A DNA stretch of 64,000 nucleotides, from positions 36,321-100,320 of the forward strand of contig CACAIY010000003.1 in assembly GCA_902532675.1 (NCBI GenBank). Reading direction: 5' to 3'. Of this stretch, positions 1 to 64,000 are shown one piece after another. The first letter of the stretch is position 1; each line of letters opens with the position of its first letter. This stretch comes from an uncultured SAR86 cluster bacterium. Lineage in GTDB: Bacteria; Pseudomonadota; Gammaproteobacteria; Magnimaribacterales; Magnimaribacteraceae. The position numbers were made by a program, and so were the translations under genes. The notes beneath the pieces are model-generated. The model worked only from the letters and a program-made list of their open reading frames with translations, was not told where the DNA came from and made no database searches.

Positions 1-678
1 AGGTATTTTTACATCTGTAAAGTAAACTTCATTAAAGTTTGCACCACCAGATATTTGTTTAATAGGTTTAACTTCGATACCTGGAGATTTCATATCTACA
101 AAAAAGAAAGTTAAGCCTTTATGTTTGGGTGCCGAAGGATCACTTCTAGTCACAAGAATCCCGTAATCACTGAAATGGGCTCCTGAAGTCCAAACTTTTT
201 GGCCATTTATTGTCCAGGTATCTCCATCCAACTCTGCTTTAGTCTTTATTCCGGCAACGTCTGATCCAGCTGCTGGTTCGCTAAAAAGTTGACACCATAT
301 TTCTTCACCAGTAGCTAAAGGAGGAAGGTATCTTTCTTTTTGCTCTTCAGTTGCGTACATCATCATCACAGGACCCGCCATTCCTTGACCAATTTCTAGG
401 TAGCCACCAGGAACTTTAAACTTTGAAACTTCTTGTCCCCAAATTACTCTCTCGATAGGAGTTGATTCGCGACCACCGTAAGCTTTTGGCCAATGCATAC
501 AAGCCCAACCGTCTTCATGTAATTTTTTCTGCCAAACTTTAACTTCTTTAAGCCCTTCTTCTTCTGAAGCTGCTCTCCAACCATCTTTAGGTCCTTCTTT
601 TAAAGGGGCATTGGCTTTTAGCCATTCATAAGCTTCTTTTCTAAATTTAGCTTCTTCTTGAGTATCATTAAAATCCAT
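1..678 (-). CDS. Acyl-CoA dehydrogenase, 3' end beyond window (partial)
   Basis: Open minus frame from ATG at 678 to the window edge; translation MDFNDTQEEAKFRKEAYEWLKANAP...WCQLFSEPAAGSDVAGIKTKAELDGDTWTINGQKVWTSGAH is a typical ACAD N-terminal/middle domain. Absent from the ORF track because it runs off the edge. Confidence 0.9.
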   Translation of the reverse strand, partial: MDFNDTQEEAKFRKEAYEWLKANAPLKEGPKDGWRAASEEEGLKEVKVWQKKLHEDGWACMHWPKAYGGRESTPIERVIWGQEVSKFKVPGGYLEIGQGMAGPVMMMYATEEQKERYLPPLATGEEIWCQLFSEPAAGSDVAGIKTKAELDGDTWTINGQKVWTSGAHFSDYGILVTRSDPSAPKHKGLTFFFVDMKSPGIEVKPIKQISGGANFNEVYFTDVKIP

Positions 679-687
679 AATCTTCTC

Positions 688-1791
688 CTATATTTGATTA
701 GCTCTTTCTAGAGAGCTTATAAGTTTATCTTTCCAAATAGATTGGCTTCCTATATTTGCAGCTAGTTGTCTGCATCTTCTGTAATAAAGGTGACAATCAA
801 ATTCCCACGTGAAACCCATTCCTCCATGTGTCTGTATATTTTCTTTAGAACATTCATGATAAGCCTGACTAGCACTTACTCTGCATGTGGCTGCTGCGGT
901 TGGTAATTCAGGAGCGTCAGTGCTTAAAGCCCAAGCTCCGTAATAACAGTTTGATCTAGCAAGCTCTACAGCAATATACATATCAGCTAATTTATGTTTT
1001 ATAGCTTGAAATGAAGCTATAGATCTACCAAAAGCGTATCTACCCATAGCGTATTCTTTTGCCATATCCATGCAGGCCTCAGCTCCACCAAGTTGCTCAA
1101 ATGAAAATAGGACAGCAGCTCTATCAAGTAGTGTCGTTATATTCGACCACCCTGAGTCTAATGCTTCAGCTTTAGCATTTTTAAATGTTATGGCAGCATG
1201 AGATCTAGAAGGATCAAGAGTAGGTTGGCTAGTTATTTCGACTCCATCTATAGAAGATTCAACTAAAAAGAGTCCAACTTCAGCTCCTGACTTAGCAGAG
1301 ACTATAAAGAAATCTGCCACATCTCCATCAGTAACTGCAATCTTGGAGCCACTTAAAGAGCCGTCCTTAAATTCGCATGTAATATTTTTTTCAGTTGGAG
1401 AGGTAGTCGATTCTGCGTGAGCAAAAGCACCTATTTTTTCTCCGCTGGCTAAAGAAGGGAGGTTTGCTTGTTTAAGTGAATCTGAGCCAAATTGAAGAAT
1501 TGATTCTGTAGCTAAGTAAACGCTAGATGAAAAAGGTGTTGGAGCTAAACTTCTTCCTAGTTCTTCTGCTATTACGCAAAGTTCTAAATATCCTAAGCCT
1601 AAGCCCCCGTATTCTTCTGGTATAGCTGTAGCAGTAAAGCCCATCTCAGCTACTTGTGACCAAAGATCTTTATCATAAGACTCTTCACCTTCTAAAATAT
1701 TCCTAGCCCTTCTTACTGTCTCTTCTTTTTCTAAAAACTTCCTAGCAATGTCTTTCAATTGCATTTGGTCCGCTGAAAATTCAAAATTCAT
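688..1791 (-). CDS. Acyl-CoA dehydrogenase family protein
   Basis: 367 aa; IPEEYGGLGLGYLELCVIAEELGR, GRYAFGRSIASFQAIKHKLADMY and QTHGGMGFTWE motifs of ACAD. Confidence 0.9.
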   Translation of the reverse strand: MNFEFSADQMQLKDIARKFLEKEETVRRARNILEGEESYDKDLWSQVAEMGFTATAIPEEYGGLGLGYLELCVIAEELGRSLAPTPFSSSVYLATESILQFGSDSLKQANLPSLASGEKIGAFAHAESTTSPTEKNITCEFKDGSLSGSKIAVTDGDVADFFIVSAKSGAEVGLFLVESSIDGVEITSQPTLDPSRSHAAITFKNAKAEALDSGWSNITTLLDRAAVLFSFEQLGGAEACMDMAKEYAMGRYAFGRSIASFQAIKHKLADMYIAVELARSNCYYGAWALSTDAPELPTAAATCRVSASQAYHECSKENIQTHGGMGFTWEFDCHLYYRRCRQLAANIGSQSIWKDKLISSLERANQI

Positions 1792-1894
1792 CTTATTCCT
1801 CTTAAATAAATCTAATCCAAATTGTTAAAATTTTAATATAAACTTCTATTGTATCTACGATCTAATAGAATGAAAGACTAAAATATACCTAATA

Positions 1895-2590
1895 ATGAAC
1901 AAATCTAAAGAAGAAAATAACCAAGATATTAAACCAGTTCGCTCTGAGGCTGTTTCAAATAGAGGACAAAGGAGAATTAAGGGCGGTTCAATGCTTTTTT
2001 CTTCAACAATAACAATAGTGAATACTATTGGAATTGTCTTATTAGGACTTTGGTTTTTTAATACTTCAGGTAGTCAGCAGCAAGCTGGGAAAAGTTTTAT
2101 TGAAAGGATTAGTATGCTTGAAGAGAATATCTCCATACAGTCAACTAAGGTAGATGATCTCATAGAAACAAACTCCCAAGACTTAAAATTTATCAATAAA
2201 GAGATCAGAAAGTTATGGGATTTAAGCAATAAGAAGAACAGAAAGAGTATTTCCCAAAACCTAAACTCTATAGAGTCAATAGAAGACACCTTAGGAACTT
2301 TAGATAAAGAATATAAAACATTATCAGCTAAACAAAGATCATTAAATTTGGAGCTAGCTAAACTAGAGAAAATACAAGAAAAATTAGGTGAATCTCTGGA
2401 CATTGAAAGCCCTTTTTCTGGAAGTGAAGATCTTGAAGATAGATTGGCTGACCTCGAAGAAGCAACTAAGTCGATGGATCTTTATAGAACCCAGGTAAAT
2501 CAATCAATATTATCTCTTAAAGAGAAATTAAATGATTTAGAGTTAGAGCTTACAAATTTTAGTTCCAAGGAGGCGACATCAAACGAGTAG
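1895..2590 (+). CDS. Single-pass membrane protein with long coiled-coil domain, unknown function
   Basis: One TM segment (TITIVNTIGIVLLGLWFF) followed by a Lys/Glu/Leu-rich coiled-coil-like region. Confidence 0.65.
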   Translation: MNKSKEENNQDIKPVRSEAVSNRGQRRIKGGSMLFSSTITIVNTIGIVLLGLWFFNTSGSQQQAGKSFIERISMLEENISIQSTKVDDLIETNSQDLKFINKEIRKLWDLSNKKNRKSISQNLNSIESIEDTLGTLDKEYKTLSAKQRSLNLELAKLEKIQEKLGESLDIESPFSGSEDLEDRLADLEEATKSMDLYRTQVNQSILSLKEKLNDLELELTNFSSKEATSNE

Positions 2591-2612
2591 AAGCCTATAA
2601 TACCCGCCACTT

Positions 2613-2697
<85 letters not shown>

Positions 2698-2698
2698 T

Positions 2699-3604
2699 CT
2701 AATTATTCTGAATTAAACCATAAGTTTTTAGCATTAATTCCCTCATCCATTTATTTGAAGGGTCAGAATCTTTAGATTCATGCCAGTATAGATGCAAAAC
2801 AATAGGATCAATCTTAAAGGGCAATTCCATTACTTCTAATCCTTTATGTTTAGCGAAACCTCTAGTCGTACTAATAACTAGATCAGATCTTTCAATAACA
2901 AAAGGTGCAACTAAAAAATTCTGAGATCTAAGAGAGATTTTTCTTGAATGGCCCAATTTATTTAAAGCCATATCAACCAATCCAATACCAGTCTTTCTAT
3001 TTGAAACGTGCATATGAAAAAGAGATAAGTAATCGTCCATGTCTATTTTTTTCTTTTTCATAATAGGATGCCCTTTTCTTGCAATAAGCACGTAATCTTC
3101 TTCGTAAATCTTTTGATGTCTTAAGAAAGAATCTGCGTGTACGGGAGGGTCTATACAAAAATCTACATTTCCAGCAGATAATTCTTTTGGGGTTTCTTTT
3201 CTAGGAATCAGGAAACTTTCAACAACGATATTAGGGGCATCTTTTGCTAACTCCTTAAGTAGTATTGGTAAAAGTCTATATTCAGAACTATCACCAATTG
3301 ATATCTTAAAAGTAATGTCAGAAGTAGCAGGCTCAAAAGAGTCTGTTTGAGAAATAGTTTTATTCATCAGTCCTAATGCCTCTCTAACATCTCCAATGAT
3401 ATCTTGAGCAACTGGAGTTGGCAGCATGCCTTTAGAAGACCTTATAAAAAGGTCATCATTAAACATCTCTCTAAGTCTGGATAGCGCATTGCTAACAGCA
3501 GGTTGCGTTATTCCTAAGATTTCACCTGCCTTGGTTAGATTCTTCTCAGTATAGATAACATCAAAGGCTTTGAATAAATTTAGATCTGTTTGTTTTAGGT
3601 TCAT
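2699..3604 (-). CDS. LysR family transcriptional regulator
   Basis: N-terminal HTH DLNLFKAFDVIYTEKNLTKAGEILGITQPAVSNALSRLREMFNDDLFIRSSKGM. Confidence 0.92.
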   Translation of the reverse strand: MNLKQTDLNLFKAFDVIYTEKNLTKAGEILGITQPAVSNALSRLREMFNDDLFIRSSKGMLPTPVAQDIIGDVREALGLMNKTISQTDSFEPATSDITFKISIGDSSEYRLLPILLKELAKDAPNIVVESFLIPRKETPKELSAGNVDFCIDPPVHADSFLRHQKIYEEDYVLIARKGHPIMKKKKIDMDDYLSLFHMHVSNRKTGIGLVDMALNKLGHSRKISLRSQNFLVAPFVIERSDLVISTTRGFAKHKGLEVMELPFKIDPIVLHLYWHESKDSDPSNKWMRELMLKTYGLIQNN

Positions 3605-3756
3605 GAAATTTTAAAAATTATTTTTGATAACGAATATCAATCTAGACTAACTTAATATATGGCACTATGATCAGTATTTAGAATTAATATTAGATATAAA
3701 TAAAACTTATATTACATAATAACAGTAATACATATCAATTATAAAGGAGAAGTTAT

Positions 3757-5007
3757 ATGGGGTTTCAATTTTCAGACAGATCACAAGAGCTTCAGTTAAG
3801 GATCACTAAATTTTTAGATGATCATATTTACCCAGCTGAAGAAGTTTATGCTCAACAAATGCAAGAATTTACAGAGCAAGGAGACAGGTGGCAAATACCT
3901 CAAATCATTGAAGATAAAAAGGAAATAGCTAAAGAAGAAGGTCTTTGGAATTTATTTTTACCGGAAAACCCAATGGGTGAAAGTATGAGTAACTTGGACT
4001 ATGCCCCTTTAGCAGAATTGATGGGCAGATCTGGAATTGCCTCAGAAATCTTTAATTGTTCTGCTCCAGACACTGGCAACATGGAAGTATTGGCTAGATA
4101 TGCTAATGAAGAGCAACAAGAGAGATGGTTAAAGCCTCTTTTAAATGGAGAAATTAGATCTGCTTTTGCAATGACAGAGCCTGCTGTGGCTTCTTCTGAT
4201 GCAACAAACATCTGTACAACTGCCGTCCTGGAAGGGGACGAATACGTAATAAACGGTGAGAAGTGGTGGACTTCTGGTGCCGGTGACCCAAGGTGTAAAG
4301 TTTTAATTTTTATGTGCATGACTAATCCAGACAATCCGAAGCACCAACGACAATCACAAATTATTGTTCCTATGGATTCTCCAGGAATAAAGATTGAAAA
4401 AATGATGCATGTATTTGGTTACGACGACGCTCCGCATGGCCATGGCAGGGTTTCATTCAAGGATGTAAGGGTACCTAAAGAAAATTTACTTTTAGGAGAA
4501 GGTAGAGGTTTTGAGATTGCTCAAGGAAGATTAGGACCTGGAAGAATTCATCATTGCATGCGAACAATTGGTGTTATGGAAAGAGCTCTTGAATTAATGT
4601 GCAAAAGATCAGAAGAACGAATTGCTTTCGGTAAAAAGATATCGAGTCTTGGTGCAAATTATGACTATATAGCTGAAAGCAGGATAGACATAGAAACCTC
4701 AAGATTACTTACTTTAAATGCAGCAAATTTGATGGATACAGTAGGTAATAAGGTAGCTAGGAGCGAAATTGCTCAAATAAAAGTACACGTACCCATAGTA
4801 GCCTGTAGGCTTATAGATAGAGCCATCCAAATGCATGGAGGCGGTGGAGTTAGTCAAGATTTTCCTTTGGCAAGTATGTATGCACATATGAGAACCTTGA
4901 GGATTGCAGACGGACCTGATGAGGTTCATAGAAGAACGGTCGCAAGAGAAGAGCTTGGAAAATATGGAGGCGGTCAAAGTTCTGAAGCAGTAGTAACTAG
5001 AGACTAA
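3757..5007 (+). CDS. Acyl-CoA dehydrogenase family protein
   Basis: 416 aa; [73 protein letters not shown] upstream. Confidence 0.93.
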
Positions 5008-5069
5008 CTCTTTTACTTCTGAGATCTAGAACTTTGTCAGATTTGATATTAAATATATAAGGAGAAAAA

Positions 5070-5552
5070 ATGAAAAACACAATTTTAATTATAAGTATGT
5101 TCTTTCTTTCATTTGTAAGTGCAGATGGACATCTTAAATCAGAACAGGATGTATTGGCTTCATTAGAAAAATACTTTGAAGCCAGAAATAATAATGACTA
5201 TGAAACAGTAGTAGCTTTAGAAAGCAAGACAGGAACGTATGGTACTAACTCAGATGGTAGTTTCCATAAACCTAGGCAAATTCCTTCTGTCGAACAATGG
5301 AAAAAATTTGATCAAGGAGGAGTGACGAATGTCTTTTATCCTGAAGCCATACAGCTTTCTGAAGGCGTAGTTTTAACAAGATTTTATGCTGAAGGAGTTG
5401 TAACAGCAGGTGGAAAGTCTTCAGATTATCGTACTCGCGTAACAATGAATTGGGTTAAAGAAGGTGGTAAATGGGTTATAAAGAGCCAACACTATTCTGC
5501 TGCTAACTATGGTGGAGTGCATCAAACTCAGGCTGCTGACTTTGAAGACTAA
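5070..5552 (+). CDS. Secreted SnoaL/NTF2-like protein
   Basis: Signal peptide MKNTILIISMFFLSFVSADG followed by an NTF2-like domain (EKYFEARNNNDYETVVALES...GKWVIKSQHYS). Confidence 0.6.
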   Translation: MKNTILIISMFFLSFVSADGHLKSEQDVLASLEKYFEARNNNDYETVVALESKTGTYGTNSDGSFHKPRQIPSVEQWKKFDQGGVTNVFYPEAIQLSEGVVLTRFYAEGVVTAGGKSSDYRTRVTMNWVKEGGKWVIKSQHYSAANYGGVHQTQAADFED

Positions 5553-5639
5553 CTTGTAAGGTATATAAAAAGGTAACTTTAGAGGATAAAAGCATTGCAT
5601 ATGCCGTGCCAAATATACTCAATATCCCTGAAACTCAGT

Positions 5640-5717
5640 AGACACGTAGCTCAGTCTGGTTAGAGCACCACCTTGACATGGTGGGGGTCGGTGGTTCGAG
5701 TCCACTCGTGTCTACCA
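5640..5717 (+). tRNA. tRNA-Val(GAC)
   Basis: Acceptor AGACACG/CGTGTCT, anticodon stem CCACC-TTGACAT-GGTGG, T-arm GGTTCGAGTCC, encoded CCA. Confidence 0.95.
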
Positions 5718-5721
5718 GCTC

Positions 5722-5889
5722 TTAATTCCCTTCTTCCTCTTCCTCATTATCCCTTGTTACAGCTTTCCCTATAGCCTTTATAGGAAATTCTATAACTTTT
5801 GCTGCTGTTGAAAATGCTGTGCTAACCAGACTAGCAACTGAGCAAGCTGACAATAACGCAAAAAGAAATAAAGTTAAAAATATTTTCAT
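5722..5889 (-). CDS. Small lipoprotein-like peptide (55 aa)
   Basis: Minus ORF MKIFLTLFLFALLSACSVASLVSTAFSTAAKVIEFPIKAIGKAVTRDNEEEEEGN*; lipobox LSAC. Not in the supplied ORF track. Confidence 0.55.
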   Translation of the reverse strand: MKIFLTLFLFALLSACSVASLVSTAFSTAAKVIEFPIKAIGKAVTRDNEEEEEGN

Positions 5890-5958
5890 AAATTACCTAT
5901 AATTTAATTTAGTCATCTACAATAATAGAACAATTACTTTACAAATATATATAAGACT

Positions 5959-6375
5959 ATGATCACATTACTATACGCAGGAGCCTTGTCGATTTTAGCT
6001 CTATTTTTAGGAATTAAGACAGGTCAAAAAAGATTTTCTAAAGACGAAAATATTACAATTGGAGTAGGGGATAACTTTGAACTGCTCCAAATAACTAGAG
6101 CGCATGGAAATTTAATAGAAAATGTATTTTTCTTTCTAATTTTGTCAGCCTTATTAGAAATAGTTGGAGAGATACCTGTTTTGGCAACTTATATCCTTGG
6201 AGATTTATTTCTTTTATCAAGAATCTCTCATGCTTATGGAATAACAAGACCTGGAGCAGAAAGTATATTTAGGATGTTAGGAGCAACAGGTACCTTCTTA
6301 ATACTAGCAACTCAATCAATTTGGGCCCTTAAGATTTCAATAACCTGGTTGGTTTCAAACAATTTTGGATTATAA
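5959..6375 (+). CDS. MAPEG family membrane protein
   Basis: 138 aa multi-TM; RAHGNLIENVFFFLILSALLE and RISHAYGI motifs typical of MAPEG. Confidence 0.85.
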   Translation: MITLLYAGALSILALFLGIKTGQKRFSKDENITIGVGDNFELLQITRAHGNLIENVFFFLILSALLEIVGEIPVLATYILGDLFLLSRISHAYGITRPGAESIFRMLGATGTFLILATQSIWALKISITWLVSNNFGL

Positions 6376-6384
6376 GAACTGAGA

Positions 6385-7647
6385 ATGAAGCTTTATTCTA
6401 TATTAATTCTTGCTTTAATAAGCTTTAGTGTGGCTGCGGAAAGCAATCAATCTACTTCTCACCTAGAGAAGATAGTGCTTGGATCGGGATGTTTCTGGGG
6501 TGCAGAAAAGGGTTATGAGGCATTGCCAGGAGTTGTGGACGCTGTTTCAGGATATGCTGATGGTTATGGAATTCGCCCTTCCTACGGAGAAATAACTAAA
6601 TACATTAATAAATTTAACCCTAATAATCATGCCGAAGTAGTTGAAGTAACGTACAACAAAAATATTATTAGTACAGAGGACTTATTACAGCATTATTTTG
6701 AATCTCATGACCCTACGCTTGTGAATCAGCAAGGAAATGATATAGGTACTCAATATAGATCAATAGTTTTATATACTAATAAGCAGCAACAAAGAGTTGT
6801 TGAAAGCCTTATTTCTGAATATCAACAACTGCTTAGCAATTCAGGGTATGGCCAAATCGCCACTATCGTTAAATCTTTAGATGAATTCTTTAGGGCTGAA
6901 AATTATCACCAAGACTATATTGCTAAGAACCCAAATGGCTATTGTCCTGATCATTCGACAGGAATTAAATTTGCTGAAATAGAAGCAGTTGAAAAAAAGG
7001 ATAACAGCACACTTTTGAAAGGAAAGAACATTCTGGTTATTGAGCCGGAAAGCTATTGTCCGTATTGCGAAAAATTTAGATCTTTAGTTGTTGAAAATTA
7101 TAATGGGAATCTACCTATTACTTTTCGTTTGGCTTCGCAGTTAGACGACATTGAATTACAAACTCCAACTTGGGCAACTCCTACTATTATATTTCTAGAA
7201 CAAGGAAAGGAGGTTTTTGGGCATCAAGGCTATATGTCACCACAAGAATTCTACAAAGCTCTTGGTTTCTTTAAGTTAGGTGATTCAGAAGCCTACAGGG
7301 TGGCTTTTGAAGAGGGAACTGATGCAAGATTTTGTAAAGAATATGAAATTTTTAAAAATACTCCCGATGGAATATTTGTAGATAAACTTAGCGGTGCGCA
7401 TCTTTTCGATACAAGAGATAGGTTTAATTCTGGAACTGGATGGTTATCTTTCACAAAGCCAGTAGACGGATCTGTTTACAGAAGAGCAGATAATAGTTAC
7501 GGTATGCGCAGAATCGAGATACGGTCTAAGACTTCTGATATACATCTTGGTCATGTTTTTCCTGATGGACCAAATGGACTGCCTAGGTATTGTATCAATG
7601 CAACCGTACTTGAATTCAAGAATAGAAAAGAAATAGATAAAAGTTAA
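6385..7647 (+). CDS. msrAB: Exported peptide-methionine sulfoxide reductase, MsrA-thioredoxin-like-MsrB fusion
   Basis: Signal peptide; MsrA motif GSGCFWGAEKGYEALPGV; central CPYC thioredoxin-like segment; MsrB segment LSGAHLFDTRDRFNSGTGWLSFTKP...HLGHVFPDGPNGLPRYCIN. Confidence 0.9.
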   Translation: MKLYSILILALISFSVAAESNQSTSHLEKIVLGSGCFWGAEKGYEALPGVVDAVSGYADGYGIRPSYGEITKYINKFNPNNHAEVVEVTYNKNIISTEDLLQHYFESHDPTLVNQQGNDIGTQYRSIVLYTNKQQQRVVESLISEYQQLLSNSGYGQIATIVKSLDEFFRAENYHQDYIAKNPNGYCPDHSTGIKFAEIEAVEKKDNSTLLKGKNILVIEPESYCPYCEKFRSLVVENYNGNLPITFRLASQLDDIELQTPTWATPTIIFLEQGKEVFGHQGYMSPQEFYKALGFFKLGDSEAYRVAFEEGTDARFCKEYEIFKNTPDGIFVDKLSGAHLFDTRDRFNSGTGWLSFTKPVDGSVYRRADNSYGMRRIEIRSKTSDIHLGHVFPDGPNGLPRYCINATVLEFKNRKEIDKS

Positions 7648-7667
7648 TTAAATATAAGGAGAAACTA

Positions 7668-8048
7668 ATGAAAGGAAAAATAGCAAAATACGTTACAGTC
7701 GGAACTAATGATCTAAATAGAGCTAAAGAATTTTATGATGCACTATTTTCTGATCTAGAGGTTACGAGTTTCGGTCCGAATGAGAGGAGCTTCTTCTGGA
7801 CTATACCTGGGGACGATACAAACTTTGCAGTATTTGTGCCGTATGATGGAGAAGAGGCAACCGTGGGTAATGGAAGCATGGTTGGAATAACTCTAGAGAC
7901 AACTGAAGATGTCGATGCTCTTTATAAAAAAGCTATTGAGTTAGGTGCTACCGATGAAGGAGAGCCAGGACAAAGAGTTCCTACTTTTTATGGAGCCTAT
8001 GTAAGAGACTTAGATGGAAACAAATTAACCTTTTGTAAATTTGGTTAA
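7668..8048 (+). CDS. VOC/glyoxalase family protein
   Basis: 126 aa; KYVTVGTNDLNRAKEFYDALF ... GAYVRDLDGNKLTFCKFG. Confidence 0.85.
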   Translation: MKGKIAKYVTVGTNDLNRAKEFYDALFSDLEVTSFGPNERSFFWTIPGDDTNFAVFVPYDGEEATVGNGSMVGITLETTEDVDALYKKAIELGATDEGEPGQRVPTFYGAYVRDLDGNKLTFCKFG

Positions 8049-8066
8049 GAATTTTTCTTAGAATTT

Positions 8067-8912
8067 CTATTTATCAGCAGAGACTACCCAAGTAGCACTT
8101 GGGAAGACTAGTCCGTCTCCTCTATGGAAATCTGAAAACGCTTCTTTTAAAGATTCAACAATCTCAGATTTTAAATCGTCTGTCGAATCTTTAAGCATTT
8201 CCGTCACAACAGGGTTGATAGCTAGATAATCTTCTGAGGCTTCTTCTAAAGACTTTCCTGCGAACATAGTAATGTTCTCTTGATTATCATCAAAACTGAT
8301 ATTAGAAAAACCAGATTTTTCTAGAATTTCTTTTACGTAATCTTTTTCATGAAAAGCAAATGGCCCAGGGCTTCTTGGAGGAGGAGATGGCATGTCTAGG
8401 TATCCTCTAATTACTTGGAGAGATAAACTTTGCCAAGGATTTAAAGACGGATCTTGCCAACATACGAAGCTTAGTTGACCACCTACTCTAACTGAAGAAA
8501 ATATATTTTTGAAAGCTTCAAACGGGTCATCAAAAAACATAACTCCAAATCTGGAATATACAGAATCATATTCCTCGTATGCCAGTTGTTCAACTTGAAC
8601 ATCAACGACTTTGAAATCAACATTTGCTATACCTTGAATTTTTGCTTCTGACTTAGCTTTATCTAACATAGGAACTGAAATATCTAAACCTATCACCGCT
8701 CCCTCAGAGACAATCTGGGCAATTTCAAGAGTTGTTGCACCGCAACCGCAGCCTATATCTAAAACTTTAGAATTGATTTGTAAATCTAATTTAGCTAAAG
8801 CCTTTTCTCCTAGGGGGTTCAACATGATGTCCATCTCGCTTTGCTTTTCTACCCAGTAATCTCCACCTTTGCCAGACCAGAAATCTTTTTGTTTGGCATT
8901 TTTATCTTCCAT
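8067..8912 (-). CDS. Class I SAM-dependent methyltransferase
   Basis: VLDIGCGCGATTLEIAQ SAM-binding motif; SVYSRFGVMFFDDP. Confidence 0.88.
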   Translation of the reverse strand: MEDKNAKQKDFWSGKGGDYWVEKQSEMDIMLNPLGEKALAKLDLQINSKVLDIGCGCGATTLEIAQIVSEGAVIGLDISVPMLDKAKSEAKIQGIANVDFKVVDVQVEQLAYEEYDSVYSRFGVMFFDDPFEAFKNIFSSVRVGGQLSFVCWQDPSLNPWQSLSLQVIRGYLDMPSPPPRSPGPFAFHEKDYVKEILEKSGFSNISFDDNQENITMFAGKSLEEASEDYLAINPVVTEMLKDSTDDLKSEIVESLKEAFSDFHRGDGLVFPSATWVVSADK

Positions 8913-9016
8913 AATTATCCTCTATTTTTTTTTGATATATTATTATAGAAAAATAAAGCGTCAATAAGGTTCTAAACATTTCTAAAGTAACTTTTGATAG
9001 CTATACTGTCGGCTAT

Positions 9017-10393
9017 ATGGACATTAATAATTCTTTACTAAATTTAATTGGAAATACTCCAATGCTTAAACTCTCTTCTGTGGACACAGGGGTTTGTGAG
9101 CTATTTGTTAAATTGGAATCTCAAAATCCTGGTGGTTCAATTAAAGACCGTATAGGTTTATCAATAATTGAACAAGCTGAAGAATCTGGTGAGCTAAAAG
9201 AAGGTGGGACAATAATTGAAGCTACAGCTGGAAATACAGGAATAGGTTTAGCCTTAGTGGCAGCTCTTAAAGGTTATAAAATCATATTAGTCATTCCTGA
9301 CAAGATGAGTAGAGAGAAGATATTGCATCTTGAAGGCCTAGGAGCAGAAATTATATTGACTAGATCTGATGTTCCAGAGGGTCATCCAGAGTACTACCAT
9401 GATGTAGCGAGAAAGGTTGCTAGTGAAACCCCTGGTAGCTTTCTTGCCAATCAATTTTCTAACCCTGCTAACCCTTTTGCTCACAGAACTACAACAGCCC
9501 CTGAGATTTGGGACCAAATGGAAGGAGATCTAGACGCCGTAGTAGCAGGAGTAGGTTCTGGGGGAACTATAACTGGTTTGGCGGAGTTCTTTAAAGAAAA
9601 GGATGATTCTATAAGCATAGTGGCAGCTGACCCTGAAAATTCAATCGTCGCTGATGCTGTTATTAAAGGAACCTACTCTTACGATGGGGGTAGTTGGTTG
9701 GTAGAAGGAGTCGGAGAAGATTTTATTCCAGATAATCTTAATCTATCTTTAATTGATGATGCAGTAATGGTTACAGATAAAGAAGCTTTTGAAGTTTTAC
9801 AGGTCTTACTGCAAGAAGAAGGAATTCTGGGCGGTTCTTCGACAGGAACTCTAGTCGCTGGAGCGATTAAATGGTGTCAGAAACAAACAGAACCTAAAAA
9901 AGTTGTTACTTTTATTTGTGATACTGGAAATAAGTACCTATCGAAGGCGTTTAACAAATCTTGGCTTCATGACAATAATTTATTAGATCTAGAGAAAGAG
10001 GGCAATTTGAGTGATCTAATCAATAGAAGGGCCGATAAAGGAGAGATGATTACAGTTTCTCCAAGTAATACGCTTTTAATTGCCTATAACAGAATGCGTT
10101 CAACGGATATTTCTCAAATACCTGTTTTAGATGGGCAAGAGTTGTTAGGAATATTGGACGAAGAAGACCTACTTCTTAGTGTAGCTAAAGATCAAGCGGC
10201 ATTTTCAATTCCTGTTACTAAGATCATGACTGATAAACTTGATGTTTTGCAGGTTGATGCAACTAATGAAGAACTTTTAGCCGTTCTATCAGAAGGAAAA
10301 GTGGCTATTATTTATGATAAAGATAAATTTATAGGATTCATTACAAAAGTTGATTTAATTAATCATTACAGAAATAAGATAAATCAGAACTAA
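9017..10393 (+). CDS. Cystathionine beta-synthase (PLP domain plus C-terminal CBS domains)
   Basis: LIGNTPMLKL, NPGGSIKDRIGLSII, EATAGNTGIGLA; C-terminal tandem CBS-type region. Confidence 0.9.
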   Translation: MDINNSLLNLIGNTPMLKLSSVDTGVCELFVKLESQNPGGSIKDRIGLSIIEQAEESGELKEGGTIIEATAGNTGIGLALVAALKGYKIILVIPDKMSREKILHLEGLGAEIILTRSDVPEGHPEYYHDVARKVASETPGSFLANQFSNPANPFAHRTTTAPEIWDQMEGDLDAVVAGVGSGGTITGLAEFFKEKDDSISIVAADPENSIVADAVIKGTYSYDGGSWLVEGVGEDFIPDNLNLSLIDDAVMVTDKEAFEVLQVLLQEEGILGGSSTGTLVAGAIKWCQKQTEPKKVVTFICDTGNKYLSKAFNKSWLHDNNLLDLEKEGNLSDLINRRADKGEMITVSPSNTLLIAYNRMRSTDISQIPVLDGQELLGILDEEDLLLSVAKDQAAFSIPVTKIMTDKLDVLQVDATNEELLAVLSEGKVAIIYDKDKFIGFITKVDLINHYRNKINQN

Positions 10394-10395
10394 TC

Positions 10396-11571
10396 ATGGT
10401 AGATAAGAAGAATAAACAAGGTTTTGATACAAGAGCTATTCATGCTGGGCAGGAACCTGACCCAACTACGGGTGCGATCATGACTCCAATATATACCAGT
10501 TCGACTTACGTACAAGAAAGCCCTGGAGTGCACAAAGGCTATGATTACTCTAGAAGCATAAACCCTACTAGGAAAGCCTTAGAAGCTTGTATTGCAGATT
10601 TAGAAGGCAGTTCTTTCGGATTCGCATTCTCTTCAGGAATGGCAGCATGCTCAACTGTGTTAGAGGTACTTAATTCTGGTGATCATGTAATAGCTATGGA
10701 TGATTTATATGGCGGAACCTATAGATTATTTGAAGATGTAAGAAAAAGATCTGCAGGACTAAAATTTACCTTTTCTGATTTAAGTGACTTATCCACTCTT
10801 AAGACATCAATTACATCTGATACAAAAATGATATGGGTGGAGACGCCTACAAACCCATTATTAAAAATAGTAGATTTAGTAGAAATAGCTAAATTTGCAA
10901 AAGAATACAATCTCATATCAGTATGCGACAACACTTTTTGTTCGCCTTACGTGCAAAACCCTTTGGAACTTGGATTTGATATCGTCGTTCATTCCGCAAC
11001 TAAATACTTAAACGGTCATTCAGATTTAATTGGAGGGGTAGTGGTTTGTTCTAGCCAAAAACCTGAATTAGCTGATCAAGTTCTTTATATACAAAATGCA
11101 GTTGGATCAATCATGAGTCCATTTGATTCTTTCTTACTTTTAAGAAGTTTAAAAACTTTAGCTGTTAGGATGGACAGACACTGTGAAAATGCTATGAAGA
11201 TAGCTTCCTTTTTAGAAAATCATAAAGCAATTGAAAAGGTTATATATCCAGGTTTGAAGAACCATCCTCACCATAAGATTGCTAGTAAACAAATGCGAGG
11301 ATATGGAGGAATGATAACCTTAATATTGAAAGGAGGCCTTGATTCCGCCAAGTCATTTCTTGAGAGGACAGAGATATTTTCTTTGGCAGAGAGTTTAGGT
11401 GGAGTCGAAAGTCTAATTGAACATCCTGCAATAATGACACATGCCTCTATTCCTCCTGAAATTAGAGAAGAAATTGGAATCAGTGATGGATTAGTAAGGC
11501 TTTCTGTAGGAATTGAGTCTTTAGATGATTTAATTCAAGATTTAGAATTTGCTCTTAAAGATCTCGGTTAA
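10396..11571 (+). CDS. Cystathionine gamma-lyase/gamma-synthase family PLP enzyme
   Basis: FDTRAIHAGQEPDPTTGAIMTPIYTSSTY; HSATKYLNGHSDLIGGVVV PLP-lysine motif; 2 nt after the CBS gene. Confidence 0.92.
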   Translation: MVDKKNKQGFDTRAIHAGQEPDPTTGAIMTPIYTSSTYVQESPGVHKGYDYSRSINPTRKALEACIADLEGSSFGFAFSSGMAACSTVLEVLNSGDHVIAMDDLYGGTYRLFEDVRKRSAGLKFTFSDLSDLSTLKTSITSDTKMIWVETPTNPLLKIVDLVEIAKFAKEYNLISVCDNTFCSPYVQNPLELGFDIVVHSATKYLNGHSDLIGGVVVCSSQKPELADQVLYIQNAVGSIMSPFDSFLLLRSLKTLAVRMDRHCENAMKIASFLENHKAIEKVIYPGLKNHPHHKIASKQMRGYGGMITLILKGGLDSAKSFLERTEIFSLAESLGGVESLIEHPAIMTHASIPPEIREEIGISDGLVRLSVGIESLDDLIQDLEFALKDLG

Positions 11572-12568
11572 TTTTCCAATTAACTGGCTTAGAATTCTTA
11601 TCAACTTTGTCTTCTACCCCTAATACCAAAGCAAATAAGGCCATTCTTATAACAACACCGTTATCAGCCTGTCTGAAAATAGCAAGGTTAGGATTTTCAT
11701 AAAGATCTGAATCAAGTTCATTGGCATCACTTCTCGAATCTCTAGGAAGAGGATGCATAATTACTGTGTTGGGTTCACAATTCGCAGTATATATGGATTG
11801 ATTTAGTGTCATCAGGCCTTTATATCTCTTCGCATCTTTTTTATCTTTAAATCTTTCTTCTTGGATCCTCGTTACATAAATAATATCAACTTCAGAAATA
11901 CCTTCTTCCAGGTTCTCAGTTTCATGTAGCTTAATATTAGATTTAGCTAGTTGCTTAACAAGATGTTTAGGAAGCTTTAATTCTTTTGGGGAGATTAGGT
12001 TTATTGTAATGTCCGAATATAAAGAGAGTATTTTGCAAAGTGAATGAACTGCTCGACCAAATTTGAGGTCTCCTACTAAGGCTATTCTCAATCCATCAAT
12101 AGATTTATTATTTTGAGATAGTTCCTTACCTATGGTGTAAAGGTCTAGTAAAGCTTGAGAAGGGTGTTCATTTGCTCCATCACCACCATTTATGACAGGA
12201 ACTCTACTAGCTTCTGCAAACTTTTGTACCGAACCCTCTTCAGGGTGTCTCATTACAATTATGTCGCTATAACCACTTAAAACTTTGGCGGTATCAACCA
12301 ATGATTCTCCTTTTGCAAGTGATGAAGAACTTACTTCAGTTATTTCTCTTACATTTCCACCCAATAAATTAAAAGAAGCACCAAAACTAATACGCGTTCT
12401 TGTACTTGGTTCAAAGAACATATTCCCTAAAATTGCCCCTTCAAGTACGCGCGTAACTTTATTTTTTGAAGAATAAGGCTCTAAACTATCAGCAATATTG
12501 AATAATTTCTCGACGTCCGAGCGACTGAATTGATCTATGGAAAGAATATGACTACCGCTAAATTCCAT
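11555..12568 (-). CDS. pyrB: Aspartate carbamoyltransferase catalytic subunit
   Basis: FFEPSTRTRISF, KGESLVDT, MRHPEEG, INGGDGANEHPSQALLDLYTI, MHPLPR motifs. Confidence 0.93.
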   Translation of the reverse strand: MEFSGSHILSIDQFSRSDVEKLFNIADSLEPYSSKNKVTRVLEGAILGNMFFEPSTRTRISFGASFNLLGGNVREITEVSSSSLAKGESLVDTAKVLSGYSDIIVMRHPEEGSVQKFAEASRVPVINGGDGANEHPSQALLDLYTIGKELSQNNKSIDGLRIALVGDLKFGRAVHSLCKILSLYSDITINLISPKELKLPKHLVKQLAKSNIKLHETENLEEGISEVDIIYVTRIQEERFKDKKDAKRYKGLMTLNQSIYTANCEPNTVIMHPLPRDSRSDANELDSDLYENPNLAIFRQADNGVVIRMALFALVLGVEDKVDKNSKPVNWKINRDL

Positions 12569-12603
12569 GTAGTTTTTCTTGAATCACAGGGCGCATAATA
12601 ACA

Positions 12604-14706
12604 TTAATATATGGACATTGGATGAGTTAAAAATATAGGAGAAGACCAAGCCCTTTCCCCAACAGGTGCTAAGCAATCATCATTTGGGTCAAAATCAGGA
12701 CCGCTGGAATAGCAAGGTCTGATTTTAATACATTCACCTGCTTCATTAAGTTCACACCTTAAAGGGTCGCCTCCAACAATATTAGTTGGTTCTTGTATGG
12801 CTCTAGCGTAGTACAAAGAGCTCTTATTATTTAAAACATATTCATCATCAAAGAAATTAGCAGAACAACCTTCTCCTTTGTCATTGCAAGTAAATACTTT
12901 CCAAGGGTCTTGTATATTGTTAGAAAGAGAATCTAGCTCAGTAGTTGGAGTGATTTTAACTATCTCAATTCTATCAATCTTATTTCTTTCGTTGCTCGGG
13001 TTGTAGCATTCATTCAAGCATAATCTTGATATTTCTCCGGCGCTCATTGCTGTGTGAACATACTCAGGACAACCTGGTTTCTGTTTGAAGGAACCGATTG
13101 CTGTAACTTCAAATTGGGGCTTCTGAGATATATTTCTTTCTCTTCCCATTGGAGTTATTCCATTTTCACTATCCAGTAAGTTAAACCAAAGCAATATGCG
13201 TTCTCCTGAAGTGGCATACACCTCCCTCTGGTAAAGAGAATTGTATATTGCATTCCGTTCTAGTTTGGGTGCATGTACAGCCACTAAACCTCCGGTTGAA
13301 TAGAATGAAGCTCCTCTTTCTGGAGGTAATAGCCAAGTTAAATTATCTTTTGCTCCCCAAGAATCTCCCATTGATTTCCTCGCAAATTCTTTATAGCCCG
13401 AACCAGCTCTAGCTTTATGATTATCTGTTGAACCGATAAGACCTAACTTGAAAGAATTTAAGACATCTTTTTCTTCAATTTTAGAAGCGAGAGCTGCTTG
13501 TGCACTCATTCCAGGCCTGTAAGTATAGGCTGGTAGAAATTCGTTCTTAAGTTGGCCGCATTGCATCCAGTCTTCTGGAGTAGTGTTTTCAACTAACCCA
13601 AATCTTAAAATTCCAGAAACATCGTTAGCAAAGTCTTTTTTTACTTTTTCAGCCTTAACTATGCAAGATTCTTCGCTTTCGTTTTCACATCTTTGCTTGA
13701 TTATTTCACCGGCCCTCCAGCAGCAAGGCTCAAAATCATCAGTTGGATCAGGACATATATACGAACCATCATCAATCTGCTCAGCATGTTTAAAATCTTT
13801 AAAGATTTCTGAATTACCATGACCAGAATAAACTTCTATTAATCTTTGCTTCTCAGGATCATGTTGGCCTTCAAGTAATTGATAACTTAAGTTAGAGCCT
13901 GCAGGAGCATGAATACCCCATGCTGTTCCATGAGGTATGACCAAAGCTTCAAGGTTTAGTTTATCGAGCTGCTCAAATAGTTGCTTTGGATTTTCAGCTT
14001 TTTCTTTGCATTTAACATTTTCTTCATTTTCAAGATCAGCACAAAAAGGTTCCGAATACGTAGTACTTCTGTACTTCAAAAAATCAAAGTCTATCTGTTC
14101 CGGTGGAAAATCAACTATTAAAGGGAGAAGAGGGGCCGCGTAATGTTTAATCATTAAATCCAGCCCAGTTAAACCCGCACCTATCGGTTTTTCTGGTAAA
14201 TTATCTAAATCTCTTAATATTACATTCTTATGCCCATAGTGCGTTTCAGGAGTAGAAGCCATCTGCGTCCACTCCCACCCTACAAAGGCTATAAGATCTT
14301 TTTGATCATCATTTGATACAGCGTCACAATTCTTGATAGATTTTATTGTGTCTTCCCACATCTCCTTAGTAAGTCCTTCAGCATGATCTGTTATAGAAAA
14401 AAAATCGAGAGAAGAGCAGAATCTTGCAAAATTACAAGCATCCGCTGGAGGGTGTGCACCTTCGCCTTGAATTACAGGAAGACTAAATAAGAACGCATCT
14501 TGAGAAAAAGTTGTATGTACGTGTAAGTCTCCAAAGAAAATTTGATTAGTACTTCTAGAATCATCTACTTGAGGTCGAGGTGATTCAATCACTTCATAAT
14601 CTTGAGGTAACTTTCCAATCAGTCCAGATGAAAAAATTAGAACATATGCAAAAATAAAAAATATAAACAGAAGTAGGTAACCAAAAAGTTTTAGAATTTT
14701 ATTCAT
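12604..14706 (-). CDS. DUF3604 (PHP-like) exported/membrane-anchored protein
   Basis: N-terminal TM; FFGDLHVHTTFSQDAF, FSITDHAEGLT, GLIGSTDNHKARAGSGYKEFAR typical of DUF3604 proteins. Confidence 0.85.
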   Translation of the reverse strand: MNKILKLFGYLLLFIFFIFAYVLIFSSGLIGKLPQDYEVIESPRPQVDDSRSTNQIFFGDLHVHTTFSQDAFLFSLPVIQGEGAHPPADACNFARFCSSLDFFSITDHAEGLTKEMWEDTIKSIKNCDAVSNDDQKDLIAFVGWEWTQMASTPETHYGHKNVILRDLDNLPEKPIGAGLTGLDLMIKHYAAPLLPLIVDFPPEQIDFDFLKYRSTTYSEPFCADLENEENVKCKEKAENPKQLFEQLDKLNLEALVIPHGTAWGIHAPAGSNLSYQLLEGQHDPEKQRLIEVYSGHGNSEIFKDFKHAEQIDDGSYICPDPTDDFEPCCWRAGEIIKQRCENESEESCIVKAEKVKKDFANDVSGILRFGLVENTTPEDWMQCGQLKNEFLPAYTYRPGMSAQAALASKIEEKDVLNSFKLGLIGSTDNHKARAGSGYKEFARKSMGDSWGAKDNLTWLLPPERGASFYSTGGLVAVHAPKLERNAIYNSLYQREVYATSGERILLWFNLLDSENGITPMGRERNISQKPQFEVTAIGSFKQKPGCPEYVHTAMSAGEISRLCLNECYNPSNERNKIDRIEIVKITPTTELDSLSNNIQDPWKVFTCNDKGEGCSANFFDDEYVLNNKSSLYYARAIQEPTNIVGGDPLRCELNEAGECIKIRPCYSSGPDFDPNDDCLAPVGERAWSSPIFLTHPMSIY

Positions 14707-15604
14707 GAACTAGCCCTTTACCTCTAACAGAAATCCATTCATTGGTTGGGCTGTCTACTTCACCAAAATTTGTACCAGTCTCAGCGAAATGATAGACCAT
14801 AGCTGTCCTTCTTTCTCTAGACTTATTGTCGTACGATTTATGCATTAAGAAGCTATGAAATATCAACACGTCACCTTTATCCAGAAGCATCGGGATTTCT
14901 TTAGAAAAATCATGGTCTTTAATCTCCGTATAACCATAATTAGAATTTTTCCTGTCATCTGGTAAATGTTCATGAAGTGGCTCTAGATGAGATTCGGGAA
15001 GTACCACCAGGCAACCATTTTCTAAAGTAGCTTTGCTAGTAGCTATCCAGACCCCTACTTGAGGTTCTTTATCAAAAGGAAAATAAGAAGAGTCTTGATG
15101 CCAAGGCTGGCCCCAGGCACCAGGATTCTTGAATATAAACTGACTTAAAAAACAATCAATGTCACTTCCTAGCAGGTCCTCCAATATGTCTAACAAGTCT
15201 TCCCTAAAAATAAAGTCTTTAAATATACCTGCTGTATGAATTCTAAATAATTTCGAAATTTCATCTTCTATATTTTTTGCTTCTTTGTTGGGTTTCATTT
15301 CTCTTATAGCTAAGTGGCCATTCCCAGCATAAGCATGACTGAAACCATCTTCTTCTTTAATAATAGAATGTATGATTTCAATGACTTCTTGGTTCATGTC
15401 ATCGCAAAATTTTTCAGAGCAAAAATCTTTTAAAAGTATAAAACCTTCTTCATTCCAGGACTTTTTTTGTTCGGTTGAAATAAATGAAGCTTCTTCTATA
15501 AGCCTTTTAGAAAACCTTCCTTTTTGTTTATTTACTGCTGAAGAGAATTCTTCTTTTGACTTTTGATTGATGTCATCTCTTCCTTCAGTATCAAATTTTT
15601 CCAT
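14699..15604 (-). CDS. Phytanoyl-CoA dioxygenase (PhyH) family protein
   Basis: HxD motif QPWHQDSSYFPFDKEPQVGVWIA and distal HKSYDNKSRERRTAMVYHFAE. Confidence 0.9.
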   Translation of the reverse strand: MEKFDTEGRDDINQKSKEEFSSAVNKQKGRFSKRLIEEASFISTEQKKSWNEEGFILLKDFCSEKFCDDMNQEVIEIIHSIIKEEDGFSHAYAGNGHLAIREMKPNKEAKNIEDEISKLFRIHTAGIFKDFIFREDLLDILEDLLGSDIDCFLSQFIFKNPGAWGQPWHQDSSYFPFDKEPQVGVWIATSKATLENGCLVVLPESHLEPLHEHLPDDRKNSNYGYTEIKDHDFSKEIPMLLDKGDVLIFHSFLMHKSYDNKSRERRTAMVYHFAETGTNFGEVDSPTNEWISVRGKGLVHE

Positions 15605-15701
15605 ATCAAGCTTATTTTAGGATTAATTTTTACTTTTCCCTAGTTTAATAGAAGTAATTTTGAGAAGATTAGATAGTAAATTAATCATAGGATGAATAAA
15701 T

Positions 15702-16028
15702 ATGGCAACTTTTGAAGAATTAAAAACTGGTCTTGAAACAGCATTTGACTCAGATGGCGCTAAAGGCGTTGAAGCAACAATTCAAATTAATATAGAAGAT
15801 TTAACAAACTTTTTTGTTGATATTAAGGACGGTGCATTAAGTGTAGAAGAGGGCGAGCATGATAACCCTGGTTTGTCTTTAACTTTTGACAGCGAAGAGA
15901 CAATGGAAAAGGTGTTCTCAGGAGATCAGCAAGCTGCAATGGGTGCTTTCATGCAAGGAAAAGTTAAATTCTCAGGTGACATGTCCTTAGGTCAAAAACT
16001 AGGATCTGTATTTAAAGCTCCAGAATAA
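15702..16028 (+). CDS. SCP2 sterol-binding domain protein
   Basis: 108 aa; DGALSVEEGEHDNPGLSLTFDSEETMEKVFSGDQQAAMGAFMQGKVKFSGDMSLGQKL. Confidence 0.9.
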   Translation: MATFEELKTGLETAFDSDGAKGVEATIQINIEDLTNFFVDIKDGALSVEEGEHDNPGLSLTFDSEETMEKVFSGDQQAAMGAFMQGKVKFSGDMSLGQKLGSVFKAPE

Positions 16029-16033
16029 AGAAT

Positions 16034-16654
16034 TTAGCCTGCGTATTTTACTGAACACCCGTAGGGTTTGGTTACAGGGTTGGATATATTTTTGCCTTGA
16101 TTTAACTCTTTAATTGCTATCTTTACGTAGTTATTTGCTTCTAGCAGGTCTTTAAACATAAAACCTCTTCCTCCAGCATCATCAATTGCTCCTTGGTATT
16201 TAAGAACACCTTCTTCATTAATTACATACATATGAGGTGTTGTTTTTGCGCTATACAATATTCCTGCTTTACCAGTTGGATCAAGTAAGACATGCGCTGG
16301 AGATGCTTCTCGAGTAGTTGTTAATTCATTAGCTTCTTCTTTAGTTACATACCCTTGAGTGCCTGGAGCTGATGAAATAATACTCAACCACACGACATCC
16401 TCACTTTTTGCCAATTCTTGAGTAGATTGCATATTTTTTGTCTTGTAATGTTTAGCTACAAACGGACATCCATGGTTTGTCCATTCAAGCACTACTTTTT
16501 TGCCTTTAAAAGATTCTAAAGAAACTTCATTTCCATAAGTATCTGTAAGTTCAAAGTTAGGAGCTTTCGAATCTATTTCAATAAAAGCGAAACTAGCTTG
16601 AGCAAATATAATTAAAACTGTTATTAAAAATTTTTTCATGTCATTGAACCTCAT
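16034..16654 (-). CDS. Exported redoxin/AhpC-TSA (thioredoxin fold) protein
   Basis: Signal peptide; IDSKAPNFELTDTYGNEVSLESFKGKKVVLEWTNHGCPFVAKHY. Confidence 0.87.
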   Translation of the reverse strand: MRFNDMKKFLITVLIIFAQASFAFIEIDSKAPNFELTDTYGNEVSLESFKGKKVVLEWTNHGCPFVAKHYKTKNMQSTQELAKSEDVVWLSIISSAPGTQGYVTKEEANELTTTREASPAHVLLDPTGKAGILYSAKTTPHMYVINEEGVLKYQGAIDDAGGRGFMFKDLLEANNYVKIAIKELNQGKNISNPVTKPYGCSVKYAG

Positions 16655-18695
16655 TTAAGTACGATAATAATATATCTTCAGTAAGTATTTCAGGCAAGAT
16701 TAAAGGATCACCTTTAGAAGGGAACAAGAGGTATAGAGGCAATCCAGTTCTACCATACTGCTCCAAGGTAGATGAAATAATGGGATCTTTTCTAGTCCAG
16801 TCAGCCTCCATATAAGTTATATTTTTATCCGCTAATAATTTACTTACTTTTGTGGTCTTCAAGGCTACTGCTTCATTTACTTTACAGGTTATGCACCAGT
16901 CAGCAGTGAAGTTAAGGAAAACTAGAGAATTTTCTTCTCTTAAATCATCTAGCAGTTGAGGCGTGTAGGTTAGCTGATCTTGCTTAGATTCATCTAAGTC
17001 ACTGTAAGATGCAGGAATTAACCATAATGAAAATATAAATAACAATAAAAATGGAAGACGCATTAGCCATTTAACCCAATTCTTTTCTGAGTTATTTTTT
17101 TCTATTAACCACAGACCTGTCGTTATTAACAAAGCCCCTAATAAGACTTGTATAACTTCTTGATCTCCCACTTGACTACTAAGAACCCACAAAAGCCAGA
17201 GCGCTGAAGCCCACATTGGGAAAGCCATAAATTGTTTAAATGTTTCCATCCATTGTCCAGGTTTAGGAAGAAAACTAAGTAGAGAAGGTTTTGCGCTTAA
17301 GATCAGGTAAGGTAATGAAAAGCCTATACCTAGTCCTAGGAAGATTAAAATAGAGTAGAAACTAGGTTGCAGTAGAGCAAAGCCTATTGCAGAGCCCATA
17401 AACGGAGCAGTGCAAGGAGAAGCTACAATTACGGCCAAAACTCCCGTTAGAAAAGATTCGAGAGAGTCACTTTTATTTAAAGATATCGAACTTAATCTGG
17501 CTAAATTGCTTCCCAGCACTATATTACTCATGAAAATAAAACCTAAGATCACAAACAAATAAAATAATAATGAAACAACTACAGGAGACTGTAATTGATA
17601 GCCCCATCCTATGGACTCTCCTCCAGATTTTAACGCGATTAGTAAAGCTGCAATTGTTAAAAAGCTAATGACCACTCCAAGAGAGAAAAGTAAACCTTGC
17701 TGAAGGGTCTTATAGGTCGAATCTCTACTTTGCTCAACAAACCTTAATATCTTTATTGTGAGAATTGGGAAAACGCAAGGCATTATATTTAAGATTAAAC
17801 CCCCTAAGAATGCGAAGACAATTAGAGTTAAGATATTGAATTCTTGTGACGCTTCTTTTGTTGCCAAGGGGTAATCAATTTCAATAAAGTTTACATCCTC
17901 ATTTTTGTTTACAGCTATAACCCCTTTAAAAGATTCCTTTTCTATTGTTACTTCTGAGGCCATTATTTGTAGGCTAAAAGTATCTATATTTTTTTCGTAT
18001 TGTTGATTCTCAGTGTAGTTTGTTAAACCGTATTCTTTAGGAAAGAAATACATAGAGTCATATTGATCCATCTTCTCAAATTCACCTTGGAGTACATATG
18101 AATCATCTAGTTTATTAACTCTATAAGTGCCATTAAATTCTACAGGGACCTTCCCTAAAGTATGTTCTAAAAGACCTTTTGAAACAGAAGGAGTTTTGGA
18201 TCCAAGTTTTATAGGGATGCTAACTTCAGCTTCTTGAGGTATGCATATTTCTTTACATGTGTACCAACTAACTTGAGCATTTAAATTTAGAGGAATAGCT
18301 GAAGCCGCTGAAGTAGAGATTTTTGTAAGAAGCACAACTTCATCCTCATAACCAAAAGTCATCAAAGGCTCTACTGGGATCCTTTCAGGACCGGGCCATA
18401 AAATTTTTGAGGCAACTATATCATTTGGTAAATTCCATTTTATTGATGCTCCTTCTCCTGCATCTCCAGGATTTTCCCAATAAGTATGCCAGCCAGGATT
18501 TAAAGTAAATTTAAACCCTACAAGGAGCTCATCTCCTGGATTCATTGAATAAGACTCAGCAAGCATCTCAATTCTTGAGTCACTTACATTTACTATTGAG
18601 CTAGAAAATGCTCCAGCAGATATTAGTGATGCGCAGAATAATAGAAATAGCTTTATACTATTATTGTATTTAAATGATTTTAATTTTCTGAACAT
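16641..18695 (-). CDS. DsbD/ScsB-like protein-disulfide reductase
   Basis: N-terminal periplasmic domain with CKEICIPQEAEVSIPI, central multi-TM domain (LNIMPCVFPILTIKIL, ASPCTAPFMGSAIG), C-terminal thioredoxin-like FTADWCITCKVNE. Confidence 0.92.
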   Translation of the reverse strand: MFRKLKSFKYNNSIKLFLLFCASLISAGAFSSSIVNVSDSRIEMLAESYSMNPGDELLVGFKFTLNPGWHTYWENPGDAGEGASIKWNLPNDIVASKILWPGPERIPVEPLMTFGYEDEVVLLTKISTSAASAIPLNLNAQVSWYTCKEICIPQEAEVSIPIKLGSKTPSVSKGLLEHTLGKVPVEFNGTYRVNKLDDSYVLQGEFEKMDQYDSMYFFPKEYGLTNYTENQQYEKNIDTFSLQIMASEVTIEKESFKGVIAVNKNEDVNFIEIDYPLATKEASQEFNILTLIVFAFLGGLILNIMPCVFPILTIKILRFVEQSRDSTYKTLQQGLLFSLGVVISFLTIAALLIALKSGGESIGWGYQLQSPVVVSLLFYLFVILGFIFMSNIVLGSNLARLSSISLNKSDSLESFLTGVLAVIVASPCTAPFMGSAIGFALLQPSFYSILIFLGLGIGFSLPYLILSAKPSLLSFLPKPGQWMETFKQFMAFPMWASALWLLWVLSSQVGDQEVIQVLLGALLITTGLWLIEKNNSEKNWVKWLMRLPFLLLFIFSLWLIPASYSDLDESKQDQLTYTPQLLDDLREENSLVFLNFTADWCITCKVNEAVALKTTKVSKLLADKNITYMEADWTRKDPIISSTLEQYGRTGLPLYLLFPSKGDPLILPEILTEDILLSYLNEVQ

Positions 18696-19545
18696 GCTTA
18701 AAGATTTAGTTAAAAGTTTTAAAGAAAATGGTTTCGTGACCGTTCCTGATGTTTTTAGCTCATCGGAAATAGAATTTTACAGAGAAGTCATTAAAGATGC
18801 CATCAGGGAAAGAAAACAGAATGATTTAAGGACCTTGAAGGATAAAAGTGAGTATGAACAATCCTTTATCCAATGCCAAAATCTATGGGAAGATTATCCT
18901 GTCATAAGAAAGCTTACCTTTGATCAAAGGTTGGGTGAAATTGCCTCTGCTTTACTGGGTGTTAGTAAGTTAAGAGTTTGGCATGACCAAGCTTTAGTTA
19001 AAGAAGCAGGAGGAAGAGAAACTGACCCTCATCATGATCAGCCTTATTGGCCCATTAAAGAAACTAATACTATTACTGCATGGATTCCCTTTTGCGATGT
19101 GTCAGAAAAGAACGGTCAAATGGGGTTCTATCCTGGGTCGCATAAGGTTCAAGAAAGCCAATTTATAAATATATTTTCAGGAAAAGTCGATGATTCAGAG
19201 CTTATAGATATTCCTCAAATAAAAGACATCAAAGTAGATTATCAGGATCTAAAGTTGGGGGATGTATCTTTTCATCACGGTTTAACTTTCCATAGAGCTA
19301 AATCAAATGATTCAAGTGAAGATAGAATGGTTCATACAGTTATCTTCTTTGAAGATGGAAGCAAAAGGGGAGATGATAAATTTCACTTTAGTGTAGATAG
19401 GCCTGGTATCGAAGTAGGTCAGGTCATTAAGAGTGACGTAACGCCATTAGCTTACCCTATAAAGAATATTCCTAATGCTCCAAAGGATAAAATATCTGAT
19501 GATTACCTAGGTTATAAGATGTTAGGCCTTTTGCCAAAAGATTAA
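18694..19545 (+). CDS. Phytanoyl-CoA dioxygenase family protein
   Basis: PHHDQPYWPIKETNTITAWIPFCDV and HHGLTFHRAKSNDSSEDRMVHT; internal ATG 18694 preferred over the track start at 18664 because the latter overlaps the dsbD-like start by 32 nt. Confidence 0.88.
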   Translation: MLKDLVKSFKENGFVTVPDVFSSSEIEFYREVIKDAIRERKQNDLRTLKDKSEYEQSFIQCQNLWEDYPVIRKLTFDQRLGEIASALLGVSKLRVWHDQALVKEAGGRETDPHHDQPYWPIKETNTITAWIPFCDVSEKNGQMGFYPGSHKVQESQFINIFSGKVDDSELIDIPQIKDIKVDYQDLKLGDVSFHHGLTFHRAKSNDSSEDRMVHTVIFFEDGSKRGDDKFHFSVDRPGIEVGQVIKSDVTPLAYPIKNIPNAPKDKISDDYLGYKMLGLLPKD

Positions 19546-20306
19546 AGGTTTTCTATTGCAGACCTTACTAACTTAGTCCAAACCTCATACCCTTTTGCAT
19601 TTATATGAAGACCGTCTTCTACAAATAATGTTGGGTCTGCTTTTCCTTCATTAGTAAGCATCGGGTCCCAAACATTTACATAAGTTAATAAATCATCTTC
19701 TGCAGCAAGATTCGAGATTAAGTTATTAAATTCCTTTTCTTCTTTAATTAAATACTCTCTAGCTATTGTGGGCTTAACCCCAATAACAATTAACTTAGTT
19801 CCGGTTAATTCCTTTTTTACCATCGAGTAAAACGTTTCAAAGTCACTAAAAGTTTCAGCAGGAGACTTTAGTGCTGCCAAGTCATTAGTGCCGCAAAAGA
19901 AAACAATGGCTTTAGGATTATAATTTCTTACTACTTCATTAAAGTGATAATTAACATGCGCTATATGAGCTCCTCCAAATCCTCTATTTAAAACTGAATG
20001 CGGAGCCATGTCTTCTTTAAGACTACTCCAGAATCTAATACTAGAACTTCCTGTAAATAAAATTAAGTTTTTAGGAGGGGAAGTAGCTTTATCTTTTTCT
20101 TTAAATTCATCTATAGCCCCTTGATAAAAATCCTCTTTACTCCAGGCATCTAAATAAATAGCAGTTTTCTTTATTTCTGCATAAGACATTTCTACATTAT
20201 TTTTAGCTGCTTGAGCTTCTATCTTGTCCTCTAAATCACTAATAGAGTTTGAGCATGCTGTAGTAGCTAAAAAAATAAGTAATAATATGCTTGTAAGTTT
20301 TTTCAT
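19542..20306 (-). CDS. SGNH/GDSL-family lipoprotein hydrolase
   Basis: Lipobox ATTACSN; NLILFTGSSSIRFW, NRGFGGAHIAHV, FCGTNDLA, DGLHINAKGYEVW SGNH blocks. Confidence 0.88.
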   Translation of the reverse strand: MKKLTSILLLIFLATTACSNSISDLEDKIEAQAAKNNVEMSYAEIKKTAIYLDAWSKEDFYQGAIDEFKEKDKATSPPKNLILFTGSSSIRFWSSLKEDMAPHSVLNRGFGGAHIAHVNYHFNEVVRNYNPKAIVFFCGTNDLAALKSPAETFSDFETFYSMVKKELTGTKLIVIGVKPTIAREYLIKEEKEFNNLISNLAAEDDLLTYVNVWDPMLTNEGKADPTLFVEDGLHINAKGYEVWTKLVRSAIENL

Positions 20307-20873
20307 TTAAGCATTTCCAAAATCTGGACTAATCATCCTAACATCATACCCCATGAATTTAGATAACTCTTCCATCTGTCTTCTTGGGTCTGGGTTAAAA
20401 ATAACATCTTTATTTTCAGGTATAACCACCCATGCATTCTCTATAAGTTCAGTCTCTAGTTGATTAACGCCCCAACCGGAATAGCCTAAAGTCATTAGAT
20501 AGTTCTCAGGTCCTTCACAATTAGCAATAGATTGAATGGCATCTTCTGAAGTACTTAAAGATATGTCTTTTGATACTTCCATTGTTGAGTCCCATTTTTT
20601 TTCAGAAGAATGCAAAATAAAAATAGCTCCCGGATTAACTGGACCACCCATATAAACATTTCCTTCTGCTCTAGAATTTTCTACGATTTTCATGCTATTA
20701 AATAGATCCTTGAGCTTAAGATTTAAAGGTCTATTTATAATTAGTCCAAGTGCTCCCAAATCACCATGATCGCAAATATATAAGAGAGAATCGGTAAAAT
20801 AGGAAGGTTCCTGCTCGCTGGGAGAAAAATATAAAAGGTTACCTTTTACCGAGTCTTGAGAAGGTTCTGTCAT
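20307..20873 (-). CDS. YqgE/AlgH family protein
   Basis: GALGLIINRPLNLKLKDLF, VYMGGPVNPGAIFILHS, LGYSGWGVNQLETELIENAWVV. Confidence 0.93.
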   Translation of the reverse strand: MTEPSQDSVKGNLLYFSPSEQEPSYFTDSLLYICDHGDLGALGLIINRPLNLKLKDLFNSMKIVENSRAEGNVYMGGPVNPGAIFILHSSEKKWDSTMEVSKDISLSTSEDAIQSIANCEGPENYLMTLGYSGWGVNQLETELIENAWVVIPENKDVIFNPDPRRQMEELSKFMGYDVRMISPDFGNA

Positions 20874-20894
20874 TACTAAGCAAAGTATAAAACT

Positions 20895-21443
20895 TTAATG
20901 CCCCTTTGATAAATATTGGTTATAGAAATAAAAGGCACAAATTACCAAAGCATGTTCGATTTCTCCTTTTTCAATCAATAAAGGAATCTCATCTATGGGT
21001 TTTTTTAATATTTCTATATCTTCCATGCCATCTAATTTTTGTTCTTCAGTCTGACATACATCCAAAGCAAGATAGGAATAGGTATGGTTAGACATCAGGG
21101 CAGGGTTGGGTTCAACTCTACCAATCTCTATGACTTTAGAGCTGGTATAGCCTGTTTCTTCAGAGAGTTCTCTAATAGCAGCATCTATGGGTTTTTCTCC
21201 TTCATCTACCATTCCTCCTGGAACCTCTAGGCAAAGTTTCTCAGTCCCAAATCGATGCTGATTAATTAGAATAACTTCATTATTTTTTGTTATAGGGATA
21301 ATGTTTACCCAATTTGGGGTATCAATTACCCAAACAGGGTGTTCCGATTTTTTCTTCGGCGAAATAACTCGATCTTCTCTTAATTTAAAGATCTTGTTTT
21401 CAATTAAAAATTTCGAGGAAACCTTATCCCAATTCTTGATCAT
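20895..21443 (-). CDS. NUDIX hydrolase (ADP-ribose pyrophosphatase-like)
   Basis: Nudix box GGMVDEGEKPIDAAIRELSEETGY. Confidence 0.92.
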   Translation of the reverse strand: MIKNWDKVSSKFLIENKIFKLREDRVISPKKKSEHPVWVIDTPNWVNIIPITKNNEVILINQHRFGTEKLCLEVPGGMVDEGEKPIDAAIRELSEETGYTSSKVIEIGRVEPNPALMSNHTYSYLALDVCQTEEQKLDGMEDIEILKKPIDEIPLLIEKGEIEHALVICAFYFYNQYLSKGH

Positions 21444-21510
21444 AAACTTGTATTTGCCTTTTCAGAAATAGATAATATCACCATAATATTAACTTTTTAT
21501 AGGATAAAAA

Positions 21511-22269
21511 ATGTCAAGACATCAAGCATTAGATACATTCGGTAGATCTGGTAACCCAGTAATGGGAAATAAATTTGATGGGGATGCTCAATTCAGAGAT
21601 ATGCCTATTTCACAAAAAATGACCTTGGAAGGCACTGTCAATAAAACAGGAATACTATTACTGCTTTGTTTTGCAACAGCAGCCGTTAGCTGGAATATAC
21701 CTAACCCTATATTGATGTTTACTGGAATGGGTGTAGGTTTGATTGCAGCTATTATTACTATCTTTAAGCCTACTATGGCTTCTTCTACTGCTCCCGTGTA
21801 TGCATTAGCTCAAGGATTGTTTTTAGGTGGAATAACAGTTATGTTTGAAGCTCAATACCCAGGCATAGCCATACAAGCCATCGGCCTGACTTTTGGTACT
21901 CTCGCGTCTTTATTGGTTTGCTATAAAACAGGAATCATTAAACCCACTGAGAATTTTAGACTCATGATAGTTAGCGCTACAGCAGGAATAGCTCTTTTAT
22001 ATATGGTTAATATCCTTATGACTATGTTTGGAGGAGGAAGCGGAATAGGCTTTATACATTCGAATGGACTAATGGGCATAGGCTTTAGTTTATTTGTTGT
22101 TGGTATTGCCGCCCTTAATTTAGTTTTAGATTTTGATTTTATAGAACAAGGTTCTGAGAATGGTCTACCAAAGCATATGGAATGGTTCGGAGCTTTCAGC
22201 CTCATGGTGACTTTAGTTTGGCTTTATTTAGAAATACTTAGATTGCTTGCAAAAATTAGAAGTAATTAA
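21511..22269 (+). CDS. Bax inhibitor-1/YccA family membrane protein
   Basis: Multi-TM; YALAQGLFLGGITVMFE, LNLVLDFDFIEQGSENGLPKHMEWFGAFSLMVTLVWLYLEILRLL. Confidence 0.92.
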   Translation: MSRHQALDTFGRSGNPVMGNKFDGDAQFRDMPISQKMTLEGTVNKTGILLLLCFATAAVSWNIPNPILMFTGMGVGLIAAIITIFKPTMASSTAPVYALAQGLFLGGITVMFEAQYPGIAIQAIGLTFGTLASLLVCYKTGIIKPTENFRLMIVSATAGIALLYMVNILMTMFGGGSGIGFIHSNGLMGIGFSLFVVGIAALNLVLDFDFIEQGSENGLPKHMEWFGAFSLMVTLVWLYLEILRLLAKIRSN

Positions 22270-22482
22270 GTGGATCTAAACACTATTTTCTTTGGAGGAT
22301 TAGCTCTAGTTTCCTTAGCAGCTTTCTTTTATTTAGGTAAATTCAAAGCGTCTAAAGCTCAAACAGAAAGAGATGATCGAATTACTTGGTCAAAAAGAAG
22401 TTTTAGTTTTAGAAGCTGCTTAACAATTGCCTTGGGTATCTTTTTAATATTCTTTTTTCTTAGTTATTTAGGCTATAACTAA
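22270..22482 (+). CDS. Small two-TM membrane protein (70 aa), GTG start
   Basis: Begins directly after the preceding stop codon; two hydrophobic segments. Confidence 0.5.
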   Translation: MDLNTIFFGGLALVSLAAFFYLGKFKASKAQTERDDRITWSKRSFSFRSCLTIALGIFLIFFFLSYLGYN

Positions 22483-22483
22483 A

Positions 22484-23617
22484 TTACATAGCATCTAAAA
22501 AAAGCTTTTCCCATTCTTCTTTAGAGGGAAGTCTAGGTGTAGTAGCATTGCTTGGATCAGTCATAGAGTGCTCAACAAGATCTGGAATCATTGCTTCACT
22601 CACGCCCATGTCTTTTAACCCAGAAGGTAGACCTATTTCTTGATTTAACTTTTCAATCTCTTTAGCTAAATCGGTTGATTCAGGCTTACCCATTGCTCTT
22701 GCAATCTTTGAATATTTATCCTCTACGTGGTCTTTATTGAATCGGAGTATGGTAGGAAGAATAACCCCATTGAGGGTTCCATGATGTAATCTTAATTCTT
22801 GATCCGCACCTAAAGCATGACTCATGGAATGAACCGCTCCAAGACCTTTAGAAAATGCCATCGCTCCTTCAGTTGAAGCCATCATCATATTCCATCTAGC
22901 ATCTTTATCATTTCCATCTTTAACCGCTTTTTTAAGATTTTCTCCCCTTATGACTCTTTCTACGCCATCCAAGCCAACAGCCTCAGCAGGGGGATCAATA
23001 ACAGGAGACATTATTGCTTCTATGCAATGAGTTAAAGCATCCATTCCTGATCCAGCTGTAAGTATTGGCGGCAATCCAATCGTTAATTCAGGATCACATA
23101 TAGCTGCTGCAGGCCTTAAGTGCTCGCTGGCTAAGATTAATTTCCTTCCATCATTCATGATGATTACAGCACCAGATGAAACTTCACTTCCAGTTCCCGA
23201 AGTAGTAGGTATAGCGATCATAGGTATTGTTTTTTGTATTTTCTCCAAGCCGCCTTCATTAATAGAATAATCAACTACTTTGCCTTCATGATTGGCCATT
23301 AAAGCTACAGATTTTCCCAAATCTAAACTAGACCCACCCCCGAAACCAATAACACCATCACAACCCTGTGTTTTATATATCTCTAAGGCGTTTTCTACTG
23401 CCTCTTCCGTAGGGTTGGCAGGAGTTTGGTCATAAAATGATGGAGTTATTTCATTGGATAGCTGATTTCTTAGCTGGTCAATCATACCTATTTCTGCAAG
23501 ACCAGGGTCGGTGCAAATTAAAGGTTTCTTTATACCTAGATTCACTAAAACAACCGAGATTTCTTTTATAGCACCGTGGTCAAAATAAGGTCTATTGCTG
23601 TAAGCTAATTGAGTCAT
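22484..23617 (-). CDS. Iron-containing alcohol dehydrogenase
   Basis: GVIGFGGGSSLDLGKSVA, TTSGTGSEVS, AGSGMDALTHCIEA, GLGAVHSMSHALGA. Confidence 0.93.
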   Translation of the reverse strand: MTQLAYSNRPYFDHGAIKEISVVLVNLGIKKPLICTDPGLAEIGMIDQLRNQLSNEITPSFYDQTPANPTEEAVENALEIYKTQGCDGVIGFGGGSSLDLGKSVALMANHEGKVVDYSINEGGLEKIQKTIPMIAIPTTSGTGSEVSSGAVIIMNDGRKLILASEHLRPAAAICDPELTIGLPPILTAGSGMDALTHCIEAIMSPVIDPPAEAVGLDGVERVIRGENLKKAVKDGNDKDARWNMMMASTEGAMAFSKGLGAVHSMSHALGADQELRLHHGTLNGVILPTILRFNKDHVEDKYSKIARAMGKPESTDLAKEIEKLNQEIGLPSGLKDMGVSEAMIPDLVEHSMTDPSNATTPRLPSKEEWEKLFLDAM

Positions 23618-23686
23618 AAGATTAAAGTCATTATATCTATCTTTTGATACTTACAAAAAATTAAAGAAAGCATATACTTCTTGATA

Positions 23687-24142
23687 ATGAAAATCCTTGA
23701 AGACTCAAAATCCATTCGTTTGAAGATAATGGATTTCCTGTCTAGAAGAGAGCATTCTTCAAAAGAGATTTTTAAAAAATTATCTCCTAGAGTTGAATCC
23801 AAAGAACTTCTTGAAGAAGAGATAGAAAAATTAAAAGCTGATGGTTTATTAAGTGATGAAAGGTTTGCTGAGAGTTATTTTCAAAGTAGAAAAAATAGAG
23901 GTTACGGACCGCTGAGAATTAGAAACGAATTAAAACAACGAGGTGTGGGAGATCAAATCTTTTATCCGTTATCTAATGAGATTGAGTGGTCAGATTTTGC
24001 TTTAGAAGCTTTAAGAAAGAAAGTAAGCGGGGATATGCCTACTGAAACTAAAGACATCCTAAAATTAAAAAGGTTTTTAAATTACAGAGGCTTCGATTTC
24101 CAAGATATTGATAAAGCTTTTCAAATTATAAAAAGTGAATAA
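23687..24142 (+). CDS. recX: Regulatory protein RecX
   Basis: LLSDERFAESYFQSRKNRGYGPLRIRNELKQRGV; ATG at 23687 preferred over the track start at 23681. Confidence 0.85.
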   Translation: MKILEDSKSIRLKIMDFLSRREHSSKEIFKKLSPRVESKELLEEEIEKLKADGLLSDERFAESYFQSRKNRGYGPLRIRNELKQRGVGDQIFYPLSNEIEWSDFALEALRKKVSGDMPTETKDILKLKRFLNYRGFDFQDIDKAFQIIKSE

Positions 24143-24188
24143 GGTCATTAAATTTTATTATTAATAAACTATACTTCTATAGCAAACA

Positions 24189-25835
24189 ATGAGTTATCAA
24201 GTACTAGCAAGAAAATGGAGACCAAAAGATTTTTCTGAGGTTGTTGGGCAAGAACATGTCGTTCAAGCTCTAGCTAACGCCCTTGATCAAAATAAAATTC
24301 ATCAGGCTTACGTCTTAAGTGGCACTAGAGGGGTAGGGAAGACCACTATCGCAAGGATTTTATCAAAAAGCTTAAATTGTGAAGTTGGACTAGATTCTAA
24401 ACCGTGCCATGAATGCTCAACTTGTGAATCTATAACAGACGGAAGTTTTATGGACTTTCAAGAAATTGATGCAGCTTCAAGTAGGGGTGTGGATGACACT
24501 AAACAGTTATTAGAGACAGTTATGCACATGCCTAGCTCATCTAGGTACAAAGTATATTTGCTGGATGAAGTGCACATGCTCTCTACACAAAGCTTTAATA
24601 TGCTTTTAAAAACTTTAGAAGAACCTCCAGAACACGTAATTTTTATTCTAGCTACTACCTTACCTGAAAAAATACCAGCAACAGTTCTTTCTAGGTGCTT
24701 GCAATTTAATCTTAAGAATTTAACCCCCAGTCAACTTGATGAAAGATTAAGTTTTATTCTGAAAGAGGAAAAAATTAAGTTTGAAACTCAAGCTGTAGAA
24801 CAAATATGCAGGGCAGGACGAGGCAGCTTAAGAGACTGCTTAACTATAGCAGATCAGGCTATTGCCTATTGTAATGGCAACTTAACCGATCAAGGTATAG
24901 CTCAAATGTTAGGCACACTTCCTTTTGATCATGTTAATTCGCTTTTATCTTCTATAGCTAAAAAGGATGCTGTTGGACTTCTGCAATCTTTAAAAGAAAT
25001 TTCTCAGATGAGCGTAGATTATTTAAGACTGATGGATCTAATTCTAGAAACTATACAGTTAATAACTTTTACTCAGGTATCAGAAGATGTTTTAGATGAA
25101 ACAGAAATTAGAAGAAGTGACCTCAAAGAACTTGCAGATATCTTATCTGAAGATGATCTCCAGGTACTTTACCAAATAGGTCTACTTGCAAAAAGAGATA
25201 TGGAAATAGCACCAAGCTTATCTAGTGGTTTTGAGATGGCCTTGTTAAGAATGGTCTCTTTTTTACCCGGTGAAATAAAAGAAACTAAAAAAAAAGTTGA
25301 AAAAGTAATTAATAAAAATACTTTAGAAAAGGAAGTAAAGGTTTCTTCTAAGGAAGATACAACTCCAATAGAAGACAAGTTAATTACAGATACATCAGAA
25401 TCAGAAAAGCAAAAAAAACACACCGGAAATAAAAAGAAATTAAGTCTATCTATAGATCAGTGGAATACTGTTTTTACTAACTTGGATCTTGATGCTGGAA
25501 CCAAACAGTTAGCATCTCATTGTTCTTTTATAAAATCTGATGATTCAGTTATCTATCTATCCATGCCTGAAGAAAAATTAAACTTATTTAATGGAAAACA
25601 TAGGCAAGAATTACAGGAAAAGTTATCCGATTATCTAAAAGAAGATTGCAATATCTTTTTAGAAGAAGGAGAACATAATGAGGACTCCCCAAATCAAATA
25701 AAAGCAAAAGAAAAAAGAAAAATACAAGATGATGCAGAGAAAGCTATTAAAGATGATCCTAAGGTAAAAAAAATAATAGAAGAATTTGGAGCCAAAATAA
25801 TTGAGTCAACTGTTGAATCAAGAAAATCAGAATGA
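24189..25835 (+). CDS. dnaX: DNA polymerase III subunit gamma/tau
   Basis: MSYQVLARKWRPKDFSEVVGQEHVVQAL, SGTRGVGKTTIARI, CxxC zinc module, LLDEVHMLSTQSFNMLLKTLEEPPEHVIFILATT. Confidence 0.96.
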   Translation: MSYQVLARKWRPKDFSEVVGQEHVVQALANALDQNKIHQAYVLSGTRGVGKTTIARILSKSLNCEVGLDSKPCHECSTCESITDGSFMDFQEIDAASSRGVDDTKQLLETVMHMPSSSRYKVYLLDEVHMLSTQSFNMLLKTLEEPPEHVIFILATTLPEKIPATVLSRCLQFNLKNLTPSQLDERLSFILKEEKIKFETQAVEQICRAGRGSLRDCLTIADQAIAYCNGNLTDQGIAQMLGTLPFDHVNSLLSSIAKKDAVGLLQSLKEISQMSVDYLRLMDLILETIQLITFTQVSEDVLDETEIRRSDLKELADILSEDDLQVLYQIGLLAKRDMEIAPSLSSGFEMALLRMVSFLPGEIKETKKKVEKVINKNTLEKEVKVSSKEDTTPIEDKLITDTSESEKQKKHTGNKKKLSLSIDQWNTVFTNLDLDAGTKQLASHCSFIKSDDSVIYLSMPEEKLNLFNGKHRQELQEKLSDYLKEDCNIFLEEGEHNEDSPNQIKAKEKRKIQDDAEKAIKDDPKVKKIIEEFGAKIIESTVESRKSE

Positions 25836-26449
25836 GTAAAGTTAGCCCTCTTGTCGACGGCTTAATTGAAGCTATGCAGTGCTTACCAGGGGTTGGACCT
25901 AAGTCGGCCCAAAGAATGGTTTTACATTTATTAGAAAGGAATAGAGATGGCGGGATTATGTTAGCAGATATAATGGCTAAGGCGATTGAAGGCGTCGGTA
26001 AGTGTAAGAAATGCAGAATATTTACTGAAAGTGAATTTTGTTCTATATGTTCGAACGAGAAGAGAGATAAAAGCTTTATATGTGTTGTTGAATCTGTCTC
26101 TGATGTTTTTGCAATCGAGCAAAGCAATCAATTTAATGGTAACTACTTCATCTTACATGGACATTTATCTCCTATAGATGACATAGGCCCTGAGGAATTG
26201 GCTTTAGATAAATTGTTTAACCTGGCAAAGTCTGAAGAGGTAAAAGAATTAATATTAGCAACAAATTCTACGCTAGAAGGGGAGACAACTTCCCATTATA
26301 TATATGATTATCTTAAAGATTTAGAGGACTTGAAGTTAACTAAACTGGCTCAAGGGGTCCCACTTGGCGGTGAGTTAGAATATGTTGATAGAGGTACAAT
26401 TATGCATGCTTTTAGTGGTAGAGTAGAGTTAAAAGATTTGTCAAAATGA
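25832..26449 (+). CDS. recR: Recombination protein RecR
   Basis: CLPGVGPKSAQRMVLHLLERN, zinc finger, Toprim segment, GGELEYVDRGTIMHAFSGR. Confidence 0.95.
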   Translation: MSKVSPLVDGLIEAMQCLPGVGPKSAQRMVLHLLERNRDGGIMLADIMAKAIEGVGKCKKCRIFTESEFCSICSNEKRDKSFICVVESVSDVFAIEQSNQFNGNYFILHGHLSPIDDIGPEELALDKLFNLAKSEEVKELILATNSTLEGETTSHYIYDYLKDLEDLKLTKLAQGVPLGGELEYVDRGTIMHAFSGRVELKDLSK

Positions 26450-26862
26450 AAGTTTTTATAGGAATACTTTTAGCAACAATCGTTAATTTCTTAATGGGAG
26501 TGTTGGGACTATATCTTGCAACTTCAACTTTCGTAATAGGTCTTGCACCCAATAATATAAATAGTCTTGAATTATCTACCTTTGATTACATTTTTAGTTT
26601 CTTTTTAAAGTTCTTTGTCATTCTTGTTTTAACTTGGATACTTTATAAAGTTATGCCTTTATTAGACAAACCTAGAAAAAGAGTACTGTTCATCTTTTTC
26701 TTAGGTAGTATTTTTGCTCTATATAATGAAGTGGATTTATTTTGGTCGGATGTAGATTATCTTTGGAGTACTTTAGTAATAATTGCCGAATCAATTAACT
26801 GGTTAATTACAGCATATATACTTTCAAGATTTATTAAGCCTAGGCACTTAGGAGCTCTTTAA
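26446..26862 (+). CDS. Multi-TM membrane protein of unknown function
   Basis: ATGA-coupled to recR; about four hydrophobic helices. Confidence 0.7.
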   Translation: MKVFIGILLATIVNFLMGVLGLYLATSTFVIGLAPNNINSLELSTFDYIFSFFLKFFVILVLTWILYKVMPLLDKPRKRVLFIFFLGSIFALYNEVDLFWSDVDYLWSTLVIIAESINWLITAYILSRFIKPRHLGAL

Positions 26863-28154
26863 GATTCATTAAATAAATCTAAGGCTGCTCCTGTCATCGC
26901 TTTTACTCCTGTTTCTATAGTAGGTTCTGGGTCAGGTAAAAATAAATCAGAATGTAGTGAAGGAAGGACGATGTCTTCTCTTATAGCTTTTTCATATATT
27001 TTTTTATTTACAGCACCAAGCCAAAATAGAGCAGTTGGAATAATAGGTTCCACTCTTCCAAACATGCCAAAGTCTTCCCCGCCCATAACCGGCGAAACTT
27101 TCTTCACATTATTTTTACCTAAAGTTTTCTCAAAACTTTCTTTAAGCTTCTCTACCAATTGGGGATTATTAAAAACTGCTGGCGTATATTCATCTTTGAG
27201 AGTAACTGTTGGATAGAGTTCTTCTGGTAATCCAGCTGCAATTGCAGTTCCTCTAACTATTCTCTTAATTGAAGAAATAGTTGTATTTCTAACTTCATCT
27301 GTATAAGAACGAAGGGTTAATTGAAGCTTTACTTCGTTAGGTATTACATTATGTTTGGTTCCTCCATGTATTGAGCCAACTGTTACAACTGCTGGGTCAG
27401 TAGGAGCAATTTGCCGACTAACTATGGTTTGTAATTGAGAGATTATTTGAGCAGATAAAACAATAGGATCCTTAGTCGTATGAGGATAGGCTCCGTGACC
27501 ACCTAAACCTTTTACTGTAATGTCCACCGTATCAACATTGGCCATAGCCCATCCAGGTAAATATCCAACTTTTCCAGCTTCCATGCCTGAACTAACATGC
27601 AACGCAAGATTAAAATCAGGTCTTGGAAATCTAGTGAAAAGTCCATCTTTAATCATATTTCTGGCTCCTCCACTTACCTCTTCTGCAGGTTCGAGGATGA
27701 GTATTAAGGTACCGCTCCAATCAGACTTATTTTCTATAAGTTGTTGCGCCGCTCCTATGAGTACTGTCATATGAACATCATGCCCGCACGCGTGCATGGT
27801 GAAGACTTCTTGCCCTTCATCATTTAACGTCTTTGTTCTGCTAGCGTAACTTGCACCTGTCTTTTCTTCAACAGGCAGTCCATCCATATCAGCTCTTAAC
27901 ATTAGGGTTTTTCCTTCACCATTCTTTAATACGGCTACAACACCATTCCCCCCAACATTATTTGTTACTTCATAACCTAACCCTTCAAGGATTAGAGATA
28001 ACTTTTTTGACGTTTCAAATTCTTTATAAGAAAGCTCAGGATTTCTATGTAAATCTTTATACAATTCTAAAAGATTAATATCTGAATTGCTGTTAGTGAA
28101 AGCAGAGGCAGAAAATAAAGCTATTAAAAGTAATTTAAATAATTTCTTATTCAT
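26859..28154 (-). CDS. Exported M20 family amidohydrolase
   Basis: LYKDLHRNPELSYKEFET, LRADMDGLPVEEKTG, MHACGHDVHMTVLIGAA, ILEPAEEVSGGARNMI, VMGGEDFG; N-terminal signal peptide. Confidence 0.93.
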   Translation of the reverse strand: MNKKLFKLLLIALFSASAFTNSNSDINLLELYKDLHRNPELSYKEFETSKKLSLILEGLGYEVTNNVGGNGVVAVLKNGEGKTLMLRADMDGLPVEEKTGASYASRTKTLNDEGQEVFTMHACGHDVHMTVLIGAAQQLIENKSDWSGTLILILEPAEEVSGGARNMIKDGLFTRFPRPDFNLALHVSSGMEAGKVGYLPGWAMANVDTVDITVKGLGGHGAYPHTTKDPIVLSAQIISQLQTIVSRQIAPTDPAVVTVGSIHGGTKHNVIPNEVKLQLTLRSYTDEVRNTTISSIKRIVRGTAIAAGLPEELYPTVTLKDEYTPAVFNNPQLVEKLKESFEKTLGKNNVKKVSPVMGGEDFGMFGRVEPIIPTALFWLGAVNKKIYEKAIREDIVLPSLHSDLFLPDPEPTIETGVKAMTGAALDLFNES

Positions 28155-28226
28155 AAAAATATATGTTTTTTTAAAATGTTCCAGAAAGTATCATACCTTA
28201 ACTAGTAAGTATAAAAATTATAATTA

Positions 28227-28796
28227 ATGAGCATCAAATCTGATAAGTGGATAAGAAAAATGGCCGAAGATCATAAATTGATTGAGCCCTTTGAAGCCGG
28301 TCAGATCAGGAAAGACGAAAAAGAAAATAGGCTTATTTCATACGGTACCTCTTCTTACGGTTACGATGTTAGATGTTCAAATGAGTTTAAGGTATTTACT
28401 AATATTCATTCAGCAACTGTAGACCCTAAGAATTTTGATGAAAATAGTTTTGTAGACGTTGTTGATGATGTTTGCGTCATACCTCCAAATTCTTTTGCGC
28501 TCGCAAGTACTATAGAATATTTTAAGATTCCCAGAAACGTATTAACGATATGCCTTGGTAAATCAACCTATGCCAGATGCGGGATCATAGTTAATGTTAC
28601 ACCTTTAGAGCCAGAGTGGGAGGGTCATGTAACTTTGGAGTTTTCAAACACCACCAGCCTTCCAGCAAAAATATATGCAAATGAAGGCGTAGCCCAAATG
28701 CTTTTCTTAGAATCCGATGAAGAGTGTGAAGTAAGTTATAAAGATAGAGGCGGGAAGTATCAAGGTCAAAAGGGAGTAACTTTACCTAAAGCTTAG
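28227..28796 (+). CDS. dcd: dCTP deaminase
   Basis: [72 protein letters not shown]. Confidence 0.96.
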
Positions 28797-29494
28797 TCAA
28801 TTTCTTTGAAGGATTTCATCTCAACTGTTATTGGTCTTCTTCCATCATCATTAAATATTTTTATAACTGAAAAATCTAGTTCTGGAGCAAGCCAAAATAC
28901 TTGAGATTTAGCTTCATCTTCTTCATACCTTCGAGAAACTTTGTAAGCTAAATAATTACCTAAAGGAGTTTCCACTCTTTCTGGATTTTCTTGTATATCA
29001 AAGATCCTTTCTTTAATTAAACCTCTCCAGAAAACCTTATATTTCAAAATTTTAGGAATATTCTCTAAATCTAACTTCCTAAAGTCCAGACGTAGTTGTA
29101 GTTGGGCCGAACTAGGCCCTAAAACTTTTTCTTCTAGGACAACTGAACCTTTATCTTTTTTTTCTATATAACTAACTTTATTTTCGTCCCAGTTAAAAAC
29201 AGCCGACGCGTTGTATTTCCTCATTAAAATAACTTTCATGGAGAAGTTATATTCAATAGGCCTAATAAAGTTATCCTCTAGATAAAAATATTCAATTTCT
29301 TCTCTGTTTACTATTCTTCCTCCGTCTAAATATGATCTTAATTTCCACTTACCATCCTTTAATTGAATCATTTCTACTTCCATTTCCCCTACATTACTTT
29401 CTAGAGTAGCAATAGATTGTTTTATGGGGTTATCTGAAGCCCTAAAACTTGCAATATTTGTTATCAAGGCTAGTGCTAAGAATATCTTGATCAT
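28793..29494 (-). CDS. DUF3108 domain-containing secreted protein
   Basis: Signal peptide; fold signature and position next to purN/purM match DUF3108-type proteins. Confidence 0.7.
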
Positions 29495-30096
29495 TTTTTT
29501 ATTACCTTACCTTCTTTAAATGCCATTTTACCATCAGCAATTTGCTTAATCACTAAAGGGTAAATTTCATGTTCTATTTTATGAATTTGCTCTTCAAGCT
29601 TATTTACATCTTTGGTAGTTACTTCTATTTCCGATTGAGCGCATATAGGCCCTCCATCCAAAGTCTTGTCCACATAGTGGACGGTAACTCCATGGTAAGA
29701 GTCTTCATTTTCAATTACCTTCTTGTGGGTCTCTAATCCAGGATACTTTGGTAACAGAGAAGGGTGGATATTAATTAATCTACCTATATATTTATCAACA
29801 AAAACTTTGCTTAATATTCTCATAAAACCTGCTAAAACAATTAAATCAGGACTATAACCCTCTAAGATTTTGATAAGTCTTTGATCAAAATCTTCTCTGT
29901 TATCAAATTTTGTATGGTCTATAAAATGATTATCGATAGAAGCCTTTTCTGCTCTCTCTAAGCCAAACGCATTTTGCTTATTACTGATAACGCAATTTAT
30001 ATCAATAATGCTTTCTTCTTTCATAAAGTTATCAATCAAGGCTTGCAGATTAGAGCCATTGCCAGATATTAAGACAGCGACCTTAAAGGTTTTCAT
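29491..30096 (-). CDS. purN: Phosphoribosylglycinamide formyltransferase
   Basis: VLISGNGSNLQALID, LAGFMRILS, NIHPSLLPKYPGLETHKKVIE, HGVTVHYVDKTLDGGPI. Confidence 0.95.
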   Translation of the reverse strand: MKTFKVAVLISGNGSNLQALIDNFMKEESIIDINCVISNKQNAFGLERAEKASIDNHFIDHTKFDNREDFDQRLIKILEGYSPDLIVLAGFMRILSKVFVDKYIGRLINIHPSLLPKYPGLETHKKVIENEDSYHGVTVHYVDKTLDGGPICAQSEIEVTTKDVNKLEEQIHKIEHEIYPLVIKQIADGKMAFKEGKVIKK

Positions 30097-30102
30097 ATAA
30101 AT

Positions 30103-31155
30103 TTAGACAAAGTTTAATTCAGGTTCGTTCCCTTGTTTTTCAGAAACAGCACCTATAGTTTTTGCATAAAAAGAACTTTGATTAAGAGTGTCTAGTGCCA
30201 TTTCTTCATCTTCAGGAGAGACGGCAATAATTAATCCAATTCCACAATTAAAGGTCTTTAACATATTTTCCTCAGATAGTTTGGCCGTATCTTGGATCCA
30301 TTTGAAGTATTTATAAGCAGGCCAGTCGCTAAAGTTAAATGTTATATCGACTTTCTGATTTTTATTTAGCATTCGAGGAATATTTTCAAAAAAACCGCCT
30401 CCTGTTATATGAGCTATAGAGCTAATCATTAATAATTTACTTAAATTTAGAACTTCTTGAACATATATATTTGTTGGTTTAAGCAAGATTGTCCCTAATC
30501 TTTCGCCCTCAATATCATCGTCTAAAGAAATCTTGTAGTTTTCAAGGACTCTTCTAATTAGTGAGAATCCATTTGAATGGAAACCTGATGAAGAAACACC
30601 AATAAGCACATCCCCATTTTTTGGACCATTCGTTCCTATCATTTTTTCTTCATCAACCACACCTAAAGAAAATCCAGCTAAATCAAAACTATTGTCTGGG
30701 AAACTGCCTGGATGTTCAGCCGTCTCACCGCCCACCAACGAACAATTAGCCATTGTGCAGCCTGTAGCTATTCCTTCTATCACTTTACTGGCCGTATCAA
30801 CCTGTAATTTATCTGTTACGTAGTAATCTAAAAACAATAAAGGTTCTGCACCACACACGACTAGATCGTTAACACACATTGCCACTAAATCTATCCCTAA
30901 ATTTTCAAATTTATTTTCTGATTTCGCTATTTCAATCTTTGTTCCAACGCCATCTGTGCAAGTAACTAGAAGAGGGTTCTCAATATGCGAAGGAATTCTA
31001 CTTATTGCTGAAAATGAACCTAACCCAGAAAGTATTTCAGGTCTTTTAGTTTTTTTTACGTAAGGCTTAATTCTTTTTACTAGTTCGTAACCGGCATCTA
31101 CATCTACACCAGATTTCTTATAGTCTAATTGTGAATCTTTATTGTCTGAAGTCAT
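30103..31155 (-). CDS. purM: Phosphoribosylformylglycinamidine cyclo-ligase
   Basis: DYKKSGVDVDAGYELVKRIKP, GVGTKIEIAKSENKFENLGIDLVAMCVNDLVVCGAEPLLFLDYY. Confidence 0.96.
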   Translation of the reverse strand: MTSDNKDSQLDYKKSGVDVDAGYELVKRIKPYVKKTKRPEILSGLGSFSAISRIPSHIENPLLVTCTDGVGTKIEIAKSENKFENLGIDLVAMCVNDLVVCGAEPLLFLDYYVTDKLQVDTASKVIEGIATGCTMANCSLVGGETAEHPGSFPDNSFDLAGFSLGVVDEEKMIGTNGPKNGDVLIGVSSSGFHSNGFSLIRRVLENYKISLDDDIEGERLGTILLKPTNIYVQEVLNLSKLLMISSIAHITGGGFFENIPRMLNKNQKVDITFNFSDWPAYKYFKWIQDTAKLSEENMLKTFNCGIGLIIAVSPEDEEMALDTLNQSSFYAKTIGAVSEKQGNEPELNFV

Positions 31156-31220
31156 CGACTTGTAATTGAATTTAGCTTATTTTAACAATCTTAGAACAAT
31201 ACTTCTGAAATAAATGAGAA

Positions 31221-32237
31221 ATGATTAAAAAAATATTTATTATTTATATACTTATATTTTCTTTCTCTTTAATAGAAAGTTGCGAGGTTTACGGCCTAAA
31301 GAATACTTATGAAGTTGAGACTGCACTTAATGGTACTGATAAAGCATCTATTGAAGAAGGAATGCAAGACGCATTAAAGAACCTTATGGTTAGAATAACT
31401 GGTAGTACTACAGTAGCTTTAGATCGAAAGCTTAATACGCTATATAGAAACCCAGAACAATACATCAATCAATACAAGCTTAATTCTTCTGACGGAGCTA
31501 TTAATGCTACTTTCTTTTTTGAAGGAAATAAGATAAGACATTTTCTTTCAGATAACCAATTACCACTTTGGCTCTCTAAAGAATCAATCGTAATGACTTA
31601 TATTCCTTGTCAACTCAAATCTTCTATCAATCTTTTAGATACTGTTGATAGAGAATCGTGCAATATTCTTAAAGAAAATTTATCAAGCCTTTCTGAAAAG
31701 AGGGTTGTTGCATTGGCCTATCCTATCTTAGATTTTAGAGATCTCAATTATTTAGACTCTTTAAGCTCTGTTTCTTACTCTGCATTTATGAATAATACGA
31801 TTAGGAGGTACGGTTTAGAAAACTGGATTGTTTGCCTTATAAAAGATGATTTTGGAATAATGTTGGAAGAAGCAGAATGTTTCTCTTCGCTTTCTAAGAA
31901 GGTTAATAATTTAGATAAAACTTTCAATAGTTTAATAAATAACATTAACTTAAGAAAAAGTTTAGTAGTTAACAAAAAAGAAAAGATAAATAGTAGAGTT
32001 TCTATAGAAGGTGTTTTCGATTACTTTGCACTTGAAAAAATTACAGACGAACTTAGATCACAGATTATCGTTACCGATTTAAATCTAGAGAGCATCAATA
32101 GAGACTCAATTAATTATGAAATTTCTACCTTTGGGAATGTAGAAGACTTAGAGAACCTTTTGGACATTAATTCAAATTTTATTCAGCTAGAAGGTTCTTC
32201 AAGAAATAAATTAATATACAAATATTTGGATATCTAA
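31221..32237 (+). CDS. DUF2066 domain-containing protein
   Basis: Signal peptide; EEGMQDALKNLMVRITGS; located between purM and pgsA/hda-like genes as in other gammaproteobacteria. Confidence 0.75.
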   Translation: MIKKIFIIYILIFSFSLIESCEVYGLKNTYEVETALNGTDKASIEEGMQDALKNLMVRITGSTTVALDRKLNTLYRNPEQYINQYKLNSSDGAINATFFFEGNKIRHFLSDNQLPLWLSKESIVMTYIPCQLKSSINLLDTVDRESCNILKENLSSLSEKRVVALAYPILDFRDLNYLDSLSSVSYSAFMNNTIRRYGLENWIVCLIKDDFGIMLEEAECFSSLSKKVNNLDKTFNSLINNINLRKSLVVNKKEKINSRVSIEGVFDYFALEKITDELRSQIIVTDLNLESINRDSINYEISTFGNVEDLENLLDINSNFIQLEGSSRNKLIYKYLDI

Positions 32238-32239
32238 AT

Positions 32240-32785
32240 ATGTTATCAGTTATACCTAATTTAATAACAGGCTTAAGGTTTATATTAGTAATACCAATAA
32301 GTGTATCTATTTATCAAGGGAATTATTTAATGGCCTTGGTTCTTTTTATAGTGGCTGGCCTTTCTGATGGTTTAGATGGCTATTTAGCTAGAAGATTTAA
32401 CTGGACCAGTGAATTTGGACAATTTGCCGACCCTTTAGCTGATAAATGTCTTATTTTAGCTACTCTTTTAGCTTTAGCCTTTTCTGAAAGATTACCTTTA
32501 TGGTTTGTTTACACCATGCTGACTAGGGATGGACTTGTTTTAATAGGATCTATGCTGTACTTGCTTCTTTTCGATAGCAATCAAGCTTCGTCTAATAGAT
32601 GGGGTAAGCATTACACTGGATGGACTATAGCATTATTCATAATAGTTCTTATGGGCTCTTCTTTTAGTTTTCTTCCTTGGTTCGTAGAATGGATTGCGAT
32701 GTCAGGTGTTCTAATTTTTATAGTCCTTAGTTTAGGTTCTTACTTCAACAAAGAAGGCAGGGACATATTTAGAAAAATCATATGA
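32240..32785 (+). CDS. CDP-alcohol phosphatidyltransferase family protein
   Basis: Motif DGLDGYLARRFNWTSEFGQFADPLADK. Confidence 0.93.
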   Translation: MLSVIPNLITGLRFILVIPISVSIYQGNYLMALVLFIVAGLSDGLDGYLARRFNWTSEFGQFADPLADKCLILATLLALAFSERLPLWFVYTMLTRDGLVLIGSMLYLLLFDSNQASSNRWGKHYTGWTIALFIIVLMGSSFSFLPWFVEWIAMSGVLIFIVLSLGSYFNKEGRDIFRKII

Positions 32786-33492
32786 ATAAGTTTCCAGAGC
32801 AACTTCATTTGAAAGTGCAATTAGATGATTCAATAAGCCTTGATAAGTTTATTGAATGTGATTCAACAAAAGACTTTTTAAATATTTTACGCAAAACAAC
32901 TGAAGACTCTTCTGTTTCTAGCTTTTATTTAATTTGGGGTGATGAAGGAAGAGGTAAGTCTTATGTGATGCAAGGGTTGCATAGAAAGTATTTAGATGTC
33001 GGTAAACAAACTTTCCATTTTTCTTTTAGAGATAAAAGAGTGGCTTCAACTGAGATTCTTTCGAATCTCGATTCTTTAGAGGCACTATTTATCGAAGACT
33101 TGGAGCTAATGGAAATCTCAGAAGATTGGGAGAAGGCAATGTTTAACTTGATCAATGAATGCCGCATTAGCGGAACTAAAATTTATCTTTCTTCCAATAC
33201 AGTTCCTAAAGATTTACCGATTAGTCTCAAAGACCTTGCCTCCCGTTTATCTTCTTTTACAGCAATTGAGTTGCCTGAAATTACTGAGGAAGAAAAAATA
33301 CAAGCCTTGTTACAATCTGCTAAAAGAAAAGGATTTGTGCTAGATGACAAAACCATAAAATATATTATTAACTATACTTCAAGAAGCTTATCTGACTTAT
33401 TAAGGCTGTTGAATGAATTGGATAGTTTCTCCTTGCAGAAGAAGAAAAAGATTTCTTCTTCTTTAGTAAGGGAGATGGTAAGTGCTAAATAA
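32782..33492 (+). CDS. hda: DnaA-related regulatory inactivator (Hda-like)
   Basis: IWGDEGRGKSYVMQGLHRKY, LFIEDLELM, LKDLASRLSSFTAIELPEITEEEKIQAL. Confidence 0.85.
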   Translation: MNKFPEQLHLKVQLDDSISLDKFIECDSTKDFLNILRKTTEDSSVSSFYLIWGDEGRGKSYVMQGLHRKYLDVGKQTFHFSFRDKRVASTEILSNLDSLEALFIEDLELMEISEDWEKAMFNLINECRISGTKIYLSSNTVPKDLPISLKDLASRLSSFTAIELPEITEEEKIQALLQSAKRKGFVLDDKTIKYIINYTSRSLSDLLRLLNELDSFSLQKKKKISSSLVREMVSAK

Positions 33493-35320
33493 GGCAGTTT
33501 TCACACCTCACATATAAACCTTTAGGGTCATTAAACCTATCTATTTCCTTTAAAGAATTAATAGACTCTTTAAGGATAAGGTTCTCTCTTATAACCTCAG
33601 GAATTAATAATTTAAGGCCAGATGAGAAATTTTCAATTAACTGCTGCCGCCAATCTATCTTTTGCGTAGGGTAATAAGTAATAAAGTCTTTAAGTTCTGC
33701 AATTTGAGCAGCTCTTTCAATTGCTTCATTTAGATTTCCTAGATTATCCACTAAACCCAATTCAAGTGCAGTGCTACCAGCCCAAACTCTACCTTGTGCA
33801 ATTTCATCAACTTGTTGAATGGTTATGCCTCTAGCTTCACTGACTAGGCTTAAGAATCTTTCATATCCGTACTCTATTTCCTTTTGCATTATCCTAGAAA
33901 GAGCAGGGTCTAAAGGTTGTGTTACATTACCGGATAAATCTATTGACGAGGTTTTAACACCATCGCTGCTGATTCCAATCTTATCTAGAGCTCTGTTAAT
34001 GGTAGGCATAATTCCAAATATGCCTATAGATCCTGTAATAGTGTTATGAGATGCCCAAATTTCATGTGCATTGGCAGATATCCAATAACCCCCAGAAGCT
34101 GCGACATTGCCCATCGAGGCTATAATTGTTATATCTTTTTCCTTAGCCGCAACCAACTCTTGTCTTATTAATTCTGAAGCAAACACTCCTCCACCCCCAG
34201 AATCTACTCTTAATACAATTGCTTTGACGTTTTCATTTTCGTGAGCTTCTTTGATGAGATTAGAAGTAGAGTCACCCCCAATAGTTCCAGGAGGTTGTGT
34301 ACCATCAACTATTGTCCCTCTTGCAATAATGACAGCTATTTCATTCTCTGACTTGTTAATTTCTTTTTCAGATTGAATTAATTGAAAATATTCAAAACCA
34401 GAGATTTGGGAAAAAGTTTTTTTGTTTTCAGACTCTCCAAATTTATTTTTTAGATACTCTCTTTGTTCTCTTCGGCTTAAAAGGCTGTCTATCAGTCCAT
34501 AAGATAATAAGGCTTGTCCTGTTCCTTCCTTAGATTCAGATATAACTTTATCAGCGTTATCCACTAAATATTGAATATCTTTAGGTAGCAAACCCCTATT
34601 TTCCGCAACTACTTTTTTCCATGAATCCCAAAGCACATCCAAGTATGCAAGATTAGCTTTTTTAGCCGCTTCCGACATATCGTTTCTTAGGTAAGGTTCT
34701 ACAGCAGACTTGTATGTCCCAACTCTGAATATATTAAAATCTATCTTTAGTTTATCTAGAAAAGATTTGAAATATAGTTTAGACCTTCCAAAACCATCTA
34801 TAAAAAGATAACCATCAGGATTCATAATAATTTCGTCAGCAAAAGAGGCTAAATAAAATGCACTTCTGCTGTAACTATCTCCAACGGCCACTAACTTCTT
34901 ACCTGAGCCTTTAACTTTCAGTAAAGCATTTCCTACATCAAACAAAACCGCTTGCCCAGTTCCTTCAATATTATCTAATTTCAAGACGATATCTGTTACT
35001 CTTTTATCTTTAGAAGCTGACTCTAAAACTTCCAGTAAATCACCAACATATAACTCTGTAGGCAACTGACCTCTGATGGAGGCTAGAGGATCATTAGAAC
35101 CTGCTACTTGTTCAACAATAGGACCGGGAGGGCTTATTACTAAAGCCTTACCAGAAGGGTCTTCAAAATCTTTAGTGAAGAAAGAGGCTATAAAAGAAAT
35201 TAACGCCACTAGTACAACTATTAAAAATAGGCTGTTTAAGGTTAGAAAAAATAATTCTCCAGAAAAAAGCCAAGAAAAAGGATTTTCCTTTAATCTCTTA
35301 ATAAAACTCTTTTGTTCCAT
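33485..35320 (-). CDS. sppA: Signal peptide peptidase SppA (67K type)
   Basis: VRVDSGGGGVFASELIRQEL, ASMGNVAASGGYWISANAHEIWA, TGSIGIFG. Confidence 0.94.
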   Translation of the reverse strand: MEQKSFIKRLKENPFSWLFSGELFFLTLNSLFLIVVLVALISFIASFFTKDFEDPSGKALVISPPGPIVEQVAGSNDPLASIRGQLPTELYVGDLLEVLESASKDKRVTDIVLKLDNIEGTGQAVLFDVGNALLKVKGSGKKLVAVGDSYSRSAFYLASFADEIIMNPDGYLFIDGFGRSKLYFKSFLDKLKIDFNIFRVGTYKSAVEPYLRNDMSEAAKKANLAYLDVLWDSWKKVVAENRGLLPKDIQYLVDNADKVISESKEGTGQALLSYGLIDSLLSRREQREYLKNKFGESENKKTFSQISGFEYFQLIQSEKEINKSENEIAVIIARGTIVDGTQPPGTIGGDSTSNLIKEAHENENVKAIVLRVDSGGGGVFASELIRQELVAAKEKDITIIASMGNVAASGGYWISANAHEIWASHNTITGSIGIFGIMPTINRALDKIGISSDGVKTSSIDLSGNVTQPLDPALSRIMQKEIEYGYERFLSLVSEARGITIQQVDEIAQGRVWAGSTALELGLVDNLGNLNEAIERAAQIAELKDFITYYPTQKIDWRQQLIENFSSGLKLLIPEVIRENLILKESINSLKEIDRFNDPKGLYVRCENCLI

Positions 35321-35338
35321 AAAAATACCTTTTAATTT

Positions 35339-35689
35339 TTATAATAAAGATAATACATTCTCAGGAGGTCTTCCTATAATAGCTTTATCGTCTTTTACAA
35401 CTATAGGTCTTTCGATAAGCTTAGGGTTTTCTGACATAAAAGTAATTAACTCGTTTTCCTTTAAACTCTGATCTTTTATGTTTAGAAGTTTATATTCCTC
35501 TTCACCCTTTCTAATTATATCTCTAGAACTAAGACCTAATTTCTGTAATATCGATTTTACTTCTTCTGCAGATGGAGGAGTTTCAAGATAGAGAACAATC
35601 TTAGTATCGACATTTTGCTCATTAAGAATTTCTAGAGTTTGTCTAGATTTGCTACACCTTGGGTTATGGTAAATGATAAAATCACTCAT
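35339..35689 (-). CDS. ArsC/YfgD-type arsenate reductase family protein
   Basis: IYHNPRCSKSRQTLEIL ... LIERPIVVKDDKAIIGRPPENVLSLL. Confidence 0.92.
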   Translation of the reverse strand: MSDFIIYHNPRCSKSRQTLEILNEQNVDTKIVLYLETPPSAEEVKSILQKLGLSSRDIIRKGEEEYKLLNIKDQSLKENELITFMSENPKLIERPIVVKDDKAIIGRPPENVLSLL

Positions 35690-35711
35690 AATTGTCTAAT
35701 TAAATTTCTTT

Positions 35712-36176
35712 ATGAATCTGATAACTAAAAATTTTTTAACTTTCTCTATATTAATATTTCTTTGCGCCTGTTCTAAACCTGATTATGAACTATTTGGAGG
35801 GTCTCATGGGAATAAAAGTGATTTTCTTGGAAAATGGTTAGTTGTGAATTACTGGGCAGATTGGTGCCCACCCTGTATCAAGGAAATGCCAGAATTAGAA
35901 AGCTTTTATAAGCAAAATAAGAGTAAAGCTCTTGTTCTAGCATATAATTTTGATCGGCTAGAAGGTGAAGAGCTTAGAGATCAAATAGAAAGGTTTAAAG
36001 TTAATGTACCAAGTATTCTTACAGACCCAGGCTTATTGTTTGGATGGGCAGCTCCTCCTAGTCTACCAGCAACTTATATATTAACTCCTGATGGTAATTT
36101 AGTAGAGACACTCATAGGTCCTCAAACTAAGGAAAGTATTGAAGAAATTATCTCAAAACATGAGAAATCAAATTGA
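35712..36176 (+). CDS. TlpA-like thioredoxin lipoprotein
   Basis: Lipobox LCACSK; VNYWADWCPPCIKEMPELESFY. Confidence 0.9.
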   Translation: MNLITKNFLTFSILIFLCACSKPDYELFGGSHGNKSDFLGKWLVVNYWADWCPPCIKEMPELESFYKQNKSKALVLAYNFDRLEGEELRDQIERFKVNVPSILTDPGLLFGWAAPPSLPATYILTPDGNLVETLIGPQTKESIEEIISKHEKSN

Positions 36177-37028
36177 ACCATTCAGGAATATTTCTGGATT
36201 AATTGCTACGCCCATTAGATAAACTTCCCAATGCAGGTGCGGACCAGTTACTCTCCCAGTTTGTCCAATTAAACCAATTAAATCTCCCTTTTTTACTTTA
36301 TCTCCATTTTTAATTTTTATTTGACTGAGGTGGGAATAACTACTCACCAAACCCCCTCCGTGATTTATATAAATCACATTACCTTTATAAAAGAAGTTTG
36401 AAGCAATAATTATCTCTCCGCTTAAAGGAGCTGATACTTCAGATCCTTCAGGAGCAGCAATGTCCATACCGCTATGTCTGTTTCTAGGTTGATTATTAAT
36501 AAACCTTCTCACGCCAAACTCACTACTGATTTGACCCTTCGCAGGTTCGATCATTGCCCAATCTTTTAATTTTATCGGGGTGTAAGTATTTTTTGCTTCC
36601 TGACTTAATCTGTATTCTCTTCTGATCCTAGGCTGAAGCTCTTCACCAGGACTTACATAGTCATTATTTGAGATAGTAATTCTTGATTCTCTGTAATTTT
36701 TATCGAATATCTTATTTGAGTTCAATAAGGCACCTCCTTGCTTTACTTCAACTTTTTCACTCTTAAAATCTAAAGGAATTGGGATAAATATCTTAGATTG
36801 ATAAAGAGAATACTTGCAGATAGAAGATGCAAGACCTTCTGTATTTAATTTTGTATTACTATCAAAATCTATATTTTTAATATCGATACTAAGAACACCC
36901 CCAGGGTAAGGACTGTTAATAGGAAATTGACAGGTATCAAAAAGGGATAATTTTTGGTTAAAAGCACAAGAGCCTAAGAATAAAGTAAATACTATTGTTG
37001 ATATTTTAATTCTCATCAGAGACATCAA
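36168..37028 (-). CDS. M23 family metallopeptidase
   Basis: RHSGMDIAAPEGSEVSAPLSGEIIIA ... VIYINHGGGLVSSYSHLSQI ... TGRVTGPHLHWEVYLMG. Confidence 0.93.
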   Translation of the reverse strand: MMSLMRIKISTIVFTLFLGSCAFNQKLSLFDTCQFPINSPYPGGVLSIDIKNIDFDSNTKLNTEGLASSICKYSLYQSKIFIPIPLDFKSEKVEVKQGGALLNSNKIFDKNYRESRITISNNDYVSPGEELQPRIRREYRLSQEAKNTYTPIKLKDWAMIEPAKGQISSEFGVRRFINNQPRNRHSGMDIAAPEGSEVSAPLSGEIIIASNFFYKGNVIYINHGGGLVSSYSHLSQIKIKNGDKVKKGDLIGLIGQTGRVTGPHLHWEVYLMGVAINPEIFLNGSI

Positions 37029-38412
37029 TAACTTTTGTGAAAATTTTACCCTCTTTAAGCTTACCTGTTATTTCATCTCCAACTTTCACTTGAGAGTAGG
37101 AGTTAATAACTTTCTCTTCCTTTCCTTTGGTCAAGATTGAATAACCTCTTGAAAGAACTGAAAGAGGACTAACTGCTTCAAGAGTATGGGAACTTGTTAA
37201 GAACTGGTTTCTTTTTTCTTCCAAGACCGCTTGCATTGACCTTCTTATATCTTTAATTGAATTTTCTATTCTATTCTTGTTATTCTCAACCATCATATAA
37301 GGAGAGAATTCTTTTAGTGATGAGGCAATGGAATTAACTTCTCCTTTAGAAATTAACAAGACTCTTTCTAGTAGATTAGCTAAATGAGTTTCTATTCCAT
37401 CAATTTTTTGCGAAATTTCTCTTAATTTATCTCCAGGGTGTCTAATAAGTTTAGTTAAGCCCCTAAAGCTCTCATTTTGATTTCTTAACTCATTATTTAT
37501 TTGTAAATAGAGATCTTTTTGTGCTGACGTTATAAGAGTTTTTAGATTGCTATGATTTTGACTAATTATTTCCGCAGCTGCTGAAGGTGTAGGGGCTCTC
37601 AAGTCGGCAACAAAGTCAGAAATCGTAAAATCAGTCTCATGACCTACGGCACTAACTAATGGTATCTCAGATTTAAAGATTGCCCTTGCAACAGATTCCA
37701 TATTAAAGCACCAAAGATCTTCTATAGAACCTCCACCTCTGGCTAGAATAATTAGATCAGAATTTTGAAACGTATTTACTCTCTCAATTGCTTTGCAAAT
37801 TTCATTTTCAGCTTGCTTACCTTGCACAGGAGTCTCAACTAAAGTTAATAGAACACTAGGAGATCTTCTTGACAGGACATTTATAATGTCTTGAAAAACA
37901 GCACCAGTTGCTGAAGTAATTACAGAAACTTCCAAGGGAAATTCTGGTAAATCCTTTTTATTCAGATCAGCAAACAATCCTTCTTGATCCAGTTTTTTCT
38001 TTAAATCTTCAAATGCTCTAAGAAGAGCACCTTCTCCAGATACTTCAATATGCTTAACATTAAATTGATAACGGCCAGTAGGAGAGTAGATGCTAACTTT
38101 GCCGTTAAGAATTAATTCGTCACCTACCTTTGGTTCGAAGAGCAGGTTTATGTTGTCGAATTTGAACATTACACAATCTAAGGAAGACTTTTTATCTTTT
38201 ATGGTAAAGTACCAATGACCTGACCCATGAGCGGTGAAGCTTGAAATTTCTCCTTGAATCCAGACATTAGAAAGGTCTTTTTCAAGCAAGCCTTTTGCTA
38301 GATCATTAACATCTGAAACGGAAATTATTTCTTGGTTATTTTGAACAAAACTATCCATAAAATTAGACTCAAAGTATAACTTAGCTAGTGAATGAAGAGA
38401 TAAATAAATCAA
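37006..38412 (-). CDS. xseA: Exodeoxyribonuclease VII large subunit (probable ATG at 38358)
   Basis: SVSDVNDLAKGLLEKDLSNVWIQGEISSFTAHGSGHWYFTIKDKKSSLDCVMF; ILARGGGSIEDLWCFN; VGHETDFTISDFVADLRAPTPSAAAE. Confidence 0.95.
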   Translation of the reverse strand: MIYLSLHSLAKLYFESNFMDSFVQNNQEIISVSDVNDLAKGLLEKDLSNVWIQGEISSFTAHGSGHWYFTIKDKKSSLDCVMFKFDNINLLFEPKVGDELILNGKVSIYSPTGRYQFNVKHIEVSGEGALLRAFEDLKKKLDQEGLFADLNKKDLPEFPLEVSVITSATGAVFQDIINVLSRRSPSVLLTLVETPVQGKQAENEICKAIERVNTFQNSDLIILARGGGSIEDLWCFNMESVARAIFKSEIPLVSAVGHETDFTISDFVADLRAPTPSAAAEIISQNHSNLKTLITSAQKDLYLQINNELRNQNESFRGLTKLIRHPGDKLREISQKIDGIETHLANLLERVLLISKGEVNSIASSLKEFSPYMMVENNKNRIENSIKDIRRSMQAVLEEKRNQFLTSSHTLEAVSPLSVLSRGYSILTKGKEEKVINSYSQVKVGDEITGKLKEGKIFTKVIDVSDEN

Positions 38413-39278
38413 ATGACATGATAAAGGGTTTGAGTTCTCTTTTTATTGGTTCTGCTTTGTTGGGTATGTCTGCAATTTTTGTCCGTTACAGCGATTCTTC
38501 TCCTTCTTTAGTAGCTTTTTACAGAGCATTTCTTGCTTTACCTTTTTTATATTTGTGGGTCCTTATTGAAGGAAGATCATTTAATTTATCTTTATTAAAA
38601 AATAGGAAGTTATTTTTTATTTTACTTTTATCAGGATTTTGTTTTGCAGTTGATATGTCATTTTGGAATTGGTCTATAGCTTTTACATCAGTTGCTAATG
38701 CAACTTTAATGGCTAATACAGCACCTATATTTGTTAGTTTTATAGGATTATTTTTTCTAAGGCACAAAATAAAGCCTGAATTCTTTTTAATATTATTACT
38801 TGCAATGATAGGAGTTAGTTTAGTAATTCTTTCGGGTTCAAATGATAATAGTCCCAAAGTATTCGGTGATTTTTTAGGCATAGTTGCTGCTTTCTTTTAT
38901 GCAAGTTACATTCTTTCAATAAAATCCTTAACTGAAAAATTTTCACCAGCTCAAACCTTATTTTTAGCTACTATTTTCACCTCTATATTTTTAATCCCTA
39001 TTAGTTTTTTTGAGACTAGAGATTTAATTCCTTTATCAGCAGAAGAGTGGGGGATTTTATTCACTTATGCTCTGGTGTGCCAAACTATAGCTCAAGGGAT
39101 GATCACATACGGGATTTCTAAAATTTCTGCCCATTTATCTTCGTTGGTTCTTTTGATACAGCCTTTAGCTGCAGCACTTTATGGTTGGTTATTACTTAGC
39201 GAATCGATCTTGCCGATTCAGGCTATTGGAGGTTTGATTGTTCTTTTAGCTATTTATTTAGCTGCTAGGAATAATTAA
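38388..39278 (+). CDS. EamA/DMT family transporter (start may be ATG 38418)
   Basis: Ten hydrophobic segments in two EamA repeats; GMSAIFVRYSDSSPSLVAFYRAFLALPFL. Confidence 0.9.
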   Translation: MNEEINKSNDMIKGLSSLFIGSALLGMSAIFVRYSDSSPSLVAFYRAFLALPFLYLWVLIEGRSFNLSLLKNRKLFFILLLSGFCFAVDMSFWNWSIAFTSVANATLMANTAPIFVSFIGLFFLRHKIKPEFFLILLLAMIGVSLVILSGSNDNSPKVFGDFLGIVAAFFYASYILSIKSLTEKFSPAQTLFLATIFTSIFLIPISFFETRDLIPLSAEEWGILFTYALVCQTIAQGMITYGISKISAHLSSLVLLIQPLAAALYGWLLLSESILPIQAIGGLIVLLAIYLAARNN

Positions 39279-40063
39279 TCCCATTTTGGTTCTCTTTTCT
39301 CGAGAAAGGCTGCTATGCCTTCTTGAGCATCAGGACCAGCAAAGGTTTCGGCGCTCTTTTTTCCTAAATAAGGTAAAGCTTCATCAAAATCCATGGCGTC
39401 TTGATTTACGTAAGCTTCTAGACCAAATTGCATAGTGCCAGGTGCTAGGTTGGCTAGATCAGATGCTAAATCAGCCACCACTTCATCAAGTTTCTCTTCA
39501 GGCACAGATTCATTGATAAGACCCCATTCTTCTGCTTTTTTTGCATCAATTGCTTGTCCTCTCATACAAAAATCAAGCCCGGCTCTTTTAGGCATGACTC
39601 TAAATAATCCTGCCATAACCATGTGTGGCCAAACTCCCCTTAAAATCTCAGGTGCAGAAAATTTTGCCTTATCAGTTGCTATCGCGTGGGTACAGTTAGT
39701 TACCATTAAAAGGGCACCAGCATGAACCGAGCCTTGTATCTTACAAATAACCGGTTTATAAAGGTGTCTTATTAATAAACTAATATCATCTGATCCTTCA
39801 ATTTTAGGCACATTAGATTCAGCCTTTTCTCTTCTTAAATCAGCTCCAGCACAAAAAACATCACCTTCAGCGGCTATAATCACTACCCGAATACTTCTTT
39901 CTTGTTTTGCATAGGCAAGGGCATAACAAATTTCATTCATCATTACATTGTTAAGAGCATTCTTTTTTTCAGGTCTATTCAATGTAATTGTCAGAATATT
40001 TTCTTCAACATTAATTTTAGTGGCTTGAAAGACTAGGCCTTCTAGAGATAATTCTTTAGTCAT
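39275..40063 (-). CDS. Enoyl-CoA hydratase/isomerase family protein (AtuE/LiuC-like by context)
   Basis: LNRPEKKNALNNVMMNEI, AEGDVFCAGADLRR crotonase motifs; immediately downstream of the AtuA-like/carboxylase operon. Confidence 0.88.
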   Translation of the reverse strand: MTKELSLEGLVFQATKINVEENILTITLNRPEKKNALNNVMMNEICYALAYAKQERSIRVVIIAAEGDVFCAGADLRREKAESNVPKIEGSDDISLLIRHLYKPVICKIQGSVHAGALLMVTNCTHAIATDKAKFSAPEILRGVWPHMVMAGLFRVMPKRAGLDFCMRGQAIDAKKAEEWGLINESVPEEKLDEVVADLASDLANLAPGTMQFGLEAYVNQDAMDFDEALPYLGKKSAETFAGPDAQEGIAAFLEKREPKWD

Positions 40064-40071
40064 AGTTCTAT

Positions 40072-41841
40072 TTAGTTAATTAAGAAATCCGGCACATTTA
40101 CTTCTTTAGCTCTTAGGTATTCTCCTAAAGATTTAGCCTGCCCATCCAATCTTGTTGAAGAAGAAACACCATCTTGCAAAATATCATGAACGTAAAAATT
40201 TAAAGAAAGTATATTAGGTAATTCATGCCTATCTATCTCAAAATCTTTAAGATCAGGAAGAAGCTCTTTAAGTTTTTCTACAGTTAGGAAATCATACAAA
40301 TACGAATACGAATCTTGATTTTTAGCCCAAACTCCTAAGTTTGCACAACCTCCCTTGTCCCCAGATCTGGTTCCGTACAGCTTTCCAAATTGAGTCGATT
40401 GATAGTTTTTGATTTCAGGAAGTTTATTTTCATAAGGTTCTTTTTGATAGTAAATTTCTTCAAAGTTCATTTGACTTGTAGGCTGAACGTCAATAGTTTT
40501 TCCATCAATATGTACTTTCTCCGTAATAAATTTACTATCTATTAGAGCTGGCCAATATTGTATATAGGGCCCAGAAGCAATCCCCGATCTTCCTGTATAA
40601 CCAGGAATGCTTGCCAATCCTAATTCAACAATTTTTGCACTAAAAAGTCTTCCTACAAGATCTGGGTTTTGCGACATGACTGATATTCGCAAGGAAGCTT
40701 GTGCTTCTTCATTGGAGTTAGGATTAAGATGGTCAGTCCTTATCAATTGAACATCAACCTGATCAAATTGTTCTCTACCGCCAACATTATTAAAGATAAG
40801 ATCCGTAACCAATTTAGCTTTTTCTTCAATATCTAATCCCGTCAGCAATATCTCCGTACCGTTTCTAAATCCACCAGCAAGATTTACGCATACTTTATGA
40901 CTTTTAGGAGCACTTGAGCCTCTACATCCACTAACATGGACTCTATCTTCAGATTCTTGTTCCATTTTTAGAGTATCAAAATGCCCAATGACGTCTGGGT
41001 TTACGTAAGCGGGCGAGCCTATCTCATAAAGCAGTTGAGCTGTTACAGTCCCAACAGAAACTAAACCTCCAGTACCGGGATGTTTGGTAATAGTAAAACT
41101 CCCATCTTCAAATATCTCTGCTATGGGGTAACCTATATTTAAGAAAGAAGGCACTTCTTGGAAGAAAGAGTAATTTCCTCCAGTAGCTTGGGCCCCACAT
41201 TCAATTATATGCCCGGCAGCAAGAGCACCAGCTAAGGAATCAAAATTGTCTCTGGACCAATTGTATTTCCAAGCAGCAGGACCAATTACAACCGCAGCAT
41301 CAGTAACCCTTGGACAGACGACAACATCTGCTCCAGCGTCTAAAGCTTCTTTTATACCCCAAGCCCCAAAATATGCATTTGCCGTTAAAGGTGTTTTTTC
41401 GTAGTCGTGTAAAGAATTTCCCTTTTCAATGTTATTTAATGGTTCTTTGGCTTCTTTTAATTCTTCGAATCGAGGGATTAGGTTATCTCCATCAATATAA
41501 GCAACTTTAAGATTCAAATTCAATTCTTGGACAATCTCTTCTATTTTTGTTGCCATGGAAGAGGGATTTAAACCCCCCGCATTAGTAACAATCTTTATAT
41601 TCTTTTCTTCACAATTTTTTGCAACGTCTTTGAATTGTTTAAGGAAAGTCCCCACGTAGCCTTGATCTTCACCTCTCTTCATTCTTTGGTTATAAAGAAT
41701 GGTCATGGTTAATTCTGCTAAGTAGTCGCCAGTAAGAACATCTATAGGTCCCCCTTCAACCATATCTTTCGCAGCTGACAGTCTGTCACCATAAAATCCA
41801 CTGCAATTACCTATGATTATTTTCTCTTTATTAGCGCTCAT
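40072..41841 (-). CDS. atuA: Acyclic terpene utilization AtuA family protein (DUF1446)
   Basis: NCSGFYGDRLSAAKDMVEGGPIDVLTGDYLAELTM, IVTNAGGLNPSSMA, GADVVVCPRVTDAAVVIGPAAW; C-terminal LYGTRSGDKGGCANLGVWAK. Confidence 0.9.
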   Translation of the reverse strand: MSANKEKIIIGNCSGFYGDRLSAAKDMVEGGPIDVLTGDYLAELTMTILYNQRMKRGEDQGYVGTFLKQFKDVAKNCEEKNIKIVTNAGGLNPSSMATKIEEIVQELNLNLKVAYIDGDNLIPRFEELKEAKEPLNNIEKGNSLHDYEKTPLTANAYFGAWGIKEALDAGADVVVCPRVTDAAVVIGPAAWKYNWSRDNFDSLAGALAAGHIIECGAQATGGNYSFFQEVPSFLNIGYPIAEIFEDGSFTITKHPGTGGLVSVGTVTAQLLYEIGSPAYVNPDVIGHFDTLKMEQESEDRVHVSGCRGSSAPKSHKVCVNLAGGFRNGTEILLTGLDIEEKAKLVTDLIFNNVGGREQFDQVDVQLIRTDHLNPNSNEEAQASLRISVMSQNPDLVGRLFSAKIVELGLASIPGYTGRSGIASGPYIQYWPALIDSKFITEKVHIDGKTIDVQPTSQMNFEEIYYQKEPYENKLPEIKNYQSTQFGKLYGTRSGDKGGCANLGVWAKNQDSYSYLYDFLTVEKLKELLPDLKDFEIDRHELPNILSLNFYVHDILQDGVSSSTRLDGQAKSLGEYLRAKEVNVPDFLIN

Positions 41842-41858
41842 GGTGTCTCCTAATTAAT

Positions 41859-43778
41859 TTAATCCACTATCATGAGCAAAGCTCCATTCTCAAGCTGATC
41901 ATCTTTTTTGATTAAAACTTGACTGACTTTTCCGTCTTCTATTGCTTTGACTTGATGTTCCATTTTCATGGCTTCTAGGATAACTAAAGTATCTCCTTTT
42001 TTAACTTTACTGCCTACTTTCACTTTTAAATCTATTACTTTGCCCGGCATAGGCGCTACAAGACCACCTGCTTGCAATTCTGATCCAGGTAAAGTGAATC
42101 TAGGGAGGATTTTTAGTAAAGCATCTCCCCAAGGACCATGCACAACAAGATCATCTTTTTTTCTGGTTACCTTAGAAAAGAATCTCGTGTTATTCACCTC
42201 TAGGTCTATTCCTGCAGTAGTCCATTGAAGTATATTTGCCTTAGTATTCTCATTTAGATCAAAGGAACTATCTCTATTTGCTTTGTAAGAAACATTTATT
42301 TCTTTATCAGAGTATTCAAAGCTTATTTTTTGTCTTGGCAGCCTGGAATTCCTCCAACCCGAAGGAGCTTCTTTCAACAAAGAAGCATTATTCCTGTTTT
42401 CACCTTGTATCCATAAAGCTGCTGCTGTAACAGCTTGCTCTAATTGCTGACCTTTTAAAATAACTGATCTTTGAGGTTTAGCTTTTTCTATGAAGTCAGA
42501 AGTTGTTTGCCCTTTATGGAACTGCTTAGATCTTAAGGAAGCTACAAGAAAATCTCTATTAGTTGTAACTCCTCCTATATGTAAAGATTGTAAGGCTAGA
42601 GCTAGCTTGTTTGCAGCATCTGTCCTATTTTTACCTTTAGCGATAACTTTAGCTAACATTGGGTCAAAATCTGTTCCTATTACAGAACCTTGTTCTATTC
42701 CTGTGTCCCATCTCGCATCGATACTTTCATCAGTTTCATAAGCAATAAGGGTTCCAGTAGCCGGTAAAAATTCATTGGCAGGATCTTCTGCATACAATCT
42801 AGCTTCAATAGAAGATCCTTCCCACGATATATCTTCTTGTTTATAACCTAGTTCTTCACCTCTAGCTATTCTTAACTGTTCATATACCAAATCCTTTCCT
42901 GTAACTTCTTCTGTTACAGGGTGTTCAACTTGTAATCTTGTGTTTACCTCAAGGAACCAAAACTCTCCACTTTTATCGTCAACCAGAAATTCAACCGTTC
43001 CTGCAGACTCGTACTTCAGCTTCTTTGCTAATTTAATAGCAGCATCTCCCATGGCTTCACGCATCTCAGGGTTAACTCTAGGTGAAGGCGATTCTTCGAT
43101 AATCTTTTGATGTCTTCTTTGTATAGAACATTCTCTCTCTCCTAGATGAACAACGTTACCGTGCGTATCTCCAAGAATTTGGATTTCTATATGTCTTGAA
43201 GAAGCCACATATCTTTCTATAAAGACTCTATCGTCTCCAAATCCAGTCATAGCTTCTCTTTGAGCACCTAATAACGACTCTTTTAGGTCCTTTTTAGATT
43301 CAACAATTCGCATACCTTTTCCTCCACCACCAGCAGCAGCTTTTATGAGTATGGGATACCCGATTGTATTAGCCTTTTTTGGATCAGTAGTCATCGGAAG
43401 GGTAGGGACACCTGCTTTTTCAGCAATATCTTTAGCTTTTAACTTATCTCCCATAGAAGTGATAACTTTAGAGCTAGGCCCAACCCAGATTAAACCAGCT
43501 TTGAGGACATCTCTAGAAAATTTGGCATTTTCAGATAGGAAGCCGTATCCAGGATGTATCGCTTGAGCTCCTGTTTGAATGGCAGCTTCTATTATTTCTT
43601 TACCATTAAGATAAGTGTCGGATAATTTAACAGCTTCATCAGCTTGCCTAACGAAAGGTGATTCCGAATCAGCATTGGTATAAACCGCTACACAAGAAAT
43701 TCCCATCTCATGAGCACTCTTAATTATTCTGCAAGCAATTTCGCCTCTATTGGCGATTAGTAATTTATGAAAAGTCAT
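41859..43778 (-). CDS. Acyl-CoA carboxylase alpha subunit (biotin carboxylase + BCCP)
   Basis: LLIANRGEIACRIIKSAHEMGISCVAVYT; AAGGGGKGMR; biotinyl motif LEAMKMEHQVKA. Confidence 0.95.
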   Translation of the reverse strand: MTFHKLLIANRGEIACRIIKSAHEMGISCVAVYTNADSESPFVRQADEAVKLSDTYLNGKEIIEAAIQTGAQAIHPGYGFLSENAKFSRDVLKAGLIWVGPSSKVITSMGDKLKAKDIAEKAGVPTLPMTTDPKKANTIGYPILIKAAAGGGGKGMRIVESKKDLKESLLGAQREAMTGFGDDRVFIERYVASSRHIEIQILGDTHGNVVHLGERECSIQRRHQKIIEESPSPRVNPEMREAMGDAAIKLAKKLKYESAGTVEFLVDDKSGEFWFLEVNTRLQVEHPVTEEVTGKDLVYEQLRIARGEELGYKQEDISWEGSSIEARLYAEDPANEFLPATGTLIAYETDESIDARWDTGIEQGSVIGTDFDPMLAKVIAKGKNRTDAANKLALALQSLHIGGVTTNRDFLVASLRSKQFHKGQTTSDFIEKAKPQRSVILKGQQLEQAVTAAALWIQGENRNNASLLKEAPSGWRNSRLPRQKISFEYSDKEINVSYKANRDSSFDLNENTKANILQWTTAGIDLEVNNTRFFSKVTRKKDDLVVHGPWGDALLKILPRFTLPGSELQAGGLVAPMPGKVIDLKVKVGSKVKKGDTLVILEAMKMEHQVKAIEDGKVSQVLIKKDDQLENGALLMIVD

Positions 43779-45430
43779 AGTCTGTATACTCCATATCCAG
43801 GTGCACCTTCAATATTCCTTCCACTAACAAGCGATAAACAAATTCCTAATACCGTCCTAGTGTCTCTCGGATCGATGATTCCATCATCACTAATTGCACC
43901 AGTAGCTCTTAATGCAAGGGAGCCTTCTTCTTGGACTCTTTCTGCATAAGCAACCATTTTGGCATCTTCTTTTTCATCAAACTTTTCTCCTAATCTTGCA
44001 GCTCTTGCTCTTCTAACAATAGACATAACCCCAGCAATTTGTTGAGGTCCCATAACAGCAATCTTTGCTGTGGGCCAAAGAAAAGTAAATTTGTTATCGT
44101 AGGCTCTTCCAGACATGGCATAAGTACCTGCCCCGTAGCTTGCACCTAAAATAACCGTTAAGTGAGGCACTGTTGAATTAGATACAGAATTAAGGAATTG
44201 AGCTCCTTTTTTTATTTGACCGTCTCTTTCATAATCTTTACCTACAACAAAACCTGTTATGTTTTGTAAGAAGATAATAGGAACATCTATCTGGTTACAT
44301 AATTGAACAAAGTGAGCACCTTTCGATGCCGTATCTGGAAAGATAGGCCCATTATTTCCTAGAACACCTACGGTATATCCATGAATGGAGGCAAATCCAC
44401 AAACTATGGTTGGCCCAAATAAAGGTTTAAATTCTTCAAACCGAGATCCATCAGTGATTCTTCCAATTACTTCCCTTACATCAAAAGGTCTTTTTAAATC
44501 TGGATCCACAAGCCCAAGTAAATCTTCCGAATCGAGTACAGGATCATCTGGTCTAAGTTTAGGTCTAGCACCTTCTTTTCTCCAATTTAAATGTGAAACC
44601 ACCTCTCTGCCTATCCTTAAAGCATCCATTTCATCTTCAGCTAGATAGTCAGCTAAACCAGAAGTTTCAGCATGCATTTGGCCTCCGCCTAAAGTCTCAT
44701 CATCAGACTCTTCTCCTGTAGCCATTTTAACAAGTGGCGGACCTCCTAAGAAAACCTTAGATTGCTTTTTAATAAAAATATTATAATCAGACATACCGGG
44801 TTGATAGGCTCCTCCTGCAGTAGATGAACCAAAAACAATAGAAATTGTAGGTATTCTTAATTTAGATAATTCCGTTACATCGTAGAAAGTTCTTCCTGAC
44901 TCGGCAAAATGACCCGCACCTAGAATAGTTCCTCTGGATTGACCTTTACCTTTACCTCCTCCCATTCTTAAATCACCACCAGCAGACTCTACAAACTGAA
45001 CATAAGGTATTTTGTTAACTCGTGATATTTCCATTGCCCTAGTCCATTTTTTCCCTGAAAAAGCGTGCATAGCTCCAGCTAGAACGGTAGGATCGTTTGC
45101 AAAGATAACGCACTCGGTACCAGCAACTATTCCTATTCCTGCAACAGCACCTCCACCTACCGGGTAGTCCGATGCGTATGCTGCTAAAGAGCTTATTTCC
45201 AAAAAGGGAGTATCAGGGTCGATGAAGTTAGCTATTCTATCTCTAACTGACATTTTGCCTCTTGCCGCTAGTCTTTCATGGTGATGCATGCCCCCACCTA
45301 ACTCAACAAAGTCTAATAAGTCTTCAATACCATCTAATCTTTCCAACATAGCGGCTTTGTATGTAGCAAATTCTTCAGATTTATTGTCAATATTTGAAAC
45401 AACAGGAGGGGCTAATAGAGTATTCTTCAT
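43775..45430 (-). CDS. Acyl-CoA carboxylase beta (carboxyltransferase) subunit
   Basis: GGGMHHHERLAARGKMSVRDRI, FGSSTAGGAYQPGMSDYNIFIKKQSKVFLGGPPLVKMATGE, LQNITGFVVGKDYERDGQIKKGAQF. Confidence 0.95.
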   Translation of the reverse strand: MKNTLLAPPVVSNIDNKSEEFATYKAAMLERLDGIEDLLDFVELGGGMHHHERLAARGKMSVRDRIANFIDPDTPFLEISSLAAYASDYPVGGGAVAGIGIVAGTECVIFANDPTVLAGAMHAFSGKKWTRAMEISRVNKIPYVQFVESAGGDLRMGGGKGKGQSRGTILGAGHFAESGRTFYDVTELSKLRIPTISIVFGSSTAGGAYQPGMSDYNIFIKKQSKVFLGGPPLVKMATGEESDDETLGGGQMHAETSGLADYLAEDEMDALRIGREVVSHLNWRKEGARPKLRPDDPVLDSEDLLGLVDPDLKRPFDVREVIGRITDGSRFEEFKPLFGPTIVCGFASIHGYTVGVLGNNGPIFPDTASKGAHFVQLCNQIDVPIIFLQNITGFVVGKDYERDGQIKKGAQFLNSVSNSTVPHLTVILGASYGAGTYAMSGRAYDNKFTFLWPTAKIAVMGPQQIAGVMSIVRRARAARLGEKFDEKEDAKMVAYAERVQEEGSLALRATGAISDDGIIDPRDTRTVLGICLSLVSGRNIEGAPGYGVYRL

Positions 45431-45478
45431 AATATGTTTATATTAACGCTTTATTTAAGCTCTTAAATTTTTAACTTC

Positions 45479-45508
45479 TTGTTAATTTAGTGCATTGAAT
45501 ATTAACAA
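45479..45508. promoter_or_regulatory. Inverted repeat TTGTTAAT-N14-ATTAACAA upstream of the carboxylase operon
   Basis: Perfect 8-bp arms read directly, 49 nt upstream of the 45430 start codon. Confidence 0.35.
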
Positions 45509-45547
45509 TAAGATTTTGTTAGGCAAAGAAATATTTACTCAAAAGCA

Positions 45548-45721
45548 ATGAAAGCGAATAGATTAGATATAGGAGTTGTTTTAGCTGAGTTATCTAATGA
45601 CTTTATAGATGAAGAGCTAATGAAAGAAGCAAAAATAAGATCCTCTGGAATAGAATCTATTGTTCTCGCACATTATCTAATCTTAAGGTCGGAATTTCAT
45701 TCAAATTTTAAAAGCTTGTGA
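45548..45721 (+). CDS. Possible small ORF (57 aa), unknown
   Basis: ATG-to-TGA frame MKANRLDIGVVLAELSNDFIDEELMKEAKIRSSGIESIVLAHYLILRSEFHSNFKSL in the only long gap between the carboxylase and BVMO genes. Confidence 0.3.
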   Translation: MKANRLDIGVVLAELSNDFIDEELMKEAKIRSSGIESIVLAHYLILRSEFHSNFKSL

Positions 45722-45781
45722 ACTAAAATTTATGGTACAAATTTTGAACTAGATAATTTATTCTATAGATAAGGGGAAATT

Positions 45782-47389
45782 ATGAATCAAAGTAAAACAT
45801 TATTAAATCCTGATGTCGTAATAGTTGGAGCAGGTGTTGCAGGCATATACATGCTGCATAAACTTAAGAATATGGGATTGAAGACAGTTGTACTTGAAAA
45901 ATCAGACGAGCTTGGAGGTACATGGAATTGGAATAGGTATCCCGGTGCAAGATGTGATATACCGTCTCTCGAATATTCCTATCAATTCGATGACGAGCTT
46001 CAGCAAGATTGGAGCTGGAGTGAAAAATATTCTGCTCAACCTGAAATTTTAGAATACCTGAATCATGTAGCAGATAGATTTGATCTTAGAAAAGATATTA
46101 ATTTTGAAGAAGAAGTTCTAGAAGCTAAATACAATGAAGAGTCTTCATTATGGAATATTACGACTAACAAGGAAAATTATGAATCCAAGTTTTGTATCTT
46201 TGCTACAGGTTGCTTATCTATACCTAACAAACCAGATATAGAAGGTCTTGATAAGTTTGAAGGTCAACTATTATCTACATCTTATTGGCCTAGAGAAGAA
46301 ATAGACCTCTGCGGCAAGAATGTAGCTATTATTGGTACAGGCTCTTCGTCCATTCAAACTATTCCTGAGATAGCGAAAGATGTAAAAAATCTCTATGTGT
46401 TTCAAAGAACTCCCAATTATTCAATACCTTCTAACAACGGACCCATGGATAAAGAGGTAGAGGCAGATATAAAATCAAGGTATTCGGATTTTAGAAAAGA
46501 AAATTGGTCAAATGGATTTGGAATTGCTGGCATTTCAGATGAGGCACTTATTGCTGAGTCAGATATTGATGAAGTTAATAATCAATTAGAAAAAAATTGG
46601 AAGAATAATGGCTTAGGTTTTTTTGGGGGTTATGCAGATGTTCCGGTAGATGCTAATGCAAATGAAGTAGCAGCTAGTTTTGTTAGGAATAAGATAAAAG
46701 AAATAGTTAAAGACCCTGAAACGGCAGATAAATTAAGCCCTAAATATCACATTGGGGGCAAAAGATTATGCGTTGATACTGGTTATTTTGAAACTTTTAA
46801 TAAAGAGAACGTCCATTTAATTGATTTACATTCCAGTCCTATAGAGAGAGTAGGGCAAGGCAGTATAGAAGCTGATCAAGAATACGAGATTGATACATTA
46901 ATTTTAGCTACTGGATTTGACGCTATGACGGGTGCTTTAACCAGTTTAGATATAGTTGGTAGAAATGGAATTGTCTTGAAAGACCAATGGGCAAAAGGCG
47001 CTAAGTCTTATTTAGGTTTGGGTGTTAGCAATTTCCCAAATCTTTTTACCATTACAGGCCCTGGCAGCCCATCCGTGTTATCGAATATGATGCCTTCAAT
47101 AGAGCAACATGTTAATTGGATAGCTGAATGTATTGGTTGGATGATAGATAATAACAAAAGTGTAATTGAAACATCTACTGCAGCTGAAGAAGAGTGGATG
47201 GAATTAGTTAATGAGATAGCTGGTATGACTATTTTTAAATCTACAGAATCCTGGTACAACGGATCAAACATAGAAGATAAAGCAAAAGCCTTCCTCCCAT
47301 TTATAGGTGTTCCAGTCTATACTGAAAAATTAGAAGAAATTACTTCTAACAATTATCAAGGCTTTATCTTTGACGTTTCAAATAAATAA
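45782..47389 (+). CDS. Flavin-containing / Baeyer-Villiger-type monooxygenase
   Basis: GAGVAGIYMLHKL, LGGTWNWNRYPGARCDIPSLEYSY, FEGQLLSTSYWP, GKNVAIIGTGSSSIQTIPEIA; RBS AGGGGAAATT. Confidence 0.9.
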   Translation: MNQSKTLLNPDVVIVGAGVAGIYMLHKLKNMGLKTVVLEKSDELGGTWNWNRYPGARCDIPSLEYSYQFDDELQQDWSWSEKYSAQPEILEYLNHVADRFDLRKDINFEEEVLEAKYNEESSLWNITTNKENYESKFCIFATGCLSIPNKPDIEGLDKFEGQLLSTSYWPREEIDLCGKNVAIIGTGSSSIQTIPEIAKDVKNLYVFQRTPNYSIPSNNGPMDKEVEADIKSRYSDFRKENWSNGFGIAGISDEALIAESDIDEVNNQLEKNWKNNGLGFFGGYADVPVDANANEVAASFVRNKIKEIVKDPETADKLSPKYHIGGKRLCVDTGYFETFNKENVHLIDLHSSPIERVGQGSIEADQEYEIDTLILATGFDAMTGALTSLDIVGRNGIVLKDQWAKGAKSYLGLGVSNFPNLFTITGPGSPSVLSNMMPSIEQHVNWIAECIGWMIDNNKSVIETSTAAEEEWMELVNEIAGMTIFKSTESWYNGSNIEDKAKAFLPFIGVPVYTEKLEEITSNNYQGFIFDVSNK

Positions 47390-47407
47390 AAAAGGAAGGA
47401 ACTAGAC

Positions 47408-48715
47408 TTAGGCTAAAATCTTCTGAGAAGATTCCCTATATCTTCGTAGGGACATCTTAAACAGTAATGCTGAAATAGGCAGAACAATTAAGCCAGATAA
47501 GGAAATTGAATTAATTAATAAATTAGGATCGGCAAAAATAAAATCGGTAAAAAAGGCAGTCAATTGAGGCCCTAGACTTAAGCCAAAAGCCATCATTAGA
47601 AAAGCATGTATAGCTGCTGCTTGACCCTTAACACTTCCCGTGCTTACCCCACTTATAGCTAAAAGACCCAAAGGCGCGAATGAGCTTATAAACAGTAGAT
47701 ATAAGGCTATGCAGATCCAAGCTCCAATTTCACTGCTAACGAATGAAAGCATAACAATGGGTGGTAAAGCTAACATAACAGCAATCATTGCAGCCCTTAC
47801 TGGCGCATCAGAATAATTTTTATTACGAAGATAATCTACAGCTGAGCCTGCAAGAATTGTTCCAATTATTGAGCTAACTATTGTAATCAAACCGAGAATC
47901 AAACCAACTTCAGACAAAGAAACATTAAACGCTCTTATCATCATAGTTGGTGCCCAAAAACTAAAAGAATAGAAAATAAGGGCCATAAAAATTAGGCCCC
48001 CAAACATCGGAATTAAAGTTTTTTTATGCTCTTTTAAATGAAGGAATATATTTTTCCTCTCAACACCTTTATCAAAATTTACTTGCTCTTCTATTCTTTC
48101 TGGTTCCTTTAAAAAAAAGGCCGCTAAAGCTAAGATTAAGCCAGGTATACCTACTATCATAAATGTTGCTTGCCATGGTTTTAAATATCCTATCAATGGA
48201 AGATTTATACCACCTATTTCTGTCAGATAATCAATTAAGAAACCTCCTCCAAGCAGAGTAATGCCTATACCTATGTAAACACCGGCTGTGATAATTCCCA
48301 TAGGCATACCTTGTTTATTTTCAGGAAAAGAGTCACTTATTAGGGATACACTTGTAGGTGCCATTACAGCTTCTCCAACTGCTACTCCTATTCTGGCACC
48401 GAAGAGTTTACCAAAAGAGTTTGCTAATCCAGCTAATGCTGTCATTAAAGACCACAAGAAAATCCCGGTACCTAATACCTTAGTTCTTTGATAGCGGTCT
48501 ACGGCATATCCTATTGGAAGAGCCATGATTGCATAAAAAATTGAAAATGCTGCGCCTCCTAGTAAAGCAATCTGTGAATCTGTCAGATTAAAGTCTTGCT
48601 TGATAGGCTCAACAAGCATAGAAGGAATTTGTCTATCTATAAAAGCAAATACTTGAGCTAGAGTAAGAATTGCGACCGCAGAATAACTGTTTTTCTTTTC
48701 TGGATAACTCCTCAT
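47408..48715 (-). CDS. MFS transporter
   Basis: Twelve TM segments; LPIGYAVDRYQRTKVLGTGIFLWSLMTALAGLANSFGKLFGARIGVAVGEAVMAPT. Confidence 0.93.
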   Translation of the reverse strand: MRSYPEKKNSYSAVAILTLAQVFAFIDRQIPSMLVEPIKQDFNLTDSQIALLGGAAFSIFYAIMALPIGYAVDRYQRTKVLGTGIFLWSLMTALAGLANSFGKLFGARIGVAVGEAVMAPTSVSLISDSFPENKQGMPMGIITAGVYIGIGITLLGGGFLIDYLTEIGGINLPLIGYLKPWQATFMIVGIPGLILALAAFFLKEPERIEEQVNFDKGVERKNIFLHLKEHKKTLIPMFGGLIFMALIFYSFSFWAPTMMIRAFNVSLSEVGLILGLITIVSSIIGTILAGSAVDYLRNKNYSDAPVRAAMIAVMLALPPIVMLSFVSSEIGAWICIALYLLFISSFAPLGLLAISGVSTGSVKGQAAAIHAFLMMAFGLSLGPQLTAFFTDFIFADPNLLINSISLSGLIVLPISALLFKMSLRRYRESSQKILA

Positions 48716-48746
48716 TTAAAGAAAGTCTTAATAGATTATTTAAGAT

Positions 48747-50057
48747 TTATTTTTTTAGTATCTTTCCTGAATAAGAAGAAATGCGCCATCCATCAGGGTC
48801 TTTAATTCTTTCTGGAGCAGGGGTTAAATCTACTTCTTTTCCATCGAGAATAACATGCTTAATTAATTCTCTTTTTCCTAAGATACTTACATCTTTTGAA
48901 GGATCGCCGTCTATGACTAATAAGTCAGCTTTATATCCTGAAGAAATTAAACCCAGTGTGTTTTCTTTTCTCATTGCTTTTGCTGCATTTTTAGTTGCGC
49001 AAGTTATGGCTTCTAAAGGTGTCATTTTGAGTTTATCAACAAAAACTTCAAGTTCTTTATAATGCCAATCTCCATATGGAGTTACAGAAAAGCCGCTTTC
49101 GCTTCCACAGATAAAAGGAACTCCTGCATCAAACGCTTTTCTAAATATTTCTATATTGTCGTCGATCTCTTTCTCAAAAATTGTTTTATAGTCTTTTGAG
49201 GCATTCATCTCTTCAGCGTAATCAATTAAATTAGCTTGGAATGTAAAAGTAGGAACTAATGGTATATTTCTCTCTAACATTAATTCCAATCCTTCTTCAT
49301 CCATGTAAGTTCCATGAAGGATCATGTCCATTCCAGCTGACATAGCATCTTTTAAGCTGGGCCCACCTCTACAATGCCCCACAACAGGTATTCCCAATTC
49401 GTGAGCTGTATCACAAGCTAATTTCAGTTCATCTCGACTCCAAGCTTGCAACTCACCTTCATAATCTTGCCTAGGAACCATTCCCGTTACATGGATTTTT
49501 ATCCAATCAACACCCATTTTTATTTGTCTTCTAATTTCAAGAACAATTTCATCTCGACTTGTTACAACAGCTCCATAACCTCTTTTGCCTTCATCAGGAA
49601 TTAACCTTCCAGCTGTACCTCCCGCTGAAGTTATTAATGCGTTACCTCCTACGGCCATTCTGGGACCAGGAATAATTCCACTTTCTATTGCATCTCTTAA
49701 GTCGACCCCAACGCTATAGAGACTATCTGCATCGAAAAAACTTGTAACCCCTGACTGGAGAACTTTTAGAGCATTTGTTCCCGCAATAATTGAAGCAAGA
49801 CCTTCTCTTCTGTGAAAAAAAAGTTCGTCATTTGATACTGGTTCATCAAAACTTATATGACAATGTGCATCTATTAAGCCCGGCATTACTGTCTGACCTT
49901 TAAGATCAATAACTTCTATCTTTTTTTTTGGTAATTTAGAATTTTCTTTGTGAACGTCTTTAATTTCACCATCTACTACATGAATATGTCCCTTATAAGG
50001 GGGTAGGCCACTTCCTTCTATAATAGAAGCATTTTTTAAAACAAACTCAGCGTCCAT
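48747..50057 (-). CDS. Amidohydrolase family protein (imidazolonepropionase/prolidase-like)
   Basis: VMPGLIDAHCHISFDEP, GVDWIKIHVTGM, GHCRGG, GYKADLLVIDGDP. Confidence 0.9.
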   Translation of the reverse strand: MDAEFVLKNASIIEGSGLPPYKGHIHVVDGEIKDVHKENSKLPKKKIEVIDLKGQTVMPGLIDAHCHISFDEPVSNDELFFHRREGLASIIAGTNALKVLQSGVTSFFDADSLYSVGVDLRDAIESGIIPGPRMAVGGNALITSAGGTAGRLIPDEGKRGYGAVVTSRDEIVLEIRRQIKMGVDWIKIHVTGMVPRQDYEGELQAWSRDELKLACDTAHELGIPVVGHCRGGPSLKDAMSAGMDMILHGTYMDEEGLELMLERNIPLVPTFTFQANLIDYAEEMNASKDYKTIFEKEIDDNIEIFRKAFDAGVPFICGSESGFSVTPYGDWHYKELEVFVDKLKMTPLEAITCATKNAAKAMRKENTLGLISSGYKADLLVIDGDPSKDVSILGKRELIKHVILDGKEVDLTPAPERIKDPDGWRISSYSGKILKK

Positions 50058-50093
50058 ACTTTATTATGGCTTGTTTTATGGTTTACTACAAAA

Positions 50094-51155
50094 TTATGAA
50101 CTCAAAGGAGCCCAAGCCAATAAACTAGAATCATCTGGTCTTGTGCTTGGAACTAACTTAATTCCATTTGCTTCTGCCATTCCTTTGTATTCAACCCAAG
50201 ATAATAGAGATTCTATTTGAGTACCTGGACCCGAATCAAACATAACAGGACCATAGAGATTTGCAGTATAAATAAGATCTTCATCAGTTACTCTTTGTGT
50301 TGCATCATGTCTTGCACCGGCCGGTTCATAAAACCATATTCCTGGTCCATAACCTTCTGGAGGTCCAGCTCTAACACCAAGCTGTCCTTGTAAGACTAAG
50401 AAATCGCTTGCACCAACATGTGTATGAGGATCTGCAACACCATTATGTCTAACAATTAAAGAAACATAGCCTGTTTCTTGACTTACTCTTAGTATTTTAA
50501 GACCAACATCTTCCATACCAGGTAGAACTAACCATGGCACTTGTTTTGTATCAACAAAGTGAGGATGAGTTACTTCGGTGTTCTTAGTAATGTCTGCATC
50601 ATCATTAACAAGCTTACCGGCATTTCCACTAGCAATTGCTAAAGGCTCTCCGTTCCCTTTGTACTGTTCACCTTCAATTTCCATGCAAGCTTCTAAGGAG
50701 TTAGGAACAAGAATAATTTTCTTGTCTTTAGCCATTTGCATCACATCAAGTGCAGTTAACAAAGAATCAACTGATCCATCTTCCTTTAAAAAGGCGACTG
50801 CACTATGAAAGTTAGCTAAGACTTCTGTTTCTTCTATAGCTAAGAAAGAATTCACTCTTGAGTTAGCGCAAATAAAGCCCCATGTTCCTGGATTTAAAAT
50901 GCTTTTAGAGCCTTCTTGGTCATATTCTGCCTTACCAGAGAGGATTAACATATCCATCCCTCCAAGATAAACAGAAGCAGGAAGAGAACTTCCTGCTTCT
51001 AGTTTAAATATAAGACTAAAAATACCGCTTTCACCACTAGCTCTTGCGGGCTTAATTGACATACCGGGTGCATTAGGAATTGGTATCCATGGTAATTTGT
51101 TAGTGTCTATACAGTCACCAACTCCACTTGGGTTATATTCAGGGTTTGCTGCCAT
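50094..51155 (-). CDS. Tandem cupin (ChrR / dihydroxyacetophenone dioxygenase-like) protein
   Basis: Two internally related cupin halves; C-terminal half has PHTHVGASDFLVLQGQLGVR and PAGARHDA. Confidence 0.75.
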   Translation of the reverse strand: MAANPEYNPSGVGDCIDTNKLPWIPIPNAPGMSIKPARASGESGIFSLIFKLEAGSSLPASVYLGGMDMLILSGKAEYDQEGSKSILNPGTWGFICANSRVNSFLAIEETEVLANFHSAVAFLKEDGSVDSLLTALDVMQMAKDKKIILVPNSLEACMEIEGEQYKGNGEPLAIASGNAGKLVNDDADITKNTEVTHPHFVDTKQVPWLVLPGMEDVGLKILRVSQETGYVSLIVRHNGVADPHTHVGASDFLVLQGQLGVRAGPPEGYGPGIWFYEPAGARHDATQRVTDEDLIYTANLYGPVMFDSGPGTQIESLLSWVEYKGMAEANGIKLVPSTRPDDSSLLAWAPLSS

Positions 51156-51168
51156 TCTCTTCTCCTGT

Positions 51169-53352
51169 TTAGAAATTATAAGTCAGACTAGCCGAAGCAA
51201 TCTTAGGCTGACCAAAAGTTCCTATAACAATTGTTGCCGGACCAGTACCACCAAAATCAGGTGAATCAAATCCAAAATTTGGGAAATTTTCAAGGTCAGT
51301 ATAATAGTCTTCGTCTAAAAGGTTATCCACGCTAATAACTAAATCCCAAGGTCCATTACTATATCCAAACTGCAGATTTACAACCGCATAGCTTGGATTA
51401 GTAATAGGGTTCGCAGGAGGCATACTTTCTCCTTGTCCTTGATGACTCCATTGAATATCGAAAGTTAAATCAGCTCCATTCGACAAAGGCCTAGCGTAGT
51501 TAGCTGCTAGTAACATGCTATTGTCAATTACGTTTGAAGGAGTTCTTCCTGTTAGAACAGTTCCATCAGCAAGAACTGTTGGATCTTCCCACTCAGCACT
51601 TAGCCAACCGCCAGCAAGTGAGAATTGAAGGAAATCAGTTACTTGAACTGCTAATTCAAATTCAAGACCGCTTTGCTCTGTATCACCTATGTTAGCAACA
51701 TACTCAATTAACCCTGGTCCAGCAGGATTAGGAGCTAGTACTTGGAAAGCTCTATCAGAGTAATCTATTTGGAATATAGCAACTGAAGCAGTTCCTCTTC
51801 CTCCAAAAGCTGAACCTTTCCAGCCCAGTTCATGCTGAGTGGCTTCTTCTATACCAAAAGGTTGAAGTAATCTATTCCCACTAGCATCAGAGTAAGGAAC
51901 ACTTCCATTTAATCCGCCAGGCTCATAGCCTTGTGAAGAAGTTAAGTAAACAATCCCATCTTCAAGATTTCTGGTTATAGATAATCTTGGAAGTGTTTCA
52001 GTATCATCTGTTTTAGAAGAGTGAATACCACCGTTAGTTTCAGCATCAAGATTATCTTCATTCTCTTCCCAGTTATCTATTCTTACACCAAAATCAAACC
52101 TCCAGTCATCCATTTCATAAGAAGCGTTTCCAAAGAAAGCGCTATGGGTATTTTCTTCATCTCTCATCTCAAATGGCATTATGAAATCAGTGTCAGGTAA
52201 AACCATTCCAGGCCCAAAATGCAAATAGGAATCCATTTTGTTCTCGTAAGTTGAATTGTAATAACCCACTATCCATTGAAAATCACCATCACCAGTTGAA
52301 GTTAAACGAATTTCTTGAGTTGTAACTTCCATTTCTTCAGGCCTATAAGTATTAAAGAACCAGTCAGGAGTTAGATCAACATCCGTAATACGAGTACTTT
52401 CTGTGTCTGTATAAGAACTAATAGAAGTTATATCAAAACCATCCATTTCTAAATTTAGTTCTAAAGTAGTACCGTTTGTTTCTCTATCATGAGTAGGATT
52501 TCTTCCTGTATCCAATTCATGTACATAATTAAAGGCACCAGGGCTGCCCATTTCTCTTGCCCAGTTGTTTACTGGTCCGCTATATTCATTAGATCTGTGA
52601 GATGCATAAAGACTTAATGTATCTGAAAGAGACCCAGCTACTGAAATTCTATAACCTTCTTCTTCATATGCACCAACATCTATAGGTTGATTTTGACCAG
52701 CTGAATTAGGGTTAGTTAAAAAACCTTTATCATCTCTATTAAATGCAAAAACCCTCATGGCCCAGCCATCAGAAATCGCTACATTTCCAGAAATTTCATA
52801 GTCTTTAGAATCTTGACCACCTGCTTGCATTTTAACTCTTCCTGAATCTTCACCCATAGTAGGTCGTTTGCTTACAAATTTAACTGCTCCACCTATATTG
52901 CTTCCTCCATAAAGAGTTCCTTGTGGACCTTTTAAAACTTCTATTCGTTCTAAATCACCAAATCTTGAAGATGCATCAGCAAATAACTGAACATCATCCA
53001 GATAAAAGCCAACACCTTGTGTTAAACCAAAAGCTCCGATACCTCTAATTGAGACATTAGGATAACCATCAGTTCTCATGGCTAAGTTCAAGTTTGGTAT
53101 AGCTAAACCTATTTTATCTAAACCTTTAATACCTTGTTTTTCTATATCATCACCAGAAATAGCAGAAACAGATTCAGGTATATCTAATACACTTTCTTCT
53201 CTCTTTCTAGCTGTTACCGTAATTTCTTCTATTACACTAGCAGATTCACCATCTACACTTTCTGCAGCAAAAGTATTTAATGGAAATGCTAATAAGCTAA
53301 TTCCCGAAATTAGACCAAAGGTCAATTTAGTAATTTTCATAATTTTCCCCAA
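51169..53352 (-). CDS. TonB-dependent receptor
   Basis: Signal peptide; plug VIEEITVTARKREESVLDIPESVSAISGDDIEKQG...RIEVLKGPQGTLYGGSNIGGAVKFVSKRP; C-terminal aromatic Phe (SLTYNF). Confidence 0.95.
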   Translation of the reverse strand: MGKIMKITKLTFGLISGISLLAFPLNTFAAESVDGESASVIEEITVTARKREESVLDIPESVSAISGDDIEKQGIKGLDKIGLAIPNLNLAMRTDGYPNVSIRGIGAFGLTQGVGFYLDDVQLFADASSRFGDLERIEVLKGPQGTLYGGSNIGGAVKFVSKRPTMGEDSGRVKMQAGGQDSKDYEISGNVAISDGWAMRVFAFNRDDKGFLTNPNSAGQNQPIDVGAYEEEGYRISVAGSLSDTLSLYASHRSNEYSGPVNNWAREMGSPGAFNYVHELDTGRNPTHDRETNGTTLELNLEMDGFDITSISSYTDTESTRITDVDLTPDWFFNTYRPEEMEVTTQEIRLTSTGDGDFQWIVGYYNSTYENKMDSYLHFGPGMVLPDTDFIMPFEMRDEENTHSAFFGNASYEMDDWRFDFGVRIDNWEENEDNLDAETNGGIHSSKTDDTETLPRLSITRNLEDGIVYLTSSQGYEPGGLNGSVPYSDASGNRLLQPFGIEEATQHELGWKGSAFGGRGTASVAIFQIDYSDRAFQVLAPNPAGPGLIEYVANIGDTEQSGLEFELAVQVTDFLQFSLAGGWLSAEWEDPTVLADGTVLTGRTPSNVIDNSMLLAANYARPLSNGADLTFDIQWSHQGQGESMPPANPITNPSYAVVNLQFGYSNGPWDLVISVDNLLDEDYYTDLENFPNFGFDSPDFGGTGPATIVIGTFGQPKIASASLTYNF

Positions 53353-53417
53353 AATGTTAGTAAAGGTAATAAAAACTTAGATAAATTAAATATTACCGAG
53401 CACAAATATAGCCTTTT

Positions 53418-53443
53418 TTGCACTAATAATGCAACAAAATTGC
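53418..53443. promoter_or_regulatory. Nested inverted repeats TTGCA-N7-TGCAA and GCAA-N5-TTGC in the divergent TonB/VOC intergenic region
   Basis: Read directly: TTGCACTAATAATGCAACAAAATTGC. Confidence 0.35.
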
Positions 53444-53545
53444 TTTCATATTTTAAAAACTTAATTAATTTATTTACCCAAAAAATATAAACTAATTGAA
53501 TTATTGGTTAGGATTCACGATTATATAAGCTCTTTAGGAGGAGAA

Positions 53546-54058
53546 ATGGAAGAATTGAAAAAGCCTTTATCCAAAGGAACAGAAGAATTTGTCTTTAATC
53601 AAACGATGTTGAGAATAAAAGATCCGAAGGATTCTCTAGAGTTTTATGTCGATGTATTGGGAATGACTTTAATTAAACAATTGGATTTTCCTCAAATGGA
53701 ATTTTCTTTATATTTTCTAGGTTATTTAAGAGATGAAGATGAACCAGTTCCTTCTGACCCAGTTAAAAGAGCCGAATACGCCTTTAGTCAAAAGGCCATG
53801 CTGGAACTAACGCATAATTATGGCACCGAAGATGATGATTCATTTTCATATCATGACGGCAATGCAGATCCAAGAGGGTTTGGCCATATAGGAATTACTG
53901 TTCCAGATGTATATTCAGCATGTGAAGAATTTGAGAAGAAAGGAATTGAATTTGTAAAAAAACCTGATGAAGGAAATATGAAAGGGTTAGCTTTTATCAA
54001 GGACCCTGATGGTTACTGGATAGAGATATTATCAGCTTCTACTTCGTCTAAGTTCTAA
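53546..54058 (+). CDS. Glyoxalase I-like VOC protein
   Basis: [81 protein letters not shown] 5 nt upstream of ATG 53546. Confidence 0.92.
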
Positions 54059-54076
54059 AAATAGATCACAATTACA

Positions 54077-54646
54077 ATGGAAGAAAATAGCAAAATCATT
54101 GAACGACTTGAAAGATTAGAGGCCAAAGAAGAAATTAGAGATTTAGTTTCTAAATACGCTGAAGCATGCGATCAGCAAGACTTAGAATCTTTAGAAATGC
54201 TTTTTACTGAAGATGCTGAATTCGATTCACCTAACGGAATGCTTACAAGCAAAGGTCGTCAAAATATAATTGATATGTATCTAGAAGTATTTAAATCTAG
54301 AGGTCCTTCTTTTCATTGGACTCATGACGTGAGAGTTCAAATGCATTCTGAAAAAACAGATTTAGCTAATGGATCTGTCTATAGCCATGCCGAAACAACT
54401 CGAGACGGAATAGTTAGCTTAGCTGCTATGAGGTATGATGATGAATACGCAAAAGAAGAGGGTGTTTGGAAATTTTCGAAAAGAGTTATTCATTTCTTTT
54501 ATTACGTTAAAACCAAAGAGTATGTTGAAACTCTTACTAGCCCTCTAAGAGTTGGGATGGGAGAGGTAAATGTAGCTGCGGACATACCCGAATCAGTACC
54601 AGCCTGGATTGAATTTCAAAAAAAATACAAAAGTGAAAAGAAATAG
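54077..54646 (+). CDS. SnoaL/NTF2-like protein
   Basis: ERLEAKEEIRDLVSKYAEACDQQDLESLEMLFTEDAEFDSPNG. Confidence 0.85.
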   Translation: MEENSKIIERLERLEAKEEIRDLVSKYAEACDQQDLESLEMLFTEDAEFDSPNGMLTSKGRQNIIDMYLEVFKSRGPSFHWTHDVRVQMHSEKTDLANGSVYSHAETTRDGIVSLAAMRYDDEYAKEEGVWKFSKRVIHFFYYVKTKEYVETLTSPLRVGMGEVNVAADIPESVPAWIEFQKKYKSEKK

Positions 54647-54662
54647 TACTAACTCTGAAGAA

Positions 54663-55807
54663 ATGCTCGGTCTTGCTAAAAGAGCCCTTGAGCACTTTAT
54701 AAATAAAACGACTGATCAAGCAGAAGGCATAATGTCTAATTCAATAGAGGCTTATGTCAATCCTGAACGGTATGAAAAGGAAATTGAAAGAATCTATAAG
54801 AAACTTCCTTTGGCTTTATGTCTAAGCAGTGAAATACCAAATGCAAACAGTCATAGAGCAATGAATGTAATTGATACCCCGGTTCTTATAACAAGAGCCA
54901 AAGACATGAAAGTAAGAGCTTTTTTAAATGTTTGTAGGCATAGAGGATCGCAAGTTTGTGAAGAAGGCAGTGGAGAAAAAAGAAATTTTATATGTCCTTA
55001 TCACGCTTGGACTTATAACCATGAAGGTGAATTAATAGGTATGTATGGAGAGAAAACCTTTGGTGAAATAAATAAAGAAGACTTTGGTCTAATAGAATTA
55101 AATTGTGAAGAGAGGGCAGGACTTATATGGGTAATGTTAAGCCCTGAAGTGGAATTTGATATTGATGATTGGTTGGGAGATTTTGCTTTAGAGCTTGAAA
55201 CACTTAATTTGAAAGAATGGTTTATTTACGACCAAAGAGAAATAAAAGGACCTGGATGGAAAGTAGCCTTGGATGGTTATTTAGAAGCCTATCATCACAA
55301 TCAATTGCATGGCGATACTGTAGGAAAACACACGGTTGGTAATCTACTGGTTTTAGATACTTATGGACCACATCAAAGATTAACTTTTGGAAGAAAATCT
55401 TTGAATGAGCTGATAAAAAAACCTGAAGAAGAGTGGGAAGACCCCTTAGAGCACATACGTTTGATACACTCAGGTTTTCCTAACTTATCAATCTCAGGAG
55501 TATTAGGAGGACACTGTCTAGTCAGTCAGATTTTTCCAACCTCTTCGCCTGATTCAACAATTACTAGACAAACAATCTTGTCTGCTAAAAAACCAAAAAC
55601 GAAAGAAGAAAAAAAACTACTCAAGATTTTAGCGACATGGTTCTACAAGCAGTTGTTGATGAAGATTATAAAATGGGCCTACAGATCCAAACCAATATTT
55701 CAAAATTAGAATCACATAATTTTGTTTACGGTAAGAATGAACCTGCCGTTCAAAATTACCATAACTGGATTGAAAAATTCATGGGCGAAAAAGGAAGTGA
55801 CTGGTAA
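54663..55807 (+). pseudogene. Rieske non-heme iron oxygenase alpha subunit interrupted by a -1 nt frameshift near an A8 run
   Basis: NVCRHRGSQVCEEGSG...CPYHAWTY Rieske centre and EAYHHNQLH iron site; track ORF ends at 55709, but another frame continues DFSDMVLQAVVDEDYKMGLQIQTNISKLESHNFVYGKNEPAVQNYHNWIEKFMGEKGSDW* to 55807. Confidence 0.82.
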
Positions 55808-55816
55808 AACTTCGCA

Positions 55817-56791
55817 ATGGACGTAATTGACATACATGCTCATGCCATTTTTAAAGAAACTTTAAATTCTGTAGAAGGACTGGGCCCAGAAATTGGTGGC
55901 CAGAGAGACAATCCTTGGTTTCGGGTAGGTGACTATAAACTTGAGGGTGTAAGGTATGAAAACACACCTTTTATGGATATTAATTTAAGGTTGGATGCGA
56001 TGGAATCTTTGGGTATTGATTACCAGGTTATATCTCCAAATCCTATTACTTATTTTCATTTTATTGAACCAATAAAAGCCGTTAACTATTGCAAATTACA
56101 TAATGATACTATGGCGAATTCTATTTCTAACCATAGAAATCGTTTAGGTGGTTTTGCATCCTTACCAATGCAAGATCTGCAAGCAGCTTCTAAAGAACTC
56201 GAAAGAAGCGTTAAAGACCTTGGTTTTCATGGAGCATACATAGGTACTGATTTTCCTTTAGGTTTTACACATAAAGAGATGGATGATTTTTACAGTTGTT
56301 GTGTGGAATTAGATGTGCCTTTATTTATACACCCTGCACCTCAAGGCATTAATGGACCTTATTCTGACAACAGATTAGATTTATACAGTTTAGACCTTAC
56401 GGTTGGTTTCGCTAATGATGAAACAGCAGCTTTAGGTAATTTAATATTTGGAGGAGTTTTACATAGACACCCGAATCTTGATATATGCATTAGTCATGGA
56501 GGAGGGAATATAGCTTTTCTAGCAGGAAGGATGGCCTTAGCAGCTGAGAATAGACATACCTCTCCAGATTGGATTAAAGAAAAGGGTGAATTTCTTAGAC
56601 AACTTCAGTTAATCTGGTTTGATAATCACGTTCATCAAGAAGCCTCATTAAACTTATTAGAAGAAATAGTAGGAAAGGAAAGGCAGGTACTAGGAACTAA
56701 CTTTTTAGGTTGGGATCAACCCGATAGGAATTCAATTAAAGAAATCCCTTCTTACCTTACGGATAATGCTAAAAAACTTTTACGTTTATAG
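55817..56791 (+). CDS. Amidohydrolase 2 family protein (ACMSD-like decarboxylase/hydrolase)
   Basis: MDVIDIHAHAIF, GFASLPMQDLQAASKELER, FIHPAPQG, ISHGGGNIAFLAGRM. Confidence 0.9.
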   Translation: MDVIDIHAHAIFKETLNSVEGLGPEIGGQRDNPWFRVGDYKLEGVRYENTPFMDINLRLDAMESLGIDYQVISPNPITYFHFIEPIKAVNYCKLHNDTMANSISNHRNRLGGFASLPMQDLQAASKELERSVKDLGFHGAYIGTDFPLGFTHKEMDDFYSCCVELDVPLFIHPAPQGINGPYSDNRLDLYSLDLTVGFANDETAALGNLIFGGVLHRHPNLDICISHGGGNIAFLAGRMALAAENRHTSPDWIKEKGEFLRQLQLIWFDNHVHQEASLNLLEEIVGKERQVLGTNFLGWDQPDRNSIKEIPSYLTDNAKKLLRL

Positions 56792-56802
56792 ATTATTTTA
56801 CT

Positions 56803-57546
56803 TTAATTTCTTCCAATATTCGCTAAGACGCTATTCATAACACCGCCATCTACTACTATGTTTTCTCCATGAATATAGGAAGAATCATCGGATAGTAAAA
56901 ACATAACAACATTTGCTATATCTTGTGCTTCACCTATCTTTTGGATTGGTACCATTCCTTCTCTTTTTTCTCTTTCTACAGGGTCTACGTAATGATCAGC
57001 TGACATACCTGAATCAATAAATCCAGGTGAGATTGCGTTTACGCGTATTCCTTCTCTTCCCCACTCAAGAGACATTTGTTCAGATAGCATTGCTACTCCA
57101 GCTTTCGTAGCTGCATACGCACCTGAATGTATAGCAGGGTGTTTTCCTCCACTTATAGAACTGATATTAATGATATTACCTGAACCATTCTTTTTCATGA
57201 GTCTCGCTACAGAACAACTTACAATAAAGCATCCTAGTAAATTCACATTTATTACATCTTCAAAGTCTTTGACTTGCTGATCTAACAAGCTTCCAAATCT
57301 AACTATACCTGCACAATTAACCAATCCATCTGGAGTTTCTCCAAATAAATCTAAAGCTTGATTAACTGAATCTTCTTTAGTGATATCTGCAGGCAGACTT
57401 ATTGAATTCTCTATCTTCGCTTCTACTTCTTTCAATTTTTCAGAGTTTTGGTCTATCAATCCAACTCTATATCCTTTTTTGCTAGCGGAGGTAGCAATTT
57501 CAGATCCTATTCCACCAGCGGCGCCAGTTACTAATAAATTTTTCAT
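56803..57546 (-). CDS. Short-chain dehydrogenase/reductase
   Basis: VTGAAGGIGSEIA, NCAGIVRFG, NISSISG, YAATKAGVAML. Confidence 0.95.
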   Translation of the reverse strand: MKNLLVTGAAGGIGSEIATSASKKGYRVGLIDQNSEKLKEVEAKIENSISLPADITKEDSVNQALDLFGETPDGLVNCAGIVRFGSLLDQQVKDFEDVINVNLLGCFIVSCSVARLMKKNGSGNIINISSISGGKHPAIHSGAYAATKAGVAMLSEQMSLEWGREGIRVNAISPGFIDSGMSADHYVDPVEREKREGMVPIQKIGEAQDIANVVMFLLSDDSSYIHGENIVVDGGVMNSVLANIGRN

Positions 57547-57636
57547 AATATCTCCTATAATTACTATACTCCTACATCAAATTTTTATAAATCTACAGAA
57601 AGGTTTTAAAAAGATATACCTTTAAAGCTCAGATAT

Positions 57637-57662
57637 TAAAAAGGCCCCGAAGGGCCCTTTTA
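57637..57662 (-). terminator. Rho-independent terminator downstream of the 57688-58431 gene
   Basis: Minus-strand AAAAGGGCCC-TTCG-GGGCCTTTTTAA: GC stem with TTCG loop followed by T run. Confidence 0.75.
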
Positions 57663-57687
57663 AATTTCTTTCTTTATAAAAAAAGAG

Positions 57688-58431
57688 TTACATGCCTCTC
57701 ATTGGACGGCCAATATACTCTCTAGGATTAGAGCAAGAAAAACCTTTTAAATTATCTGAAGCTTCAGATCCATCAAGCTTGTCCCAATATAATTCTTGGT
57801 TTACTCCCATACCATCTATAGAAGATGTGTATAGCAGCCTTACAAAGTCAGCGTCGCCATCATAACCAGCTGACGGAAAAATTATTTTTCTACCTACAGT
57901 GTCTCCTTGAGATTGAGCGTATATTGCAAAGTCTTTGTAAAGATCATAAACCTTTCTGCCGTCGTAACCTTCTTCAAATTTACAATCAGTATATACGGCT
58001 ACCATCAAATCGCCTTCTTCTGGATCAGCAGGAGTTGAGATAACCCACTGAAATGTACTTACTTGTCTAGAATTCGTGAGAGGTAAACTCTTTAGCAACT
58101 CAGGACCTCCTTGAGTCATCCAAGCATTAAGAGCTGCATATTGTGCAGACTGAGTAGGGAAATTATTTACCCACATTGCATCCATTGAAGCGAGGTCAGC
58201 ATGAAAATAAGGAGTCAGAATTGCGATACTCATATCATCGTATACACCTTTGTCTTCTGCCCATTTTGAAAATTTTCCATACCACTTTACTAAGTCATCT
58301 AAATCTTTACCTTTGTTAAATTTGCCTATGTAGTATTCAGCTGCATTACCTTCAGGTTCATACTTATATTCGCTATCTTCGGCAAAAAGACCAATAGAAA
58401 ATACAAGCATTAAGCTTAAAATATATTTCAT
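57688..58431 (-). CDS. Secreted protein of unknown function
   Basis: Signal peptide MKYILSLMLVFSIGLFA; long clean ORF with its own terminator. Confidence 0.75.
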   Translation of the reverse strand: MKYILSLMLVFSIGLFAEDSEYKYEPEGNAAEYYIGKFNKGKDLDDLVKWYGKFSKWAEDKGVYDDMSIAILTPYFHADLASMDAMWVNNFPTQSAQYAALNAWMTQGGPELLKSLPLTNSRQVSTFQWVISTPADPEEGDLMVAVYTDCKFEEGYDGRKVYDLYKDFAIYAQSQGDTVGRKIIFPSAGYDGDADFVRLLYTSSIDGMGVNQELYWDKLDGSEASDNLKGFSCSNPREYIGRPMRGM

Positions 58432-58610
58432 AAATTTCTCCTATAGAAATAGTTATTAATTAAAGATACTAAACGGAGTTCTCTGCGGAGTAAACACTTT
58501 ATAATTTTTCTAAATTCAAAGTTGATGATAGGCTAACCAAATAAAACACCTAACCATCTCATCCTAATAGTGACTTAAATAAACTTGAATACTATAATTC
58601 GCGCCTCTTT

Positions 58611-58653
58611 GGGCGATTAACTCAATTGGTAGAGTGCCACCTTTACACGGTGG
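58611..58653 (+). pseudogene. Truncated tRNA-Val(TAC) duplicate (5' half through the anticodon stem)
   Basis: 43/43 nt identical to 61265-61307; T-arm and acceptor 3' strand missing. Promoter-like TGACTT-N16-TATAAT precedes both copies. Confidence 0.85.
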
Positions 58654-58665
58654 TAATTTCGACCC

Positions 58666-58706
58666 AAAAACCCCTTCAAATCAACAAAAAACCCCTATAA
58701 ATCAAC
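58666..58706 (+). repeat. Two 20-nt imperfect direct repeats; related copy at 61343-61362
   Basis: AAAAACCCCTTCAAATCAAC and AAAAACCCCTATAAATCAAC; after the intact tRNA: CAAAATCCCTTTAAATCAGC. Confidence 0.7.
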
Positions 58707-58745
58707 ATTCTATTTTCAAGAAATAGGGTAGGATTAGAGGTAATT

Positions 58746-58767
58746 GGCAATACATAGGCAATACATA
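58746..58767 (+). repeat. Perfect 11-bp tandem repeat GGCAATACATA x2
   Basis: Read directly: ATTGGCAATACATAGGCAATACATAGAT. Confidence 0.85.
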
Positions 58768-58875
58768 GATTTGTATAGGGAGTCATTAGTTTATTGTTCA
58801 AAGTAAGATCACAAATAAAAATGAGACACTTTGTTGAAAATCATATAAGGTAGATTAAATTTTCTGGAGCAAGTC

Positions 58876-59949
58876 ATGACAAAAAATTTAGTCATTATTT
58901 TACTCTCTTCAATAATAATTTCTGCGTGCGGAGGAGGGGGTGGTGGAAGCTCATCAACACCTATAGTAAATTCAGGTTCAGGTTCTGGATCTACTTCAAC
59001 TCCAACTTATTCTTATGACGAGGTGAGTGCTAATTATAATGGAAAATCTTGGGATACTTTTTCTCAAATGAGAAGAGCTATGTCAGGCGGTATAGCAACA
59101 GGTTTTTCTGGTTTTTCAGATCATCCTTCAAATATATCTATTACGGAATATTCTAATTATATAGAAATTGTTCTCGAAGGATCCACAAACGGACTTGAAG
59201 AATCTTTTAGCTATGATTTCAATCTCACTGATACCAATACATCCGGTGACCCTTTATACAATGCAGATAATCAGGTGGTAGCTTATTTATTTACTACAAA
59301 TTTTAGTAATGCAACTCTGTATGGGTTTGTATTTGATACTGATGCTTTGTCATCCAACGCTGGTATTGATTATACGAATGTAGGTTTTTTAGATTTTGTA
59401 TTTTCTGATGGTTCAAGAGATACCTTTGCATTCAATTATGGCGATCTAACAGATTCTGGTGATATGCCAACCTCTGGAACTGCCTCTTATGAACTAGGTT
59501 CGTACATGATTTTTAATGCTTTTGTGCAAGGAGATGGTCGTTACAGTTCAAGCGATGATATATCTCTTGTTTCTCAAGGTGAAGGGGCACTAACTGCTAA
59601 CTTTGGAACAAATATGATTGATGGTTCGATTAACTTCACCAGATACTATTCTTACTATGATTTTTTGTACTACGGAGCAGATGCTCAATCCCAGATCCTT
59701 AATGTACCCTCAACTCAATTAACTATGTCAGGTTCTATGTCCTCTTCAAGCTTCACAGGAAGCGCTATTCTACAAGATGGATCAGATCTATACGGACAAG
59801 GGGTTTTTCAAGGTAGCTTTTTTGGCCCTAATGCTGATGAAGTTTCTGGTACCTTCCTGGTTGCAAAAGATCAAGATCAAGATAACTCTGGCGCTGACTG
59901 GTGGGATGTTGTAGGGACTTTTATAGGTTGCAAAACACCAGCTTGTTAA
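58876..59949 (+). CDS. Gly-rich lipoprotein with TbpB-like C-terminal beta-barrel domain (candidate Slam-dependent surface lipoprotein)
   Basis: Lipobox IISACGGGGGGSSS; C-terminal GQGVFQGSFFGPNADEVSGTFLVAKD resembles the TbpB barrel GxFyGpxAxExgGtF signature. Confidence 0.8.
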   Translation: MTKNLVIILLSSIIISACGGGGGGSSSTPIVNSGSGSGSTSTPTYSYDEVSANYNGKSWDTFSQMRRAMSGGIATGFSGFSDHPSNISITEYSNYIEIVLEGSTNGLEESFSYDFNLTDTNTSGDPLYNADNQVVAYLFTTNFSNATLYGFVFDTDALSSNAGIDYTNVGFLDFVFSDGSRDTFAFNYGDLTDSGDMPTSGTASYELGSYMIFNAFVQGDGRYSSSDDISLVSQGEGALTANFGTNMIDGSINFTRYYSYYDFLYYGADAQSQILNVPSTQLTMSGSMSSSSFTGSAILQDGSDLYGQGVFQGSFFGPNADEVSGTFLVAKDQDQDNSGADWWDVVGTFIGCKTPAC

Positions 59950-61196
59950 AATACTTTTCTTTTTTCTTAATTTGCTTTTATACGAACTTTTTCTTTACAA
60001 AAGAGATTCTTTATAAAGAAAAATTTTATAAGTCGCCTGATGATCTAGCTTCTTATTTATATCTTTCAAGAGACTTTGAGGATCTTTTTACCATTACACT
60101 CGAAGGTATTAATAACAAACAGAATTGCGAATTCAGAATACCTTTTGTTGAAAAATCTATTAGGGCTTCTTTCCAGAAAAAAAATAAGCAATTTACTGAA
60201 TTTCTTTATCAATCTGTAAGAGATTGTAAGGTCAATTATCCAATTGAAGAGACCTATCTTAAATATTTAATTGAAGAAAAGAAATTTGATGAAGCTATTG
60301 CTTTACGGAATAAGATTGGCGATAAAAGTTTTTATTTTAGGTTTCTTGAAGAAAGACTATTTATAAATTCAAGAAGATTGAGGCACGATCAAAATTTCTT
60401 TGTATCTCTTATGCAAAACTCTAATGTGAATAGTGGTTTTTCAGCAGATACCGTAAATCTTTATGGTATTCCTTTTGAAGTTTCAGACGAATCTGCTCCA
60501 AAAAAAGGTATTGGAGTTAAGTATGTTTATAAAGGTCAATCTTACGGTTATCTTAATGCTTCCTCTCAATTAAGAGTAAATACTTATTTATCTTACGAAG
60601 ATTATGAAGGAATAGAATCAGATAAATTAACTCCTTTTATATCCTCTGAGTTGGTGTTCAATAAGAATAATATGTTTGCCTTGGGTCTAGGTATCACAAG
60701 CTTTTCGGACCGCACTATTTATGAAACTCAAACTATTTCATACATGAGAAGGTTTCACCAATCCAATATCATTGATACTTTGAAGCTATCGTTGGGGAAT
60801 GTAAGGAGCCCAATAAACGAGATTAATAGCTCGATTTATAAAAATTTAGGCTTTCAAAAGAACTTAAATAACTTCTACCTTAATTTGGGCTACACTAAAA
60901 ATGATACTGCATTTGGTTTTTCTTCTTATAAAGAGATGGACTTCAAAATTGCTAAAACCTTTACTTTCAACTGGTTAAACATAAAACCTTTCTATCAATT
61001 CAAAAAAAGAAACTATGAATCAATTTGGAGTATTTATGGAAAGAGGAGGACATTTGTTCAAAACTATTTAGGTTTAGAGTTTTTTAATAAAGATAAACTG
61101 GGCTTAACAATCTCCAAATCTAATAATAGTTCTAATATTCCCATTTATGATAATGATGTTGATATGGTAGAACTTAGATTTAATATAGACATTTAA
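59943..61196 (+). CDS. Slam (DUF560)-like outer-membrane translocon
   Basis: Signal-peptide-like N-terminus (LLKYFSFFLICFYTNFFF), helical repeat segment, then SNVNSGFSADTVNLYGIPFEVSDESAPKKGIGVKYVY and a beta-barrel ending NSSNIPIYDNDVDMVELRFNIDI. TTG 59943 proposed as start; track uses GTG 59901. Confidence 0.75.
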   Translation: MLKYFSFFLICFYTNFFFTKEILYKEKFYKSPDDLASYLYLSRDFEDLFTITLEGINNKQNCEFRIPFVEKSIRASFQKKNKQFTEFLYQSVRDCKVNYPIEETYLKYLIEEKKFDEAIALRNKIGDKSFYFRFLEERLFINSRRLRHDQNFFVSLMQNSNVNSGFSADTVNLYGIPFEVSDESAPKKGIGVKYVYKGQSYGYLNASSQLRVNTYLSYEDYEGIESDKLTPFISSELVFNKNNMFALGLGITSFSDRTIYETQTISYMRRFHQSNIIDTLKLSLGNVRSPINEINSSIYKNLGFQKNLNNFYLNLGYTKNDTAFGFSSYKEMDFKIAKTFTFNWLNIKPFYQFKKRNYESIWSIYGKRRTFVQNYLGLEFFNKDKLGLTISKSNNSSNIPIYDNDVDMVELRFNIDI

Positions 61197-61264
61197 TCCC
61201 TTTTCGTCCTTAGAAAAACGAATGACTTTATTAAAGTTGAATAATATAATCGCACGCCACTTTA

Positions 61265-61340
61265 GGGCGATTAACTCAATTGGTAGAGTGCCACCTTTAC
61301 ACGGTGGAAGTTACAGGTTCAAGTCCTGTATCGCCCACCA
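61265..61340 (+). tRNA. tRNA-Val(TAC)
   Basis: Acceptor GGGCGAT/ATCGCCC, anticodon stem CCACC-TTTACAC-GGTGG, T-arm CAGGTTCAAGTCCTG, encoded CCA. Confidence 0.95.
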
Positions 61341-61431
61341 TTCAAAATCCCTTTAAATCAGCTTCCTGAATAATTCTGTATTTGCATCTTCATACGAGTT
61401 AAAGTGGATGAAGTATAGATAAATTAACTTC

Positions 61432-62238
61432 ATGAGTACTTGGTCAGCAACAGCATTAAATACAGCACCTGATTCAGAAAACAGAATTCACGGAGACGAA
61501 CTCGCAAAGGAATATGGTTTTGAGGGAGGGTTGGTGCCAGGAGTAACTATCTCTGCCTATTTAGTTCATCCATTAATAGAGTTATGGGGTCAGGATTGGT
61601 TGGAGAGAGGTTTTGCCGACTGCAGAATTACTTCCCCTCTTTATGATAATGAGGATTTTATAGTCGAAACTAATTTCCAGGATGAGTCTAAAGCATATAC
61701 TGCACTTATTAGAAATAATGGGGTAGTTAGTGCCAATGCTGAAGTAAATATCTCTAACACTCTACCTGTTCCTCCCTTGCTGAGAGGAGATAAATTTGTA
61801 TCGGAAATTTACAAAGCCCCTAACGCAACAAAAGAGGTATGGAGCTCTCTAAAATCTAATGGGTGTTTGGCATTCAACTTTAATTGGGGTGGTTCTGATC
61901 CATTGATTTATCTTAAAGATGAGAACTTATTACCTACATTGTTGCAACCAAAAGATGGAGGTTTCTCTAATCTGTGTTTCTTGTTGGGATGTTCCAATTG
62001 GATATTAGCAGGAAATGCTTACATGAATCCATGGGTTCATCTGCAAACAATTTCCCAAAATTTTAGAGCTGTTCCACTAGGCACATCTTTAATTGCTGAA
62101 ATGGAAGTAAATAATATATACGAAAAGAAAGGGCACGAGTTCATTGATGTCTTTGTTAATTTATTCGACGAAAAAGATGAATCTTGTGTGATGAGTATTA
62201 ACCTCATAGCAATTTATAAATTGAGAGGCGTTAAATGA
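61432..62238 (+). CDS. MaoC-like hot-dog fold protein
   Basis: NRIHGDELAKEYGFEGGLVPGVTISAYLVHPLIELWGQDWLERGFADCRITSPLYDNE resembles MaoC-type hot-dog domains. Confidence 0.6.
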   Translation: MSTWSATALNTAPDSENRIHGDELAKEYGFEGGLVPGVTISAYLVHPLIELWGQDWLERGFADCRITSPLYDNEDFIVETNFQDESKAYTALIRNNGVVSANAEVNISNTLPVPPLLRGDKFVSEIYKAPNATKEVWSSLKSNGCLAFNFNWGGSDPLIYLKDENLLPTLLQPKDGGFSNLCFLLGCSNWILAGNAYMNPWVHLQTISQNFRAVPLGTSLIAEMEVNNIYEKKGHEFIDVFVNLFDEKDESCVMSINLIAIYKLRGVK

Positions 62239-62690
62239 AAAAATTATGGATATTTGTTCTTATCTTTAGCTCATATGGTTCTTGGGCTTCTTCGTTAACT
62301 GAAGAAAAGGCTATTTCAAAGCTCAATCAATTCTTTGAGCTTTTAGATCTTGAAGTTTATCAAAAAGAGAATATTTCTAAGATTCTAACTAATGACTTCC
62401 ACATATTTGAAATGGGCAAAGCTTGGAATATGGATGAATTTGATGAATTTATCCAAGAAGCATCCAAGACCACCATTTCAACTGATTGGTATTTATCAAA
62501 TTACGTTGTATCACTAGATGAAAATTCTGTACATATTTCCTATGTAAATGATGGAGTGTTTAAAACAACAGATAATGAATTAGTTATATCTAATTGGCTT
62601 GAAAGTGTTTATTTAGTCAAGGAGGGTGGGGAACTAAAACTTAAATTTCTGCAATCAGATTTAGTTAGTAGAGAAACCAAACCAAACTAA
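62235..62690 (+). CDS. Secreted NTF2-like protein
   Basis: Signal peptide MKKLWIFVLIFSSYGSWASS; ATGA overlap with the upstream gene. Confidence 0.6.
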   Translation: MKKLWIFVLIFSSYGSWASSLTEEKAISKLNQFFELLDLEVYQKENISKILTNDFHIFEMGKAWNMDEFDEFIQEASKTTISTDWYLSNYVVSLDENSVHISYVNDGVFKTTDNELVISNWLESVYLVKEGGELKLKFLQSDLVSRETKPN

Positions 62691-62691
62691 A

Positions 62692-63171
62692 ATGAACAAG
62701 AAGTTTAAGGAATGTTTAACAGAGGTTTATCTAGGAGAACAAGCTGGTGAAATGATATTCGAGTCTTTGCTTGCAACGGCTCAAGACGACGACCAACGTT
62801 ATATATTTAGCAATATGCTTCAATTTGAAACGGAAGGAAAAACAATAATGAGACCTTTGCTTATAAAGTTAGGTTTACCAATTGAAGAGAATAAAGCTTT
62901 AAGAAATCAAGGGCTCGAGATAGCTGATAGTTTCAAGGAGATGTCATTTAAAGAACAATTTGAGAACATATATCAATCTGTAAAAAACTATTATCTTCCG
63001 CGGTATGAAGAATTATCAACACTAGTAGATGAAGAAGATTCGGAAGCATTTAACGTAGCTAATTTTATGGGAGAGCACGAACGTTCTATCTTGTTGGCAG
63101 CTGATAATATAATTAAGGACATACAAGACCCTGTTAAGCCAATAAGAGACCTTCTTAAATTTCCAATATGA
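62692..63171 (+). CDS. Ferritin-like all-helical protein, unknown function
   Basis: EVYLGEQAGEMIFESLLA ... MLQFETEGKTIMRPLL ... NFMGEHERSILLAADNII: helical with regularly placed Glu/His residues. Confidence 0.5.
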   Translation: MNKKFKECLTEVYLGEQAGEMIFESLLATAQDDDQRYIFSNMLQFETEGKTIMRPLLIKLGLPIEENKALRNQGLEIADSFKEMSFKEQFENIYQSVKNYYLPRYEELSTLVDEEDSEAFNVANFMGEHERSILLAADNIIKDIQDPVKPIRDLLKFPI

Positions 63172-64000
63172 CTAAAAGGTTTACTGATGCTCATGTTGAT
63201 ACATGGCGAAAAGAAGGAGCAGTTGTGGTTCCTAAATTTTTTAATGACAAGGAAATTGGAGATGTCATTCAGGATTTTGAAACGATCTTTCCAGGTCGTA
63301 AGGCCGAAGCAAAAGCTCTCAATAAAAAGAAAAAAGGAGAGTTTGGAAATAAACTACCTTTACAATTGTCAGGTGAACCGATGGGTAAAACCACAATGGA
63401 TCAGTTTAAAAATTTTGAAAATATTCCTTTTGATTGTTCCAGCTCATTAAATCTAATTGCTGTTCACCCCAGCTTAATTGAATTTGCTCGATCTGCTTTA
63501 AAGACAGATGATGTTCGAATATACCAGGCACAAGCATGGGCAAAATTCACTGGAGAAGCAGACTTTGACCAAGCGTTTCATTGTGACTTTGGTAACCATA
63601 CTCTAACAGTACCTTCCCAAGATGAATGCTTAAATTCTATTACATTTATTATTTATTTCACTGACGTTGCAGAAGCTCATGGACCAACACACTATGTGAA
63701 TCGAACAGATAGTAATGGTTTTGAAGGAATGAAGCGGTTTCTTAAAAATCGTGAAGATGTAGAACACCAAAAGGAACTTAGAAAGTTTGAAAAAAGTGCA
63801 GCAGGACCCGCTGGCACTTTGCTGGCTTATGGTATTGATGTTTTCCATCGTGGCACTAACCTGACTCAACCAAATGGTTATCGATATGCCATGACTTCAT
63901 GTTTTAAAAAGGCAGGCAATGACTCCATTGGATATACTTCATGGCCTTGGCATTTTACTAAACCATGGCAAAACATTTTTGAACATGCCACCCCTGATCA
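63168..64000 (+). CDS. Phytanoyl-CoA dioxygenase family protein (partial, runs off the window)
   Basis: ATG 63168 overlapping the upstream stop (ATGA); MTKRFTDAHVDTWRKEGAVVVPKFFNDKEI; AFHCDFGNHTL HxD motif; FHRGTNLTQPNGYRYAMTSCF. Confidence 0.88.
   Translation, partial: MTKRFTDAHVDTWRKEGAVVVPKFFNDKEIGDVIQDFETIFPGRKAEAKALNKKKKGEFGNKLPLQLSGEPMGKTTMDQFKNFENIPFDCSSSLNLIAVHPSLIEFARSALKTDDVRIYQAQAWAKFTGEADFDQAFHCDFGNHTLTVPSQDECLNSITFIIYFTDVAEAHGPTHYVNRTDSNGFEGMKRFLKNREDVEHQKELRKFEKSAAGPAGTLLAYGIDVFHRGTNLTQPNGYRYAMTSCFKKAGNDSIGYTSWPWHFTKPWQNIFEHATPD

Follow-up and report, generated by a model that had tools for sequence, protein, structure and literature searches.

The locus studied here raises the question of whether two overlapping genes, placed between a fragment of a tRNA gene and its intact counterpart, form a complete system for exporting a surface lipoprotein, and how such a system came to occupy this position. 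Slam and type XI export has been studied mainly in bacteria associated with hosts. We analysed a window of 64,000 nucleotides, meaning the whole stretch of DNA under study, and compared it with genomes of the same family and order. The data make it likely that the pair is a two-gene type XI (Slam-like) lipoprotein export unit, residing on an integrase-less tRNA-Val(TAC) cassette of a streamlined marine gammaproteobacterium; translocation activity, surface display and mobilisation in trans are properties that we infer.

The first gene (58876..59949, + strand), delineated by ORF reading and domain search, encodes a 357-aa lipoprotein with a lipobox cysteine at residue 18, a poly-Gly/Ser linker, an N-terminal domain and a C-terminal TbpB-like barrel. 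By inspection the lipobox reads IISA-C, with the Cys codon at 58927 and GGGGGG and then SSS directly after it, and the frame carries the C-terminal motif GVFQGSFFGPNADEVSGTF, as a sequence-only reading of this DNA had described. That reading's assignment of a TbpB-like lipoprotein is likewise borne out, with PF01298 (TbpB_B_D) matching residues 197-336 (59464..59883, + strand), the predicted Slam-targeting barrel, at 44.1 bits against a Pfam curated cut-off of 26 (E 3.6e-11). The homologue in genome G009 also exceeds this cut-off, and the NCBIfam Slam-dependent lipoprotein model (slam_lipo) gives 1.6e-9 and 2e-11, under its cut-off. With the equivalog cut-off of NF041636 at 80 bits, the cargo's partial match scores 38.3 bits. 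Both hallmarks of a Slam-dependent surface lipoprotein, a lipobox and a C-terminal TbpB-like barrel, are present, and no match was found for the N-terminal domain (approximately residues 45-190). A PDB sequence search with the cargo returned AcfD, matched at the signal peptide and linker only, and was set aside. Separately, an unrelated 851-aa lipoprotein (L147:4686-7241) starts with the same CGGGGGGSS linker, and therefore the poly-Gly stretch is, as judged from these protein starts, a habit of the clade rather than a Slam signal, and hence not specific to cargo.

The second gene can be read at its longest from GTG 59901, but more probably begins at TTG 59943, a codon that overlaps the cargo stop (TTGTTAA) and is followed by a signal peptide, yielding a 417-aa Slam-like outer-membrane protein (59943..61196, + strand). 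The proposed overlap with a gene encoding a helical N-terminal region and a barrel segment was thus confirmed, the segment in question, SNVNSGFSADTVNLYGIPFEVSDESAPKKGIGV, being barrel strand 1 and the loop after it. A homologous pair is found in G009 (L004:482-1534 and L004:1528-2814), again adjacent and with a TTG start across the region of the cargo stop; its cargo is 53% and its channel 35% identical to the protein in the window. As both frames are kept as adjacent ORFs in this second genome, they are real genes.

The pair is bracketed by a 51-bp direct repeat (94%) of tRNA-Val, with truncated and intact tRNA-Val(TAC) copies 2654 bp apart. The truncated copy (58611..58653, + strand), attL-like, comprises the 5' 43 nt and stops within the 3' strand of the anticodon stem; it scores 28.5 bits with the Rfam tRNA model, just under the gathering score of 29. 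The intact, attR-like copy (61265..61340, + strand) forms the right border. In same-genus G014, the sequences corresponding to 58406-58529 and 61222-61349 are contiguous, so that the window holds approximately 2.69 kb net of extra DNA (58530..61221, from flank comparison), and the G+C content of the cassette, 32.7%, lies inside the window's range. In G013, of the same genus, both outer flanks are kept with different genes on both sides of the tRNA-Val; since G014 lacks the insert and G013 carries other genes there, the site is a hotspot. The two large G013 insert genes that flank the tRNA-Val (L086), of 511 and about 530 aa, are unrelated and have no Pfam match. The earlier account of a minimal cargo/translocon unit in a streamlined genome agrees with these data as far as the pair itself goes, but it missed the setting, an accessory cassette bounded by tRNA.

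Behind the truncated copy lies a conserved attachment-like region of about 140 bp (58656..58795, + strand), which recurs in five more elements at tRNA-Val and in two of these is immediately followed by an integrase. The region contains two 21-bp direct repeats, AAAAACCCCTTCAAATCAACA and AAAAACCCCTATAAATCAACA (58666..58707, + strand; repeat family D2, from alignment), possible integrase arm-type sites, and a tandem 11-bp repeat, GGCAATACATA, present twice (58746..58767, + strand; from sequence and alignment). As single-stranded DNA the region displays no unusual folding (z -0.88), which makes an integron-like folded site unlikely.

Comparison with relatives gives the region further weight. A search of the family with the 5' 43 nt of the tRNA recovered truncated copies in the window genome, G023, G029 and G033, and a diverged fourth extra copy in G030; in these five family genomes the truncated copies end at the identical position and the 140-bp region that follows is conserved. 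G029, a single-contig genome, holds a 6.5-kb element at tRNA-Val(TAC) (L125:4418-10991) whose first gene encodes a tyrosine integrase (Phage_integrase, 1.3e-21; Arm-DNA-bind_3, 3.8e-6), and it is the place of this integrase that the cargo gene occupies in the window. G028 (L136) represents the empty counterpart, its flanks matching at 96% and overlapping by exactly 43 bp, i.e. the duplication. Three further cassettes have no adjoining integrase and carry other cargo: an insertion of about 1.6 kb in G023 (L124:3899-5488; empty site in G021) encodes a secreted trypsin-like protein (PF13365, 9.9e-27), while those of G030 (L096) and G033 (L126:4687-5665) have the same att-like region, no adjoining integrase, and short proteins. 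Searching the order with a sequence model of the att region yielded one strong unseen match (E 3.8e-15), in G058, of another family, where a truncated tRNA-Val and the att-like region at a contig end (L146:1-383) run into the beginning of an integrase gene whose product shares 67% identity with the G029 integrase, bringing to six the genomes with the same truncation. The 140-bp region is a real attachment-like module, and the G029 element is a candidate helper for the integrase-less cassettes. Weak matches of the att model in G085, G141 and G177 were rejected as chance, having no tRNA copy alongside. Scans of IMG/VR with the cargo, with the G029 integrase and with the att pattern found nothing, and so gave no sign of carriage in viral contigs.

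It is nevertheless conceivable, although unlikely, that the unit is of Slam type and its tRNA flanks incidental, deriving from an old tRNA duplication or from an island replaced by homologous recombination. The unit has no integrase of its own, and none resembling that of G029 was found in the window genome, a draft assembly 82% complete. The promoters also bear on this point. The promoter-like site before the truncated tRNA (GTGACT-17-TATAAT, 58570..58598, + strand, identified by upstream alignment) is of the type of other relatives, and that of the intact copy (ATGACT-17-TATAAT, 61222..61250, + strand) is of the G013/G014 type. Recombination within the tRNA predicts that the resident promoter stays in front of the truncated copy, and this is the case in G029 and G023, whereas the arrangement in the window does not match integration in one simple step at a site like that of G014; either a previous insertion has left its scar in G013 and G014, or homologous recombination brought in the cassette with its truncated tRNA already attached, and an imported block already holding the fragment suits the view that the flanks are incidental. 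So does G009, where no match to the att region was found beside the pair, whose contig begins only 482 bp upstream, and the pair there thus appears in another setting. Against incidental flanks speak the truncated copies of six genomes, which end alike with the same 140-bp region behind each, the position of this region directly before an integrase in G029 and G058, and the clean empty and occupied sites of G028/G029 and G021/G023. Because of the promoter arrangement, movement in trans is something that we infer; on the sequence comparisons the cassette probably did move in this manner. Its place on an accessory insert between a broken and an intact tRNA gene suggests that the export system can come and go as an exchangeable unit of very small size.

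Returning to the likely reading, a Slam-like unit on a tRNA-Val cassette, we consider the descent of the channel. Against Pfam, the channel gave no match to PF04575 (SlipAM/DUF560) at E<=1 and none to TPR or TPR_Slam models, an outcome that the sequence-only reading had itself named as counting against a Slam/DUF560-like barrel; a PF04575 search over the window genome and an NCBIfam search of the channel likewise returned no match. The assignment nonetheless holds on three other grounds, namely profile alignment, a tblastn link and an AlphaFold model. As reference we assembled genuine SlipAM proteins of the class as full ORFs and compared profile to profile with hhalign. The two-sequence channel profile aligned with these Slams over residues ~149-421, the whole barrel (P 3e-6 to 9e-6, score ~50), whereas controls scored 12-22 overall: 12-20 for reversed and column-shuffled channel profiles and ~15 for an unrelated DUF481-like outer-membrane family and for the cargo family. 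The divergent Slam subset by itself matched the first 77 barrel columns only (P 0.0045), and an alignment of the window channel with its relatives reached 99% probability against Slams, mostly owed to the relatives. By tblastn, the channel matched the bona fide SlipAM protein of L060/L061 (38% over 61 aa, E 8e-5), which has a TbpB-like gene directly upstream, and here FFVSLMQNSNVNSGFSADTVNLYGIPFEVSDES of the channel corresponds to FSFALLPDSNINRAPSSRTVTIGGLPFLLSEDA. The barrel starts with NSNVN in a Slam-like opening motif, QNSNVN..F.ADTVNLYGIPFEVSDES versus PDSNINRAPSSRTVTIGGLPFLLSEDA, and SSNIPIYDN near the C-terminus is a Slam-like closing motif. Scanning genome contigs with the channel alone found nothing, and with the two-sequence alignment the G009 genome was the sole match. 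A PDB sequence search with a deep channel alignment was discarded, since only TPR-containing chains stood among the 60 best.

The AlphaFold2 model, built from a 33-sequence alignment that included Slams and hence in agreement with Slam homology rather than independent of it, has a mean pLDDT of 86 and a pTM of 0.75. It comprises a signal helix, seven helices (32-143) and 14 long strands (147-416), and residues 170-179 form a small hairpin. With the two close sequences only, the barrel was poorly predicted (pLDDT 50). Thus the 14-strand transmembrane barrel expected by the sequence-only reading is recovered (residues 147-416, NSNVN to SNIPIYDN; 60381..61190, + strand; AlphaFold2 and hhalign), and where that reading expected a TPR part stands a predicted periplasmic domain of seven helices in a TPR-like position (residues 32-143; 60036..60371, + strand; AlphaFold2) that no TPR or TPR_Slam model matches. 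The best PDB fold matches of the model are all outer-membrane barrels, with OmpG, itself 14-stranded, leading those listed by target-normalised TM-score (0.56-0.58). We conclude that the second gene encodes a divergent Slam/DUF560-like protein.

That these fold matches are general porins, BcsC among them, and that the channel escapes the SlipAM model, could be taken to mean that it is some other protein with a helical domain and a barrel, a PgaA/BcsC-like polysaccharide exporter or a porin, accompanied by a lipoprotein acting as periplasmic accessory factor. We regard this as highly improbable: the barrel has 14 strands against the 16 reported for PgaA (PMC8406197), its opening and closing motifs are Slam-specific, its partner has a Slam-targeting TbpB barrel, and polysaccharide-synthesis genes are absent among the pair's immediate neighbours. 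Least credible of all, and by our estimate scarcely probable, is that the channel, though related to Slams, has degenerated and no longer exports the lipoprotein, with both genes as passengers, for which the strong divergence and a G+C content of 28.8% in the channel gene versus 35.5% in the window may be cited, but the ORFs are intact and without stops, and adjacency and start overlap are kept in two genera at 35% identity, which argues for lasting selection on the pair.

The favoured interpretation, an export unit of Slam type, allows a mechanism to be outlined. The cargo would be exported by Sec, acylated at Cys18 and carried by Lol transport to the outer membrane. There, in line with established knowledge of Slams (PMC8406197, PMC12282271), its C-terminal TbpB-like barrel would be recognised by the 14-strand Slam-like protein, which would then pass the cargo through the outer membrane, leaving it lipid-anchored outside with its N-terminal domain displayed. 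The gene overlap permits translational coupling, and cargo and channel would therefore be made together. No terminator-like site was found, so that the promoter-like site in front of the truncated tRNA (58570..58598) may, speculatively, read into the cassette. Entry beside the tRNA-Val would follow the same site-specific recombination as for the integrase-bearing elements there, with the integrase supplied in trans or lost since. Tentatively, and with somewhat less than even confidence, we extend this to a wider scheme in which integrase-less tRNA-Val(TAC) cassettes, served in trans by one tyrosine integrase through the 140-bp region, let streamlined marine bacteria exchange surface and secreted functions, the present one compressing a full cargo and translocon system into 2.7 kb, possibly transcribed from a captured tRNA promoter.

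Among named systems, type XI (Slam) secretion is the closest. As in Slam systems with PF04575 and a TbpB_B_D cargo, a TbpB-barrel cargo lies beside a protein with a helical domain and a 14-strand barrel, the barrel start and end motifs correspond, and cargo precedes channel as in L061. Unlike them, the channel falls under Pfam detection and is short (417 aa), the two-gene unit sits on a tRNA cassette, and no TonB-dependent receptor is found by Pfam among the pair's nearest neighbours, the last as the sequence-only reading had held. The pair is thus ordinary in kind and unusual in its divergence and its minimal, tRNA-bounded accessory form. As the standard DUF560 model misses this marine channel, marine Slam systems are probably undercounted. 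The marine cluster 3 T11SS described for Rhodobacteraceae/Roseobacteraceae has DUF1194, glyoxalase and thymidylate-synthase genes alongside. Its channels seldom have a recognisable cargo gene next to them, and at loci where cargo is predicted it is a lipoprotein, 282-375 aa long, whose C-terminal part forms an eight-strand barrel (PMC12282271). The window resembles it in its marine free-living host and in a cargo size (357 aa) within this range, and differs in that none of the three neighbours is named by Pfam among the pair's nearest genes.

With regard to the cassette, tycheposons span 4-200 kb, and in Methylophilaceae repeats of the tRNA-Lys end precede islands of 330 bp to 42 kb (PMC10872708). 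Tycheposons, additive flexible islands and other tRNA-targeted elements of streamlined marine bacteria share with the elements described here a tRNA-gene target, partial tRNA repeats as cassette marks and, in full-length elements, a tyrosine recombinase. In the present case the repeated part is the 5' half of tRNA-Val; since the unit has only two genes, 2.7 kb and no tyrosine recombinase of its own, we do not class it as a tycheposon. Were the cassette mobile, a bacterium could acquire a surface protein and its exporting machine together in a very small unit, and this would also hint at a compact tRNA-cassette system for altering the cell surface in otherwise streamlined genomes.

Within the 35 family genomes, cargo and channel co-occur in two and neither stands alone in any: a close channel homologue is confined to G009 and the window genome, the same two genomes, and no others, in which TbpB_B_D is found. 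In another family of the order, G058, G064 and G071 encode TbpB_B_D proteins without an adjacent barrel gene (L037:3512-4816, L038:4629-5792, L039:4699-5892). A third, weak channel match within the family, in G031, is of a FecR-linked kind, and across 203 genomes of the order the channel profile (A2) recovered 12 further, weaker relatives; those whose loci were read adjoin FecR-domain proteins or CHASE2 cyclases. The FecR-linked barrels (L030-L036, L040) are clear profile relatives of the window channel, two exceeding the SlipAM cut-off, but differ in that they have recognisable TPRs and, at complete loci, adjoin large FecR-domain proteins or CHASE2 cyclases with no TbpB-like lipoprotein. Such TPR and barrel Slam-like proteins are conserved in the order (L031, L032, L034, L035, L036 and L040, with L030 and L005 at contig edges), and they adjoin genes for large FecR/cadherin-like proteins, CHASE2-cyclases and DUF481 proteins; they may represent another T11SS-like branch that handles different cargo.
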